A stretch of DNA of 44,708 bases from Eubacteriaceae bacterium. Lineage in GTDB: Bacteria > Bacillota > Clostridia > Eubacteriales > Garciellaceae. The notes below the pieces were generated by a model that did not search any database, was not told the DNA's origin, and saw only the letters and a program-made list of their open reading frames with translations. The stretch lies in NCBI GenBank assembly GCA_012838085.1, contig DUPX01000043.1, positions 1-44,708 on the forward strand. The letters are read 5' to 3'. Both the position numbers and the translations under genes were made by a program. The first letter of the stretch is position 1. Each line of letters begins with the position of its first letter. This document shows positions 1 to 44,708 of this stretch, piece after piece.

Positions 1-12
1 AGGGGGATAAGT

Positions 13-846
13 ATGCAATTTCATAAGATTATCAAACAGAGAAAGTCAGTAAGGGAATTTAAAGAAGGAAACCTTGAAAACAAGGATATTGATGCATTGA
101 TGGAATTTGCTGATAGTGTGAAATCTATTGAAGGAGATATTTCTACAACATTTTACTTTGTAAAAGATGGCAACAAGGCATATGAAAAGATGGTTGGATA
201 TGCAGGCTACTATGGAATGCCAATAGAAGGACCCCATTATTTATTATTAATGTCAGAAAAGAAGAATAATTATAAGATAAATGCGGGATATATGATGGAA
301 CAAGTAATGGTAAAAGCTATGGAGATGGAGATAGGAACCTGTTGGATAGACATATTAGAAGAAAAACGGGTGGATTTAAAAAGTGCATTAAAAATAGATA
401 TAGAGGGTGAAATAGCTGCTATTGTTGCCTTAGGCTATCCTAAGACAAATATCTTTGGTATAGAGATCCCCTTAACAGGGAGAAAATCCATAGAAGAATT
501 TGTATATAAAAAGTCTTGGGGTGAATTAATGAGTCTTGGAGAACTAAGTCAAAGGGGTTTACAAGATGTATTTTACTATGTCCGTTATGCCCCTTCCTGG
601 GGGAATATCCAGCCTTGGAAATTTATTATTGACGATTATAGATTAATATTGACAATGCATCAAGAAAAAGAAGATAAAGTACTTGAAGATCATGACTTAG
701 AATGTGGAATTATGATGTTATATATTGAAAAAATGATGCACAGTCAGGGGATATCAGGAAAGTGGACATTAAATATTGGAGATATAGATAGTGAAGAATA
801 TAAAATACCTGAAAGCTATAAAGTAATGGGTTGGTTTCCAATATAA
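13..846 (+). CDS. TM1586-type nitroreductase family protein
   Basis: A 277-residue FMN-dependent nitroreductase-fold protein, probably reducing a small substrate with NAD(P)H in the cytoplasm; the substrate cannot be told. The N-terminal half carries the FMN-phosphate motif RKSVREF (residues 10-16). The second half carries APSWGNIQPWKF (193-204), the motif that normally lies only some 25 residues after RxSxR. This wide split suggests a fused pseudo-dimer as in the Thermotoga TM1586-like family (family knowledge). The start has a good ribosome-binding site (AGGGGG, 7 bases upstream). A strong terminator follows the stop, so the gene ends its transcription unit; its upstream neighbour is outside the window. 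Family call is firm, function is not. Confidence 0.85.
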   Translation: MQFHKIIKQRKSVREFKEGNLENKDIDALMEFADSVKSIEGDISTTFYFVKDGNKAYEKMVGYAGYYGMPIEGPHYLLLMSEKKNNYKINAGYMMEQVMVKAMEMEIGTCWIDILEEKRVDLKSALKIDIEGEIAAIVALGYPKTNIFGIEIPLTGRKSIEEFVYKKSWGELMSLGELSQRGLQDVFYYVRYAPSWGNIQPWKFIIDDYRLILTMHQEKEDKVLEDHDLECGIMMLYIEKMMHSQGISGKWTLNIGDIDSEEYKIPESYKVMGWFPI

Positions 847-853
847 AAATGGG

Positions 854-885
854 AGTTGGACTTATAAAAAGGTCCAACTTTTTTT
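854..885. terminator. Rho-independent terminator between convergent genes
   Basis: Arms AGTTGGAC (854-861) and GTCCAACT (872-879) pair perfectly over 8 bp with a 10-base loop. A T run follows on the plus strand and an A-rich stretch lies on the other side. It ends the nitroreductase gene and may also serve the minus-strand gene whose stop codon touches it. Confidence 0.8.
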
Positions 886-1261
886 ATACTAATTTAACAG
901 GTAGTTTTATAATAGTACATTTATCTTCAATTAATAGATTAATTCTATTAGAGTTTATTATAGGAAGAAAAATGAATTTTCCTAAACATCTTCCATATTG
1001 GGCACAGTAGGTTTTATTAAGGGAAGAAACATAGATTACACTTTCCCGATCTTCTTCCTTTAAATTAAGGTAAAAGGCATCTTGCTCTCCAATAATATTA
1101 AAATCATTTATACAGATTTTCAACATGGGTTTAGATTTTTTCCACCACCATTCACCAAACTTTTCAGAAAAAATCTCTTTTAAACTATTATCCAATTTCC
1201 ATTTGATATGTAAGATATGGGGACTTATTTGTTGTAATACTATTTTACTGTTGTTTTCCAA
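884..1261 (-). CDS. Small DUF4912-like protein
   Basis: A 125-residue soluble protein without signal peptide or membrane segment. The pattern ISPHILHIKWKLD near the N-terminus (a strand containing a Trp), then LKICINDF, then YVSSLNKTYCAQYGR and FIFLPIINSNRI, resembles the DUF4912 domain, which has a similar Trp strand, a Tyr-rich middle and a Ser-Asn end. The match is from memory and is tentative. Most DUF4912 proteins are longer, so this would be a single minimal domain. The ribosome-binding site is AGGAGG (reverse strand, about 1267-1272). The role is unknown. The gene stands alone, convergent with the nitroreductase and divergent from the YetF gene. Confidence 0.6.
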   Translation of the reverse strand: MENNSKIVLQQISPHILHIKWKLDNSLKEIFSEKFGEWWWKKSKPMLKICINDFNIIGEQDAFYLNLKEEDRESVIYVSSLNKTYCAQYGRCLGKFIFLPIINSNRINLLIEDKCTIIKLPVKLV

Positions 1262-1461
1262 ATTACTTCCTCCTCTTTTTGTTAATTAATTAAGTTTATG
1301 TTTAATAGAGAAACATTATTACAAAGGATAAAAATATCTTAGTATAAATAAAAGTTAGTGTGGAAAATATAAGGTAGTAGCATATTGGTGATTTCATATT
1401 AAATATGGTATTTTTGAAAATTATCCTTGAAATTTCTCTATAAAAAGGAGAGAAGAATTAA

Positions 1462-2130
1462 ATGTTAGTTGTATTTTCTAGGGCAATAATATTATACGGC
1501 TTGGTTTTGCTTGTTATTAGATTAATGGGTAAAAGACAAATCGGTGAATTACAACCATTTGAATTAGTAATAACCATTATGATTGCAGAATTTGCATCCA
1601 ATCCAATAGAAGACCCATCTATATCACTGTTTAATGGAATTATTCCAATGCTAACACTATTATTTTTAGAAACCCTATTATCCTTTATAATGCTAAAAAG
1701 TGAAAAGATAAGGGGAATAATAGATGGAAAGCCCTCCGTCATTATGGATAAGGGCAAGTTGGTGTATAAGGAATTTAAAAAACAAAGAATTAACATTAAT
1801 GACCTTTTAGAACATATAAGAATAGACGGTTATTTTAATCTTCATGAATTGGAATATATTCTAATAGAACCAGATGGACAATTAAGTATTATGCCTAAAG
1901 CAGAATACCAGCCTGTAACAGGAAAGGATATGAATATAAAACCTGAACCTGTAGCCATTCCGATTAATCTAATTATTGATGGCAAGCGAAATAGAAAGAA
2001 TATGGAATTAGCAAAATGTGATGATAAATGGTTAGATGGCCAATTAAAGGTTCAAGGTTACAATAATGATGATGATATTTTCATTGCTTATATAGACAGC
2101 AAGAAGAATTTACATATTCAGGGTAAATAA
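1462..2130 (+). CDS. YetF/DUF421 family membrane protein
   Basis: A 222-residue protein with hydrophobic segments at about residues 2-20, 30-50 and 53-73, then a cytoplasmic YetF domain. The family hallmark is RLMGKRQIGELQPFELVITI near the N-terminus. DUF421 proteins are common in spore formers, and some (the 2Duf type) sit in the inner spore membrane and affect permeability and heat resistance. This copy lacks the extra DUF1657 domain, so that role is only suggested. The ribosome-binding site AAAGGAGAG lies upstream of the ATG. The DUF4363 gene begins 19 bases after its stop, the usual pairing, so the two are probably co-transcribed and act together at the membrane. Confidence 0.88.
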   Translation: MLVVFSRAIILYGLVLLVIRLMGKRQIGELQPFELVITIMIAEFASNPIEDPSISLFNGIIPMLTLLFLETLLSFIMLKSEKIRGIIDGKPSVIMDKGKLVYKEFKKQRININDLLEHIRIDGYFNLHELEYILIEPDGQLSIMPKAEYQPVTGKDMNIKPEPVAIPINLIIDGKRNRKNMELAKCDDKWLDGQLKVQGYNNDDDIFIAYIDSKKNLHIQGK

Positions 2131-2149
2131 GAAGGGAGATAAAAAATAA

Positions 2150-2530
2150 ATGCGTGTTTTCTGGCTTTCTCTGATTCTAATAATAATACTTATTGTTGCT
2201 GGTATTTTTTACTTAAATATGCTGGAGGGTAAACTTAGTCAAATTGTTTTGAAAATTGAGGGCATGTTTGAGAAAATCCATGCAAAAGATTGGGAAGGAA
2301 TCAAAGTAGAAATAGAAGAAGTTAAAAAGGGTTGGGAAGACATGTCAGGATTTTGGAGTGCATTTATAAATCATAATAAATTAGACAATATTCGGGTATC
2401 TATGTTAAGGGCTGAGGAATATATCTCCATGAAAAATGAGGTATTAGCTAGAGCAGAACTATCTGCACTAAAATATTTAGTGGAAAATTTATATTCAAGT
2501 GAAAAGCTAAAAATATGGAATATCTTTTAA
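2150..2530 (+). CDS. DUF4363 family protein, partner of YetF
   Basis: A 126-residue protein with one N-terminal membrane segment (about residues 3-23) and an outside-facing or soluble helical domain of about 100 residues (WEGIKVEIEEVKKGWEDM and RAELSALKYL). This matches DUF4363 proteins, which in Clostridia and Bacilli are usually coded next to a DUF421 protein, as here. The molecular role is unknown. The gene follows the YetF gene closely with its own GAAGGGAG ribosome-binding site and converges on the HAD gene, whose stop is 10 bases away. No clear terminator is visible in that short gap. Confidence 0.8.
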   Translation: MRVFWLSLILIIILIVAGIFYLNMLEGKLSQIVLKIEGMFEKIHAKDWEGIKVEIEEVKKGWEDMSGFWSAFINHNKLDNIRVSMLRAEEYISMKNEVLARAELSALKYLVENLYSSEKLKIWNIF

Positions 2531-2539
2531 TAATTGCCT

Positions 2540-3265
2540 TTATAATATTGGAGCATCAGTAGGTATTTGGTATATAACATCCTTTCTTTCGACAATTAAA
2601 GTAATTTTTCTTTTAAGTTCCTCATCTTTTTTTATATGATTTACTAATTTTCCAACAGGATTAATGGCAACAGGATGGCCTACTATCTTAAGCATATCTA
2701 AATCACCATGGGTATCCCCATAGGCAAAACTTCTTTCCATATCAATATCATATTCTACCATAAAATTTTGTATGGCTTGGTTTTTACTGGCTGAATCCCA
2801 CATCTTATCAATTTCCCCTGTAAAGTTATTATTCTCATCTAAGAAGTATTCTGTACCCTTGAAATATTTCACATTATATTTTTCCGCCATCTTTGATAAT
2901 AAAAAATTAGGAGCCCCAGATATGAAAAATACTAAATGATTTTGTTTATGATGCCATAAGATTCTATCCCTAGTATACCTATAGACCCGCTCTCCCTTTA
3001 ATTTAATTACCTGACTGGTTATAAAGTCTATATAATCCTTATTTAAACCCTTCATAGAATTAATATAAATCCTAGCTACCTCCATTAAGTAATCCTCATA
3101 ATCCCCATGTCTTTTATCCCAGTTTTCAAAAGTCTCCTTTGCCTTCCCATGCCAAATTATTGGATCTAATACTTCATATTTTATTAGCTTTTTAAAATGT
3201 TCTATCATTAGTGAATCCCTATATAAAGTTCCATCCACATCAAAAAAGGCTGCAATATTACCCAT
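2540..3265 (-). CDS. HAD-IB family phosphatase (SerB-like)
   Basis: A 241-residue haloacid-dehalogenase-superfamily hydrolase. Motif I is DVDGT (D9 nucleophile, D11 general acid/base), motif II is the Ser of FFISGAP (about 116), and motif IV is GDTHGD (183-188). The helical cap between about residues 20 and 90 fits subfamily IB (HAD hydrolases related to phosphoserine phosphatase and to some lipid-phosphate phosphatases). The substrate cannot be decided: serine biosynthesis genes are not nearby. The start has a GGAGAAT ribosome-binding site on the reverse strand. It is divergent from ytxC across about 240 bases of AT-rich DNA. Confidence 0.85.
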   Translation of the reverse strand: MGNIAAFFDVDGTLYRDSLMIEHFKKLIKYEVLDPIIWHGKAKETFENWDKRHGDYEDYLMEVARIYINSMKGLNKDYIDFITSQVIKLKGERVYRYTRDRILWHHKQNHLVFFISGAPNFLLSKMAEKYNVKYFKGTEYFLDENNNFTGEIDKMWDSASKNQAIQNFMVEYDIDMERSFAYGDTHGDLDMLKIVGHPVAINPVGKLVNHIKKDEELKRKITLIVERKDVIYQIPTDAPIL

Positions 3266-3502
3266 AGTATTCTCCTTATCTATATTTTTAAAAAATCTTT
3301 ATTTATTACTATAACATAATCACAAGTCAATTCAAAAATAATGTTAATAGAAACTATACATGCAATGGTGCATATAATATAAAAAGAATTTTATATAAAA
3401 ACTCAAATTATTACATGAAAACATTACATATTTATGAAATTTCTTCACCGAATAAAGAGAATTGGCTAACATATACTACTAATATGAAAGGAAGTGAATA
3501 CT

Positions 3503-4417
3503 TTGGAAATCCTTACTATTGGAGATTCGGAAATAGATTTAATCCACAAAAAAATGAAAAAGGAATTAAAGTTATTAGAAGAAGAAGGACTAAATATTAG
3601 TTTAAGTATAGATATCCCAGACCCCACCTTTTTTTTAAATTGCCAATTAAATGAGAACAAAACAGTTAAAAAAAATCCTACAAAAGCTATCAACATATTT
3701 CACTATTATATAGCAAATGTTATTGCAGACTATATAATTAATAATAAAGAAAAAAAACTTCTAGAAAAAATCATACAAAAACAATATAACTATTTTAATC
3801 CCAAAGAAAGAGAAAAGATTTTGGATTTATCATTAAATGTATTAAATTATAGAGACGGACTTTATACATCAACTAATATATATAAAATTAGCAAGAAGGT
3901 TAGAATAATTGAAGAAATAGTAAAATATCTAGAAACCAATAAAAAACTTATTATAGATGGTTTTATAAGATTTAGATTAAAATACTATATGGATGATTTA
4001 AAGGATGCGGTAGCTACAGGTGTAGAGGATTATATTATGGAAAAAGAATATAATGAATTTATTCGTCTGCTACAATATTTTGTAGATATTCAAGAACCTA
4101 AGATTGAAACTATCCACATATTAGTTGGCCAAAACAACTATACTTTGTTGAACGAAAACTATAGCCCTATTGAAAATGAATATTTAGAAGAATTGGCTAC
4201 TGAGTTTTTAGATGGAGAAATTAAATATGGAGATTTGCTAATAAGCTCCCTTATAACAATTGCCCCTACAAGAATATATATTCATCTTATGGAAAAAATT
4301 AAAAATAAAGAAATTATAGATACCATACAAAAGGTATTTAATAATCGTGCTATTATATGTGAGGGATGTGATATTTGCAGAGAGAATACAAAACAAAGAG
4401 ATAAGAGCCAGAACTAG
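3503..4417 (+). CDS. ytxC: Putative sporulation protein YtxC
   Basis: A protein of about 304 residues, mainly helical and charged, like the YtxC family (called a sporulation protein in Bacillota; biochemical role unknown). Order supports it: in Bacillus subtilis ytxC lies directly upstream of thrS, and here only the DUF445 gene lies between. The TTG at 3503 is preferred because AGGAAGTG sits at a good distance; a GTG at 3494 in the same frame is too close to that site. The C-terminus has a CEGCDIC cluster that could bind metal. The last codons lie inside a terminator hairpin. Confidence 0.78.
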   Translation: MEILTIGDSEIDLIHKKMKKELKLLEEEGLNISLSIDIPDPTFFLNCQLNENKTVKKNPTKAINIFHYYIANVIADYIINNKEKKLLEKIIQKQYNYFNPKEREKILDLSLNVLNYRDGLYTSTNIYKISKKVRIIEEIVKYLETNKKLIIDGFIRFRLKYYMDDLKDAVATGVEDYIMEKEYNEFIRLLQYFVDIQEPKIETIHILVGQNNYTLLNENYSPIENEYLEELATEFLDGEIKYGDLLISSLITIAPTRIYIHLMEKIKNKEIIDTIQKVFNNRAIICEGCDICRENTKQRDKSQN

Positions 4418-4430
4418 TTTCTGGCTCTTT
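4403..4430 (+). terminator. Rho-independent terminator of ytxC
   Basis: AAGAGCCAGAA (4403-4413) pairs perfectly with TTCTGGCTCTT (4419-4429) across a 5-base loop. The ytxC stop codon lies in the loop. The T tract is short (TTT), so termination may be partial. Confidence 0.7.
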
Positions 4431-4568
4431 ACCTTAATAGACAGCTTACTCTAAATATATGGATAGATGAGAAAAAACCCCTTTATTAAATATTTCTTTT
4501 TAATAGACTTTTCATATGCTATACTAAAAAATGATTATCTAACAGAAAGGGACAATGGGGGAGTGACT

Positions 4569-5168
4569 ATGGGGGTTAGAATTATTATACTACCTATTAT
4601 TGGGGCCTTAATTGGCTGGGTTACAAATGTACTAGCTATTAGGCTAATTTTTAGACCAATTAATAAAATTCATATCCCAATAATAGGTCTTAATATTCAA
4701 GGTTTAATACCAAAAAGAAAAGTGGAAATAGCAAAAAGTATTGGAGAAACTGTGGAAAAGGAGCTAGTTTCTATAGAAGATATAATAAAGAATATGGCGA
4801 ATAATCTAGATAAAAACCATATTATAGATCTTGTAAAACTTAAAATACAGAAGGTTTTCTTTCAAAAAATACCTGGCTTTTTGCCCCATTCTATAAAAAA
4901 TTTAATAATAGTATATATTGAAGAAAACATATCTAAGGAAATAGAACCTACTCTTAATGAAATCATAGAAGATTTAATAATTAAAACAACTAATACTATT
5001 AAAATTGGAGATATAGTGGAAGAAAAGATAAATAAATTTGACCTAATTAAATTAGAAAATCTAATAATAAATATTACTAAAAGGGAATTAAAACAAATAG
5101 AGTATTTAGGTGGTGTAATAGGATTTTTTATAGGCATATTCCAAAGTATTATAGTTTTAGTTTTATAA
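4569..5168 (+). CDS. DUF445 family membrane protein
   Basis: A protein of about 199 residues. The N-terminal membrane segment IIILPIIGALIGWVTNVLAI followed by RLIFRP is the DUF445 hallmark, and a second segment (GGVIGFFIGIFQSIIVLVL) closes the C-terminus, so the middle of about 140 residues faces one side of the membrane. Bacillus relatives such as YheB are longer (over 350 residues), so this is a short form. An upstream in-frame start at 4467 was rejected because GGGGGAG lies just before the ATG at 4569. Function is unknown. It sits between ytxC and the thrS promoter. Confidence 0.8.
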   Translation: MGVRIIILPIIGALIGWVTNVLAIRLIFRPINKIHIPIIGLNIQGLIPKRKVEIAKSIGETVEKELVSIEDIIKNMANNLDKNHIIDLVKLKIQKVFFQKIPGFLPHSIKNLIIVYIEENISKEIEPTLNEIIEDLIIKTTNTIKIGDIVEEKINKFDLIKLENLIINITKRELKQIEYLGGVIGFFIGIFQSIIVLVL

Positions 5169-5180
5169 GGCTTTATAAAA
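5161..5180 (+). terminator. AT-only hairpin at the end of the DUF445 gene
   Basis: TTTTATAA (5161-5168) pairs perfectly with TTATAAAA (5173-5180) across a GGCT loop. There are no GC pairs and no T tract, so it is a weak terminator at best. Confidence 0.3.
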
Positions 5181-5187
5181 TATTAAC

Positions 5188-5217
5188 TTGACAAATAAAT
5201 GAATTTAGTTTTATAAT
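5188..5217 (+). promoter_or_regulatory. Sigma-A promoter of the thrS T-box leader
   Basis: A perfect TTGACA (5188-5193) and a perfect TATAAT (5212-5217) are separated by 18 bases. The start of transcription should be near 5224, just before the T-box. Confidence 0.8.
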
Positions 5218-5224
5218 TATTTAA

Positions 5225-5467
5225 ATTTAAATATATAAAAGTGATGAAAAGGAAGAGTAGATAAAAACCAGGCTATAGAGAGGGAATATAATAGCTGAAA
5301 ATATTCCTAGTTTTGGATTTATTGAAAACCACCTTTGAGCTATTGGCTGAATTAATAGTAGGCTTAATCGGTGAATGCCGTTATGTACTTTCAAGAGGAT
5401 GAAAATCAACTTGGGTGGAACCGCGGGTATTATCTCGTCCCATGACTGGGAGGAGATTTTTTGTTTT
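5225..5467 (+). promoter_or_regulatory. Threonyl T-box riboswitch upstream of thrS
   Basis: A leader that reads the charging state of tRNA-Thr. The conserved T-box GGGTGGAACCGCGGGT lies at 5413-5428. A GAAA-ACC-ACC run at 5324-5333 puts an ACC (threonine) codon at 5328-5330, in the position expected for the specifier. The terminator arms are ATCTC (5432-5436) plus TCCC (5438-5441), pairing with GGGA (5448-5451) plus GAGAT (5453-5457), before a T run. Uncharged tRNA-Thr should favour the antiterminator and switch thrS on (established mechanism). Confidence 0.93.
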
Positions 5468-5503
5468 TTGTAAATAATAATGTAAAAAGAAAGGATGAAT
5501 GGA

Positions 5504-7411
5504 TTGGTAAAAGTTACTTTAAAAGATGGTTCTATAAGGGAGTATCCAGTGAATACCACCCTTATTGAAATAGCTAAAGATATTAGTCCTGGTTTAGCCA
5601 GAGTGGCATTAGCAGGGGAGGTTAATGGAGAGGTTGTAGATATAAGGACTCCTATTAAAGAGGATATAAAATTAAACTTTTTAACCTTTGATGATGATGG
5701 GGGAAAATTAGCATTTTGGCATACTTCCACCCATATTATGGCTCAAGCTGTAACCAGACTTTTTCCCGAAGTAAAATTAGCCATTGGACCAGCTATAGAA
5801 AATGGTTTTTATTATGACTTCGATGTGGAAAGACCTTTTACACCTGAAGATTTAGAAGCCATAGAAAAAGAAATGAAAAAGATAATTAAAGAAAATTATG
5901 AAATTGAAAACTTTACCCTACCCAGGGAGGAAGCTTTTGAATTGGTAGAAAAAAATGGGGAAATTTATAAGGAGGAGCTGATAAGGGACCTACCTGATGA
6001 AGAAAGTCTATCCTTTTATAAACAGGGAGAATTTACAGACCTTTGTGCCGGACCCCATATTCCTACCACAGGAAGGGTTAAGGCCTTTAAATTACTAAGT
6101 ATTGCAGGAGCATATTGGAGGGGCAATGAAAAAAATAAGATGCTCCAAAGAATATACGGGATTTCCTATCCGAAAAAAAGCCAATTAGATGAATACCTCC
6201 ATCGTCTAGAAGAGGCAAAGAAAAGGGACCATAGGAAGCTGGGCAGGGAACTGGATCTATTTTCTATTCAGGAAGAAGGACCAGGTTTTCCATTTTTCCA
6301 TCCTAATGGAATGATTATTAGAAATACATTGGAAGACTTTTGGAGAAAAGAACATGAAAAAGCAGGATATTTAGAAATAAAGACTCCAATAATTTTAAAT
6401 AAGGAATTGTGGCAACGATCAGGTCATTGGGACCACTATCAAGAAAATATGTATTTTACAGAAATAGATGGAGACCAATATGCTGTAAAACCAATGAATT
6501 GCCCAGGAGGAATGTTAGTATACAAAACTAAGATGCATTCCTATAGAGATCTACCCCTTAGGATGGGAGAATTAGGGTTGGTCCATAGACATGAATTATC
6601 TGGTGCATTACATGGGCTTATGAGGGTGCGAAATTTTACCCAGGATGATGCTCACCTATATATGACTCCTGATCAAATAAAGGAAGAAATAATAGGTATA
6701 ATAGAATTAACAGATAAAATCTATAATATATTTGGTTTCAAATACCATGTTGAATTATCTACCCGCCCTGAAAATTCTATGGGTTCTGATGAGGACTGGG
6801 ATAAAGCCATTATGGCCCTAAGGGAAGCTCTAGAAGAAAAAGGGGTAGAGTATCGCATTAATGAGGGTGATGGAGCCTTCTATGGTCCTAAAATAGATTT
6901 TCACTTAGAAGACAGCATAGGAAGGACCTGGCAATGTGGAACAATACAACTAGACTTTCAAATGCCAGAAAAATTCGATTTAACATATGTGGGGGCTGAT
7001 GGAGAAAAACATAGGCCCGCAATGGTCCATCGAACTATTTTTGGTAGTATAGAAAGGTTTATTGGTATTTTAACTGAGCATTTTGCTGGCGCCTTTCCAC
7101 TATGGATATCACCAGTACAGGTTAAAATCCTTCCACTAGCAGAAAAACATCATGATTATGCAAAAAAAATATATGATAGTTTTAGAGAAAAAGTTATTAG
7201 GGTAGATGTGGACTATAGAAATGAAAAAATTGGTTACAAGATACGGGAAGCTCAAATGCAAAAGATTCCCTATATGATAATCATAGGGGATAAAGAGGTA
7301 GAATCTAACCAATTATCATTAAGATCTAGATCAGAAGGGGACTTAGGTACTATAGCCGTTGATGACTTTATTGATAGAGCATTAAAGGAAATAAAGGAAA
7401 AGAAATATTAA
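5504..7411 (+). CDS. thrS: Threonine--tRNA ligase
   Basis: A class II synthetase of about 635 residues, full length for the family, that charges tRNA-Thr. The order is an N-terminal TGS domain (VKVTLKDGSIREYP), an editing domain with the HTSTH zinc-type motif and DLCAGPH, the catalytic core with NPNG/MNCPGG and RMGELGLVHRHELSG, and an anticodon-binding domain from about residue 535. The TTG at 5504 is preferred: AAAGG (5490-5494) is nine bases away, whereas it touches the ATG at 5495, which would add only three residues. Expression should follow threonine supply through the T-box. Confidence 0.97.
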   Translation: MVKVTLKDGSIREYPVNTTLIEIAKDISPGLARVALAGEVNGEVVDIRTPIKEDIKLNFLTFDDDGGKLAFWHTSTHIMAQAVTRLFPEVKLAIGPAIENGFYYDFDVERPFTPEDLEAIEKEMKKIIKENYEIENFTLPREEAFELVEKNGEIYKEELIRDLPDEESLSFYKQGEFTDLCAGPHIPTTGRVKAFKLLSIAGAYWRGNEKNKMLQRIYGISYPKKSQLDEYLHRLEEAKKRDHRKLGRELDLFSIQEEGPGFPFFHPNGMIIRNTLEDFWRKEHEKAGYLEIKTPIILNKELWQRSGHWDHYQENMYFTEIDGDQYAVKPMNCPGGMLVYKTKMHSYRDLPLRMGELGLVHRHELSGALHGLMRVRNFTQDDAHLYMTPDQIKEEIIGIIELTDKIYNIFGFKYHVELSTRPENSMGSDEDWDKAIMALREALEEKGVEYRINEGDGAFYGPKIDFHLEDSIGRTWQCGTIQLDFQMPEKFDLTYVGADGEKHRPAMVHRTIFGSIERFIGILTEHFAGAFPLWISPVQVKILPLAEKHHDYAKKIYDSFREKVIRVDVDYRNEKIGYKIREAQMQKIPYMIIIGDKEVESNQLSLRSRSEGDLGTIAVDDFIDRALKEIKEKKY

Positions 7412-7421
7412 TAGAGTATGT

Positions 7422-7460
7422 AAATCCTAAAGGTTTGTTAACTTACCTTTAGGATTTTTT
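7422..7460. terminator. Bidirectional terminator between thrS and the FtsH-like gene
   Basis: AAATCCTAAAGGT (7422-7434) pairs perfectly with ACCTTTAGGATTT (7445-7457) over 13 bp. T runs lie on the plus-strand side and A-rich DNA on the other. The minus-strand gene's stop codon lies in the loop. Confidence 0.85.
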
Positions 7461-8952
7461 CTAATTCCCTACCTGAAATAGTCTCCTCCGATAATAACCT
7501 TTCAGCAATCAATTTTAAGTAATTGAGATTTTTAAGCAGGATAGACTTTGAATCTTTATAGGAATTTTCAATTATTAAATTTACCTCCTTATTTATATAA
7601 CTTTCATAACCTGATAGGAATTTACCATTAAAGGTTCTATTACCTAAACTACTCATTCCATATTCACAGACCATTTGTTGGGCAATTTCAGTTGACTTTA
7701 CTAAGTCATTTTGGGCACCAGTGGAAATTTCATTAAAGATAATTTCTTCTGCAGCTCTACCTGCCAACAGAGTTTGAATTTTTTGATGCAACTCCTGCTT
7801 TGTCATTAAAAATCTATCCTCAGAGGAGGAATTTAAGACAAATCCTAAAGATTGTCCATGGGGGACTATAGATATTTTTTCAATTAATTCATTATTGAGT
7901 ATTCTACCTACTAAAGCATGGCCTGCCTCATGATAGGCAACTATTCTCTTTTCCTTTTCACTAATAACCGCATTTTTGGTTTTTAAGCCTGCCACTACCC
8001 TTTCAATGGCTTTATTAAATTCCTCATTACCTATAGTGGAACGATTGTCCCTAACTGCAAAGATTGCAGCCTCATTAACGATATTTGCCAATTGGGCCCC
8101 GGACATTCCATGGGTCTTTCTAGCAATTTCTTTAATATTTACACTTTTACTTAAGGGCTTATTTCTTGTATGAACACGTAAAATATCTTCCCGTGCACGT
8201 ACATTTGGATTGCCCACATATATATGTCTATCAAAACGTCCTGGCCTTAACAAAGCTTCATCTAGAAGCTCTATTCTATTAGTTGCCCCTATAACAATAA
8301 TATTTTCATAGCTATTAAAGCCATCTAATTCAACTAATAATTGATTTAAGGTTTGATCCCTTTCACTATTATTATCTGAACTTCTAGATACTCCAATTGC
8401 ATCCATTTCATCTATAAAAATAACACAGGGAGCTTGTTTCTTAGCTTTTTCAAATAGAGAGCGGATTCTACTAGCACCTACCCCCACATATTTCTCTACA
8501 AATTCTGAACCAGAGGCATACATAAAGTTTGCATTTGTCTCTCCAGATATTGCACTGGCCATAAGAGTTTTTCCAGTTCCGGGGGGGCCATAAAACATGA
8601 CTCCTTTGGGAATTTTAGCCCCCATTTTACTATACTTTTCTGGGAATTTTAAGAAGTCTGTTATCTCTTGTAAGTCTTCCTTTACCTCATCTAAACCCGC
8701 CACATCTTTAAAATAAACTTTTTTTTGGTTATTTTCCTCTTTTTTTTCCTCTTGCCTTAAGGAGTTAACCAACATTAGCTCAGGTTTTTGGTTTATTTTT
8801 TTAATGAGAAAAGAAATACAAATAATAAATATAATTAAACTTGTTTTTATTATTGGAGTAGAATGGGTGTATAAATATTCTAGATTTAAAAAGGAACCAA
8901 TTAATAAAAATAAGGATATAATCAATAAAGAGACTAGAAGTTTTTTTATCAT
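7438..8952 (-). CDS. Short FtsH-like ATP-dependent zinc metalloprotease
   Basis: A 504-residue membrane AAA+ protease. Two membrane segments (about residues 5-23 and 34-50) are separated by only some ten residues, so the large outside domain of classical FtsH is missing. Walker A is GPPGTGKT (122-129), Walker [12 protein letters not shown], the pore loop KYVGVG (usually FVG), and the second region of homology [20 protein letters not shown]. The zinc site is HEAGH (341-345) with the third ligand in [10 protein letters not shown]. It should degrade membrane and unfolded proteins. The main ftsH may lie elsewhere in the genome (inference). The start has AAGGTGAT upstream. Confidence 0.9.
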
Positions 8953-9288
8953 ATTAAATCACCTTTCGAATTTCTATTATGTACTATTATTTTTATCAAT
9001 TAGGGGGATAAACATTTAAGATTTCTCAAAATATTTAAAGGTAATTTTATCAAGTCAATTGCTAAAAAAATTTCCATTTAGCAAAAAAACAATATGGAAT
9101 TTATCCATATCATTAATTCTTTAAGACCTTATGGTCTAAAAAAAATAAAGAATTTTTCTTAGATACAATCTATTTGTCTTATGGCTTATAATTATGATAA
9201 TCTTAGTTTACAAATTTATATTATACCTATTAGCTTTTGTTTTATAAGCAGAAATATTCATGGATTATATTTAGGAAGGGGAAAAATT
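8953..9288. other. Divergent intergenic region with three consecutive hairpins
   Basis: This gap of about 336 bases separates the FtsH-like gene from the amidase gene. It holds three inverted repeats in a row: TTGCTAAA/TTTAGCAA (9059-9066 and 9077-9084), ATATGGA/TCCATAT (9092-9098 and 9104-9110), and AATTCTTTAAGACC/GGTCT plus TAAAGAATT (9115-9154, with eight A bases bulged on the 3' side). The last is followed by a TTTTTCTT stretch. I see no convincing sigma-A promoter for either gene, though both must start here. Confidence 0.5.
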
Positions 9289-10191
9289 ATGAAGATAATA
9301 AAAAGCACCAACTATATAACTTCATTTAGCAAAAAACATACACCAAAAGCTCAAATAGAGCTAAATCAGCCATTTATTATTGAAACCCGGGATTGTTATG
9401 GCAGTCAAATTAAAGACCACACCATTTTAAGAAGTCAAATTGACGGCAGTTTAATGAATCCTGCCACAGGACCAATCTTTATTAAAGAGGTATTTCCTGG
9501 AGATGTGATTTCCATTGAAATAATTAAAATCCAATTGAACAATAATGGATTAATGCTTACCTTTCCCGGTTTAGGACCACTAGGGGATTTGATAGTAGAT
9601 CAGCATACAAAGATAATACCTATAAAAGATGGATATGCTAATTTTAATAAGGATATTAGATTTTTTATAAGACCTATGATAGGAGTAATAGGTGTTGCTC
9701 CAATGGATAAAGAAATTTCTACTGAAGAACCTGGGGATCATGGGGGGAATATAGACACTAAGGAAATAAAGGAAGGAAGTAAGGTATATTTACCTGTATT
9801 TATTGAAGGTGGATTATTAGCTATTGGGGACCTTCATGGAGCTATGGGCGATGGAGAATTGTGTGGTATGGGGATAGAAATAGGAGGTAAAGTCCAAGTT
9901 AATATTTCTAAAGTAGATACAGGAACAATAAAAATGCCTATTGTGGAAACAGAAAAAGAATTTTTAATTATTGCTAGTGATAAGAATTTTGAAAAAGCAT
10001 CAAGAAAAGGAATATTATATGCTACCCAGATAATATCAGAAAAATTAAATTTAAACTTTGAAGATGGGTATAGGTTATTAAGTGCCACTTGTGATATAAG
10101 GATAAGCCAAATAGTAAATCCTTTATTGACATTAAAAGTTGCAATACCCAAAACCCTTATTCCAAATATATTTCCTTTAAATATTAAATAG
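9289..10191 (+). CDS. Acetamidase/formamidase family protein
   Basis: A soluble protein of about 300 residues of the FmdA/AmdA family, which releases ammonia from formamide, acetamide or related small amides. Family motifs are NPATGPIFIKEVFPGD, EPGDHGGNIDTKEI (metal-site region) and GDLHGAMGDGE. Length fits the short clostridial forms. The start at 9289 follows GGAAGGGG; an in-frame ATG at 9181 has no ribosome-binding site and would add a non-conserved stretch. The gene stands alone, and the next gene has its own promoter. The actual substrate cannot be read from the sequence. Confidence 0.9.
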   Translation: MKIIKSTNYITSFSKKHTPKAQIELNQPFIIETRDCYGSQIKDHTILRSQIDGSLMNPATGPIFIKEVFPGDVISIEIIKIQLNNNGLMLTFPGLGPLGDLIVDQHTKIIPIKDGYANFNKDIRFFIRPMIGVIGVAPMDKEISTEEPGDHGGNIDTKEIKEGSKVYLPVFIEGGLLAIGDLHGAMGDGELCGMGIEIGGKVQVNISKVDTGTIKMPIVETEKEFLIIASDKNFEKASRKGILYATQIISEKLNLNFEDGYRLLSATCDIRISQIVNPLLTLKVAIPKTLIPNIFPLNIK

Positions 10192-10201
10192 TATTATGGA
10201 A

Positions 10202-10272
10202 AGCTGTATAGATTATCTTCACTTAAATATAACAACAATGATATTAAGTTTATACTGGTAAAAAATACAGCT
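10202..10272 (+). other. Nested inverted repeats after the amidase gene
   Basis: AGCTGTAT (10202-10209) pairs with ATACAGCT (10265-10272). Inside it, ACTTAAATAT (10221-10230) pairs with ATATTAAGT (10241-10249) with one bulged base. A CATTTTTTTG stretch follows at once. It may end amidase transcription. Confidence 0.4.
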
Positions 10273-10287
10273 AAACATTTTTTTGTA

Positions 10288-10316
10288 TTGACAAGGAACC
10301 AAAAGTAATTTAGAAT
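10288..10316 (+). promoter_or_regulatory. Sigma-A promoter of the ylxM-ffh operon
   Basis: TTGACA (10288-10293) and TAGAAT (10311-10316) with a 17-base spacer. Transcription should start near 10323, about 30 bases before the ylxM start codon. Confidence 0.8.
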
Positions 10317-10320
10317 ATCA

Positions 10321-10344
10321 CTGTAAAGTAAATAACCTTTACAG
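10321..10344 (+). promoter_or_regulatory. Palindrome at the 5' end of the ylxM mRNA
   Basis: CTGTAAAG (10321-10328) and CTTTACAG (10337-10344) form a perfect 8-bp inverted repeat with an 8-base spacer. It begins at the expected transcription start, and its right arm runs into the ylxM ribosome-binding site (CAGGAGA). It could be a repressor site or a hairpin that hides the ribosome-binding site. Confidence 0.5.
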
Positions 10345-10353
10345 GAGATTACT

Positions 10354-10710
10354 ATGTTAAAAATTGTTGAGCTAACTTTGTTATTTGATTTCTATGGACA
10401 ATTGCTTACTGAAAAACAACAAAAGATATTTCAGCTATATTATAATGATGATCTATCCTTAGGTGAAATATCTGAAAACTTAAATATTACTAGACAGGCA
10501 GTATATGATATCTTAAAAAGGGTAGAAAATCTACTTACAAATTATGAAAAAAGATTAAAGTTAGTAGAAAGATATCTTATTGAAAGAGAAGAGATTAAAA
10601 AGGCAAAATTAATAATTTCTCAATATAAAAACAATAAAAAAATTGATAATGAGTTAATGACTGTATTGAATTATATAGAAGATATTCTTAATAACCTATC
10701 AAACCATTAA
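10354..10710 (+). CDS. ylxM: YlxM/p13-type DNA-binding protein of the SRP operon
   Basis: A 118-residue helical protein. The region LTEKQQKIFQLYYNDDLSLG followed by EISENLNITRQAVYDILKRV is a sigma70 region-4-like helix-turn-helix (about residues 18-60) that defines YlxM (UPF0122). YlxM proteins are coded next to ffh and modulate the signal recognition particle pathway; streptococcal YlxM binds SRP components (family knowledge). The ribosome-binding site CAGGAGA is good. ffh starts 14 bases after the stop, so the two are one operon. ftsY, the usual upstream neighbour in clostridia, is absent here. Confidence 0.93.
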   Translation: MLKIVELTLLFDFYGQLLTEKQQKIFQLYYNDDLSLGEISENLNITRQAVYDILKRVENLLTNYEKRLKLVERYLIEREEIKKAKLIISQYKNNKKIDNELMTVLNYIEDILNNLSNH

Positions 10711-10724
10711 CTAGGAGGATTGTT

Positions 10725-12062
10725 ATGGCATTTGAAGGATTGGCGGAAAAACTGCAAAACACCTTTAAAAAATTAAGGGGTAAAGGAAAAATTAATGAAA
10801 AAGATTTAAAAGAAGCTTTGCGGGAAGTAAGACTTGCACTATTGGAGGCAGATGTTAATTATAAAGTGGTTAAAGACTTTATATCCAAAATAAAAGACCG
10901 AGCAATTGGTTATGAAGTAATGGAAAGCCTTACACCAGGTCAACAGGTAATAAAAATAGTAAAGGAAGAGATGACAGAATTAATGGGTGGTACTCAAACA
11001 AAAATCGTCTTTTCCAGTAAACCCCCTACTATTATAATGCTAGTAGGTTTACAAGGGGCAGGGAAAACAACTACTGCCGGTAAACTTGCTGGTCTATTGG
11101 CAAAACAGGGTAAAAAACCATTATTAGTTGCCTGTGATATTTATAGACCTGCAGCAATAGAACAATTAAATGTGGTGGGCAAAAGCCTGGATATTCCTGT
11201 TTTTTCCATGGGCAATAATAATTCCCCGATAAATATTGCAAAGGCAGCTATAGAACATGCTAATAGTAATTTTAAAGATATAGTAATAATAGATACCGCT
11301 GGTCGCCTTCATGTAGATGAAGAACTAATGGATGAGCTAAAGGAAATTAAGGCCTCAGTATCACCAACAGAAATATTATTAGTGGTGGATTCTATGACCG
11401 GTCAAGATGCTGTTACAGTTTCCCAAAGTTTTAATGAGCAGCTGGGAATAGATGGGGTTATACTTACAAAATTAGATGGGGATACTCGTGGTGGTGCAGC
11501 CTTATCTGTAAAGGCTGTTACAGGAAAACCTATTAAATATGCAGGAATGGGAGAAAAGTTAAATGATTTAGAAAGTTTTCATCCTGATAGAATGGCTTCT
11601 AGAATTTTAGGAATGGGAGATGTCCTTAGCTTTATAGAAAAGGCCCAAGCTAATATAGATGAAAAAAAAGCTCGGGAATTAGAGAAAAAGATTAGATCTG
11701 AACAATTTACCTTTGATGATTTTTTAGATCAACTACAGCAGGTAAAAAATATGGGCCCCTTAAGTGATGTGTTAGGTATGATACCTGGAATGAATAGTAA
11801 AAAGCTTAAAGGTCTATCTGTAGATGATAAACAACTTGAACAAACTGAAGCAATAATCAAATCCATGACAAAGGGAGAAAGAATTAATCCTTCAATAATT
11901 AATGCCAGTAGAAGGAAGAGGATTGCCTTAGGTAGTGGTACAAAAGTTCAAGATGTGAATAAATTAATTAAGAATTTTGAACAGACTAAAAAAATGATGA
12001 AACAATTTTCCAATATGGGTAGAGGTGCCAATAAGGGTAAATTTAAATTGCCTTTTATGTAA
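10725..12062 (+). CDS. ffh: Signal recognition particle protein Ffh
   Basis: A 445-residue SRP GTPase that binds signal sequences of nascent membrane and secreted proteins together with 4.5S/6S RNA. The N domain covers residues 1-90. The G domain has GLQGAGKT (108-115), the DTAGRLH motif and the TKLDGDTRGG motif. The Met-rich M domain (about 300-445) contains GPLSDVLGMIPGM and the RNA-binding helix SRRKRIALGSG. Length is standard. The ribosome-binding site is AGGAGG. It lies in the ylxM-ffh-rpsP-khpA order common in Bacillota. Confidence 0.98.
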   Translation: MAFEGLAEKLQNTFKKLRGKGKINEKDLKEALREVRLALLEADVNYKVVKDFISKIKDRAIGYEVMESLTPGQQVIKIVKEEMTELMGGTQTKIVFSSKPPTIIMLVGLQGAGKTTTAGKLAGLLAKQGKKPLLVACDIYRPAAIEQLNVVGKSLDIPVFSMGNNNSPINIAKAAIEHANSNFKDIVIIDTAGRLHVDEELMDELKEIKASVSPTEILLVVDSMTGQDAVTVSQSFNEQLGIDGVILTKLDGDTRGGAALSVKAVTGKPIKYAGMGEKLNDLESFHPDRMASRILGMGDVLSFIEKAQANIDEKKARELEKKIRSEQFTFDDFLDQLQQVKNMGPLSDVLGMIPGMNSKKLKGLSVDDKQLEQTEAIIKSMTKGERINPSIINASRRKRIALGSGTKVQDVNKLIKNFEQTKKMMKQFSNMGRGANKGKFKLPFM

Positions 12063-12103
12063 TATATAAGAATTGATTTTCTATTTTAAAGGAGGTGGAC
12101 AAT

Positions 12104-12352
12104 ATGGCAGTGAGAATAAGATTAAAAAGAATGGGTGCAAAGAAAAGACCTTTTTATAGAATTGTAGTTGCAGATTCTAGGGCGCCAAGGGATGGTAAAT
12201 TTATAGAAGAGATTGGTTATTACAATCCTGTTTCTGAGCCCGTAGAAATCAAGATTGATGGAGAAAAAGCCCTTCAATGGATAAATAAAGGAGCCCAACC
12301 ATCTGATACAGTTAAGTCTTTATTAAAAAGACAGGGCATATTAGATAGCTAA
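12104..12352 (+). CDS. rpsP: 30S ribosomal protein S16
   Basis: An 82-residue S16 of standard length, starting [20 protein letters not shown] with the conserved [20 protein letters not shown] region. S16 binds 16S rRNA early in small-subunit assembly. The start at 12104 follows AAAGGAGGTGG; an upstream in-frame start at 12095 would add three residues inside that site. The gene sits between ffh and khpA, as in other Bacillota, and is probably read from the ylxM promoter. Confidence 0.98.
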
Positions 12353-12378
12353 TTAAAAGTGATATAGGGGGAATTCCT

Positions 12379-12609
12379 ATGGTTAAATTAGTGGAAGTAA
12401 TTGCTAAGGCATTAGTAGATCAGCCTGATGCTGTTGAAGTTAAAGAGGTACAAGGAGAACAATCCATTATCATAGAGTTGAAAGTTGCTCAAGAAGATAT
12501 GGGAAAGGTTATTGGAAAGCAAGGAAGAATTGCAAAATCAATCCGTACAGTAGTAAAAGCTGCAGCAGCAAAAGAAAATAAAAGAGTAATAGTGGAAATT
12601 ATCCAATAA
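12379..12609 (+). CDS. khpA: KH-domain RNA-binding protein KhpA
   Basis: A 76-residue single KH domain with the GKQGRIAKSIRTVVKAAA loop and helix (GXXG is GKQG). This is the YlqC/KhpA family, which forms homodimers or heterodimers with KhpB and binds many RNAs; it affects cell division and elongation in streptococci (family knowledge). It lies 26 bases after rpsP, with GGGGGAATTCC before the ATG. A hairpin follows the stop. Confidence 0.95.
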   Translation: MVKLVEVIAKALVDQPDAVEVKEVQGEQSIIIELKVAQEDMGKVIGKQGRIAKSIRTVVKAAAAKENKRVIVEIIQ

Positions 12610-12633
12610 GAGTTAGGCATAGCCTAACTCTTT
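12608..12633 (+). terminator. Hairpin after khpA
   Basis: AAGAGTTAGGC (12608-12618) pairs perfectly with GCCTAACTCTT (12622-12632) over 11 bp with a 3-base loop. Only three T bases follow, so it may end some transcripts and let others read on into rimM. Confidence 0.6.
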
Positions 12634-12697
12634 ACATTAAATGTATAATGGAATTATTTATGTATAAGATAACTTTGTATAGAAAAGTGGTGAAAAA

Positions 12698-13213
12698 ATG
12701 AAAAAAAATGACTTTTTAAGGGTAGGAAAGGTATTAAATGTACATGGGATTAGAGGAGAACTTAAAGTGCTTCCTCTTACAGATGATATTAATAGATTTT
12801 ACTCCTTAAAAAATGTATTTATAGAAGAAAAGGATTCTTTTTTACCGCTAAGTATATCCAATATAAGGATACATAAAAACATGGTACTAATTTCATTTCA
12901 TGAGATTAAGGACCGCAATCAAGGAGAGAGATATAAGGGATTATATATAAGTATTGATAGAAAAGATGCAATAAAACTTTCAAAGGATCAGTATTTCATA
13001 GCAGATTTAATAGGAATATCAGTATTTTCCCCAGAGGGAATATTAATAGGTACAATAAAAGAGGTATTACAAACTGGGCCAACAGATATCTATGTAATTA
13101 AAACAAAGGAAAAGGATGTATTAGTTCCAGCACTAAAAGATATCTTTAAAGAAATTAATATCTCCAATAAAACTGCCCAAGCTGTAATTCCAAAGGATTT
13201 GATGGAATTATGA
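12698..13213 (+). CDS. rimM: 16S rRNA processing protein RimM
   Basis: A 171-residue RimM, standard length. The N-terminal half FLRVGKVLNVHGIRGELKV is the RimM beta-barrel, and the C-terminal PRC-barrel holds YFIADLIGISVF and VLVPALKDIFKEI. It helps mature the head of the 30S subunit and binds S19. The start follows AAGTGGTGAA. Its last four bases overlap the trmD start (ATGA), so translation of the two is probably coupled. Confidence 0.97.
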   Translation: MKKNDFLRVGKVLNVHGIRGELKVLPLTDDINRFYSLKNVFIEEKDSFLPLSISNIRIHKNMVLISFHEIKDRNQGERYKGLYISIDRKDAIKLSKDQYFIADLIGISVFSPEGILIGTIKEVLQTGPTDIYVIKTKEKDVLVPALKDIFKEINISNKTAQAVIPKDLMEL

Positions 13214-13947
13214 AAATAGATATATTAACTTTGTTTCCAGAACTTTTTAGAGATTTTCTAAACACCAGTATATTAAAAAGGGCAATAGATAAAGATTTAA
13301 TTAATATTAATATCATTAATATTAGAGATTATTCCAAGGATAAACATAAAAAGGTAGATGACTATACCTATGGCGGCGGGCCAGGGATGGTATTGACCCC
13401 CCAGCCAATATATGATGCCTATAAATGTATTGATACAAAAGATATTGATACACCCTGTATATATCTAAGTCCCCAAGGTAAAACCTTTAATCAGGATATG
13501 GCAATGGAGTTTTCCCAATATCCCCATTTAATATTTCTATGTGGTCATTATGAGGGGATTGATCAAAGGATAATAGATAAAATTGTTACCCATGAGGTGT
13601 CCATAGGGGATTATATATTGACAGGAGGAGAACTTCCCACAATGGTAGTTATAGATGCCATATCAAGATTAGTACCGGGGGTTTTAGGAAATGAAAATAG
13701 CTCCAATTATGATAGTTTTTCTGATGGATTGCTAGAATACCCCCATTATACAAGACCTTATGAATTCATGGGAGAAAAAGTTCCAGATATACTATTATCA
13801 GGAGATCATGAAAAAATCAGGAGATGGAGAAAGGGTGCATCCCTGATAAATACAAAGAAAAAAAGACCAGATCTTTTAAAAAAATATAATTTAACAGAGG
13901 AAGAAAAAGAAATATTGAGAAACTATAATGAAAGTGATTTAAAATGA
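13210..13947 (+). CDS. trmD: tRNA (guanine-N1)-methyltransferase TrmD
   Basis: A 245-residue TrmD, which makes m1G37 in tRNAs read with a G at position 36 and so prevents frameshifting. The SPOUT trefoil-knot motifs are visible: YGGGPGMVL, LSPQGK, LCGHYEGID and SIGDYILTGGELP. Length is standard. It overlaps rimM by 4 bases. The rplS promoter begins at its stop codon, so rplS can be made independently. Confidence 0.97.
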   Translation: MKIDILTLFPELFRDFLNTSILKRAIDKDLININIINIRDYSKDKHKKVDDYTYGGGPGMVLTPQPIYDAYKCIDTKDIDTPCIYLSPQGKTFNQDMAMEFSQYPHLIFLCGHYEGIDQRIIDKIVTHEVSIGDYILTGGELPTMVVIDAISRLVPGVLGNENSSNYDSFSDGLLEYPHYTRPYEFMGEKVPDILLSGDHEKIRRWRKGASLINTKKKRPDLLKKYNLTEEEKEILRNYNESDLK

Positions 13948-13976
13948 TTGTATATGATAGATTTCTATGATATAAT
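13948..13976 (+). promoter_or_regulatory. Sigma-A promoter of rplS
   Basis: TTGTAT (13948-13953) and a perfect TATAAT (13971-13976) with a 17-base spacer. The start of transcription should be near 13983, giving a leader of about 60 bases. Confidence 0.7.
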
Positions 13977-13982
13977 TTCAAT

Positions 13983-14045
13983 GTTATCCCGGGCGGTCCT
14001 CTATTTGTAAGAATAAGAACGTCTAGTAAGGAAGGAGGAACCAAA
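13983..14045 (+). promoter_or_regulatory. Possible ribosomal protein L19 leader
   Basis: The short leader can fold GGGCG (13991-13995) against CGTCT (14020-14024) with extra pairs inside, and contains GGGCGGTCCTCT. L19 leader RNAs are known upstream of rplS in Bacillota, where L19 is thought to control its own mRNA. I am not certain this sequence matches the described motif. Confidence 0.45.
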
Positions 14046-14387
14046 ATGAGCATAATTAAATCCATAGAACAACAACAAGTTAAAAAGGATATTCCAACTT
14101 TTAATGTTGGAGATACAGTAAAAGTTCATGCAAAAGTTGTGGAAGGTAAAAGAGAAAGAATTCAAGTTTTTGAAGGTACAGTGCTGAAAAGGCAAAATGG
14201 TGGATTAAAAGAAACTTTTACAGTAAGAAAGATCTCATATGGTGTTGGTGTTGAAAGAACATTTCCTTTACACTCTCCAAGAATCGAAAAGATTGAGGTT
14301 ACTAGAAGAGGTAAAGTTAGAAGAGCTAAACTTAATTATCTTCGTGATCGTGTTGGTAAGGCTACTAAAGTTAAAGAAAAAAAATAG
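14046..14387 (+). CDS. rplS: 50S ribosomal protein L19
   Basis: A 113-residue L19 of standard length, with [32 protein letters not shown] and [20 protein letters not shown]19 lies at the interface of the two subunits. The start follows GGAAGGAGGAACC. The gene has its own promoter and a strong terminator, so it forms a separate single-gene unit within the conserved trmD-rplS order. Confidence 0.98.
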
Positions 14388-14412
14388 GGACTGTTTACAG
14401 TCCTTTTTTTTT
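14388..14412 (+). terminator. Rho-independent terminator of rplS
   Basis: GGACTG (14388-14393) pairs with CAGTCC (14398-14403) across a TTTA loop, followed by a run of nine T bases. Confidence 0.85.
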
Positions 14413-14451
14413 CCAAAAAGTATATACTAAAGAAAAAAGGTGTGAGTTAAG

Positions 14452-15294
14452 ATGGATATACAATGGTACCCTGGTCACATGGCGAAAGCAAAGAGATTAA
14501 TTATGGAAAATTTAAAACTAGTGGATATTGTTATAGAAATTCTCGATGCTAGAGTTCCAATTAGTAGTAGAAATCCAGATGTGGATAATATTATTGGCAA
14601 TAAGCCTAGATTGATAGTGTTAAATAAATTTGATTTATCCGATCCAACTATAAATAAGGAATGGGAGGATTATTACAATAAAAAAGGTATTAATAATATC
14701 TTTATAAATTCCATTACAGGAAGGGGAATAGATAAAGTAATTAATACCTTGGTTTTCATGATGAAAGAAAAAATGCAATCATTAGCCCAAAGGGGGCGAA
14801 AATACAAACCTATCCGCTGTATGATTATAGGTATTCCAAATGTAGGAAAATCTACCTTTATAAATAAGATTGCAGGCAAATCAAGTGCTAAAACTGGAAG
14901 TAAGCCAGGTGTTACAAAGGGAAAACAATGGATAAGGCTAAACCAACAAATTGAGCTATTAGATACACCAGGTATTCTATGGCCTAAGTTTGAAGATAAG
15001 GAGGTGGGTATTAGGCTAGCTTGGATTGGTTCTATTAAAGACGAAATACTTGACCAGGAAGAATTAGCCTTTAGACTATTAGATTTCTTAAAAACTAGCT
15101 ACCCAGCACTTCTTATAGATAGATATAATATAGATAATTTAGACAGGGAAACCCTTGATATATTAAATGATATTTCTAAAAATAGAGGATTCATTGTAAA
15201 AGGTGGCGAATTTGATTATTTAAGGACATCAGAAATGTTGTTAGATGAATTTAGAAAGGGTACAATAGGGAAGATTTCCCTAGAAAGACCATAA
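14452..15294 (+). CDS. rbgA: Ribosome biogenesis GTPase RbgA (YlqF)
   Basis: A 280-residue circularly permuted GTPase that acts late in 50S assembly (recruits L16 and others in Bacillus). The permuted order is visible: the G4 motif NKFDL (about residue 62), then G1 GIPNVGKS (about 125-132), then G3 DTPG (about 171). It starts MDIQWYPGHMAKAKR, the family signature. The C-terminal domain covers about residues 190-280. The ribosome-binding site is AAAGGTG. It follows the rplS terminator and lies 8 bases before the possible rnhB upstream start. Confidence 0.97.
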   Translation: MDIQWYPGHMAKAKRLIMENLKLVDIVIEILDARVPISSRNPDVDNIIGNKPRLIVLNKFDLSDPTINKEWEDYYNKKGINNIFINSITGRGIDKVINTLVFMMKEKMQSLAQRGRKYKPIRCMIIGIPNVGKSTFINKIAGKSSAKTGSKPGVTKGKQWIRLNQQIELLDTPGILWPKFEDKEVGIRLAWIGSIKDEILDQEELAFRLLDFLKTSYPALLIDRYNIDNLDRETLDILNDISKNRGFIVKGGEFDYLRTSEMLLDEFRKGTIGKISLERP

Positions 15295-15344
15295 GAATAC
15301 AGGTGACAAAAGATTTATATTTTTTTAAAAAAGTGGGGTATTTT

Positions 15345-16121
15345 ATGTTTGAAAAAAATAGCTTGTCAGAAATAAAGGAATATATTAAAAACTTACCTAT
15401 AGAAAGCTATCCTGAATTTATAAGCTTTTTACAAAAAGATAGTAGAAAAACTGTACAAAAATATGGGAATTCCCTACATAATAAATTCTTAAGCTATCAA
15501 AGAGAATTGGCTCGAACAGAAAAAATAAAACAATTTGAAAGACAGGCATATAAAAAGGGCTACAGACTAGTTGCAGGAATAGATGAGGTGGGCAGGGGCC
15601 CAATAGCAGGTCCCGTTGTAAGTGCAGCAGTTATATTGCCTAAAGACTTTGATGTATTGTACATAGATGACTCAAAAAAACTTTCCCCCCAAAGAAGGGA
15701 AGAACTATATGAAAAGATTTATAAAAAAGCTTTAGATGTAGGTGTTGGGATAGTAGACTCTGCATCTATAGATGATATAAATATTTACCAAACAACTAAA
15801 ATAAGCATGGCAATTGCTGTAAAAAACTTAAAATACAAGCCGGATTTACTATTTATAGATGGGATAAGGTGTGAAAATATTCCAATAAGACAAGTTCCTA
15901 TTATTAAAGGAGATAGTAAATCCATATCAATAGCAGCTGCCAGTATTATTGCAAAGGTGACAAGAGATAGAATTATGGAGGATATCCATAAAGAATTTCC
16001 CCAATATGCCTTTAATAAAAATAAAGGATATGGTACCCAGGAACATAGGGAGGCCATAAAAAAATATGGGATATTAAATATTCATCGAAAAACCTTTTTG
16101 AGAAAAATTATTGGGAGCTGA
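15345..16121 (+). CDS. rnhB: Ribonuclease HII
   Basis: A protein of about 258 residues that cuts RNA-DNA hybrids and single ribonucleotides in DNA. The catalytic motif GIDEVGRGPIAGPVVSAAVI contains the Asp-Glu pair, with DDSKKLS and the later Asp of LFIDG, and IAAASIIAKVTRD follows. The N-terminal extension of about 70 residues is usual in clostridial and Bacillus RNase HII. The ATG at 15345 gives the family length; a GTG at 15303 would add 14 residues and has a weak site. Either is possible, and it lies just after rbgA as in B. subtilis. Confidence 0.95.
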   Translation: MFEKNSLSEIKEYIKNLPIESYPEFISFLQKDSRKTVQKYGNSLHNKFLSYQRELARTEKIKQFERQAYKKGYRLVAGIDEVGRGPIAGPVVSAAVILPKDFDVLYIDDSKKLSPQRREELYEKIYKKALDVGVGIVDSASIDDINIYQTTKISMAIAVKNLKYKPDLLFIDGIRCENIPIRQVPIIKGDSKSISIAAASIIAKVTRDRIMEDIHKEFPQYAFNKNKGYGTQEHREAIKKYGILNIHRKTFLRKIIGS

Positions 16122-16125
16122 TAAT

Positions 16126-16485
16126 ATGGCCCAACATTTAAAAATTGGAAAAGTAGGAGAGCAGGAAGCAGTTAAATTCCTTAAGAAGAAAAATTATAAA
16201 ATTATAGATCAAAATTTTAGTTGTAAAATTGGTGAAATAGATATAATAGCTTATCAAAAGGATACTATTGTATTTGTAGAGGTTAAGACCAGGAAAAATA
16301 ATCTATTCGGTACCCCAGGTCAGGCAGTTAATAAATCTAAACAAAAAAAGATAATAAAAACCGCCTTATATTATTTACAATTAAAAAATAAATACCATGA
16401 AAATATTAGATTTGATATTGTTGAGGTATGGTTTGACAAAGGAATTAAGGATATTAATATTATTCCCAACGCTTTTTCAGTCTAA
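16126..16485 (+). CDS. YraN family endonuclease-like protein (UPF0102)
   Basis: A protein of about 119 residues with the restriction-endonuclease-like fold of UPF0102: GEQEAVKFLKKKNYKIIDQN, KIGEIDIIAYQKDTIVFVEV and VKTR. The E-x-D...E-V-K arrangement resembles a PD-(D/E)xK nuclease core, though the physiological role is unknown. The start at 16126 has GGGAG before it; a TTG at 16111 adds five residues inside rnhB. It follows rnhB closely, a common order, and converges with comM 23 bases on. Confidence 0.9.
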   Translation: MAQHLKIGKVGEQEAVKFLKKKNYKIIDQNFSCKIGEIDIIAYQKDTIVFVEVKTRKNNLFGTPGQAVNKSKQKKIIKTALYYLQLKNKYHENIRFDIVEVWFDKGIKDINIIPNAFSV

Positions 16486-16508
16486 TTAAATAACTTTCAT
16501 TTATCCCC

Positions 16509-18041
16509 TTAACTCCAAAATTTTCTATCTAAATTTCTATACTGTATGGCTTCACTTAGGTGATAAATATTAATATTATTTTTCTTATCCAAATCCGCTA
16601 TTGTTCTAGCCAGTTTTAAGATTTTGTGATAGGCCCTTGCACTAAGTTTAAGATTATTAAAGGCTGATTCCATTAAAGAATTCTCTTCTTTACCTAAATG
16701 ACAATATTTTTGAATATCCCTAGGACTTAGATGAGAATTAAACAAAATCCTTTTGCCCTTATATCTTTCTAACTGAATTTCTCGGGCTTGATTCACCCTT
16801 TCCCGAATTTCTGCAGAGCTTTCCCCCTTTTTATTTCCCTTTAAATGGTCATACTTAGTAGCCTTAACCTCGGTGTGAATATCTATTCTATCTAATAATG
16901 GACCAGATATTTTATTTAGATAATTATGGATTTGCCTATCAGTACAACTGCATTCACGGTTTTCATCTCCATAATAACCGCAGGGACAGGGGTTCATACT
17001 GGCAATCAGCATAAAATTTGCAGGATAGCTAAGGGTGGCACTTACCCTGGAGATGGTAACCTTTTTTTCTTCCAATGGTTGTCTTAATACCTCCAAGGCA
17101 TTCTTTTGAAATTCTGGCAATTCATCTAAAAATAAAACCCCCAGATGGGCAAGTGATATTTCACCAGGCTTTGGAATTCTCCCACCCCCAACTAGAGAAA
17201 TAGAAGAAATAGTATGGTGGGGTGCTCTAAAGGGTCTATTGGTTACTAAGGGAGTAGAATCCGGTAATAAACCAGCAATACTATATACCTTGGTCACCTG
17301 GAGGGATTCTTCTATAGTCATAGTAGGTAAAATTGTGGGGAGTCTTTGGGCCAGCATGGTCTTGCCAGAACCAGGGGGGCCAATCATGATAAGATTATGG
17401 GCTCCAGCAGCTGCTATTTCTAGGGCCCTTTTTACATTTTCCTGACCCTTAACCTCATTTAGATCTATATCATAATCTATATTTTTAGAAAAGTAGTTAT
17501 CTATATTGGAGGAAAGGGGGCTAATGATTTCTTTATTAGCTAGGTGATTTACTGCCTGGAGTAAATGTTTTGCCGGTAAAATATTTATTCCCTTTACTAG
17601 AGATGCTTCCAAGGCATTTTCTTCAGGTAAAATTAGATTTTTTATCCCCTTTTTCTTTAGTTCAATAGACATAGAAAGCACACCATCTATGGGCCGTATA
17701 TCTCCATTTAAAGATAATTCCCCTAGAAAAGCAGTATCCTCTAAATGGTCAGAATGGATTTGACCAGAGGCAGATAAAATACCTATAGCTATTGGCAAAT
17801 CATAGGCTGGGCCTTCATTTTTTAAATCTGCAGGGGCCAAATTTACTGTTATGTGCTTCATAGGATATTGGAAACCATTATTTTTAATTGCAGAATATAC
17901 CCTTTCTTTTGATTCCTTTACTGCTATATCTGGTAATCCCACTAGGGAAAAGGAGGGTAAGCCATTAGAAATATCAACCTCCACTTCTACAATCCATCCC
18001 TCTATCCCCACTAAAGCACAACTTAAGATACTTGCTAACAT
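16509..18041 (-). CDS. comM: ComM/YifB family AAA+ ATPase
   Basis: A protein of about 510 residues of the magnesium-chelatase-like ATPase family. ComM is a hexameric branch-migration helicase that helps integrate DNA in natural transformation (shown in Vibrio; the role here is inferred). The N-terminal Lon-protease-like domain begins SILSCALVGIEGWIVEVEVD. Walker A is GPPGSGKT, with LGVLFLDELPEF as Walker B. A Cys cluster follows (NPCPCGYYGDENRECSCTD). The ATG at 18041 follows AAATCGGGAGGAAAT; an upstream ATG at 18110 lacks a site. It is divergent from dprA, another DNA-uptake gene. Confidence 0.93.
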   Translation of the reverse strand: MLASILSCALVGIEGWIVEVEVDISNGLPSFSLVGLPDIAVKESKERVYSAIKNNGFQYPMKHITVNLAPADLKNEGPAYDLPIAIGILSASGQIHSDHLEDTAFLGELSLNGDIRPIDGVLSMSIELKKKGIKNLILPEENALEASLVKGINILPAKHLLQAVNHLANKEIISPLSSNIDNYFSKNIDYDIDLNEVKGQENVKRALEIAAAGAHNLIMIGPPGSGKTMLAQRLPTILPTMTIEESLQVTKVYSIAGLLPDSTPLVTNRPFRAPHHTISSISLVGGGRIPKPGEISLAHLGVLFLDELPEFQKNALEVLRQPLEEKKVTISRVSATLSYPANFMLIASMNPCPCGYYGDENRECSCTDRQIHNYLNKISGPLLDRIDIHTEVKATKYDHLKGNKKGESSAEIRERVNQAREIQLERYKGKRILFNSHLSPRDIQKYCHLGKEENSLMESAFNNLKLSARAYHKILKLARTIADLDKKNNINIYHLSEAIQYRNLDRKFWS

Positions 18042-18236
18042 ATATTTCCTCCCGATTTTAATCTTAAATATTATAATACTACATTGGTGGTCATTATACC
18101 TGCTAAACATCTAAATTCTCCTAAATATACTGAAATATGACTATGTAAATAGTGGACTTTTTATTTTCACTATGAAATCTTTATCTAGTTATATATAATA
18201 GTCATAATTAGAAGAATTTTCATGGGGAGAAAAAAT

Positions 18237-19346
18237 ATGGATGAATTACTTTATTGGATTTGGTTAAGTATGGTGCCAGGAATTGGTTCAAAGAAATTCC
18301 TAAATCTCTATAACCACTTTGGAGATATTGAAAGGGTTTTTCATGGAAAAGAAGTGGAGCTCCATGGTATACACAATATAAGCCCAAGAGATATAAATTC
18401 AATTATGAATAATAAGGATTTAAATATGGCATATAAATATCTAGAATTGCTGAAGAGACAAAAGGTGGATATATTATTATACAAGGATAAAAAATACCCT
18501 CACCTACTAAAAGAAATATATGACCCTCCTCCTATCTTATACTCCAGGGGCAATATTGATATAGAAAAGCTGTCCATAAGCATTGTAGGATCACGGAAAG
18601 CCAGTTATTATGGAATGAAAACTGCTGAAAAACTTGCATTTCAACTTGCATCTTTAGGCATTACTATTGTCAGTGGCATGGCTAAGGGAATAGACACCTA
18701 TGCCCATAGGGGGGCTTTACAGGCAAAGGGAAAGACTATTGCAGTATTGGGCTGTGGTGTAGATGTTATTTACCCAACAGAAAATGCAGAACTTATGAAA
18801 GAAATAGAAAAAAGTGGATTAGTGATTTCCGAATATCCCCTAAAAACTTTGCCAAAGGCAAATAATTTTCCAGCTAGAAATAGAATAATAAGTGGTCTGT
18901 CTTTAGGAACAATAATAATAGAAGCGGGAGAAAAGAGTGGTTCCCTTATAACTGCAGAATTTGCATTAGAACAGGGTAGAGATGTCTATGCTATACCCGG
19001 GAATATCGGCACCCAATACAATAAAGGTTCAAATAATTTATTGAAGGAAGGAGCAAAATTAGTAACTAGCATAGAAGATATATTAGAAGATTTAGTACCC
19101 TATATTAAAACAGAAATATCCTCTATAAATAGTGAATCTTTTAAAGACCAAAAAGAATCAATAGATTATCTAAATTTAACTAAAGAAGAAAAGGAAATAT
19201 TAGAAAAAATAAAAATGGGCTATAATCATGGGGATGATATTATAAGCCACTGTGATTATTCCCCTTCTGTGGTGAATAGTTCCTTAACAATGTTAGAGCT
19301 TAAAGGAATAATCCAAAAACATAGAAATAGCTATTTTATTAAGTAA
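18237..19346 (+). CDS. dprA: DNA processing protein DprA
   Basis: A protein of about 369 residues that loads RecA onto incoming single-stranded DNA during transformation. The N-terminal helix-hairpin-helix region (WIWLSMVPGIGSKKFL) is followed by the Rossmann-like core: SIVGSRKASYYG, SGMAKGIDTYAHRGAL, AVLGCGVDVIYP and FPARNRIISGLS. A C-terminal winged-helix domain covers about residues 305-369. The ATG at 18237 follows GGGGAG; the ATG at 18222 lies within that site. It precedes topA, the usual order in Bacillota. Neighbouring comM suggests a DNA uptake or repair module. Confidence 0.95.
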   Translation: MDELLYWIWLSMVPGIGSKKFLNLYNHFGDIERVFHGKEVELHGIHNISPRDINSIMNNKDLNMAYKYLELLKRQKVDILLYKDKKYPHLLKEIYDPPPILYSRGNIDIEKLSISIVGSRKASYYGMKTAEKLAFQLASLGITIVSGMAKGIDTYAHRGALQAKGKTIAVLGCGVDVIYPTENAELMKEIEKSGLVISEYPLKTLPKANNFPARNRIISGLSLGTIIIEAGEKSGSLITAEFALEQGRDVYAIPGNIGTQYNKGSNNLLKEGAKLVTSIEDILEDLVPYIKTEISSINSESFKDQKESIDYLNLTKEEKEILEKIKMGYNHGDDIISHCDYSPSVVNSSLTMLELKGIIQKHRNSYFIK

Positions 19347-19396
19347 TCAAGGTCCAATGATAAAAAGTTTTAATAGTGAAAGAAATATCCATTTAT

Positions 19397-19424
19397 TTGA
19401 TTAAATAATAATTTCTGTTATAAT
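19397..19424 (+). promoter_or_regulatory. Sigma-A promoter of topA
   Basis: TTGATT (19397-19402) and a perfect TATAAT (19419-19424) with a 16-base spacer and an extended TG before the -10 box. Start of transcription should be near 19431, which rules out the in-frame ATG at 19423 and supports the ATG at 19456. Confidence 0.65.
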
Positions 19425-19455
19425 GTTACATTGTAGATTATGGGGGTGTAAGATA

Positions 19456-21537
19456 ATGGATAAGACATTAGTAATAGTAGAATCACCTGCAAAAGCAAAG
19501 ACAATAGAAAAGTTTTTAGGTAAAAATTATTCTGTGGAAGCTACTATAGGCCATATAAGGGATTTACCTAAAAGCCAATTGGGAATAGATATAGAAAATA
19601 ATTTCGAACCTAAATATATTACCATTAGGGGCAAAGGCCCTATATTAGATAAGATAAAAAAGGAAAGCAAAAAGGCCAAGAGGGTTTTATTAGCAACTGA
19701 CCCTGATAGGGAAGGGGAAGCTATCTCATGGCATTTAGCAAAGCAACTAAATATAGATGAAAATGTTAAATGCAGAATAGAATTTAATGAAATTACCAAA
19801 AATGCTGTAAAGAATTCTTTAAAGAATATTAGAGAAATAAATAAAGATTTAGTTAATTCCCAACAAGCCCGAAGGATTATAGACCGTCTGGTTGGTTATA
19901 AAATAAGTCCCCTTCTATGGAAAAAAATTAGAAAAGGGCTAAGTGCAGGAAGGGTACAATCTGTTGCCACCAGAATTATAGTTGATAGAGAAAAGGAAAT
20001 ACAGAATTTTGTCCCAGAAGAATATTGGTCTATTGTAGCCTTTTTAAATAAAGACCATAGAAAAACTATTTTTGAGGCCAACTTTTATGGTGAGAAGGAT
20101 AAAAAAATTGAGCTAAAAAATGAAAAACAGGTTAGGGAGATATTAGACTATCTAAAGGGACAGGACTATATTGTTGACAATATAAAAAAAGGAACCAAAA
20201 AAAGAAATCCGCCCCTGCCCTTTACCACCAGCAGTTTACAACAGGAAGCTTCTAGAAAGTTAAACTTCACATCCAAAAAGACAATGATGATAGCCCAGCA
20301 GCTATATGAGGGGATAAAATTAAAAAAAGAGGGCTTAGTAGGTCTTATTACATATATAAGAACAGATTCTACTAGAATATCTGATATTGCAAAGGATGAA
20401 TGCAGAAATTATATCATTGATGAATTTGGGGAAAAGTATCTAAATAATAGAAAAGAAAAGACCAACAAGTCTGGAAAGACTCAAGATGCCCATGAAGGCA
20501 TCCGACCAACATCCACAAATAAAACACCAGATTCTATAAAGGATTCTCTATCCCGAGACCAATTTAGGCTTTACAAATTAATATGGGAACGTTTTGTGGC
20601 AAGTCAAATGAGTGAAGCTATTTATGATACCATATCAGTAAATATAGTATCAGGGAAATATGTGTTTAGGTCCAATGGTTCTAAATTGATTTTTCCTGGC
20701 TTTTTACTTCTTTATAAAGAGGGCAGGGACGATAATCAAGAAGAAGACAAAGATACAATACTACCAGAAATAAAAGAAGGAGAAAGGCTAATATTAAATA
20801 AGCTGGAAGAAAAACAGCATTTTACCAGCCCTCCGCCAAGATATACAGAGGCTACTCTAGTAAAGACTTTAGAAGAACAAGGTATTGGAAGGCCAAGCAC
20901 CTATGCACCTACAATATCTACTATTATTAATAGAGGATATTTAACCAAAGAAAAAAAATTCCTAATACCAACTGAATTAGGAGAATTGGTAACTGACCTA
21001 ATGAAAGAATATTTTTCAGACATAATGGATATAGAATTTACTGCAGAATTAGAAAAGCGGCTAGATCTAATTGAAGAAGGTTCAGTTGATTGGAATAAGA
21101 TAATAGAGGAGTTTTATCAGCCCTTTGAAAAATCACTTAAATATGCTGAAGAGGATATAGGTGAAATAGAGATAAAGGATGAAGAAACCGATATTATCTG
21201 TGAAAAATGCGGTAGAAATATGGTTATAAAACATGGCAGATTTGGCAAGTTTTTAGCTTGTCCTGGATTTCCAGATTGCAGGAATGCAAAACCAATTTAC
21301 AAAGAGACTGGGGCTACCTGTCCTAAGTGTCAAGGAGAAATCATCGAGAAAAAAAGTAAGAAAGGACGAATTTTTTACGGCTGTAAAAACTACCCTGATT
21401 GTGATTTTACAACCTGGGATAAGCCTATTAAAAGTAAATGCCCTGTCTGTGGTAATTTTATGGCTGAGAAGGGGAATAAAAAAGATAAATTACTATATTG
21501 CTTAAATGAAGATTGCCAACACCAGGAAAAACAATAA
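19456..21537 (+). CDS. topA: DNA topoisomerase I
   Basis: A type IA topoisomerase of about 693 residues that relaxes negative supercoils. The Toprim domain starts KTLVIVESPAKAKTIEKFLG and has DPDREGEAISWH. The catalytic Tyr lies in GLITYIRTDSTRIS. Three C-terminal Cys4 zinc fingers are visible (CEKC...CPGFPDC, CPKC...CKNYPDC, CPVC...CLNEDC). Length is standard for Bacillota. The start follows GGGGGTG. codY follows about 90 bases on, without the trmFO, xerC and hslVU genes that lie between them in Bacillus. Confidence 0.98.
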   Translation: MDKTLVIVESPAKAKTIEKFLGKNYSVEATIGHIRDLPKSQLGIDIENNFEPKYITIRGKGPILDKIKKESKKAKRVLLATDPDREGEAISWHLAKQLNIDENVKCRIEFNEITKNAVKNSLKNIREINKDLVNSQQARRIIDRLVGYKISPLLWKKIRKGLSAGRVQSVATRIIVDREKEIQNFVPEEYWSIVAFLNKDHRKTIFEANFYGEKDKKIELKNEKQVREILDYLKGQDYIVDNIKKGTKKRNPPLPFTTSSLQQEASRKLNFTSKKTMMIAQQLYEGIKLKKEGLVGLITYIRTDSTRISDIAKDECRNYIIDEFGEKYLNNRKEKTNKSGKTQDAHEGIRPTSTNKTPDSIKDSLSRDQFRLYKLIWERFVASQMSEAIYDTISVNIVSGKYVFRSNGSKLIFPGFLLLYKEGRDDNQEEDKDTILPEIKEGERLILNKLEEKQHFTSPPPRYTEATLVKTLEEQGIGRPSTYAPTISTIINRGYLTKEKKFLIPTELGELVTDLMKEYFSDIMDIEFTAELEKRLDLIEEGSVDWNKIIEEFYQPFEKSLKYAEEDIGEIEIKDEETDIICEKCGRNMVIKHGRFGKFLACPGFPDCRNAKPIYKETGATCPKCQGEIIEKKSKKGRIFYGCKNYPDCDFTTWDKPIKSKCPVCGNFMAEKGNKKDKLLYCLNEDCQHQEKQ

Positions 21538-21545
21538 TTTAATAA

Positions 21546-21560
21546 AGTTTTTAGAATATT
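21546..21560 (+). promoter_or_regulatory. Candidate CodY binding site upstream of codY
   Basis: AGTTTTTAGAATATT matches 12 of 15 positions of the CodY box AATTTTCWGAAAATT. It ends 11 bases before the -35 box of codY, a suitable place for self-regulation. Three mismatches in AT-rich DNA can arise by chance. Confidence 0.45.
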
Positions 21561-21571
21561 TTGACACTTTA

Positions 21572-21600
21572 TTGATTTGTAGTTCCAGTTATGGTAATAT
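21572..21600 (+). promoter_or_regulatory. Sigma-A promoter of codY
   Basis: TTGATT (21572-21577) and TAATAT (21595-21600) with a 17-base spacer and an extended TG. It lies upstream of the ribosome-binding site AAAGGAGG at about 21616-21623. A TTGACA at 21561-21566 has no fitting -10 box. Confidence 0.55.
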
Positions 21601-21629
21601 TTGTTTGGATATATAAAGGAGGAACTGTC

Positions 21630-22424
21630 ATGGTAACATTATTAGAAAAGACTAGAAGTATAAATAATATATTGCAGCAAATATCCGGACAACAATCCAT
21701 TTCATTTATTGACTTAGGCAATGTATTAAGTGAAGTATTAGATGCAAATGTGTACATTTCTAGTATAGAAGGCAAACTCTTAGGTTATGCATTTACCCCT
21801 GATTATGATTGCGAATTTAGTGATGCAATGCTTAATGAAAAGGAACAGGCTAAATTTCCACAGGATTTTAATGACCGATTGCTAGATTTTAAGTCAACAG
21901 AAGCAAATAAGGTGGAAGAGGATGCCCTATGTGTTTATTATGAAAATGAAAAATGCAAATATTCAAATCGCTATACAACTATTGTTCCAATAAATGCTGG
22001 TGGAGAACGTTTGGGAACACTAGTATTGGCTAGGTTTAATAGGGAGTTTACAGAGGAAGACCTTGTACTAGCTGAATATAGTGCTACTGTAGTTGGAATG
22101 GAAATATTACGTTCAAAAAATGAAGAGATAGCAAATGAAGCACGAAAAAAGGCTATAGTTCAGATGGCTATCGCCACTCTATCCTATTCAGAGTTGGAGG
22201 CGGTAGAACATGTATTTAAAGAATTAGATGGAAATGAAGGCCTATTAGTAGCAAGTAAAATTGCAGACAGGGTAGGCATTACCAGATCTGTAATAGTCAA
22301 TGCCCTAAGAAAATTTGAAAGTGCTGGGGTAATAGAATCGAGGTCTTTAGGAATGAAAGGCACCTATATAAAGATTTTAAATGAAAAGCTAAAAGAGGAA
22401 TTAGCCAATGTAATAAGCAGATAA
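21630..22424 (+). CDS. codY: GTP-sensing transcriptional regulator CodY
   Basis: A protein of about 264 residues that represses nutrient-scavenging genes when branched-chain amino acids and GTP are plentiful. The N-terminal GAF domain (about residues 1-155) binds isoleucine/valine. The winged helix-turn-helix near the C-terminus ([20 protein letters not shown], then [18 protein letters not shown]) is nearly invariant in the family. The ATG at 21630 follows AAAGGAGGAACTGTC; the ATG at 21591 lies within the promoter. It is read before rpsB, which has its own promoter. Confidence 0.98.
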
Positions 22425-22451
22425 AAAAATGGCAAAGCCTTATAAAAATAA

Positions 22452-22480
22452 TTGATTAATACTAAAATATATGTTAAACT
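22452..22480 (+). promoter_or_regulatory. Sigma-A promoter of rpsB-tsf
   Basis: TTGATT (22452-22457) and TAAACT (22475-22480) with a 17-base spacer and an extended TG. The leader of about 105 bases that follows has a CCCTAT/ATAGGG hairpin (22527-22542), possibly part of S2 self-control. Confidence 0.5.
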
Positions 22481-22592
22481 TTTTAAGGTGATAAAATCAC
22501 GCACATTTTTTGATTTGTATTTGGTGCCCTATATCCATAGGGTCTATTACAAAGATGATAAAAATGGAGGTAAAAACCAAGGAGGTATTTAA

Positions 22593-23411
22593 ATGTCAGT
22601 TATATCAATGAAACAATTGCTAGAAGCAGGTGTTCACTTTGGACACCAAACCAGAAGATGGAATCCCAAAATGGCAGAATTTATTTTCACTGAAAGAAAT
22701 GGGATTTACATTATCGACCTTCAAAAAACTGTTAAGAAAATTGAAGAAGCTTATAATTTTTTGAGGGAAATTTCCGAAGAGGGAAAAGATGTACTATTTG
22801 TAGGTACAAAAAAACAGGCTCAGGAATCTGTAGAGACTGAGGCAAAAAGAGCAGGCATGTTCTATGTTAACCAAAGATGGTTGGGAGGTACCTTAACTAA
22901 TTTTAAAACAATTAGTAAAAGCATAGGTAAACTTCATGAATTAGAAAAGATGGAAGAAGAGGGAATATTTGATGTATTGCCTAAGAAGGAAGTTATAAAA
23001 CTTAAGGCAGAAAGGGATAGACTGGAAAAATTCCTAGGCGGTATAAAGAATATGACAAAACTTCCAGGAGCCCTATTTGTTATTGACCCTAGAAAGGAAA
23101 AGAATGCAATAGCAGAGGCTAGAATCTTAGGTATTCCAGTGGTTGCTATTGTGGATACAAATTGTGACCCTGATGAGGTGGACTTTGTAATACCAGGGAA
23201 TGATGATGCTATCCGTGCGGTAAAGTTATTAACTGCCAAGATGGCAGATGCAATAATTGAAGGCAGACAAGGTGAACAATTTGAAGATATAGAAGAAGTT
23301 GAAGTAGAAACTGAAGTGGAAACTGAAGAAGAAACAGAAGCTTTAAATATCGATGAAAACATTGAAGAGACTGAAGAAGTTGAAGAACAAGCTGAAGATA
23401 TCCAAGAATAG
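22593..23411 (+). CDS. rpsB: 30S ribosomal protein S2 with acidic tail
   Basis: A 272-residue S2. The core (residues 1 to about 226) is standard: [35 protein letters not shown] and [21 protein letters not shown]2 joins the small subunit late and helps recruit S1. The unusual part is a C-terminal extension of about 42 residues (231-272) with 23 Glu or Asp and no Lys or Arg, including repeated VET/EVET units. E. coli S2 has 241 residues. The start follows CCAAGGAGG. tsf follows as in nearly all bacteria. Confidence 0.97.
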
Positions 23412-23442
23412 AATAAAAAAGCTATAAAAAGTAGCAAATAAG

Positions 23443-23472
23443 GGGATAATTCAAATAATTTGGTATTATCCC
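23443..23472 (+). other. Intercistronic hairpin between rpsB and tsf
   Basis: GGGATAAT (23443-23450) pairs with ATTATCCC (23465-23472), and CAAAT/ATTTG pairs inside. No T run follows, so it is more likely a processing or stability element, or a partial attenuator, than a full terminator. Confidence 0.45.
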
Positions 23473-23537
23473 TATCTTTACATAAAATATATAGGTGTAA
23501 AGTGTAAAACAATAGTTATTAATTAGGAGGATTATAA

Positions 23538-24185
23538 ATGATTACTAGTGCTATGATAAAGGAACTAAGAGCTACTACAGGTGCTGGAATGCTAGACTGT
23601 AAAAAGGCTCTTGAAAAAACAGAAGGTAATATAGAAAAGGCAATAGAATTTCTACGGGAAAAGGGTTTATCAGTTGCTTCAAAGAAATCAGGAAGAATTG
23701 CAGCAGAGGGTATTGTTTCATCTTATATTCATCTAGGAGGTAAAATCGGAGTTTTAGTAGAGGTGAATTGTGAAACAGATTTTGTAGCAAAAACTGATGG
23801 TTTTAAGGACTTTGTTAAGGACATAGCAATGCATATAGCTGCATTAAATCCTCAATATGTTAGCAAAGAAGATGTACCAGAAGAAGTAGTTGAAAAAGAA
23901 AAATCCATTTTAAGAGCCCAAGCATTAAATGAGGGTAAACCTGAAAAGATAGTAGATAAAATGGTAGAAGGTAGAATAAATAAATTTTATAAAGAAATTT
24001 GTTTACTTGAACAACCCTTTGTTAAAGATCAGGACAAGACTGTAGAAGATATTCTAAAAGAACAAATTGCTAAGATTGGTGAAAATGTTAAAATAAGAAG
24101 ATTTACCCGATATCAAATGGGTGAAGGAATTGAAAAAAAATCTGAAAACTTTGCAGAAGAAGTTCAAAAACAAATGGGGCAATAA
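23538..24185 (+). CDS. tsf: Translation elongation factor Ts
   Basis: A 215-residue short-form EF-Ts that exchanges nucleotide on EF-Tu. It starts [20 protein letters not shown], followed by the [20 protein letters not shown] helix; the conserved [13 protein letters not shown] lies in the core. The short form with one core repeat is usual for clostridia and Thermus-type proteins. The ribosome-binding site is TTAGGAGG. It is probably read with rpsB and ends at a strong terminator. Confidence 0.97.
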
Positions 24186-24196
24186 TAGTAAATAAG

Positions 24197-24225
24197 AAAA
24201 GGACACATAGGTGTTCCTTTTTTTT
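24197..24225 (+). terminator. Rho-independent terminator of rpsB-tsf
   Basis: GGACAC (24201-24206) pairs with GTGTTCC (24211-24217) with one bulged T, flanked by AAAA and a run of eight T bases. Confidence 0.75.
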
Positions 24226-24247
24226 GAAAAAGAAGGATTTTCGTTGA

Positions 24248-24997
<750 letters not shown>

Positions 24998-24998
24998 A

Positions 24999-25556
24999 AT
25001 GATAGAAACTGTTAAAATGGAAACAGAGGAAAAGATGGCTAAATCTATTTCAAGTTTAAGGTCTGAATACGGGGCCATAAGGGCAGGTAGAGCAAATCCT
25101 AGTATTTTAGATAGGATTAATGTGGAATACTATGGAACACCTACACCATTAAATCAACTATCTAATATAAGCTCCCCCGATCCAAGAATGTTGGTCATTC
25201 AGCCTTTTGATGCATCAAGTATTGGAGATATTGAAAGGGCAATATTAAAATCTGACCTAGGTCTTAATCCTACCAATGATGGAAAAATTATAAGATTAGT
25301 CTTTCCCCAGTTAACTGAGGAAAGAAGAAAAGACTTATCTAAACTAGTAAAGAAATATGGGGAAGAATGTAAGATAGCCATTAGGAATATAAGAAGACAA
25401 TCTAATGATGAATTAAAAAAGGCAGAAAAAGAAAGTCTAATAACAGAAGATGAATTAAGAAATGGCCAAGGTGAAATACAAAAACTTACCGATGACTATA
25501 GTAAAAAAGTAGATGAGATTATTGAAGAAAAAATAGCAGAGATCATGGAGGTATAG
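24999..25556 (+). CDS. frr: Ribosome recycling factor
   Basis: A 185-residue RRF that splits the post-termination ribosome together with EF-G. The tRNA-shaped fold is marked by [20 protein letters not shown] at the N-terminus, [17 protein letters not shown] in the small domain, and the C-terminal helix [17 protein letters not shown]. Length is exactly usual. GGAGG lies before the start. The next small gene starts 3 bases after its stop. Confidence 0.98.
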
Positions 25557-25559
25557 AAC

Positions 25560-25766
25560 ATGGAAATCCAAGATCTTCTTGGATTACCTTTAATAGAAGG
25601 TATAGCATATATTAATAGCAAAGGTATATCAACAAGAGTTATTGAAACATTTTCACCATGTAAAAAAGGAATTTTTAAAGATAATAATAACTTCAATGAA
25701 CCCTATATAATCAGAATAAGGGAAATTGACAATGGGTCAATAGAATTATTAATTTCGTATTTTTAG
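25560..25766 (+). CDS. Small unassigned PASTA-like protein
   Basis: A 68-residue protein I cannot name. It has no signal peptide or membrane segment. The layout LLGLPLIEGIAYINSKGIST, then RVIETFSP, then YIIRIREIDNGSIELLISYF resembles one PASTA unit: a turn, a helix, then beta strands with a late V-I-R and a closing strand. This likeness is by eye only. It starts 3 bases after frr with GGAGG in the end of frr, and a terminator follows at once, so it is translated from the pyrH-frr mRNA. It may be a small conserved gene of this lineage. Confidence 0.7.
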   Translation: MEIQDLLGLPLIEGIAYINSKGISTRVIETFSPCKKGIFKDNNNFNEPYIIRIREIDNGSIELLISYF

Positions 25767-25770
25767 TATG

Positions 25771-25797
25771 CCCCCTGGTACTAGGGGGTTTTATTTA
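25771..25797 (+). terminator. Rho-independent terminator of pyrH-frr
   Basis: CCCCCT (25771-25776) pairs with AGGGGG (25783-25788) across a 6-base loop and is followed by TTTTATTT. It separates the small gene from uppS. Confidence 0.75.
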
Positions 25798-25813
25798 ATA
25801 TGGAGGCTTAGAG

Positions 25814-26581
25814 ATGTTTTTATTTAAAAACAAAAAAAACAAGGTTCAAACAAATGAATATAATATTGATTATGAAACACTACCTAACCATATAGCAATA
25901 ATAATGGATGGTAATGGAAGATGGGCAAAACAAAGGGGACTGCCTAGGACTGCAGGCCATCGTGCTGGTGTAGAGGCCCTTAGAGAGACTATAAAAACAA
26001 GTTCGGATATAGGAATTAAGATATTAACATTCTATGCCTTTTCCACAGAAAATTGGAAACGGCCAAAGAATGAAGTAGAGGCACTAATGAGCTTGCTGGT
26101 AGAGTATTTATATAAAGAAATACAAGAGTTAAATAAAAATAATGTAAAAATAAATACAATAGGGGATATTAATGCCCTCCCTCCAAAACCTCAAAAAGCT
26201 GTATTAGATGCAATCCAATTAACGAAAAATAATAGTGGATTAATAGTAAATATTGCATTAAACTATGGAGGTAGGGATGAGTTAATATATGCAATAAAAA
26301 ACATAGTTAATGATTGCCAAAAAGGAATATTAAAATCCCAAGATATAGATGAAAATACAATAGAAAGCTATTTATACACTTCCCAACAGGCTGACCCTGA
26401 TTTATTAATAAGAACAAGTGGAGAATTAAGACTAAGTAATTTCTTACTTTGGCAAATAGCATATACAGAGTTTTGGTTTACTGATATATTATGGCCAGAT
26501 TTTAAAAAAGAACATTTATTTCAAGCAATAGCATCTTATCAAAATAGAGATAGAAGATATGGAGGAATATCGAAAAAATAA
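25814..26581 (+). CDS. uppS: Undecaprenyl diphosphate synthase (isoprenyl transferase)
   Basis: A 255-residue cis-prenyltransferase that adds isopentenyl units to farnesyl diphosphate to make the C55 cell-wall lipid carrier. Motifs are [20 protein letters not shown] (catalytic Asp in DGNGRWA), the AFSTENW region, and [20 protein letters not shown]. Length is usual. GGAGG precedes the ATG. It leads the run uppS-cdsA-dxr-rseP, the same order as in Bacillus; the preceding terminator implies a promoter I could not place. Confidence 0.97.
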
Positions 26582-26591
26582 GGAGGTTAAC

Positions 26592-27380
26592 ATGATAAAA
26601 AGAGTTTTAACATCAATTATAGGAATACCACTATTGATTATTATTCTTTCTTTAGGTGGCACACCACTATTAATAAGTCTTATTATTGTTGCCTCCCTTG
26701 GACTATATGAATTGTATAAAACATATCAATTTGTCGACAATGGCTACATAATTATAGAAATTATAATAGGTATTGGGCTACTTATAATTATGGCTAAATA
26801 CCAGGATTGGATTTTACCATATTTAATCATTATATTTATTTTTCATTTTATATACCAAATTCTTTCAAAAAATTCCACCTTTGAAAAGGCACTATTAGGA
26901 TATAACGGTATAATATATATTGTTCTTTTATTAGGTCATATTTTATTGTTTAATAACATAAAAAATGGCAGCTATTTAGTGTGGCTGGTCTTTATAATTG
27001 CTTGGTCCACAGATACCTTCGCATACTTTATAGGAATTAAATTTGGAAAACATAAACTTATTCCTGCCATTAGCCCAAAAAAATCTATTGAAGGTTCAAT
27101 AGGGGGAGTGATAGGAAGCTTGTTGAGTTGTACACTTTATGGTGCTTACCTATATAAATTTCATAATATCTATATTCCATTATATAATTATATTATCTTA
27201 GGAATAGTAAGTAGTATTTTAGCCCAATTTGGTGACCTAACAGCCTCTTTTATAAAAAGAAATTATAATGTAAAGGACTTTGGGAATATTTTTCCTGGTC
27301 ATGGTGGCATTTTAGATAGATTTGATAGCATACTTTTTACTGCACCTATAGTATATTATTATATAGTCATATTTACATAA
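26592..27380 (+). CDS. cdsA: Phosphatidate cytidylyltransferase
   Basis: A membrane enzyme of about 262 residues that makes CDP-diacylglycerol from phosphatidic acid and CTP, the entry to phospholipid synthesis. Several hydrophobic segments cover most of the chain. The family signature is complete: SFIKRNYNVKDFGNIFPGHG followed by GILDRFD near the C-terminus (about residues 215-245). The ATG at 26592 follows AAGGAGG; the in-frame ATG at 26559 lies inside uppS. It starts 10 bases after uppS. Confidence 0.96.
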   Translation: MIKRVLTSIIGIPLLIIILSLGGTPLLISLIIVASLGLYELYKTYQFVDNGYIIIEIIIGIGLLIIMAKYQDWILPYLIIIFIFHFIYQILSKNSTFEKALLGYNGIIYIVLLLGHILLFNNIKNGSYLVWLVFIIAWSTDTFAYFIGIKFGKHKLIPAISPKKSIEGSIGGVIGSLLSCTLYGAYLYKFHNIYIPLYNYIILGIVSSILAQFGDLTASFIKRNYNVKDFGNIFPGHGGILDRFDSILFTAPIVYYYIVIFT

Positions 27381-27414
27381 TAAGCTAGATTGAAAATAGA
27401 TTGGAAGGATAGAA

Positions 27415-28560
27415 ATGAAAAACTTAGCTATATTGGGGTCTACAGGTTCCATAGGCACTCAGACAATAGATGTAGCAAGGGAACACAGAGAAAATTTTAA
27501 TATTATAGGTTTATCTACATATAGAAATATAGACCTTTTAGAAGCTCAAATACTAGAATTTAATCCTAAAGATGTTTGTGTAATGCTAGAGGATAAGGCC
27601 AATATCTTAAAGAAAAGATTAGTAGGAAGTAAAACCCAGATATACACTGGGATAGAAGGACTTATTAAGATAGCCACTCTAGAAGGGACAGATTTATTAG
27701 TAAATTCCTTAGTGGGCACAATAGGTATCCAACCTACTATTGCCGCCATTAATAAGGGCATTGATATAGGTTTAGCCAATAAGGAAACTCTAGTATCTGC
27801 TGGTTCCCTTGTAATGGATTTGGCAAAAGAAAAAAAGGTAAAGATTTTGCCCATTGACAGTGAACATTCTGCGATATTTCAATGTATAAGAGGAAATGAG
27901 AATAATAAGATTGCTAATATACTATTAACAGCTTCTGGAGGGCCCTTTAGGGGGAAAAAGAAAAGAGATTTAATCAACATAACTCCTAGGGAAGCAATTA
28001 ACCATCCAAATTGGAGTATGGGGGAAAAAATTAGTGTAGATTCAGCCACTTTAATGAATAAGGGCTTAGAGCTTATTGAAGCAAAATGGCTTTTTGATAT
28101 GGATATTGACAAGATAAAGATTTTAATTCATCCCCAAAGTATAGTCCATTCAGCAGTAGAATATGAAGATGGTTCAATTATTGCCCAATTAGGGGAAAAG
28201 GATATGAAGGTACCCATTGCCTATGCATTAAACTATCCTAATAGAAAGAAAAATACCTTTTCAAAATTGGATTTAGTATCTATAGGGACTTTAACCTTCT
28301 ATAAACCAGATATAGAGACCTTTCAGTGTTTAAGATTAGCCTATGAGGCCATTAAAATGGGAGGAACAATGGCTGCAGTCTTAAATGGGGCAAATGAAAA
28401 GGCAGTGGAGTTATTTATAAAAAAAGAGATAGGATTTTTAGATATACCACAAATAATACAAAAAGTTATGGATAAACATAAGAATGTTTTAAACCCTTCT
28501 TTAGAGGAAATATTATATATAGATACATGGGCAAAAGAGATTGCAGTAGAGATAGCTTAA
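27415..28560 (+). CDS. dxr: 1-deoxy-D-xylulose 5-phosphate reductoisomerase
   Basis: A 381-residue enzyme of the MEP isoprenoid pathway that turns DXP into MEP with NADPH. The nucleotide site is LGSTGSIGTQTIDVA (residues 5-19). Catalytic and metal motifs are ANKETLVSAG, PIDSEHSAIFQC, LTASGGPFRG and NHPNWSMGEKISVDSATLMN. Length is standard. It lies 34 bases after cdsA with GGAAGG before the ATG. ispG, another MEP gene, lies two genes on. Confidence 0.97.
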   Translation: MKNLAILGSTGSIGTQTIDVAREHRENFNIIGLSTYRNIDLLEAQILEFNPKDVCVMLEDKANILKKRLVGSKTQIYTGIEGLIKIATLEGTDLLVNSLVGTIGIQPTIAAINKGIDIGLANKETLVSAGSLVMDLAKEKKVKILPIDSEHSAIFQCIRGNENNKIANILLTASGGPFRGKKKRDLINITPREAINHPNWSMGEKISVDSATLMNKGLELIEAKWLFDMDIDKIKILIHPQSIVHSAVEYEDGSIIAQLGEKDMKVPIAYALNYPNRKKNTFSKLDLVSIGTLTFYKPDIETFQCLRLAYEAIKMGGTMAAVLNGANEKAVELFIKKEIGFLDIPQIIQKVMDKHKNVLNPSLEEILYIDTWAKEIAVEIA

Positions 28561-28576
28561 TAAAGGATGGTGGCAG

Positions 28577-29593
28577 ATGGAAACAATAATTCTTTCTATA
28601 ATTATATTTGGTGTTTTGGTTATTTTTCATGAATTTGGTCATTTTAGCATTGCAAAATTAATTGGTGTTAAAGTTGAGGAATTTGCTGTAGGCATGGGGC
28701 CTAAAATATTTGGAATTAAAAAAGGAGAAACTCTATATAGTCTAAGGGCTTTACCCCTTGGAGGATTTTGCAAAATGCTAGGAGAAGATGAAGAGTCTAA
28801 AGATGAAAAAAGTCTAAGCAATAAAAGTATTCTAGGACGAGGGGCAGTATTTATTGCCGGTTCCCTGATGAATATCCTATTAGCCATAATTTTACTTTCA
28901 ATAGTTTTTTTCTCCATGGGGACACCTTCCACCTCAATAGCAGAAGTGGAAAAGGATTACCCTGCATATAGCGGGGGTATAAGACCTGGAGATAAGATAA
29001 TAAATATCAATGATCAAAATATAAAAGAATATAGTCAAATTGAGACTATTATCACAGAGAATGAATCTAAGGATTTGGAAATCACCATTGAGAGAGATGA
29101 GGAGACAAAAACAATAACCATTACTCCTAAATACGATGAAAATTTAAATAGATATAGAATAGGCATAAGACCTGCTTCAGAAAAATCACTTGTAGGTTCT
29201 ATTATTAACTCTATTAAAGAAATATTTTATCTAACCAAGAGTATCATGACCTTATTAGGACAATTGGTAACAGGTAGGATAAATGCAGGAAGCTTAGAGC
29301 TAGTAGGCCCTATAGGGGTAGTGGCCATAGTTAACCAGACTGCCAAAAATGGAATCTTGCCAGTAATTTTATTGGCAGCCCAGATTAGCTTAAATCTAGG
29401 GATATTTAATTTATTACCTATACCAGCTTTAGATGGGAGTAGATTGTTATTCTTAGCTTTTGAAGGAATAAGAGGAAAACCAGTAAATCCTGAAAAAGAA
29501 GGACTATTTCATTTTGTGGGATTTGTACTCCTTATGATTTTGGCAGTTTTTATTGGTTATAAAGATATTATAAGATTTAAAAACTTTTTTTAG
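28577..29593 (+). CDS. rseP: Site-2 protease RseP
   Basis: A 338-residue intramembrane zinc protease that cuts anti-sigma factors and signal-peptide remnants. The zinc motif HEFGHF is in the first membrane segment (about residues 18-23). A PDZ domain (about 110-195) holds AYSGGIRPGDKIININD. The second metal motif is LLPIPALDGSRLLF, with Ser where Gly is common. Three or four membrane segments are evident. It starts 16 bases after dxr, the Bacillus order. Its target anti-sigma factor is not in the window. Confidence 0.95.
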   Translation: METIILSIIIFGVLVIFHEFGHFSIAKLIGVKVEEFAVGMGPKIFGIKKGETLYSLRALPLGGFCKMLGEDEESKDEKSLSNKSILGRGAVFIAGSLMNILLAIILLSIVFFSMGTPSTSIAEVEKDYPAYSGGIRPGDKIININDQNIKEYSQIETIITENESKDLEITIERDEETKTITITPKYDENLNRYRIGIRPASEKSLVGSIINSIKEIFYLTKSIMTLLGQLVTGRINAGSLELVGPIGVVAIVNQTAKNGILPVILLAAQISLNLGIFNLLPIPALDGSRLLFLAFEGIRGKPVNPEKEGLFHFVGFVLLMILAVFIGYKDIIRFKNFF

Positions 29594-29609
29594 ATTCAGG
29601 TGAAAGATA

Positions 29610-30662
29610 TTGAAAAGAAAAATAACAAAAAAGATTAGAATAGGGGATATACATATAGGTGGAAATTCCCCTATTTCAGTTCAATCAATGACAAATACTG
29701 ATACACGAGATATTAAGGCTACCCTAAATCAAATAAAAGAATTAGAGGATAGTGGATGCGATATTGTTAGGATTGCCATACCTGATATGGAAGCAGCCCA
29801 GGCAGCTAAAGCTATAGTAGAACAGTCAAAAATTCCAATAGTTGCTGACATTCACTTTGATTATAGACTGGCCTTAGAAGTGATAAAAAATGGGGTAGAT
29901 AAATTAAGGATAAATCCTGGGAATATAGGAGATATCCAACGGGTAACACAGGTGGTAAAGGCAGCAAAAGAAAGAGAGATTCCTATTAGAATAGGTGTAA
30001 ATGGGGGCTCATTAGAACCGGAAATACTAAAAAAATATCAGAGTGTAAGTCCCCAAGCTATGGTTGAAAGTGCCTATGGCCATATAAGAATACTAGAGGA
30101 CTTAAATTATGACCAAATAATTATATCCCTTAAAGCATCTAGTGTGCCCTTAACTATTGAAGCCTATGAATTAATGTCAGCTAAGTGTAGTTATCCCCTC
30201 CATGTGGGAATTACTGAATCTGGCACTAAATTTTCCGGCACTATAAAGTCCAGTGTTGGTATAGGCAGTTTACTATCTAAAGGAATAGGTGATACAATAA
30301 GAGTATCCCTTACTGATGATCCAGTGAATGAGATAATCGTTGGAAAGGAAATTCTTAAGAGCCTTAATCTAGATAATTTCAATTCCATAGAAATAATATC
30401 CTGTCCTACCTGTGGTAGATGTGAAATAGATTTAATTGAGATAGCTAATACAATAGAAAAACACTTAGCCAATATTAAAAAACCCATAAAGGTTGCCATT
30501 ATGGGTTGTGGAGTTAATGGGCCTGGAGAGGCTAAAGAGGCAGACATTGGAATTGCCGGTGGTAAAGGCAAAGCATTACTATTTAAAAAAGGAAAAATTA
30601 TTAGAAATATAGACCAAAACAATATAGTCAAGGAATTATTAAGGGAGATTGATAAGCTATAA
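29610..30662 (+). CDS. ispG: 4-hydroxy-3-methylbut-2-enyl-diphosphate synthase
   Basis: A 350-residue 4Fe-4S enzyme of the MEP pathway that forms HMBPP. The N-terminal TIM barrel has [13 protein letters not shown] and [11 protein letters not shown]. The cluster Cys residues are in [11 protein letters not shown] and [20 protein letters not shown]. The start codon is TTG at 29610, with AGGTGA upstream, in the 16 bases after rseP. Length fits the single-domain bacterial type. It occupies the spot that proS holds in Bacillus. Confidence 0.96.
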
Positions 30663-30717
30663 AAAATGCCTTATATAAGTAAGGAATAAATAAATTACGA
30701 ATTAAGGGTGGTTACAT

Positions 30718-31347
30718 ATGAAGATATCAGCGATAATTCCTGCATTTAATGAGGAACCACGTATTGGTAATGTATTAGATGTGGTTAAAGAGATGGAACT
30801 TATAGAAGAAATAATCGTAGTAGATGATGGTTCAACAGATAATACATACAAAGTAGCAATAAAAAAGGGAGTTAAGGTAATCAGATTAGATAGCAATAAA
30901 GGCAAGGGAGCAGCTATATTAGAAGGAGTCCACAATACAGATGCTGATATAGTGATTTTATTAGATGCTGACCTATTGGGATTAACCCCATTACATATTA
31001 TGAACTTGATAAAACCCCTTCAAGATGGCAATTACTATATGACCTATGGTGTATTTTCTAATGGAAGAAAAGCTACTGATTTAGCCCAAAAGGTGGCTCC
31101 ATTTTTATCTGGTCAAAGGGCGGTAAAAATAGAGATATTTAAAGACTTAGAATATTTAGATATAGTTAGATTTGGTGTAGAAGTAGCATTGACAAATCAT
31201 TTCAAAAAAAATCATATTCCCTATTTGGCTGTTCCTATGGCTAATATAACCCATGTTATGAAGGAAGAAAAACTAGGCTTTATAAAGGGCTTAAAAGCTA
31301 GGCTGAAAATGTATTGGGAAATTGTTAAAACCCTTAAAATTTCTTAA
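30718..31347 (+). CDS. Family 2 glycosyltransferase
   Basis: A 209-residue GT-A fold enzyme. The nucleotide-sugar motif is VVDDGSTDNT, and the DxD motif is LLDADL (about residues 80-85). It starts MKISAIIPAFNEEPRIGNVL. There is no membrane anchor, although a lysine-rich C-terminus (KGLKARLKMYWEIVKTLKIS) could touch the membrane. The donor and acceptor are unknown; possible roles in cell-wall or glycolipid synthesis are guesses. It lies between ispG and polC, with AGGGTGG before the ATG. Confidence 0.85.
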   Translation: MKISAIIPAFNEEPRIGNVLDVVKEMELIEEIIVVDDGSTDNTYKVAIKKGVKVIRLDSNKGKGAAILEGVHNTDADIVILLDADLLGLTPLHIMNLIKPLQDGNYYMTYGVFSNGRKATDLAQKVAPFLSGQRAVKIEIFKDLEYLDIVRFGVEVALTNHFKKNHIPYLAVPMANITHVMKEEKLGFIKGLKARLKMYWEIVKTLKIS

Positions 31348-31398
31348 TTTAATCCCCATCATAATTTAAGTCTTTACTTTAACAAAGGAGGAAAAATA

Positions 31399-34300
31399 TT
31401 GGGTGTTAAAAACGCACAAATATTAGAAGACCTAGGTATTAATAAAGAGTATAAATTTTTATATAAATCCACAATTAAAAAAGTTAAGGTAAATAAGGAC
31501 CTTAAGAGTTGGGAAATCATCATAGAAGGTCCTTTTAAAATTGATAAAGAGATTATAGAAGAATTAGAAAAGGAAATACTTACCCTATTTCCTTTTCTAT
31601 TAGATGTTAAAATAGAATATTTAGAAAAAGAAAATAAAGAAAATGTTAAAAAATATGAAAATATAGGGGAATGGTTTAAGGAAAATAGTGAGAGCTTATA
31701 CCTATTATTAAAAAGTAAATATCCCTCCATTATGGGCTCTATTCCATTTGAGTATTGGAAGGTAGAAGAATCAAGTCTTTGCCTTCAAGCCAATTCAAAT
31801 ATTGCAATAGAAACCATAAAAAGTAGAAAAATAATAGATTATATACAAAATACTATAAAAGATAAAATTATTAATCCCTTTCATATTAAGGTGGCATTAA
31901 ACTGCAATAGGGATGAACAAAAAGAATATCAAACCTTGAGAGAACAAGAGCTACAAAATCTTATAGCAGATAGCATGAAAAATATAATATCGTCAAATAA
32001 CTTCAATAAAACTTCCCAAATGGTGATTAGAGGGAAAAGTATAGCAGAAGAACCAATATTAATAGACTATATCACCATTGAGTCGGGGAATGTGATTGTG
32101 GAAGGAGAGGTATTTGATGTTGATTACAAAATATTTAACAATAATAAGGGCGTAATAACATTCAATATTACAGATTATTCCAATTCTATCACTGTTAAGG
32201 TGTTTGAAACAGAAGAAAATATTCAGCAGATAAAAACAGCTTTGTCAAATAGAAAATTTATAAAGGTGAAGGGCGATGTCCAATTTGACAAATACTTAAA
32301 AGAAATAGTAATAATGGCAAGGGATATAGAAACCAGTGATTATCAAGAAAGAAAAGACAATAGTGAAAAAAAGAGAGTAGAACTTCATACCCATACCCAA
32401 TTTAGTGCCATGGATGGGGTGTCCAGCATAAAGGATATTATAAAAACCGCAGCAAAATGGGGCCATAAAGCCATTGCTGTTACTGATCATGGTGTATTAC
32501 AAGCCTTTCCTGAAGCCATGAAGGCAGGAAAGGAAAATGATATTAAAATAATATATGGTGTAGAAGGATATCTAGTAGATGATTTAGAAGCAGTTATTTG
32601 GGGAGATTATAAAGGAGATTTAGACCAAACCTTTGTAGTATTTGATATTGAAACCACCGGTTTATCCCCTATGAAGGATGAAATAATAGAAATAGGTGCT
32701 GTAAAAATTGAAAAGGGACTAATTACTGCTCAATTCAGCACCTTTATAAATCCAGGTTTTCCCATTCCCTATAGAATTACAAATTTAACAGGGATAAATG
32801 ACAATATGGTAAAGGATGCACCTAATATTAGTGAAGCATTGCCAAAATTCCTTAACTTTTGTGGCGATAGTATTTTAGTTGCCCATAATGCAAAATTTGA
32901 TACTGGTTTTATAAAAAATAAGGCTAAAAGTATAAATATAAAAATTAATAATCCTATATTGGACACTTTAGCCTTATCAAGATTAGCCCTTCCAAATTTA
33001 AAAAGACATAGGCTAAATAATATTGTTAAGCACTTTGGTATCAGTTTGGAAAACCACCACAGGGCACTAGATGATGCCTATGGAACGGCAGAAGCCTTTT
33101 TAAAATTAATAGCTATGGGAAAGACCATGGGGGCAAATGAAATAGGGGACTTAAATTATATTTTCCAAGACAGGGAAGCTATAAAAAAGATGGATAGTTA
33201 TCATGTAATAATTTTGGTTAAGAATTTAGTGGGATTAAAAAATCTATACAAAATTGTTTCTAAATCCCATCTTGAATATTTTTATAAAAAGCCCCGTATT
33301 CCCAAGAGTTTATTAAAGAAATACAAAGAAGGATTATTAGTAGGCACTGCCTGTGAAGCAGGGGAACTCTATCAAAGCCTTCTAAGGGGGGCAGGGCAGA
33401 AAGAGCTGGAAAATATTTTATTCCTTTATGACTATTTAGAAATTCAACCATTAGAAAATAACAGTTTTTTAGTAGATAAAAATATTTTAGAAAGTCAAGA
33501 ACAACTAAGAGAATTAAATAAAAAAATTATTTTCCTGGGGGAAAAATATCAAAAGCCTGTGGTGGCAACAGGAGATGTTCATTTCTTAAATAAGGAAGAT
33601 GAAATCTTTAGAAGGATTCTGATGCTTGGACAGAACTATCAGGATGCGGATAATCAAAGCCCTCTCTATTTAAGAACAACAGAAGAAATGCTAGAAGAAT
33701 TTTCATATCTAGGGGAAGAAAAGGCCATAGAGGTAGTAATAACAAATACAAACTATATAGCAAATCAGATTGAAGATATACTACCTATACCAAATGGAAC
33801 CTTTCCACCTAAGATTGAGGGGGCAGAAGCAGAGATATTAGAAATGACCATGAATAAGGCAAAGGAAATTTACGGTGAAGTATTACCAGAGATAATAGAA
33901 AAAAGATTAGAAAAAGAATTAAATTCAATAATTAACAATGGATATGCTGTACTTTATTTAATTGCCCACAAGTTAGTGGATAAGTCATTAAAGGACGGAT
34001 ATTTAGTAGGTTCAAGGGGATCGGTAGGTTCTTCTTTAGTAGCCACCTTTACAGATATTACTGAGGTAAATCCCCTTCCCCCCCACTATGTCTGCCCCAA
34101 ATGCAAAAAATCAGAGTTTTTTGATATCAATATTGCTGGAGTGGGGCCAGATTTACCAGATAAGGATTGTCCAAATTGCGGCACCAAATATAGAAAAGAT
34201 GGTTTTAATATACCTTTTGAAGTTTTTTTAGGTTTTGAAGGGGACAAAGAGCCAGATATTGACTTAAACTTTTCTGGAGAATACCAGGGAATAGCTCATA

Positions 34301-35676
34301 AATATACAGAAGAACTATTTGGAAAGGACCAGGTTTATAAAGCTGGTACCATAGGCACCATAGCAGATAAAACTGCCTATGGCTTTGTAAAAAATTATAT
34401 AGATGAAAAAGGCCTAACATTGCATAATGCAGAAATAAGAAGGCTAGTTAAGGGTTGTACCGGTGTAAAAAGAACCACCGGACAACATCCTGGTGGAATA
34501 ATAGTCGTTCCAAAAGACAAGGACATATATGACTTTACTCCAATTCAAAGACCGGCAGATGATACTACCAGTGATATAATAACCACCCATTTTGATTATC
34601 AATCCTTAAATGGCAGATTGCTCAAGCTAGATATATTAGGCCATGATGACCCTACAGCAATTCGGATGTTGGAAGATTTAACAGGAGTAGATGCTACTAA
34701 AATCCCACTAGATGATAAAAAGACAATGAAAATATTCCAGTCCACAGAAAGTTTAAATTTAAAGCCAAAAGATATAAGATGTCCTGTTGGAACATTTGGC
34801 ATACCTGAATTTGGTACCCGCTTTGTAAGACAAATGCTAGAAGATACTAAACCTACAGCCTTTGCAGATCTAGTAAGAATATCAGGTTTATCCCATGGGA
34901 CAGATGTATGGATAAATAATGCCCAACAATTGATAAAAAATAATATCTGCACAATTAAAGAAGTGATCTCCACTAGAGATGATATTATGGTTTATTTAAT
35001 ATTCAAAGGTTTAAACCCTAAAAGTGCCTTTAGAATTATGGAAAATGTAAGGAAAGGTAAAGGTCTTACTCCAGAAAACATAAAAGAAATGGAAGCTAAT
35101 AATGTACCTTCCTGGTATATTGATTCCTGTCAGAAAATAAAATATATGTTTCCTAAGGCTCACGCTGCAGCATATGTTATGATGGCATTTAGAATTGCCT
35201 ATTTTAAAGTTCATCACCCATTAGCCTTTTATGCCACCTACTTTACCTTAAGATCGGATGATTTTAATGCAGATTTAGTTTTAAAGGGTAAGACATTTAT
35301 CCAAGAAAAAATTAAAGAAATTGAAAGCAAGGGCAATGAAATGACAGCAAAGGAAAGGGGTTTATTGATAGTTTTAGAAGTTTCTTTAGAAATGTATTCC
35401 AGGGGATTTAATTTACTTCCGGTAGATTTATATAAGTCCCATGCTGAAAAATTTCTAATAATAAAAGACAATGCTTTACTTGCACCTTTTAATTCCCTTC
35501 CAGGACTGGGGACAAAAGCGGCTTATAATATTATGGAAGCCCGGAAGGATAATCCATTTATTTCCAAAGAAGACCTTAGAGAAAGATGTAAGATAAGTAA
35601 AAATGTAATAGAAATATTAGAGCAACATGGGAGCCTTAATGGTTTGCCTGATAGCAATCAACTGTCTTTATTTTAA
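31399..35676 (+). CDS. polC: DNA polymerase III PolC, Gram-positive type
   Basis: The 1425-residue replicative polymerase, close to the B. subtilis length. The order is an N-terminal OB region, a PHP domain (VELHTHTQFSAMDGVSSIKD) interrupted by the proofreading exonuclease (FVVFDIETTGLSP, and LENHHRALDDAYGTAE), a Cys4 zinc motif (CPKC...CPNC), and the palm with GDKEPDIDLNFSGEYQ. The start is a TTG behind AAAGGAGG. It follows the glycosyltransferase gene by about 50 bases. No strong terminator is seen before the rimP promoter. Confidence 0.98.
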   Translation: MGVKNAQILEDLGINKEYKFLYKSTIKKVKVNKDLKSWEIIIEGPFKIDKEIIEELEKEILTLFPFLLDVKIEYLEKENKENVKKYENIGEWFKENSESLYLLLKSKYPSIMGSIPFEYWKVEESSLCLQANSNIAIETIKSRKIIDYIQNTIKDKIINPFHIKVALNCNRDEQKEYQTLREQELQNLIADSMKNIISSNNFNKTSQMVIRGKSIAEEPILIDYITIESGNVIVEGEVFDVDYKIFNNNKGVITFNITDYSNSITVKVFETEENIQQIKTALSNRKFIKVKGDVQFDKYLKEIVIMARDIETSDYQERKDNSEKKRVELHTHTQFSAMDGVSSIKDIIKTAAKWGHKAIAVTDHGVLQAFPEAMKAGKENDIKIIYGVEGYLVDDLEAVIWGDYKGDLDQTFVVFDIETTGLSPMKDEIIEIGAVKIEKGLITAQFSTFINPGFPIPYRITNLTGINDNMVKDAPNISEALPKFLNFCGDSILVAHNAKFDTGFIKNKAKSINIKINNPILDTLALSRLALPNLKRHRLNNIVKHFGISLENHHRALDDAYGTAEAFLKLIAMGKTMGANEIGDLNYIFQDREAIKKMDSYHVIILVKNLVGLKNLYKIVSKSHLEYFYKKPRIPKSLLKKYKEGLLVGTACEAGELYQSLLRGAGQKELENILFLYDYLEIQPLENNSFLVDKNILESQEQLRELNKKIIFLGEKYQKPVVATGDVHFLNKEDEIFRRILMLGQNYQDADNQSPLYLRTTEEMLEEFSYLGEEKAIEVVITNTNYIANQIEDILPIPNGTFPPKIEGAEAEILEMTMNKAKEIYGEVLPEIIEKRLEKELNSIINNGYAVLYLIAHKLVDKSLKDGYLVGSRGSVGSSLVATFTDITEVNPLPPHYVCPKCKKSEFFDINIAGVGPDLPDKDCPNCGTKYRKDGFNIPFEVFLGFEGDKEPDIDLNFSGEYQGIAHKYTEELFGKDQVYKAGTIGTIADKTAYGFVKNYIDEKGLTLHNAEIRRLVKGCTGVKRTTGQHPGGIIVVPKDKDIYDFTPIQRPADDTTSDIITTHFDYQSLNGRLLKLDILGHDDPTAIRMLEDLTGVDATKIPLDDKKTMKIFQSTESLNLKPKDIRCPVGTFGIPEFGTRFVRQMLEDTKPTAFADLVRISGLSHGTDVWINNAQQLIKNNICTIKEVISTRDDIMVYLIFKGLNPKSAFRIMENVRKGKGLTPENIKEMEANNVPSWYIDSCQKIKYMFPKAHAAAYVMMAFRIAYFKVHHPLAFYATYFTLRSDDFNADLVLKGKTFIQEKIKEIESKGNEMTAKERGLLIVLEVSLEMYSRGFNLLPVDLYKSHAEKFLIIKDNALLAPFNSLPGLGTKAAYNIMEARKDNPFISKEDLRERCKISKNVIEILEQHGSLNGLPDSNQLSLF

Positions 35677-35762
35677 TAGATCATTAGAATTTTTCATAAA
35701 ATATTGGATATTATAATAACAATACTAATTATTTCTGCTCAAGGTTCCGTTAGCTCTTTTAC

Positions 35763-35791
35763 TTGCTTTAATTAGGAATAATTGTTATAAT
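35763..35791 (+). promoter_or_regulatory. Sigma-A promoter of the rimP-nusA operon
   Basis: TTGCTT (35763-35768) and a perfect TATAAT (35786-35791) with a 17-base spacer and an extended TG. Transcription should start near 35798. Confidence 0.75.
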
Positions 35792-35821
35792 GTTTTTGCA
35801 TACTAAATAATTGATTTGGCA

Positions 35822-35852
35822 AAAGAGTGGGTGAAACCCGCTCTTTCATTTT
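35822..35852 (+). terminator. Attenuator-like hairpin in the rimP-nusA leader
   Basis: AAAGAGTGGGT (35822-35832) pairs with ACCCGCTCTTT (35836-35846) over 11 bp with a GAA loop. A weak CATTTTG follows. It begins about 25 bases after the expected start of transcription and leaves about 80 leader bases before rimP. A hairpin of this kind upstream of rimP is common in Bacillota, and NusA-dependent termination in this leader has been described for B. subtilis. Confidence 0.75.
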
Positions 35853-35934
35853 GTAGTAAGCTATTAACTTGGATAAGCAAAGCAAAAATGGATACTATTA
35901 TATATGAAAACAAAGGTATATAAGGAGGAAAATT

Positions 35935-36420
35935 ATGGTGAAGAAGAGAACAGAAGACATAGTAAGGGAATTATCTTTGCCTATAACAAATAAATACCAA
36001 CTTGAATTAGTTGATATAGAATTTAAAAAGGAGGGACCAAATTGGTATTTACGTTTATTTATAGATAAACCTGGAGGAATATCCATAGAAGATTGCCAAT
36101 TGGTTAGTGATGACCTTAGTGAAGTGTTAGATACAGTTGATCCTATAGAACAAAGTTACATAATGGAGGTTTCATCTCCCGGTTTAGACAGACCTCTAAA
36201 AACACCTAAAGATTTTGAAAAGCATATAAATGACAAAATAGAAATAAAACTATACTCTCCCTATAAGGGGAAGAAAAGTTATATAGGTAAGTTAATAGGT
36301 TTAATAGATAATAATATTAATATAGAAATCAATGAAAGTGAAAGGTTAGAAATTCCTCTAAATACTGTTTCTTCAGTACGTTTATATGTGGATTTTCAAC
36401 AAATGGAGGGTAAAAAATGA
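35935..36420 (+). CDS. rimP: Ribosome maturation factor RimP
   Basis: A 161-residue RimP needed for 30S subunit maturation. The N-terminal domain has LELVDIEFKKEGPNWYLRLF followed by IDKPGGISIEDC, and SPGLDRPL closes it; a C-terminal Sm-like domain follows from about residue 90. Length is standard. AAGGAGG precedes the ATG. Its stop overlaps the nusA start (ATGA), so translation of the two is probably coupled. This is the first gene of the conserved rimP-nusA-rnpM-ylxQ-infB-rbfA operon. Confidence 0.97.
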   Translation: MVKKRTEDIVRELSLPITNKYQLELVDIEFKKEGPNWYLRLFIDKPGGISIEDCQLVSDDLSEVLDTVDPIEQSYIMEVSSPGLDRPLKTPKDFEKHINDKIEIKLYSPYKGKKSYIGKLIGLIDNNINIEINESERLEIPLNTVSSVRLYVDFQQMEGKK

Positions 36421-37490
36421 ATATTGATTTAATAGAAGCTTTAGATCAAATCGAAAAGGAAAAGGGAATAAATAAAGAAACACTTATAGAAGCAATAGAA
36501 GCAGCAATTACTTCTGCCTATAAAAGAAATTTTGGAACAGCCCAGAATGTGAAGATTACCATTGACAGGGAAACTGGTGAGGTAAAAGTCTATTCCTTAA
36601 AAACTGTTGTGGAGAAAGTAGAAAATGAATTACTTGAGATAAGCTTAGAAGAGGCCAAATTAAAGGATAGAAATTTTGAAATCGGTGACTTCGTAGAGGA
36701 ATTAGTAAGGCCTAAAAACTTCGGAAGAATTGCCGCCCAGACTGCTAAACAAGTGGTAGTTCAAAGAATCAGGGAAGCAGAAAGAAGTATTATTTATGAC
36801 CTTTATGCAGATAGGGTAGATGAAATCATAACAGGGATTGTTCAGAGAAAGGAAAAGTCCAATGTTTTCGTTGACCTAGGTAAGGCAGAAGCCATTTTAG
36901 TGAGTAGTGAACAAATGGCAGGAGAAAATTATAATTATGGGGATAGAATTAAGCTATATATAGTAGAGGTAAAGAAGACCACTAAAGGTCCCCAGATTAT
37001 TGTGTCAAGGACTCATCCTGGATTAGTAAAAAGACTATTTGAATTAGAAGTTCCAGAAATATTTGACGGTGTAGTGGAATTACGTTCTATTTCCAGGGAA
37101 GCAGGATCTAGGACCAAGATTGCAGTTTATTCCCACAATGAAGAAGTGGACCCTGTAGGAGCATGTGTAGGCCATAAAGGCTCAAGGGTACAGCAAATTG
37201 TGAATGAACTAAAGGGAGAAAAGATTGATATTATTAAATGGAGTGAAGATCCAGAAGAATATATAGCAAGTGCATTAAGTCCTGCACAGGTATTATTAGT
37301 GGAAGCAGACCAAGAAACAAAATCAGCAAAGGTAGTTGTTGATGATTATCAGCTTTCCCTTGCTATCGGTAAAGAGGGCCAAAATGCACGTTTAGCAGCA
37401 AAACTAACAGGGTGGAGAATAGATATAAAGAGTAAATCCCAAACTGACCTATTAATTGAACCTGAAGAGGAGGATTTAGAAATACTATAA
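36417..37490 (+). CDS. nusA: Transcription termination/antitermination factor NusA
   Basis: A 357-residue NusA that binds RNA polymerase and hairpins, aiding pausing and intrinsic termination. It has an N-terminal RNAP-binding domain (1 to about 125), an S1 domain (about 135-200), and two KH domains (VGACVGHKGSRVQQIVNELK at about 245, and LAIGKEGQNARLAAKLTGW near the end). It lacks the C-terminal acidic repeats of E. coli NusA, as is usual for Bacillota. It may limit its own operon through the leader hairpin. Confidence 0.98.
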   Translation: MNIDLIEALDQIEKEKGINKETLIEAIEAAITSAYKRNFGTAQNVKITIDRETGEVKVYSLKTVVEKVENELLEISLEEAKLKDRNFEIGDFVEELVRPKNFGRIAAQTAKQVVVQRIREAERSIIYDLYADRVDEIITGIVQRKEKSNVFVDLGKAEAILVSSEQMAGENYNYGDRIKLYIVEVKKTTKGPQIIVSRTHPGLVKRLFELEVPEIFDGVVELRSISREAGSRTKIAVYSHNEEVDPVGACVGHKGSRVQQIVNELKGEKIDIIKWSEDPEEYIASALSPAQVLLVEADQETKSAKVVVDDYQLSLAIGKEGQNARLAAKLTGWRIDIKSKSQTDLLIEPEEEDLEIL

Positions 37491-37511
37491 TTCAAAAAGG
37501 AGGATGATAAT

Positions 37512-37775
37512 ATGGCAAGAAAAATTCCTCAAAGAATGTGTGTTGGCTGCGGAGAAATGTTCAATAAAAAAGAACTTTTACGAGTAGTTAAAAACAAAGA
37601 AGGGGAGATATTTTATGACCCTATTGGTAAAGCTAATGGGCGGGGAGCTTATATCTGTAAAAATCCTTCCTGCTTTGATTTAGTGATAAAAGACAAAAAG
37701 TTAGAAAAGGTGTTTAAAATGCCTATACCCCAGGACACTATTGATATACTTAGAAGCAAGATTTCAGATGGATAA
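37512..37775 (+). CDS. rnpM: RNase P modulator RnpM (YlxR)
   Basis: An 87-residue YlxR-family protein. Signature elements are PQRMCVGCGEMFNKKELLRV and ANGRGAYICKNPSC, giving a CxxC...C...C pattern that could bind zinc. In B. subtilis YlxR has been reported to bind RNase P RNA, hence the name RnpM. It sits in the usual place between nusA and ylxQ. GGAGGATG is close to its start. It overlaps ylxQ by 8 bases. Confidence 0.95.
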   Translation: MARKIPQRMCVGCGEMFNKKELLRVVKNKEGEIFYDPIGKANGRGAYICKNPSCFDLVIKDKKLEKVFKMPIPQDTIDILRSKISDG

Positions 37776-38097
37776 AAGTTTTTATTCATTTTTAGGCCTA
37801 TGCCAAAAAGCAGGTAAAGTAGTTTCTGGGGAAACGGGAGTAAATAATGAAATCATAAGGGGAAAAGTCAAATTATTGATTATTGCAGAGGATACATCCC
37901 TAAATACAAAAAAAGCCTATTTGAAAAAAGCAAGAAATAATGATATTGCGGTGATAATAGCCGGGAATAAGGAAGACTTAGGAAGGGCCATTGGAAAAGG
38001 CTATCGTGGGTTAATTGGTCTTTTAGATATTAATATGGCCAGAAACTTAATTAGAATATATGAAAAAAATAAAATAGGGGGTGAAGCTCGTGTCTAA
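37768..38097 (+). CDS. ylxQ: L7Ae-family ribosomal protein YlxQ
   Basis: A protein of about 109 residues with an L7Ae/L30e/S12e/Gadd45 fold that probably binds kink-turn RNA. It shows [20 protein letters not shown] and [16 protein letters not shown]. The ATG at 37768 overlaps the rnpM stop (ATGGATAA), which suggests coupled translation; an earlier in-frame start at 37741 lies inside rnpM. The function in clostridia is not established. Its own end overlaps the infB start. Confidence 0.93.
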
Positions 38098-40123
38098 AGT
38101 TCGAGTTTACGAGTTAGCTAAACAATTAAATATTACCAGCAAAGCCTTAATACAGCAATTAGAGGATTTAGGTATTGATATTAAAAACCACATGAGTACC
38201 TTAGATTCGGAGCAAGCAAATTTAGTTACAGACCTGTTGACGGAAGAAGATACAGAAAAGAAAGAGAAAGAGGAAAAGACTATAAAAAAAGATAAAAAAC
38301 CTGAAAAAAAGCAAATAAAAAAAGAAAACAAAAAGAGTATAAATAATGTGCAAGAATCACATATTGAAGATGATTATAAGGAGATGTTATTACCTTCCTC
38401 TATAAGGGTAGGAGAACTAGCAGATAATCTATCAACCTCTGCCACAGAGATAATTAAAAAATTGATGTCATTGGGGAAAATGGTGACAATAAATCAGGAA
38501 ATAGATTTTGACACAGCAAGCTTAATAGCAGAAGAATATGGCTATATTGCCACAAAGGAAAAAGAAAAATCTATTGAAGAAGAATTAATAGTTGAAGAGG
38601 AAGACAGACCAGAGGATTTGGTGAAAAGACCTCCTGTTATAACAGTAATGGGCCATGTTGACCATGGTAAAACATCACTATTAGATGCTATTAGGGAGAC
38701 AAAGGTTACAGCAAAGGAAGCAGGAGGTATAACCCAACATATAGGTGCATATACTGTTCAAGTTCATGGGGAAAAAATCACCTTTTTAGACACCCCTGGC
38801 CATGAAGCCTTTACATCAATGAGATTAAGGGGGGCTAGTATTACCGATATAGCTATCCTAGTAGTTGCCGCTGACGATGGTGTTATGCCCCAAACTGTAG
38901 AGGCCATAAACCATGCTAAGGCTGCTGATGTACCCATAATAGTAGCAATAAATAAAATAGATAAATCCACCGCCGCTCCCGACCGGGTAAAACAGGAATT
39001 AACTGAATATGGTTTAATTGCGGAAGAATGGGGTGGAGATACCATTTGTGTTCCTGTATCTGCTTTAACCGGAGAAGGAATTGATAATTTACTAGAAATG
39101 ATTTTATTAGTATCTGAAATGCTGGAACTTAAAGCCAACCCTAAGAAAAGGGCAAGGGGCTCTATTATAGAGGCGGAATTAAATAAAGGCCGGGGAACGG
39201 TGGCTACCCTTCTTGTAGAAACAGGAACAATACGAGTGGGGGATTCTATTGTTGCCGGTACTGCCTATGGTAAGGTCAGAGCAATGGTGGACGATAAAGG
39301 CAAAAGGGTTAAAAAAGCAGGACCATCTATGCCAGTAGAAATTATTGGCCTATCAGAAGTACCTTCCGCTGGTGACACCTTATATGTACTAAAAGATGAT
39401 AAATTGGCAAGAACCATAGCAGAGAAAAATAAGGAAGCCTTTAGAGAACAAAATCTTGTAAAAACCCATAGACTTTCCCTAGATGATTTATTCAGTAAAA
39501 TTCAAGAAGGGGAAATTAAAGAAATAAATATAATAATAAAAGCAGATGTACAGGGATCCATTGAAGCCTTAAAACAATCATTGGAAAAGTTAAGTAATGA
39601 AGAAGTGAGGATAAATACTATTCATACTGGAGTGGGAGGTATTTCTGAATCTGATGTAATGCTAGCCACCGCATCCAATGCTATAATAATTGGCTTTAAT
39701 GTAAGACCAGATAATAATGCCATTACCATAGCAGAAAAGGAAGAGGTTGATATTCGACTATATCGAGTTATATATAATGCAATAGAGGATATGGAAGATG
39801 CTATGAAGGGTATGCTGGAACCTGAATACAAAGAAGTTGTAGTGGGCAAGGCAGAGATAAGGCAAACATTTAAAGTGCCCAATATTGGCACTATAGGTGG
39901 AAGCTATGTAATAGAAGGTAAGATAAATAGAAATAATCAAGTAAGGATAGTAAGAGATGGAATTGTAGTACATGAAGGGACAATTTCTTCCCTTAAGAGA
40001 TTTAAGGATGATGCAAGGGAAGTATTATCTGGTTTTGAGTGTGGAATAGGAATAGAAAGATATAATGATTTAAAAGAAGGAGATATAATAGAGGCTTTTA
40101 CTATGGAAGAAATTCCAAGATAG
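38090..40123 (+). CDS. infB: Translation initiation factor IF-2
   Basis: A GTPase of about 677 residues that places initiator tRNA on the 30S subunit. It has an IF2 N-terminal domain ([20 protein letters not shown]), a Lys/Glu-rich linker, a second IF2_N motif ([20 protein letters not shown]), then the G domain with [16 protein letters not shown] and NKID, and beta-barrel and C-terminal domains. The GTG at 38090 follows GGGGTGA; a GTG at 38081 lies within that site. It overlaps ylxQ by 8 bases (GTGTCTAA). Confidence 0.98.
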
Positions 40124-40150
40124 TAAAGAATATTAAAGAAGGTGAAAAGT

Positions 40151-40513
40151 ATGGCACGAAGAATGGGTAGACTTAATGAAGAAATAAAAAAGGAATTAAG
40201 TAATTTAATAAAAAATCAAATAAAAGACCCAAGAGTAGCTGACTTTGTGAGTATTACCCAAGTTGAAACAACCAATGATTTGCGCTATGCAAAAGTCTTT
40301 GTCAGTATATATGGAAATGAAAAACAACAGGAAGAAACATTATTAGGGCTAAGAAGTGCTGGGGGATATCTAAGGAGAGAAATTGGCAAAAATATAAAAT
40401 TACGCTATACGCCAGAGCTATTATTTGAAATTGATAACTCAATAGAATATGGAATGCATATCAACTCAATTTTAAATAAGATAAAAAAAGATGATGAAAA
40501 CAAAGACAATTAA
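40151..40513 (+). CDS. rbfA: Ribosome-binding factor A
   Basis: A KH-fold protein of about 120 residues that helps mature the 5' end of 16S rRNA and is needed in the cold in other bacteria. Signature parts are RLNEEIKKELSNLIKNQIKD, VSITQVETTNDLRYAKVFVS and LRREIGKNIKLRYTPELLFE. The ATG at 40151 follows GAAGGTGA; a GTG at 40142 lies inside that site. Its last 23 bases overlap the start of nrnA. Confidence 0.97.
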   Translation: MARRMGRLNEEIKKELSNLIKNQIKDPRVADFVSITQVETTNDLRYAKVFVSIYGNEKQQEETLLGLRSAGGYLRREIGKNIKLRYTPELLFEIDNSIEYGMHINSILNKIKKDDENKDN

Positions 40514-41453
40514 AGAAATTAAGACCATTATAAATAATAATAATAGCTTTTTAATAACCTCCCACTATTCCCCCGATGGTGATGCCCTAGGATCAGTTAT
40601 AGCATTAGGATTATTGTTAAAAAAGCTCCATAAAGAAGTTTTTTATCATATAGACAGGGCTTTTGCCGATAAATATTCATTCTTAACAGATATTGAAGAT
40701 CTAAAAAATAATATAGACCATCAAAAATTTGATGTTGGAATATGTTTAGATTGTGGTGATCTAAATCATCTATTTGGCTCAGAAGCTTTAGATAGATGTA
40801 GTAAGATTGTAAATATCGATCACCATAAAAGTAATACTCTCTTTGGCACAGTCAATTATGTAGATATAGAAGCCAGTGCCACAGGGGAGATAATATATGA
40901 ATTGTTAGAACATTTTAAAATAAGTCTAAATATAGAAATGGCAATTGCTCTATATACTGCAATAGTAACTGATACTGGTAATTTCAAATACAGTAATACC
41001 ACCTCAAAAACCCATCTTATAGTCAGCAATCTACTAAGACATTCCTTTAAACATTGGGAAATAAATAAAAAGCTATTTGATGAGCATAAAAAGACAAAAA
41101 TACTTTTGATGGGGGAAACCATCAAAAACCTTAACTTTTATTTTGATGGGAAGATAGCCCTTTCAATACTGACCCAAGCTGAAATTAAAGAATTAGGTGC
41201 TTTAGATGAGGATGTAGAGGGGCTAATAAATATTGGAAGGGATATTTCCGGCGTGGAGGTATCAGTATTTATAAAGGAAACCAAACCCAGTGAATATAAG
41301 GTAGGTTTTAGGTCCAATAATTATGTGGATGTGGGAGAAATAGCCCTTGAATTAGGGGGCGGTGGCCACAGCAGAGCTGCTGGCTGCACTATTTTAGGTA
41401 ACAAAGATGAAATCATAAATAATATAATAAATATTTTGTCAAAAAAAATATAA
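40491..41453 (+). CDS. nrnA: DHH/DHHA1 phosphoesterase, NrnA-like
   Basis: A 320-residue nanoRNase/pAp-phosphatase-type enzyme that degrades short RNAs and, in many relatives, 3'-phosphoadenosine 5'-phosphate or pApA. DHH-domain motifs are HYSPDGDALGS, CLDCGD and IDHHKSN; the C-terminal DHHA1 motif is GGGGHSRAAGC. Two adjacent ATGs (40491, 40494) are possible. No strong ribosome-binding site is seen, so it probably depends on coupled translation from rbfA, which it overlaps. Substrate choice is inferred from the family. Confidence 0.94.
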   Translation: MMKTKTIKEIKTIINNNNSFLITSHYSPDGDALGSVIALGLLLKKLHKEVFYHIDRAFADKYSFLTDIEDLKNNIDHQKFDVGICLDCGDLNHLFGSEALDRCSKIVNIDHHKSNTLFGTVNYVDIEASATGEIIYELLEHFKISLNIEMAIALYTAIVTDTGNFKYSNTTSKTHLIVSNLLRHSFKHWEINKKLFDEHKKTKILLMGETIKNLNFYFDGKIALSILTQAEIKELGALDEDVEGLINIGRDISGVEVSVFIKETKPSEYKVGFRSNNYVDVGEIALELGGGGHSRAAGCTILGNKDEIINNIINILSKKI

Positions 41454-41464
41454 TTAGGAAACTA

Positions 41465-41513
41465 CTTAATAATTACTTTATAATCAAAAAATAGATAATC
41501 TGTAGTTATTAAG
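41465..41513 (+). other. Inverted repeat upstream of truB
   Basis: CTTAATAATTAC (41465-41476) pairs with GTAGTTATTAAG (41502-41513), 12 pairs with one G-U and a 25-base loop. There is no T run. It may be an mRNA structure or a protein site between nrnA and truB. Confidence 0.4.
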
Positions 41514-41546
41514 AAAATTAAAATGGATTTCCTTAAGGTGATATAA

Positions 41547-42455
41547 TTGGATGGTATAATAAATATTCTTAAACCACCTGCTATGACATCCCATGATGTT
41601 ATCTACTGGGTAAGGAAAAATTTAAATATAAATAAAGCAGGACATACTGGTACCCTTGACCCTGGAGCTGCAGGTGTTTTACCTGTTTGTTTAGGAAAGG
41701 GTACCAAAATAATACCCTATATTGATGAAAACAGAAAAACTTATAGGGCTAAAATTGTCTTTGGTATAACTACAGATACCCAAGATAAATATGGACAAGT
41801 CTTAAAAAAAATAGTCCCAAATTTTAGCCTATTAGATTTTAATAATACCCTAAAGGGATTTATCGGGAAAATCCAGCAAAAACCTTCAATATATTCAGCT
41901 ATTAGGGTTAAGGGTAAGAGATTATATGATTATGCCCGACAAAATGAAAAGGTGGAAATACCTACTAGGGAGGTATTTATTCACAATATTAGGGTAATCC
42001 AACATAATATTCCCCACTATGCATTTATAGAGGTAGAGTGTTCAAAGGGGACCTATATTAGGACCTTATGCTCTGATATAGGAGAGAATTTACAATGCGG
42101 TGCCCACTTAGGTTTTTTATTACGCACCACATCAGGAGATTTTAATATTTCTTCCTCTATTTCTTTAGAGGAATTAGAAAATAAATATAAAAACCATGAA
42201 ATTAAAGAAATATTACTGCCCTTAGACTATCCATTAAAAAACTACACTAAAATAAAGATTAAAGAAAGTGCCAGGAATTCACTGATAAATGGAAACCCTA
42301 TCTATCCTAAGGGAATTATTAGTGATATAGAAACTCTTGACAAAGATAAAATAGTTCCAGCCTATATAAATAATAAATTGATAGCCATGGGCAGGATTCA
42401 ATATGATAAGGATGGAAATCGTTATTATTATAAACCCCTTCGTGTTTTGCTATAA
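41547..42455 (+). CDS. truB: tRNA pseudouridine-55 synthase
   Basis: A 302-residue TruB that makes pseudouridine 55 in the T loop of tRNAs. It starts MDGIINILKPPAMTSHDVIY, and the catalytic Asp is in GHTGTLDPGAAGVLPVCLGK. A C-terminal PUA-like domain follows. The start codon is TTG with AAGGTGAT upstream; the ATG at 41551 is out of frame. Length is standard. ribF starts 11 bases after the stop, the usual truB-ribF pair. Confidence 0.97.
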   Translation: MDGIINILKPPAMTSHDVIYWVRKNLNINKAGHTGTLDPGAAGVLPVCLGKGTKIIPYIDENRKTYRAKIVFGITTDTQDKYGQVLKKIVPNFSLLDFNNTLKGFIGKIQQKPSIYSAIRVKGKRLYDYARQNEKVEIPTREVFIHNIRVIQHNIPHYAFIEVECSKGTYIRTLCSDIGENLQCGAHLGFLLRTTSGDFNISSSISLEELENKYKNHEIKEILLPLDYPLKNYTKIKIKESARNSLINGNPIYPKGIISDIETLDKDKIVPAYINNKLIAMGRIQYDKDGNRYYYKPLRVLL

Positions 42456-42466
42456 GGAGAGAAAAA

Positions 42467-43381
42467 ATGCAGATTATAGAAAAATATATTGATAACCACA
42501 AAGAAACAGATCAAATGGTAATTGCTTTAGGATACTTTGATGGGATACATTTAGGCCATCAGAAATTAATAAAGAGGGCTAAGAAAATAGCAGAGACAAA
42601 AAACCTAAAAAGTGCTGTATTCACATTTAAATCCCATCCCCTATCCATCCTTGCCCCTGAAAGGGTGCCTAGGCTTATATATTCCAATAGCAAAAAAATT
42701 AAAATTATCCAATCTTTAGGAATAGATTATCTGATATTTCCTGAATTTTCCAATGAATTAATGCTGACCAAGGCAGAAGATTTCGTTAAAGATATTCTGG
42801 TGGATAAATTTAATATGAAACATGCAGTAATAGGATTTAATTATAAATTTGGCTATAAAGAATCTGGCACCCCCCAAACTTTAATAGACCTTGGTAAGAA
42901 GTATGGATTTGAAGTTACAATTATTGAGGCAGTAAAGGCTGATGGAATAACGATTAGTAGCACTAATATCAGAAAGCAAATACAAAAGGGGGAAATGGAA
43001 ACAGCAAAGAACTTTCTCGGATGTTATTATTCAATATCTGGGAAGGTAGTAAAGGGCAAAGGATTAGGGAAAAAACTTTCCATACCTACAGCTAATATTA
43101 ATATAGATAATAAAATAGTATTACCTAAAAATGGTGTATATAAAACAATTGTTAAAATCGAAGATAATAAGTATAAGGCTATTACAAATATAGGTTTAAA
43201 TCCCACCTTTGAAAATCATCCTTATTCCATAGAAACATATATATTAGATTTTAATCAAGATATATATGGAATAGATATTGAGATATACTTTTTAAAAAGA
43301 ATAAGGGGAGAAAGAAAATTTAACACATTAGAAGAATTAGTTAACCAAATTCAAAAAGATATTGAAATAGCAAAAAAATAA
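42467..43381 (+). CDS. ribF: Bifunctional riboflavin kinase/FAD synthetase
   Basis: A 304-residue enzyme that makes FMN and then FAD. The N-terminal adenylyltransferase half has ALGYFDGIHLGHQKLIKRAK (HxGH-type) and ISSTNIRKQIQKGEM. The C-terminal kinase half has GKGLGKKLSIPTANINID and LPKNGVYKT, with FLKRIRGERKFNTLEEL near the end. AAGGAGAG precedes the ATG. It is the last gene read with truB before the rpsO promoter. FAD/FMN could feed the nitroreductase, though that is only a general link. Confidence 0.97.
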   Translation: MQIIEKYIDNHKETDQMVIALGYFDGIHLGHQKLIKRAKKIAETKNLKSAVFTFKSHPLSILAPERVPRLIYSNSKKIKIIQSLGIDYLIFPEFSNELMLTKAEDFVKDILVDKFNMKHAVIGFNYKFGYKESGTPQTLIDLGKKYGFEVTIIEAVKADGITISSTNIRKQIQKGEMETAKNFLGCYYSISGKVVKGKGLGKKLSIPTANINIDNKIVLPKNGVYKTIVKIEDNKYKAITNIGLNPTFENHPYSIETYILDFNQDIYGIDIEIYFLKRIRGERKFNTLEELVNQIQKDIEIAKK

Positions 43382-43396
43382 TTATCTGGTGAATTG

Positions 43397-43425
43397 TTTA
43401 CATTAATAAAATATTATGATAGTAT
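43397..43425 (+). promoter_or_regulatory. Sigma-A promoter of rpsO
   Basis: TTTACA (43397-43402) and TAGTAT (43420-43425) with a 17-base spacer and an extended TGA before the -10 box. The start of transcription should be near 43432. Confidence 0.55.
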
Positions 43426-43448
43426 AACTTTTAGATAGAACACCATTT

Positions 43449-43483
43449 GCACGGTATATCGAATCTCCGACGGTATTCTGTGC
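43449..43483 (+). promoter_or_regulatory. Hairpin leader of rpsO (possible S15 control site)
   Basis: The stem runs GCACGG (43449-43454) and on to CG (43460-43461), pairing with the strand 43471-43483 that ends GTGC. It has 12 pairs with two G-U pairs and one T-T mismatch, and a 9-base loop. S15 controls its own mRNA through different leader structures in different bacteria, so this is a candidate only. Confidence 0.5.
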
Positions 43484-43515
43484 CTATGGATAAAATTTTA
43501 AAGGAGGTGACATCT

Positions 43516-43785
43516 ATGGCTATGACAAGTGAACAAAAAAAGGCCATCATAGATGAATACAAATTACATGATGGGGATACAGGTTCCCCTGAAGTGCAAA
43601 TTGCCATGTTAACAGCAAGAATCAATCATCTAACAGAACATTTAAAGCAACATAAAAAGGATCACCATTCAAGAAGGGGATTATTAAAAATGGTTGGTCA
43701 AAGAAGAGGTCTTTTAAACTATCTAATAAATAAAGATATTGAAAGATATAGAAGTATTATAGCTAGATTGAATATAAGAAAATAG
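43516..43785 (+). CDS. rpsO: 30S ribosomal protein S15
   Basis: An 89-residue S15, exactly the usual length, starting [20 protein letters not shown], with [20 protein letters not shown] and [21 protein letters not shown]15 binds 16S rRNA at the three-way junction. The ATG at 43516 follows AAAGGAGGTGA; an upstream in-frame ATG at 43447 lies in the leader. It is a single-gene unit with its own leader and terminator. pnp, which normally follows, is not next here. Confidence 0.98.
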
Positions 43786-43793
43786 CAAATGAT

Positions 43794-43827
43794 AAAGTGA
43801 CCCACATATTTTGGGCCACTTTTTTTA
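43794..43827 (+). terminator. Rho-independent terminator of rpsO
   Basis: AAAGTG plus CCCA (43794-43804) pairs with TGGG plus CACTTT (43812-43822) with one A-C mismatch and a 7-base loop, followed by a T run. Confidence 0.8.
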
Positions 43828-43948
43828 TTTACTAAAAAGCCCTACCTTTAAACCTAACCTTTATCCAATATAAATTTACTTCATAATGTAATAAACTACT
43901 CCCCTTTAAAATAATAATTTACTATAAGAAATAAAGAGGAGGGTTTAT

Positions 43949-44647
43949 ATGAAAATATTCTTCATTCCATTTAATAAAAAGCTATTGATGATAATTGGAA
44001 TTATTATATTAGTTATAATATTGCTTTTCTCAATATCTTCAAAAGTTCTCACAGCCTTTAAGCCAATCTATCAAGCAGAAACAGGTAGGGATGAGATCGC
44101 ACTAACTTGTAATGTTGTTTGGGGCACAGAATATATACCAATGATGTTAGATATATTAAAAAAAGAGGATGTGAAGATGACCTTCTATATTGGTGGAAAA
44201 TGGGCAGAAGACAATCCAGAAGTACTAAAAGAGATTTACTTAGCCGGCCATGAAATAGGCAATCATGGATATGACCATAAAAAACATAGCAAACTTACTG
44301 ATATAGATAATGAAAATGAAATAATAAATGCAGAAAAGGCTATAGAGAAGATTATAGATGAAAAGACCACTCTTTTTGCCCCCCCATATGGGGACATAAA
44401 TGAAAGGACAGTAGAGATAGCAGAGGACTTAGGATATAAAGTGATTATGTGGAATAAGGATACAATTGATTGGAGGGATCAGGACCCCCAAGTCATATAT
44501 GATAGGGTATTTAAAAGCCCATTAAAGGGTGGCATAGTATTAATGCACCCAACAGAGGGAACAGTAAAAGCCCTTCCTGCAATAATAAAGGATATAAAGA
44601 AACAGAATGTAAAGATTGTAAAAGTTTCCGATCTCATTAAAGATTAG
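43949..44647 (+). CDS. YlxY-like NodB-fold polysaccharide deacetylase homologue
   Basis: A 232-residue protein with an N-terminal membrane anchor (about residues 11-30) and an outside NodB domain. Motifs kept are NHGYDH (metal His pair), APPYGD, DTIDWRD and VLMHPT. The first NodB motif, normally TFDDG, reads TCNVVWGTEY, so the catalytic-base and metal Asp are both missing. From memory, B. subtilis YlxY, coded after rpsO-pnp, has a similar NV-WG motif and place. The protein may bind or act on the cell wall without standard deacetylase chemistry. GAGGAGGG precedes the ATG. Confidence 0.85.
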   Translation: MKIFFIPFNKKLLMIIGIIILVIILLFSISSKVLTAFKPIYQAETGRDEIALTCNVVWGTEYIPMMLDILKKEDVKMTFYIGGKWAEDNPEVLKEIYLAGHEIGNHGYDHKKHSKLTDIDNENEIINAEKAIEKIIDEKTTLFAPPYGDINERTVEIAEDLGYKVIMWNKDTIDWRDQDPQVIYDRVFKSPLKGGIVLMHPTEGTVKALPAIIKDIKKQNVKIVKVSDLIKD

Positions 44648-44708
44648 CTGTCAACAGAATAAATATTAATATATAATAGATAAAAAGTATTATTAAAAAA
44701 TAATATGG

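Follow-up and report, generated by a model that had tools for sequence, protein, structure and literature searches.

PASTA domains are known from kinases and penicillin-binding proteins, on which they serve as extracellular sensors. The extracellular PASTA domains of PrkC bind muropeptides through a DAP-arginine contact (PMC3601408), and those of PknB bind lipid II (PMC6428115). Within a 44,708-nucleotide stretch of DNA from a Eubacteriaceae bacterium (the window), a small gene between frr and uppS, referred to here as X, appears to carry a stand-alone version of this fold with no export signal, at a fixed site between essential genes and in many families of the phylum. We consider X an overlooked conserved gene, and we are highly confident that it is under selection, has a PASTA-like fold, and is linked to frr.

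A small gene probably coupled to frr

X begins with ATG at position 25560 and ends with a stop codon at 25764 to 25766 on the plus strand (68 codons; 25560 to 25766), and its product is a predicted soluble protein of 68 amino acids. The gene immediately upstream, frr (24999 to 25556, plus strand), encodes ribosome recycling factor (RRF), as assigned from its open reading frame (ORF) and an RRF family match, and its stop codon (25554 to 25556) lies 3 nt from the X start. Based on ORFs and tblastn neighbors, frr is preceded by pyrH, encoding UMP kinase (24284 to 24997, plus strand), and uppS, encoding undecaprenyl pyrophosphate synthase, follows at 25814 to 26581 on the same strand. A terminator-like hairpin, GCCCCCTGGTACTAGGGGGT, followed by a T-run, lies upstream of uppS and 3 nt past the X stop codon (25770 to 25789, plus strand). 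The original prediction, made from the sequence alone, had put X 3 bases past frr with a terminator right behind it, and this placement is exact. An ORF of this size is unlikely to occur by chance in the frr-uppS gap: among 20,000 mononucleotide shuffles of the 257-nt gap, 64 contained an ORF of at least 68 amino acids on the plus strand.

The Shine-Dalgarno motif of X, GGAGG (25547 to 25551, plus strand), is located inside the last frr codons, which encode EIMEV (ATGGAGGTATAG). This is also the commonest frr end among family loci, and the last 18 nt of frr hold a Shine-Dalgarno-like motif in 76 of the 118 loci having frr upstream. Because the ribosome binding site lies inside the end of frr, X and RRF are probably translated in a coupled manner. 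X would be read within a tsf-pyrH-frr block, and the strong hairpin right behind it would set it apart from uppS.

A conserved family that stays with frr

X is a real gene and a member of a widely conserved, unnamed family. All three genomes of its GTDB family contain homologues with 43 to 48% identity, each between frr and uppS, and single-sequence searches in 67 genomes of the order gave no further homologues. Iterated profiles built from the family hits matched, at an E value of ≤1e-3, 76 of 391 genomes of the class, a tally that by our reading includes six genomes with long-frame PASTA kinases or penicillin-binding proteins plus one 229-amino-acid frame (G122, later L134), and 139 of 398 genomes of the phylum, including, again by our reading, eight genomes with such long-frame proteins. 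Confinement to one species, which the original prediction had named as counting against it, was not found: the gene is widespread in the phylum sample.

Homologues were collected by sequence profile alone, and synteny played no part in the search. Nevertheless, frr was directly upstream in all 29 additional phylum loci, and in a consolidated set of 121 distinct ORFs, frr was directly upstream of 118, uppS was downstream of 113, and both flanked 111; these are fetched and mostly best-scoring loci, so the fractions are not prevalence. The three ORFs without an frr call are a true PASTA kinase (L219), a locus truncated by a contig end (L134), and one with an adjacent frr that failed the distance rule (L216). 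The set leaves out 23 loci from an initial, loose search by profile (L041, L043, L045 to L051, and L053 to L066), mostly weak partial matches with E values of >0.005; L041 (7.9e-4) and L043 (0.0047) are both partial matches in long frames. Fusion of X to another gene was considered for L211 and L216 and rejected, since the long frames there lie open in G+C-rich DNA and overlap frr.

At all seven loci where uppS is not the next gene (L121 to L124, L133, L082, and L191), X stays behind frr, and the consolidated set has no X beside uppS at a locus proven to lack frr. In two of these loci (L121 and L123), the gene next behind X, in place of uppS, is Ser/Thr protein kinase-like. In the window's order, loci that lack X continue from frr directly into uppS or rimP, and at least nine of them have uppS straight after frr. 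The frr-rimP loci of the order (L029 to L032, L035 to L038, and others) share a conserved hairpin, AAGAGTGGGG..CCCACTCTT, between the two genes, which looks like a leader of the rimP operon.

Scanning named genomes with the three-member alignment gave no confirmed locus; a narrow alignment then returned five loci, all in Ruminiclostridium. The viral contigs searched held no relatives of X, and PHROGs returned a weak match to phrog_28003, a family with no assigned function (E value, 5.9e-4). We found no dedicated model for the family in the Pfam and NCBIfam libraries, no Rfam match, and no account of such a protein in the literature searched, where coverage of subscription journals was thin and absence from print is unproven. 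A cytoplasmic PASTA-like protein beside frr had been called unusual. This is relative: the frr-X-uppS arrangement is common, yet undescribed as far as we found.

Purifying selection on the family

Could X instead be spurious, or an ORF in decay? Neither Pfam nor NCBIfam gave a match to the window protein alone, and dN/dS for the window's own three pairs is about 0.62 to 0.80 (nuclear counts), both of which would fit such a reading. However, these ratios are uninformative because the pairs are divergent and AT-rich, and we do not read them as pointing to relaxed selection, although they are weaker evidence of selection. By contrast, dN/dS was 0.09 to 0.46 in all 38 finite pairs among 41 family pairs with ≥60% identity, and close pairs of the family thus show purifying selection. 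The ratio near 1 that the original prediction had named as counting against it was not seen in these pairs. The window protein also scored 53.4 bits (E value, 4.8e-15) against a family profile built without its own three sequences, whereas the best of 2,000 shuffles of the protein reached 6.0 bits. Together with phylum-wide homologues in the same place, this leaves a spurious or decaying ORF very improbable indeed.

A single PASTA-like domain

The window protein alone gave nothing useful in a sequence search against solved structures. In the wider family, Pfam PASTA (PF03793) matched 15 of 31 members at an E value of ≤1 (best, 4.5e-5), and 1 of 10 further members exceeded the curated cutoff (28.4 versus 23.2 bits). 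The family profile ranked the PASTA domains of Staphylococcus aureus PrkC first among solved structures (E value, 3.3e-6). Aligned by HHalign to 34 PASTA repeats from related kinases and penicillin-binding proteins, the 116-member family gave a probability of 96.4% (P value, 1.1e-9; 56 columns) and the 31-member family gave 95.4%, each over the whole domain. The 31-member profile scored 41.5, versus a maximum of 17.3 in 200 column shuffles. The profile comparison therefore bears out the earlier guess at a PASTA-like domain for the wider family and not for the window sequence by itself, as the window's own three-member family gave a weak 3.1%. As judged from these profiles, the PASTA link of the window protein runs through the wider family.

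An AlphaFold model of the window protein, built with four Ruminiclostridium homologues, has helix 11-20, strands 25-30, 48-55, and 61-67, and a short helix 3-6 (mean pLDDT, 80.8). In a separate model of a Ruminiclostridium homologue, helix 9-19 is followed by strands 22-29, 44-51, and 54-60 (pLDDT, 87.4), with the five models disagreeing. The best Foldseek matches of the window model were PASTA domains at E values of 0.15 or worse. In VIA-align, where a Z score of <8 is supportive and not proof, the window model matched PASTA domains with Z scores up to 6.3 over 55 to 58 residues, compared to 3.7 for unrelated inhibitors; the single non-PASTA entry among these was 8s7v_J (Z score, 6.0). For the Ruminiclostridium model, 8s7v_J came first (Z score, 6.8), with PASTA domains next (up to 5.8). 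The models thus show X as one PASTA-like domain, a predicted helix plus three strands with the last two joined by a shortened hairpin. A structure unlike PASTA, which would have spoken against the original idea of a single such domain, did not emerge, as PASTA domains make up most of the top matches among solved structures; the family profile, the member above the Pfam cutoff, and the predicted fold all support that idea.

The family strand R-V-V-R-Q aligns onto V-I-S-Q of classical PASTA repeats, and the next loop is shorter in X. Relative to kinase repeats, HHalign places a gap of about 6 residues between strands 2 and 3, so X is not of the classical full-length form. Nor is X a PASTA kinase or penicillin-binding protein, as its 68 amino acids include no attached kinase or transpeptidase domain. 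The lack of a membrane anchor, noted at the outset, extends to the family: none of the 116 members has a transmembrane segment (no hydrophobic 19-mer at a Kyte-Doolittle score of ≥1.6 in the cores).

Conserved residues and a possible precursor sensor

Among 116 sequences, G8 is present in 91 (A in 18), A14 is present in 91 (G in the window), and P33 is present in 91 of 113. In strand 2, R49 is near-invariant (present in 102 of 116 and replaced by Y in the window protein), V50 is conserved, R52 is found in 85, and Q53 is the commonest residue at its position (60; the window protein has I). R49 is missing from the window's own family. Strand 2, where this family departs from the others, is the site where ligand contact might be expected. 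Since the window lineage has lost R49 and has I at position 53, the conserved function is doubtful in that lineage and may differ.

By analogy with known PASTA ligands, X could be a cytoplasmic sensor of the lipid carrier or peptidoglycan precursor pathway, whose PASTA-like domain would bind a precursor and tune UppS or the genes behind it. Such a sensor would suit the position of uppS downstream of 113 of the 121 ORFs and the strand 2 arginine, whose equivalence to the PrkC arginine is putative; muropeptides (PMC3601408) and lipid II (PMC6428115) are the ligands reported for PrkC and PknB, respectively. On the other hand, X keeps with frr and not with uppS at each of the seven loci where the two are apart, no X lies beside uppS where frr is shown to be absent, and the window's own family is without the arginine. 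On balance, we regard a precursor sensor as unlikely.

The hairpin and the supply of uppS

Hairpins just behind stop codons are common at operon ends. A terminator-like hairpin with a T-run coincided with the X stop codon or closely followed it in 48 of 70 family loci, compared to 22 of 350 mononucleotide-shuffled regions, and its score fell under the threshold in the other 22 loci. In Ruminiclostridium, the last X codons (CKPL plus the stop) double as the 5' arm of the hairpin. At L177 to L180, L089, L092, and L108 to L112, this arm (AACCCCTCTAA) holds the codons for the conserved C-terminal CKPL and the stop. As these codons form the hairpin arm, conservation of CKPL may serve the RNA rather than the protein. 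The hairpin and the uppS start of the window are only about 25 nt apart, a distance too short for a promoter; therefore, expression of uppS and of the genes after it must come from read-through or from a promoter further upstream.

These features raise the prospect that X acts mainly in cis, with translation up to the hairpin governing read-through into uppS and the protein mattering less. The frequency of the hairpin, the CKPL-stop arm, and the missing room for a promoter are all in keeping with such a device. Yet conservation is at the protein level, with a folded domain in many families, the hairpin falls short in 22 of 70 loci, there is no Rfam match, and such hairpins are ordinary at operon ends. 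A cis-acting role thus seems quite improbable. A transcription attenuation leader peptide was also considered and rejected given the domain-level protein conservation across many families.

A tentative link to ribosome recycling

Our best overall explanation combines the identity of X given above with a cytoplasmic, RRF-linked adaptor, and we hold it tentatively, at somewhat less than an even chance. X would stay in the cytoplasm and would be a partner-binding adaptor coproduced with RRF, acting on ribosome recycling or an RRF-dependent step and not as an extracellular cell wall sensor. The persistence of X with frr at seven of seven loci where uppS is apart, together with a ribosome binding site inside frr, favors a role tied to RRF. 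However, an operon shared with frr can arise from coupling alone, which counts against such a role, and many genomes with frr have no X, so RRF does not need X. The net charge of −2 of the window protein does not suggest direct RNA binding. Taken by itself, the RRF-linked role, drawn from gene order and sequence, is possible and somewhat doubtful.

More broadly, a branch of the PASTA fold may have become a stand-alone, cytoplasmic protein in many anaerobic Bacillota, made with ribosome recycling factor and working at the junction of translation and cell wall lipid supply, although we put this forward with considerable reserve. If true, a fold otherwise associated with sensing the cell wall would work inside the cell. 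X offers a direct way to test for further capabilities of the PASTA fold and for a possible coordination between ribosome recycling and lipid carrier synthesis.

Comparison with known systems

The closest described relatives are the PASTA domains (PF03793) of Ser/Thr kinases (PrkC, StkP, and PknB) and penicillin-binding proteins, which share with X a helix plus three strands and the N-terminal motif VPDVxG..LEEA..LL..G. Unlike these, X is a lone domain behind frr that is attached to neither a kinase nor a transpeptidase, lacks a membrane anchor, and has a shortened strand 2-strand 3 hairpin. True PASTA repeats occur in the same cell as X: the window genome encodes its own PASTA kinase and PASTA penicillin-binding protein (contigs C11 and C73), which, in contrast to X, are long and carry several repeats each (open frames of 644 and 733 amino acids). 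A search of this genome gave no small stand-alone PASTA-like domain other than X.

Outside of PASTA proteins, both X models match chain J of PDB entry 8s7v (residues about 308 to 368) in the methyl-coenzyme M reductase activation complex, with Z scores of 6.0 and 6.8, although this is a domain within a 499-residue protein of another system. It resembles the two models as well as PASTA does, and could be another use of the fold away from the wall. For X, the fold is a known one, PASTA, and it is the setting that is new.
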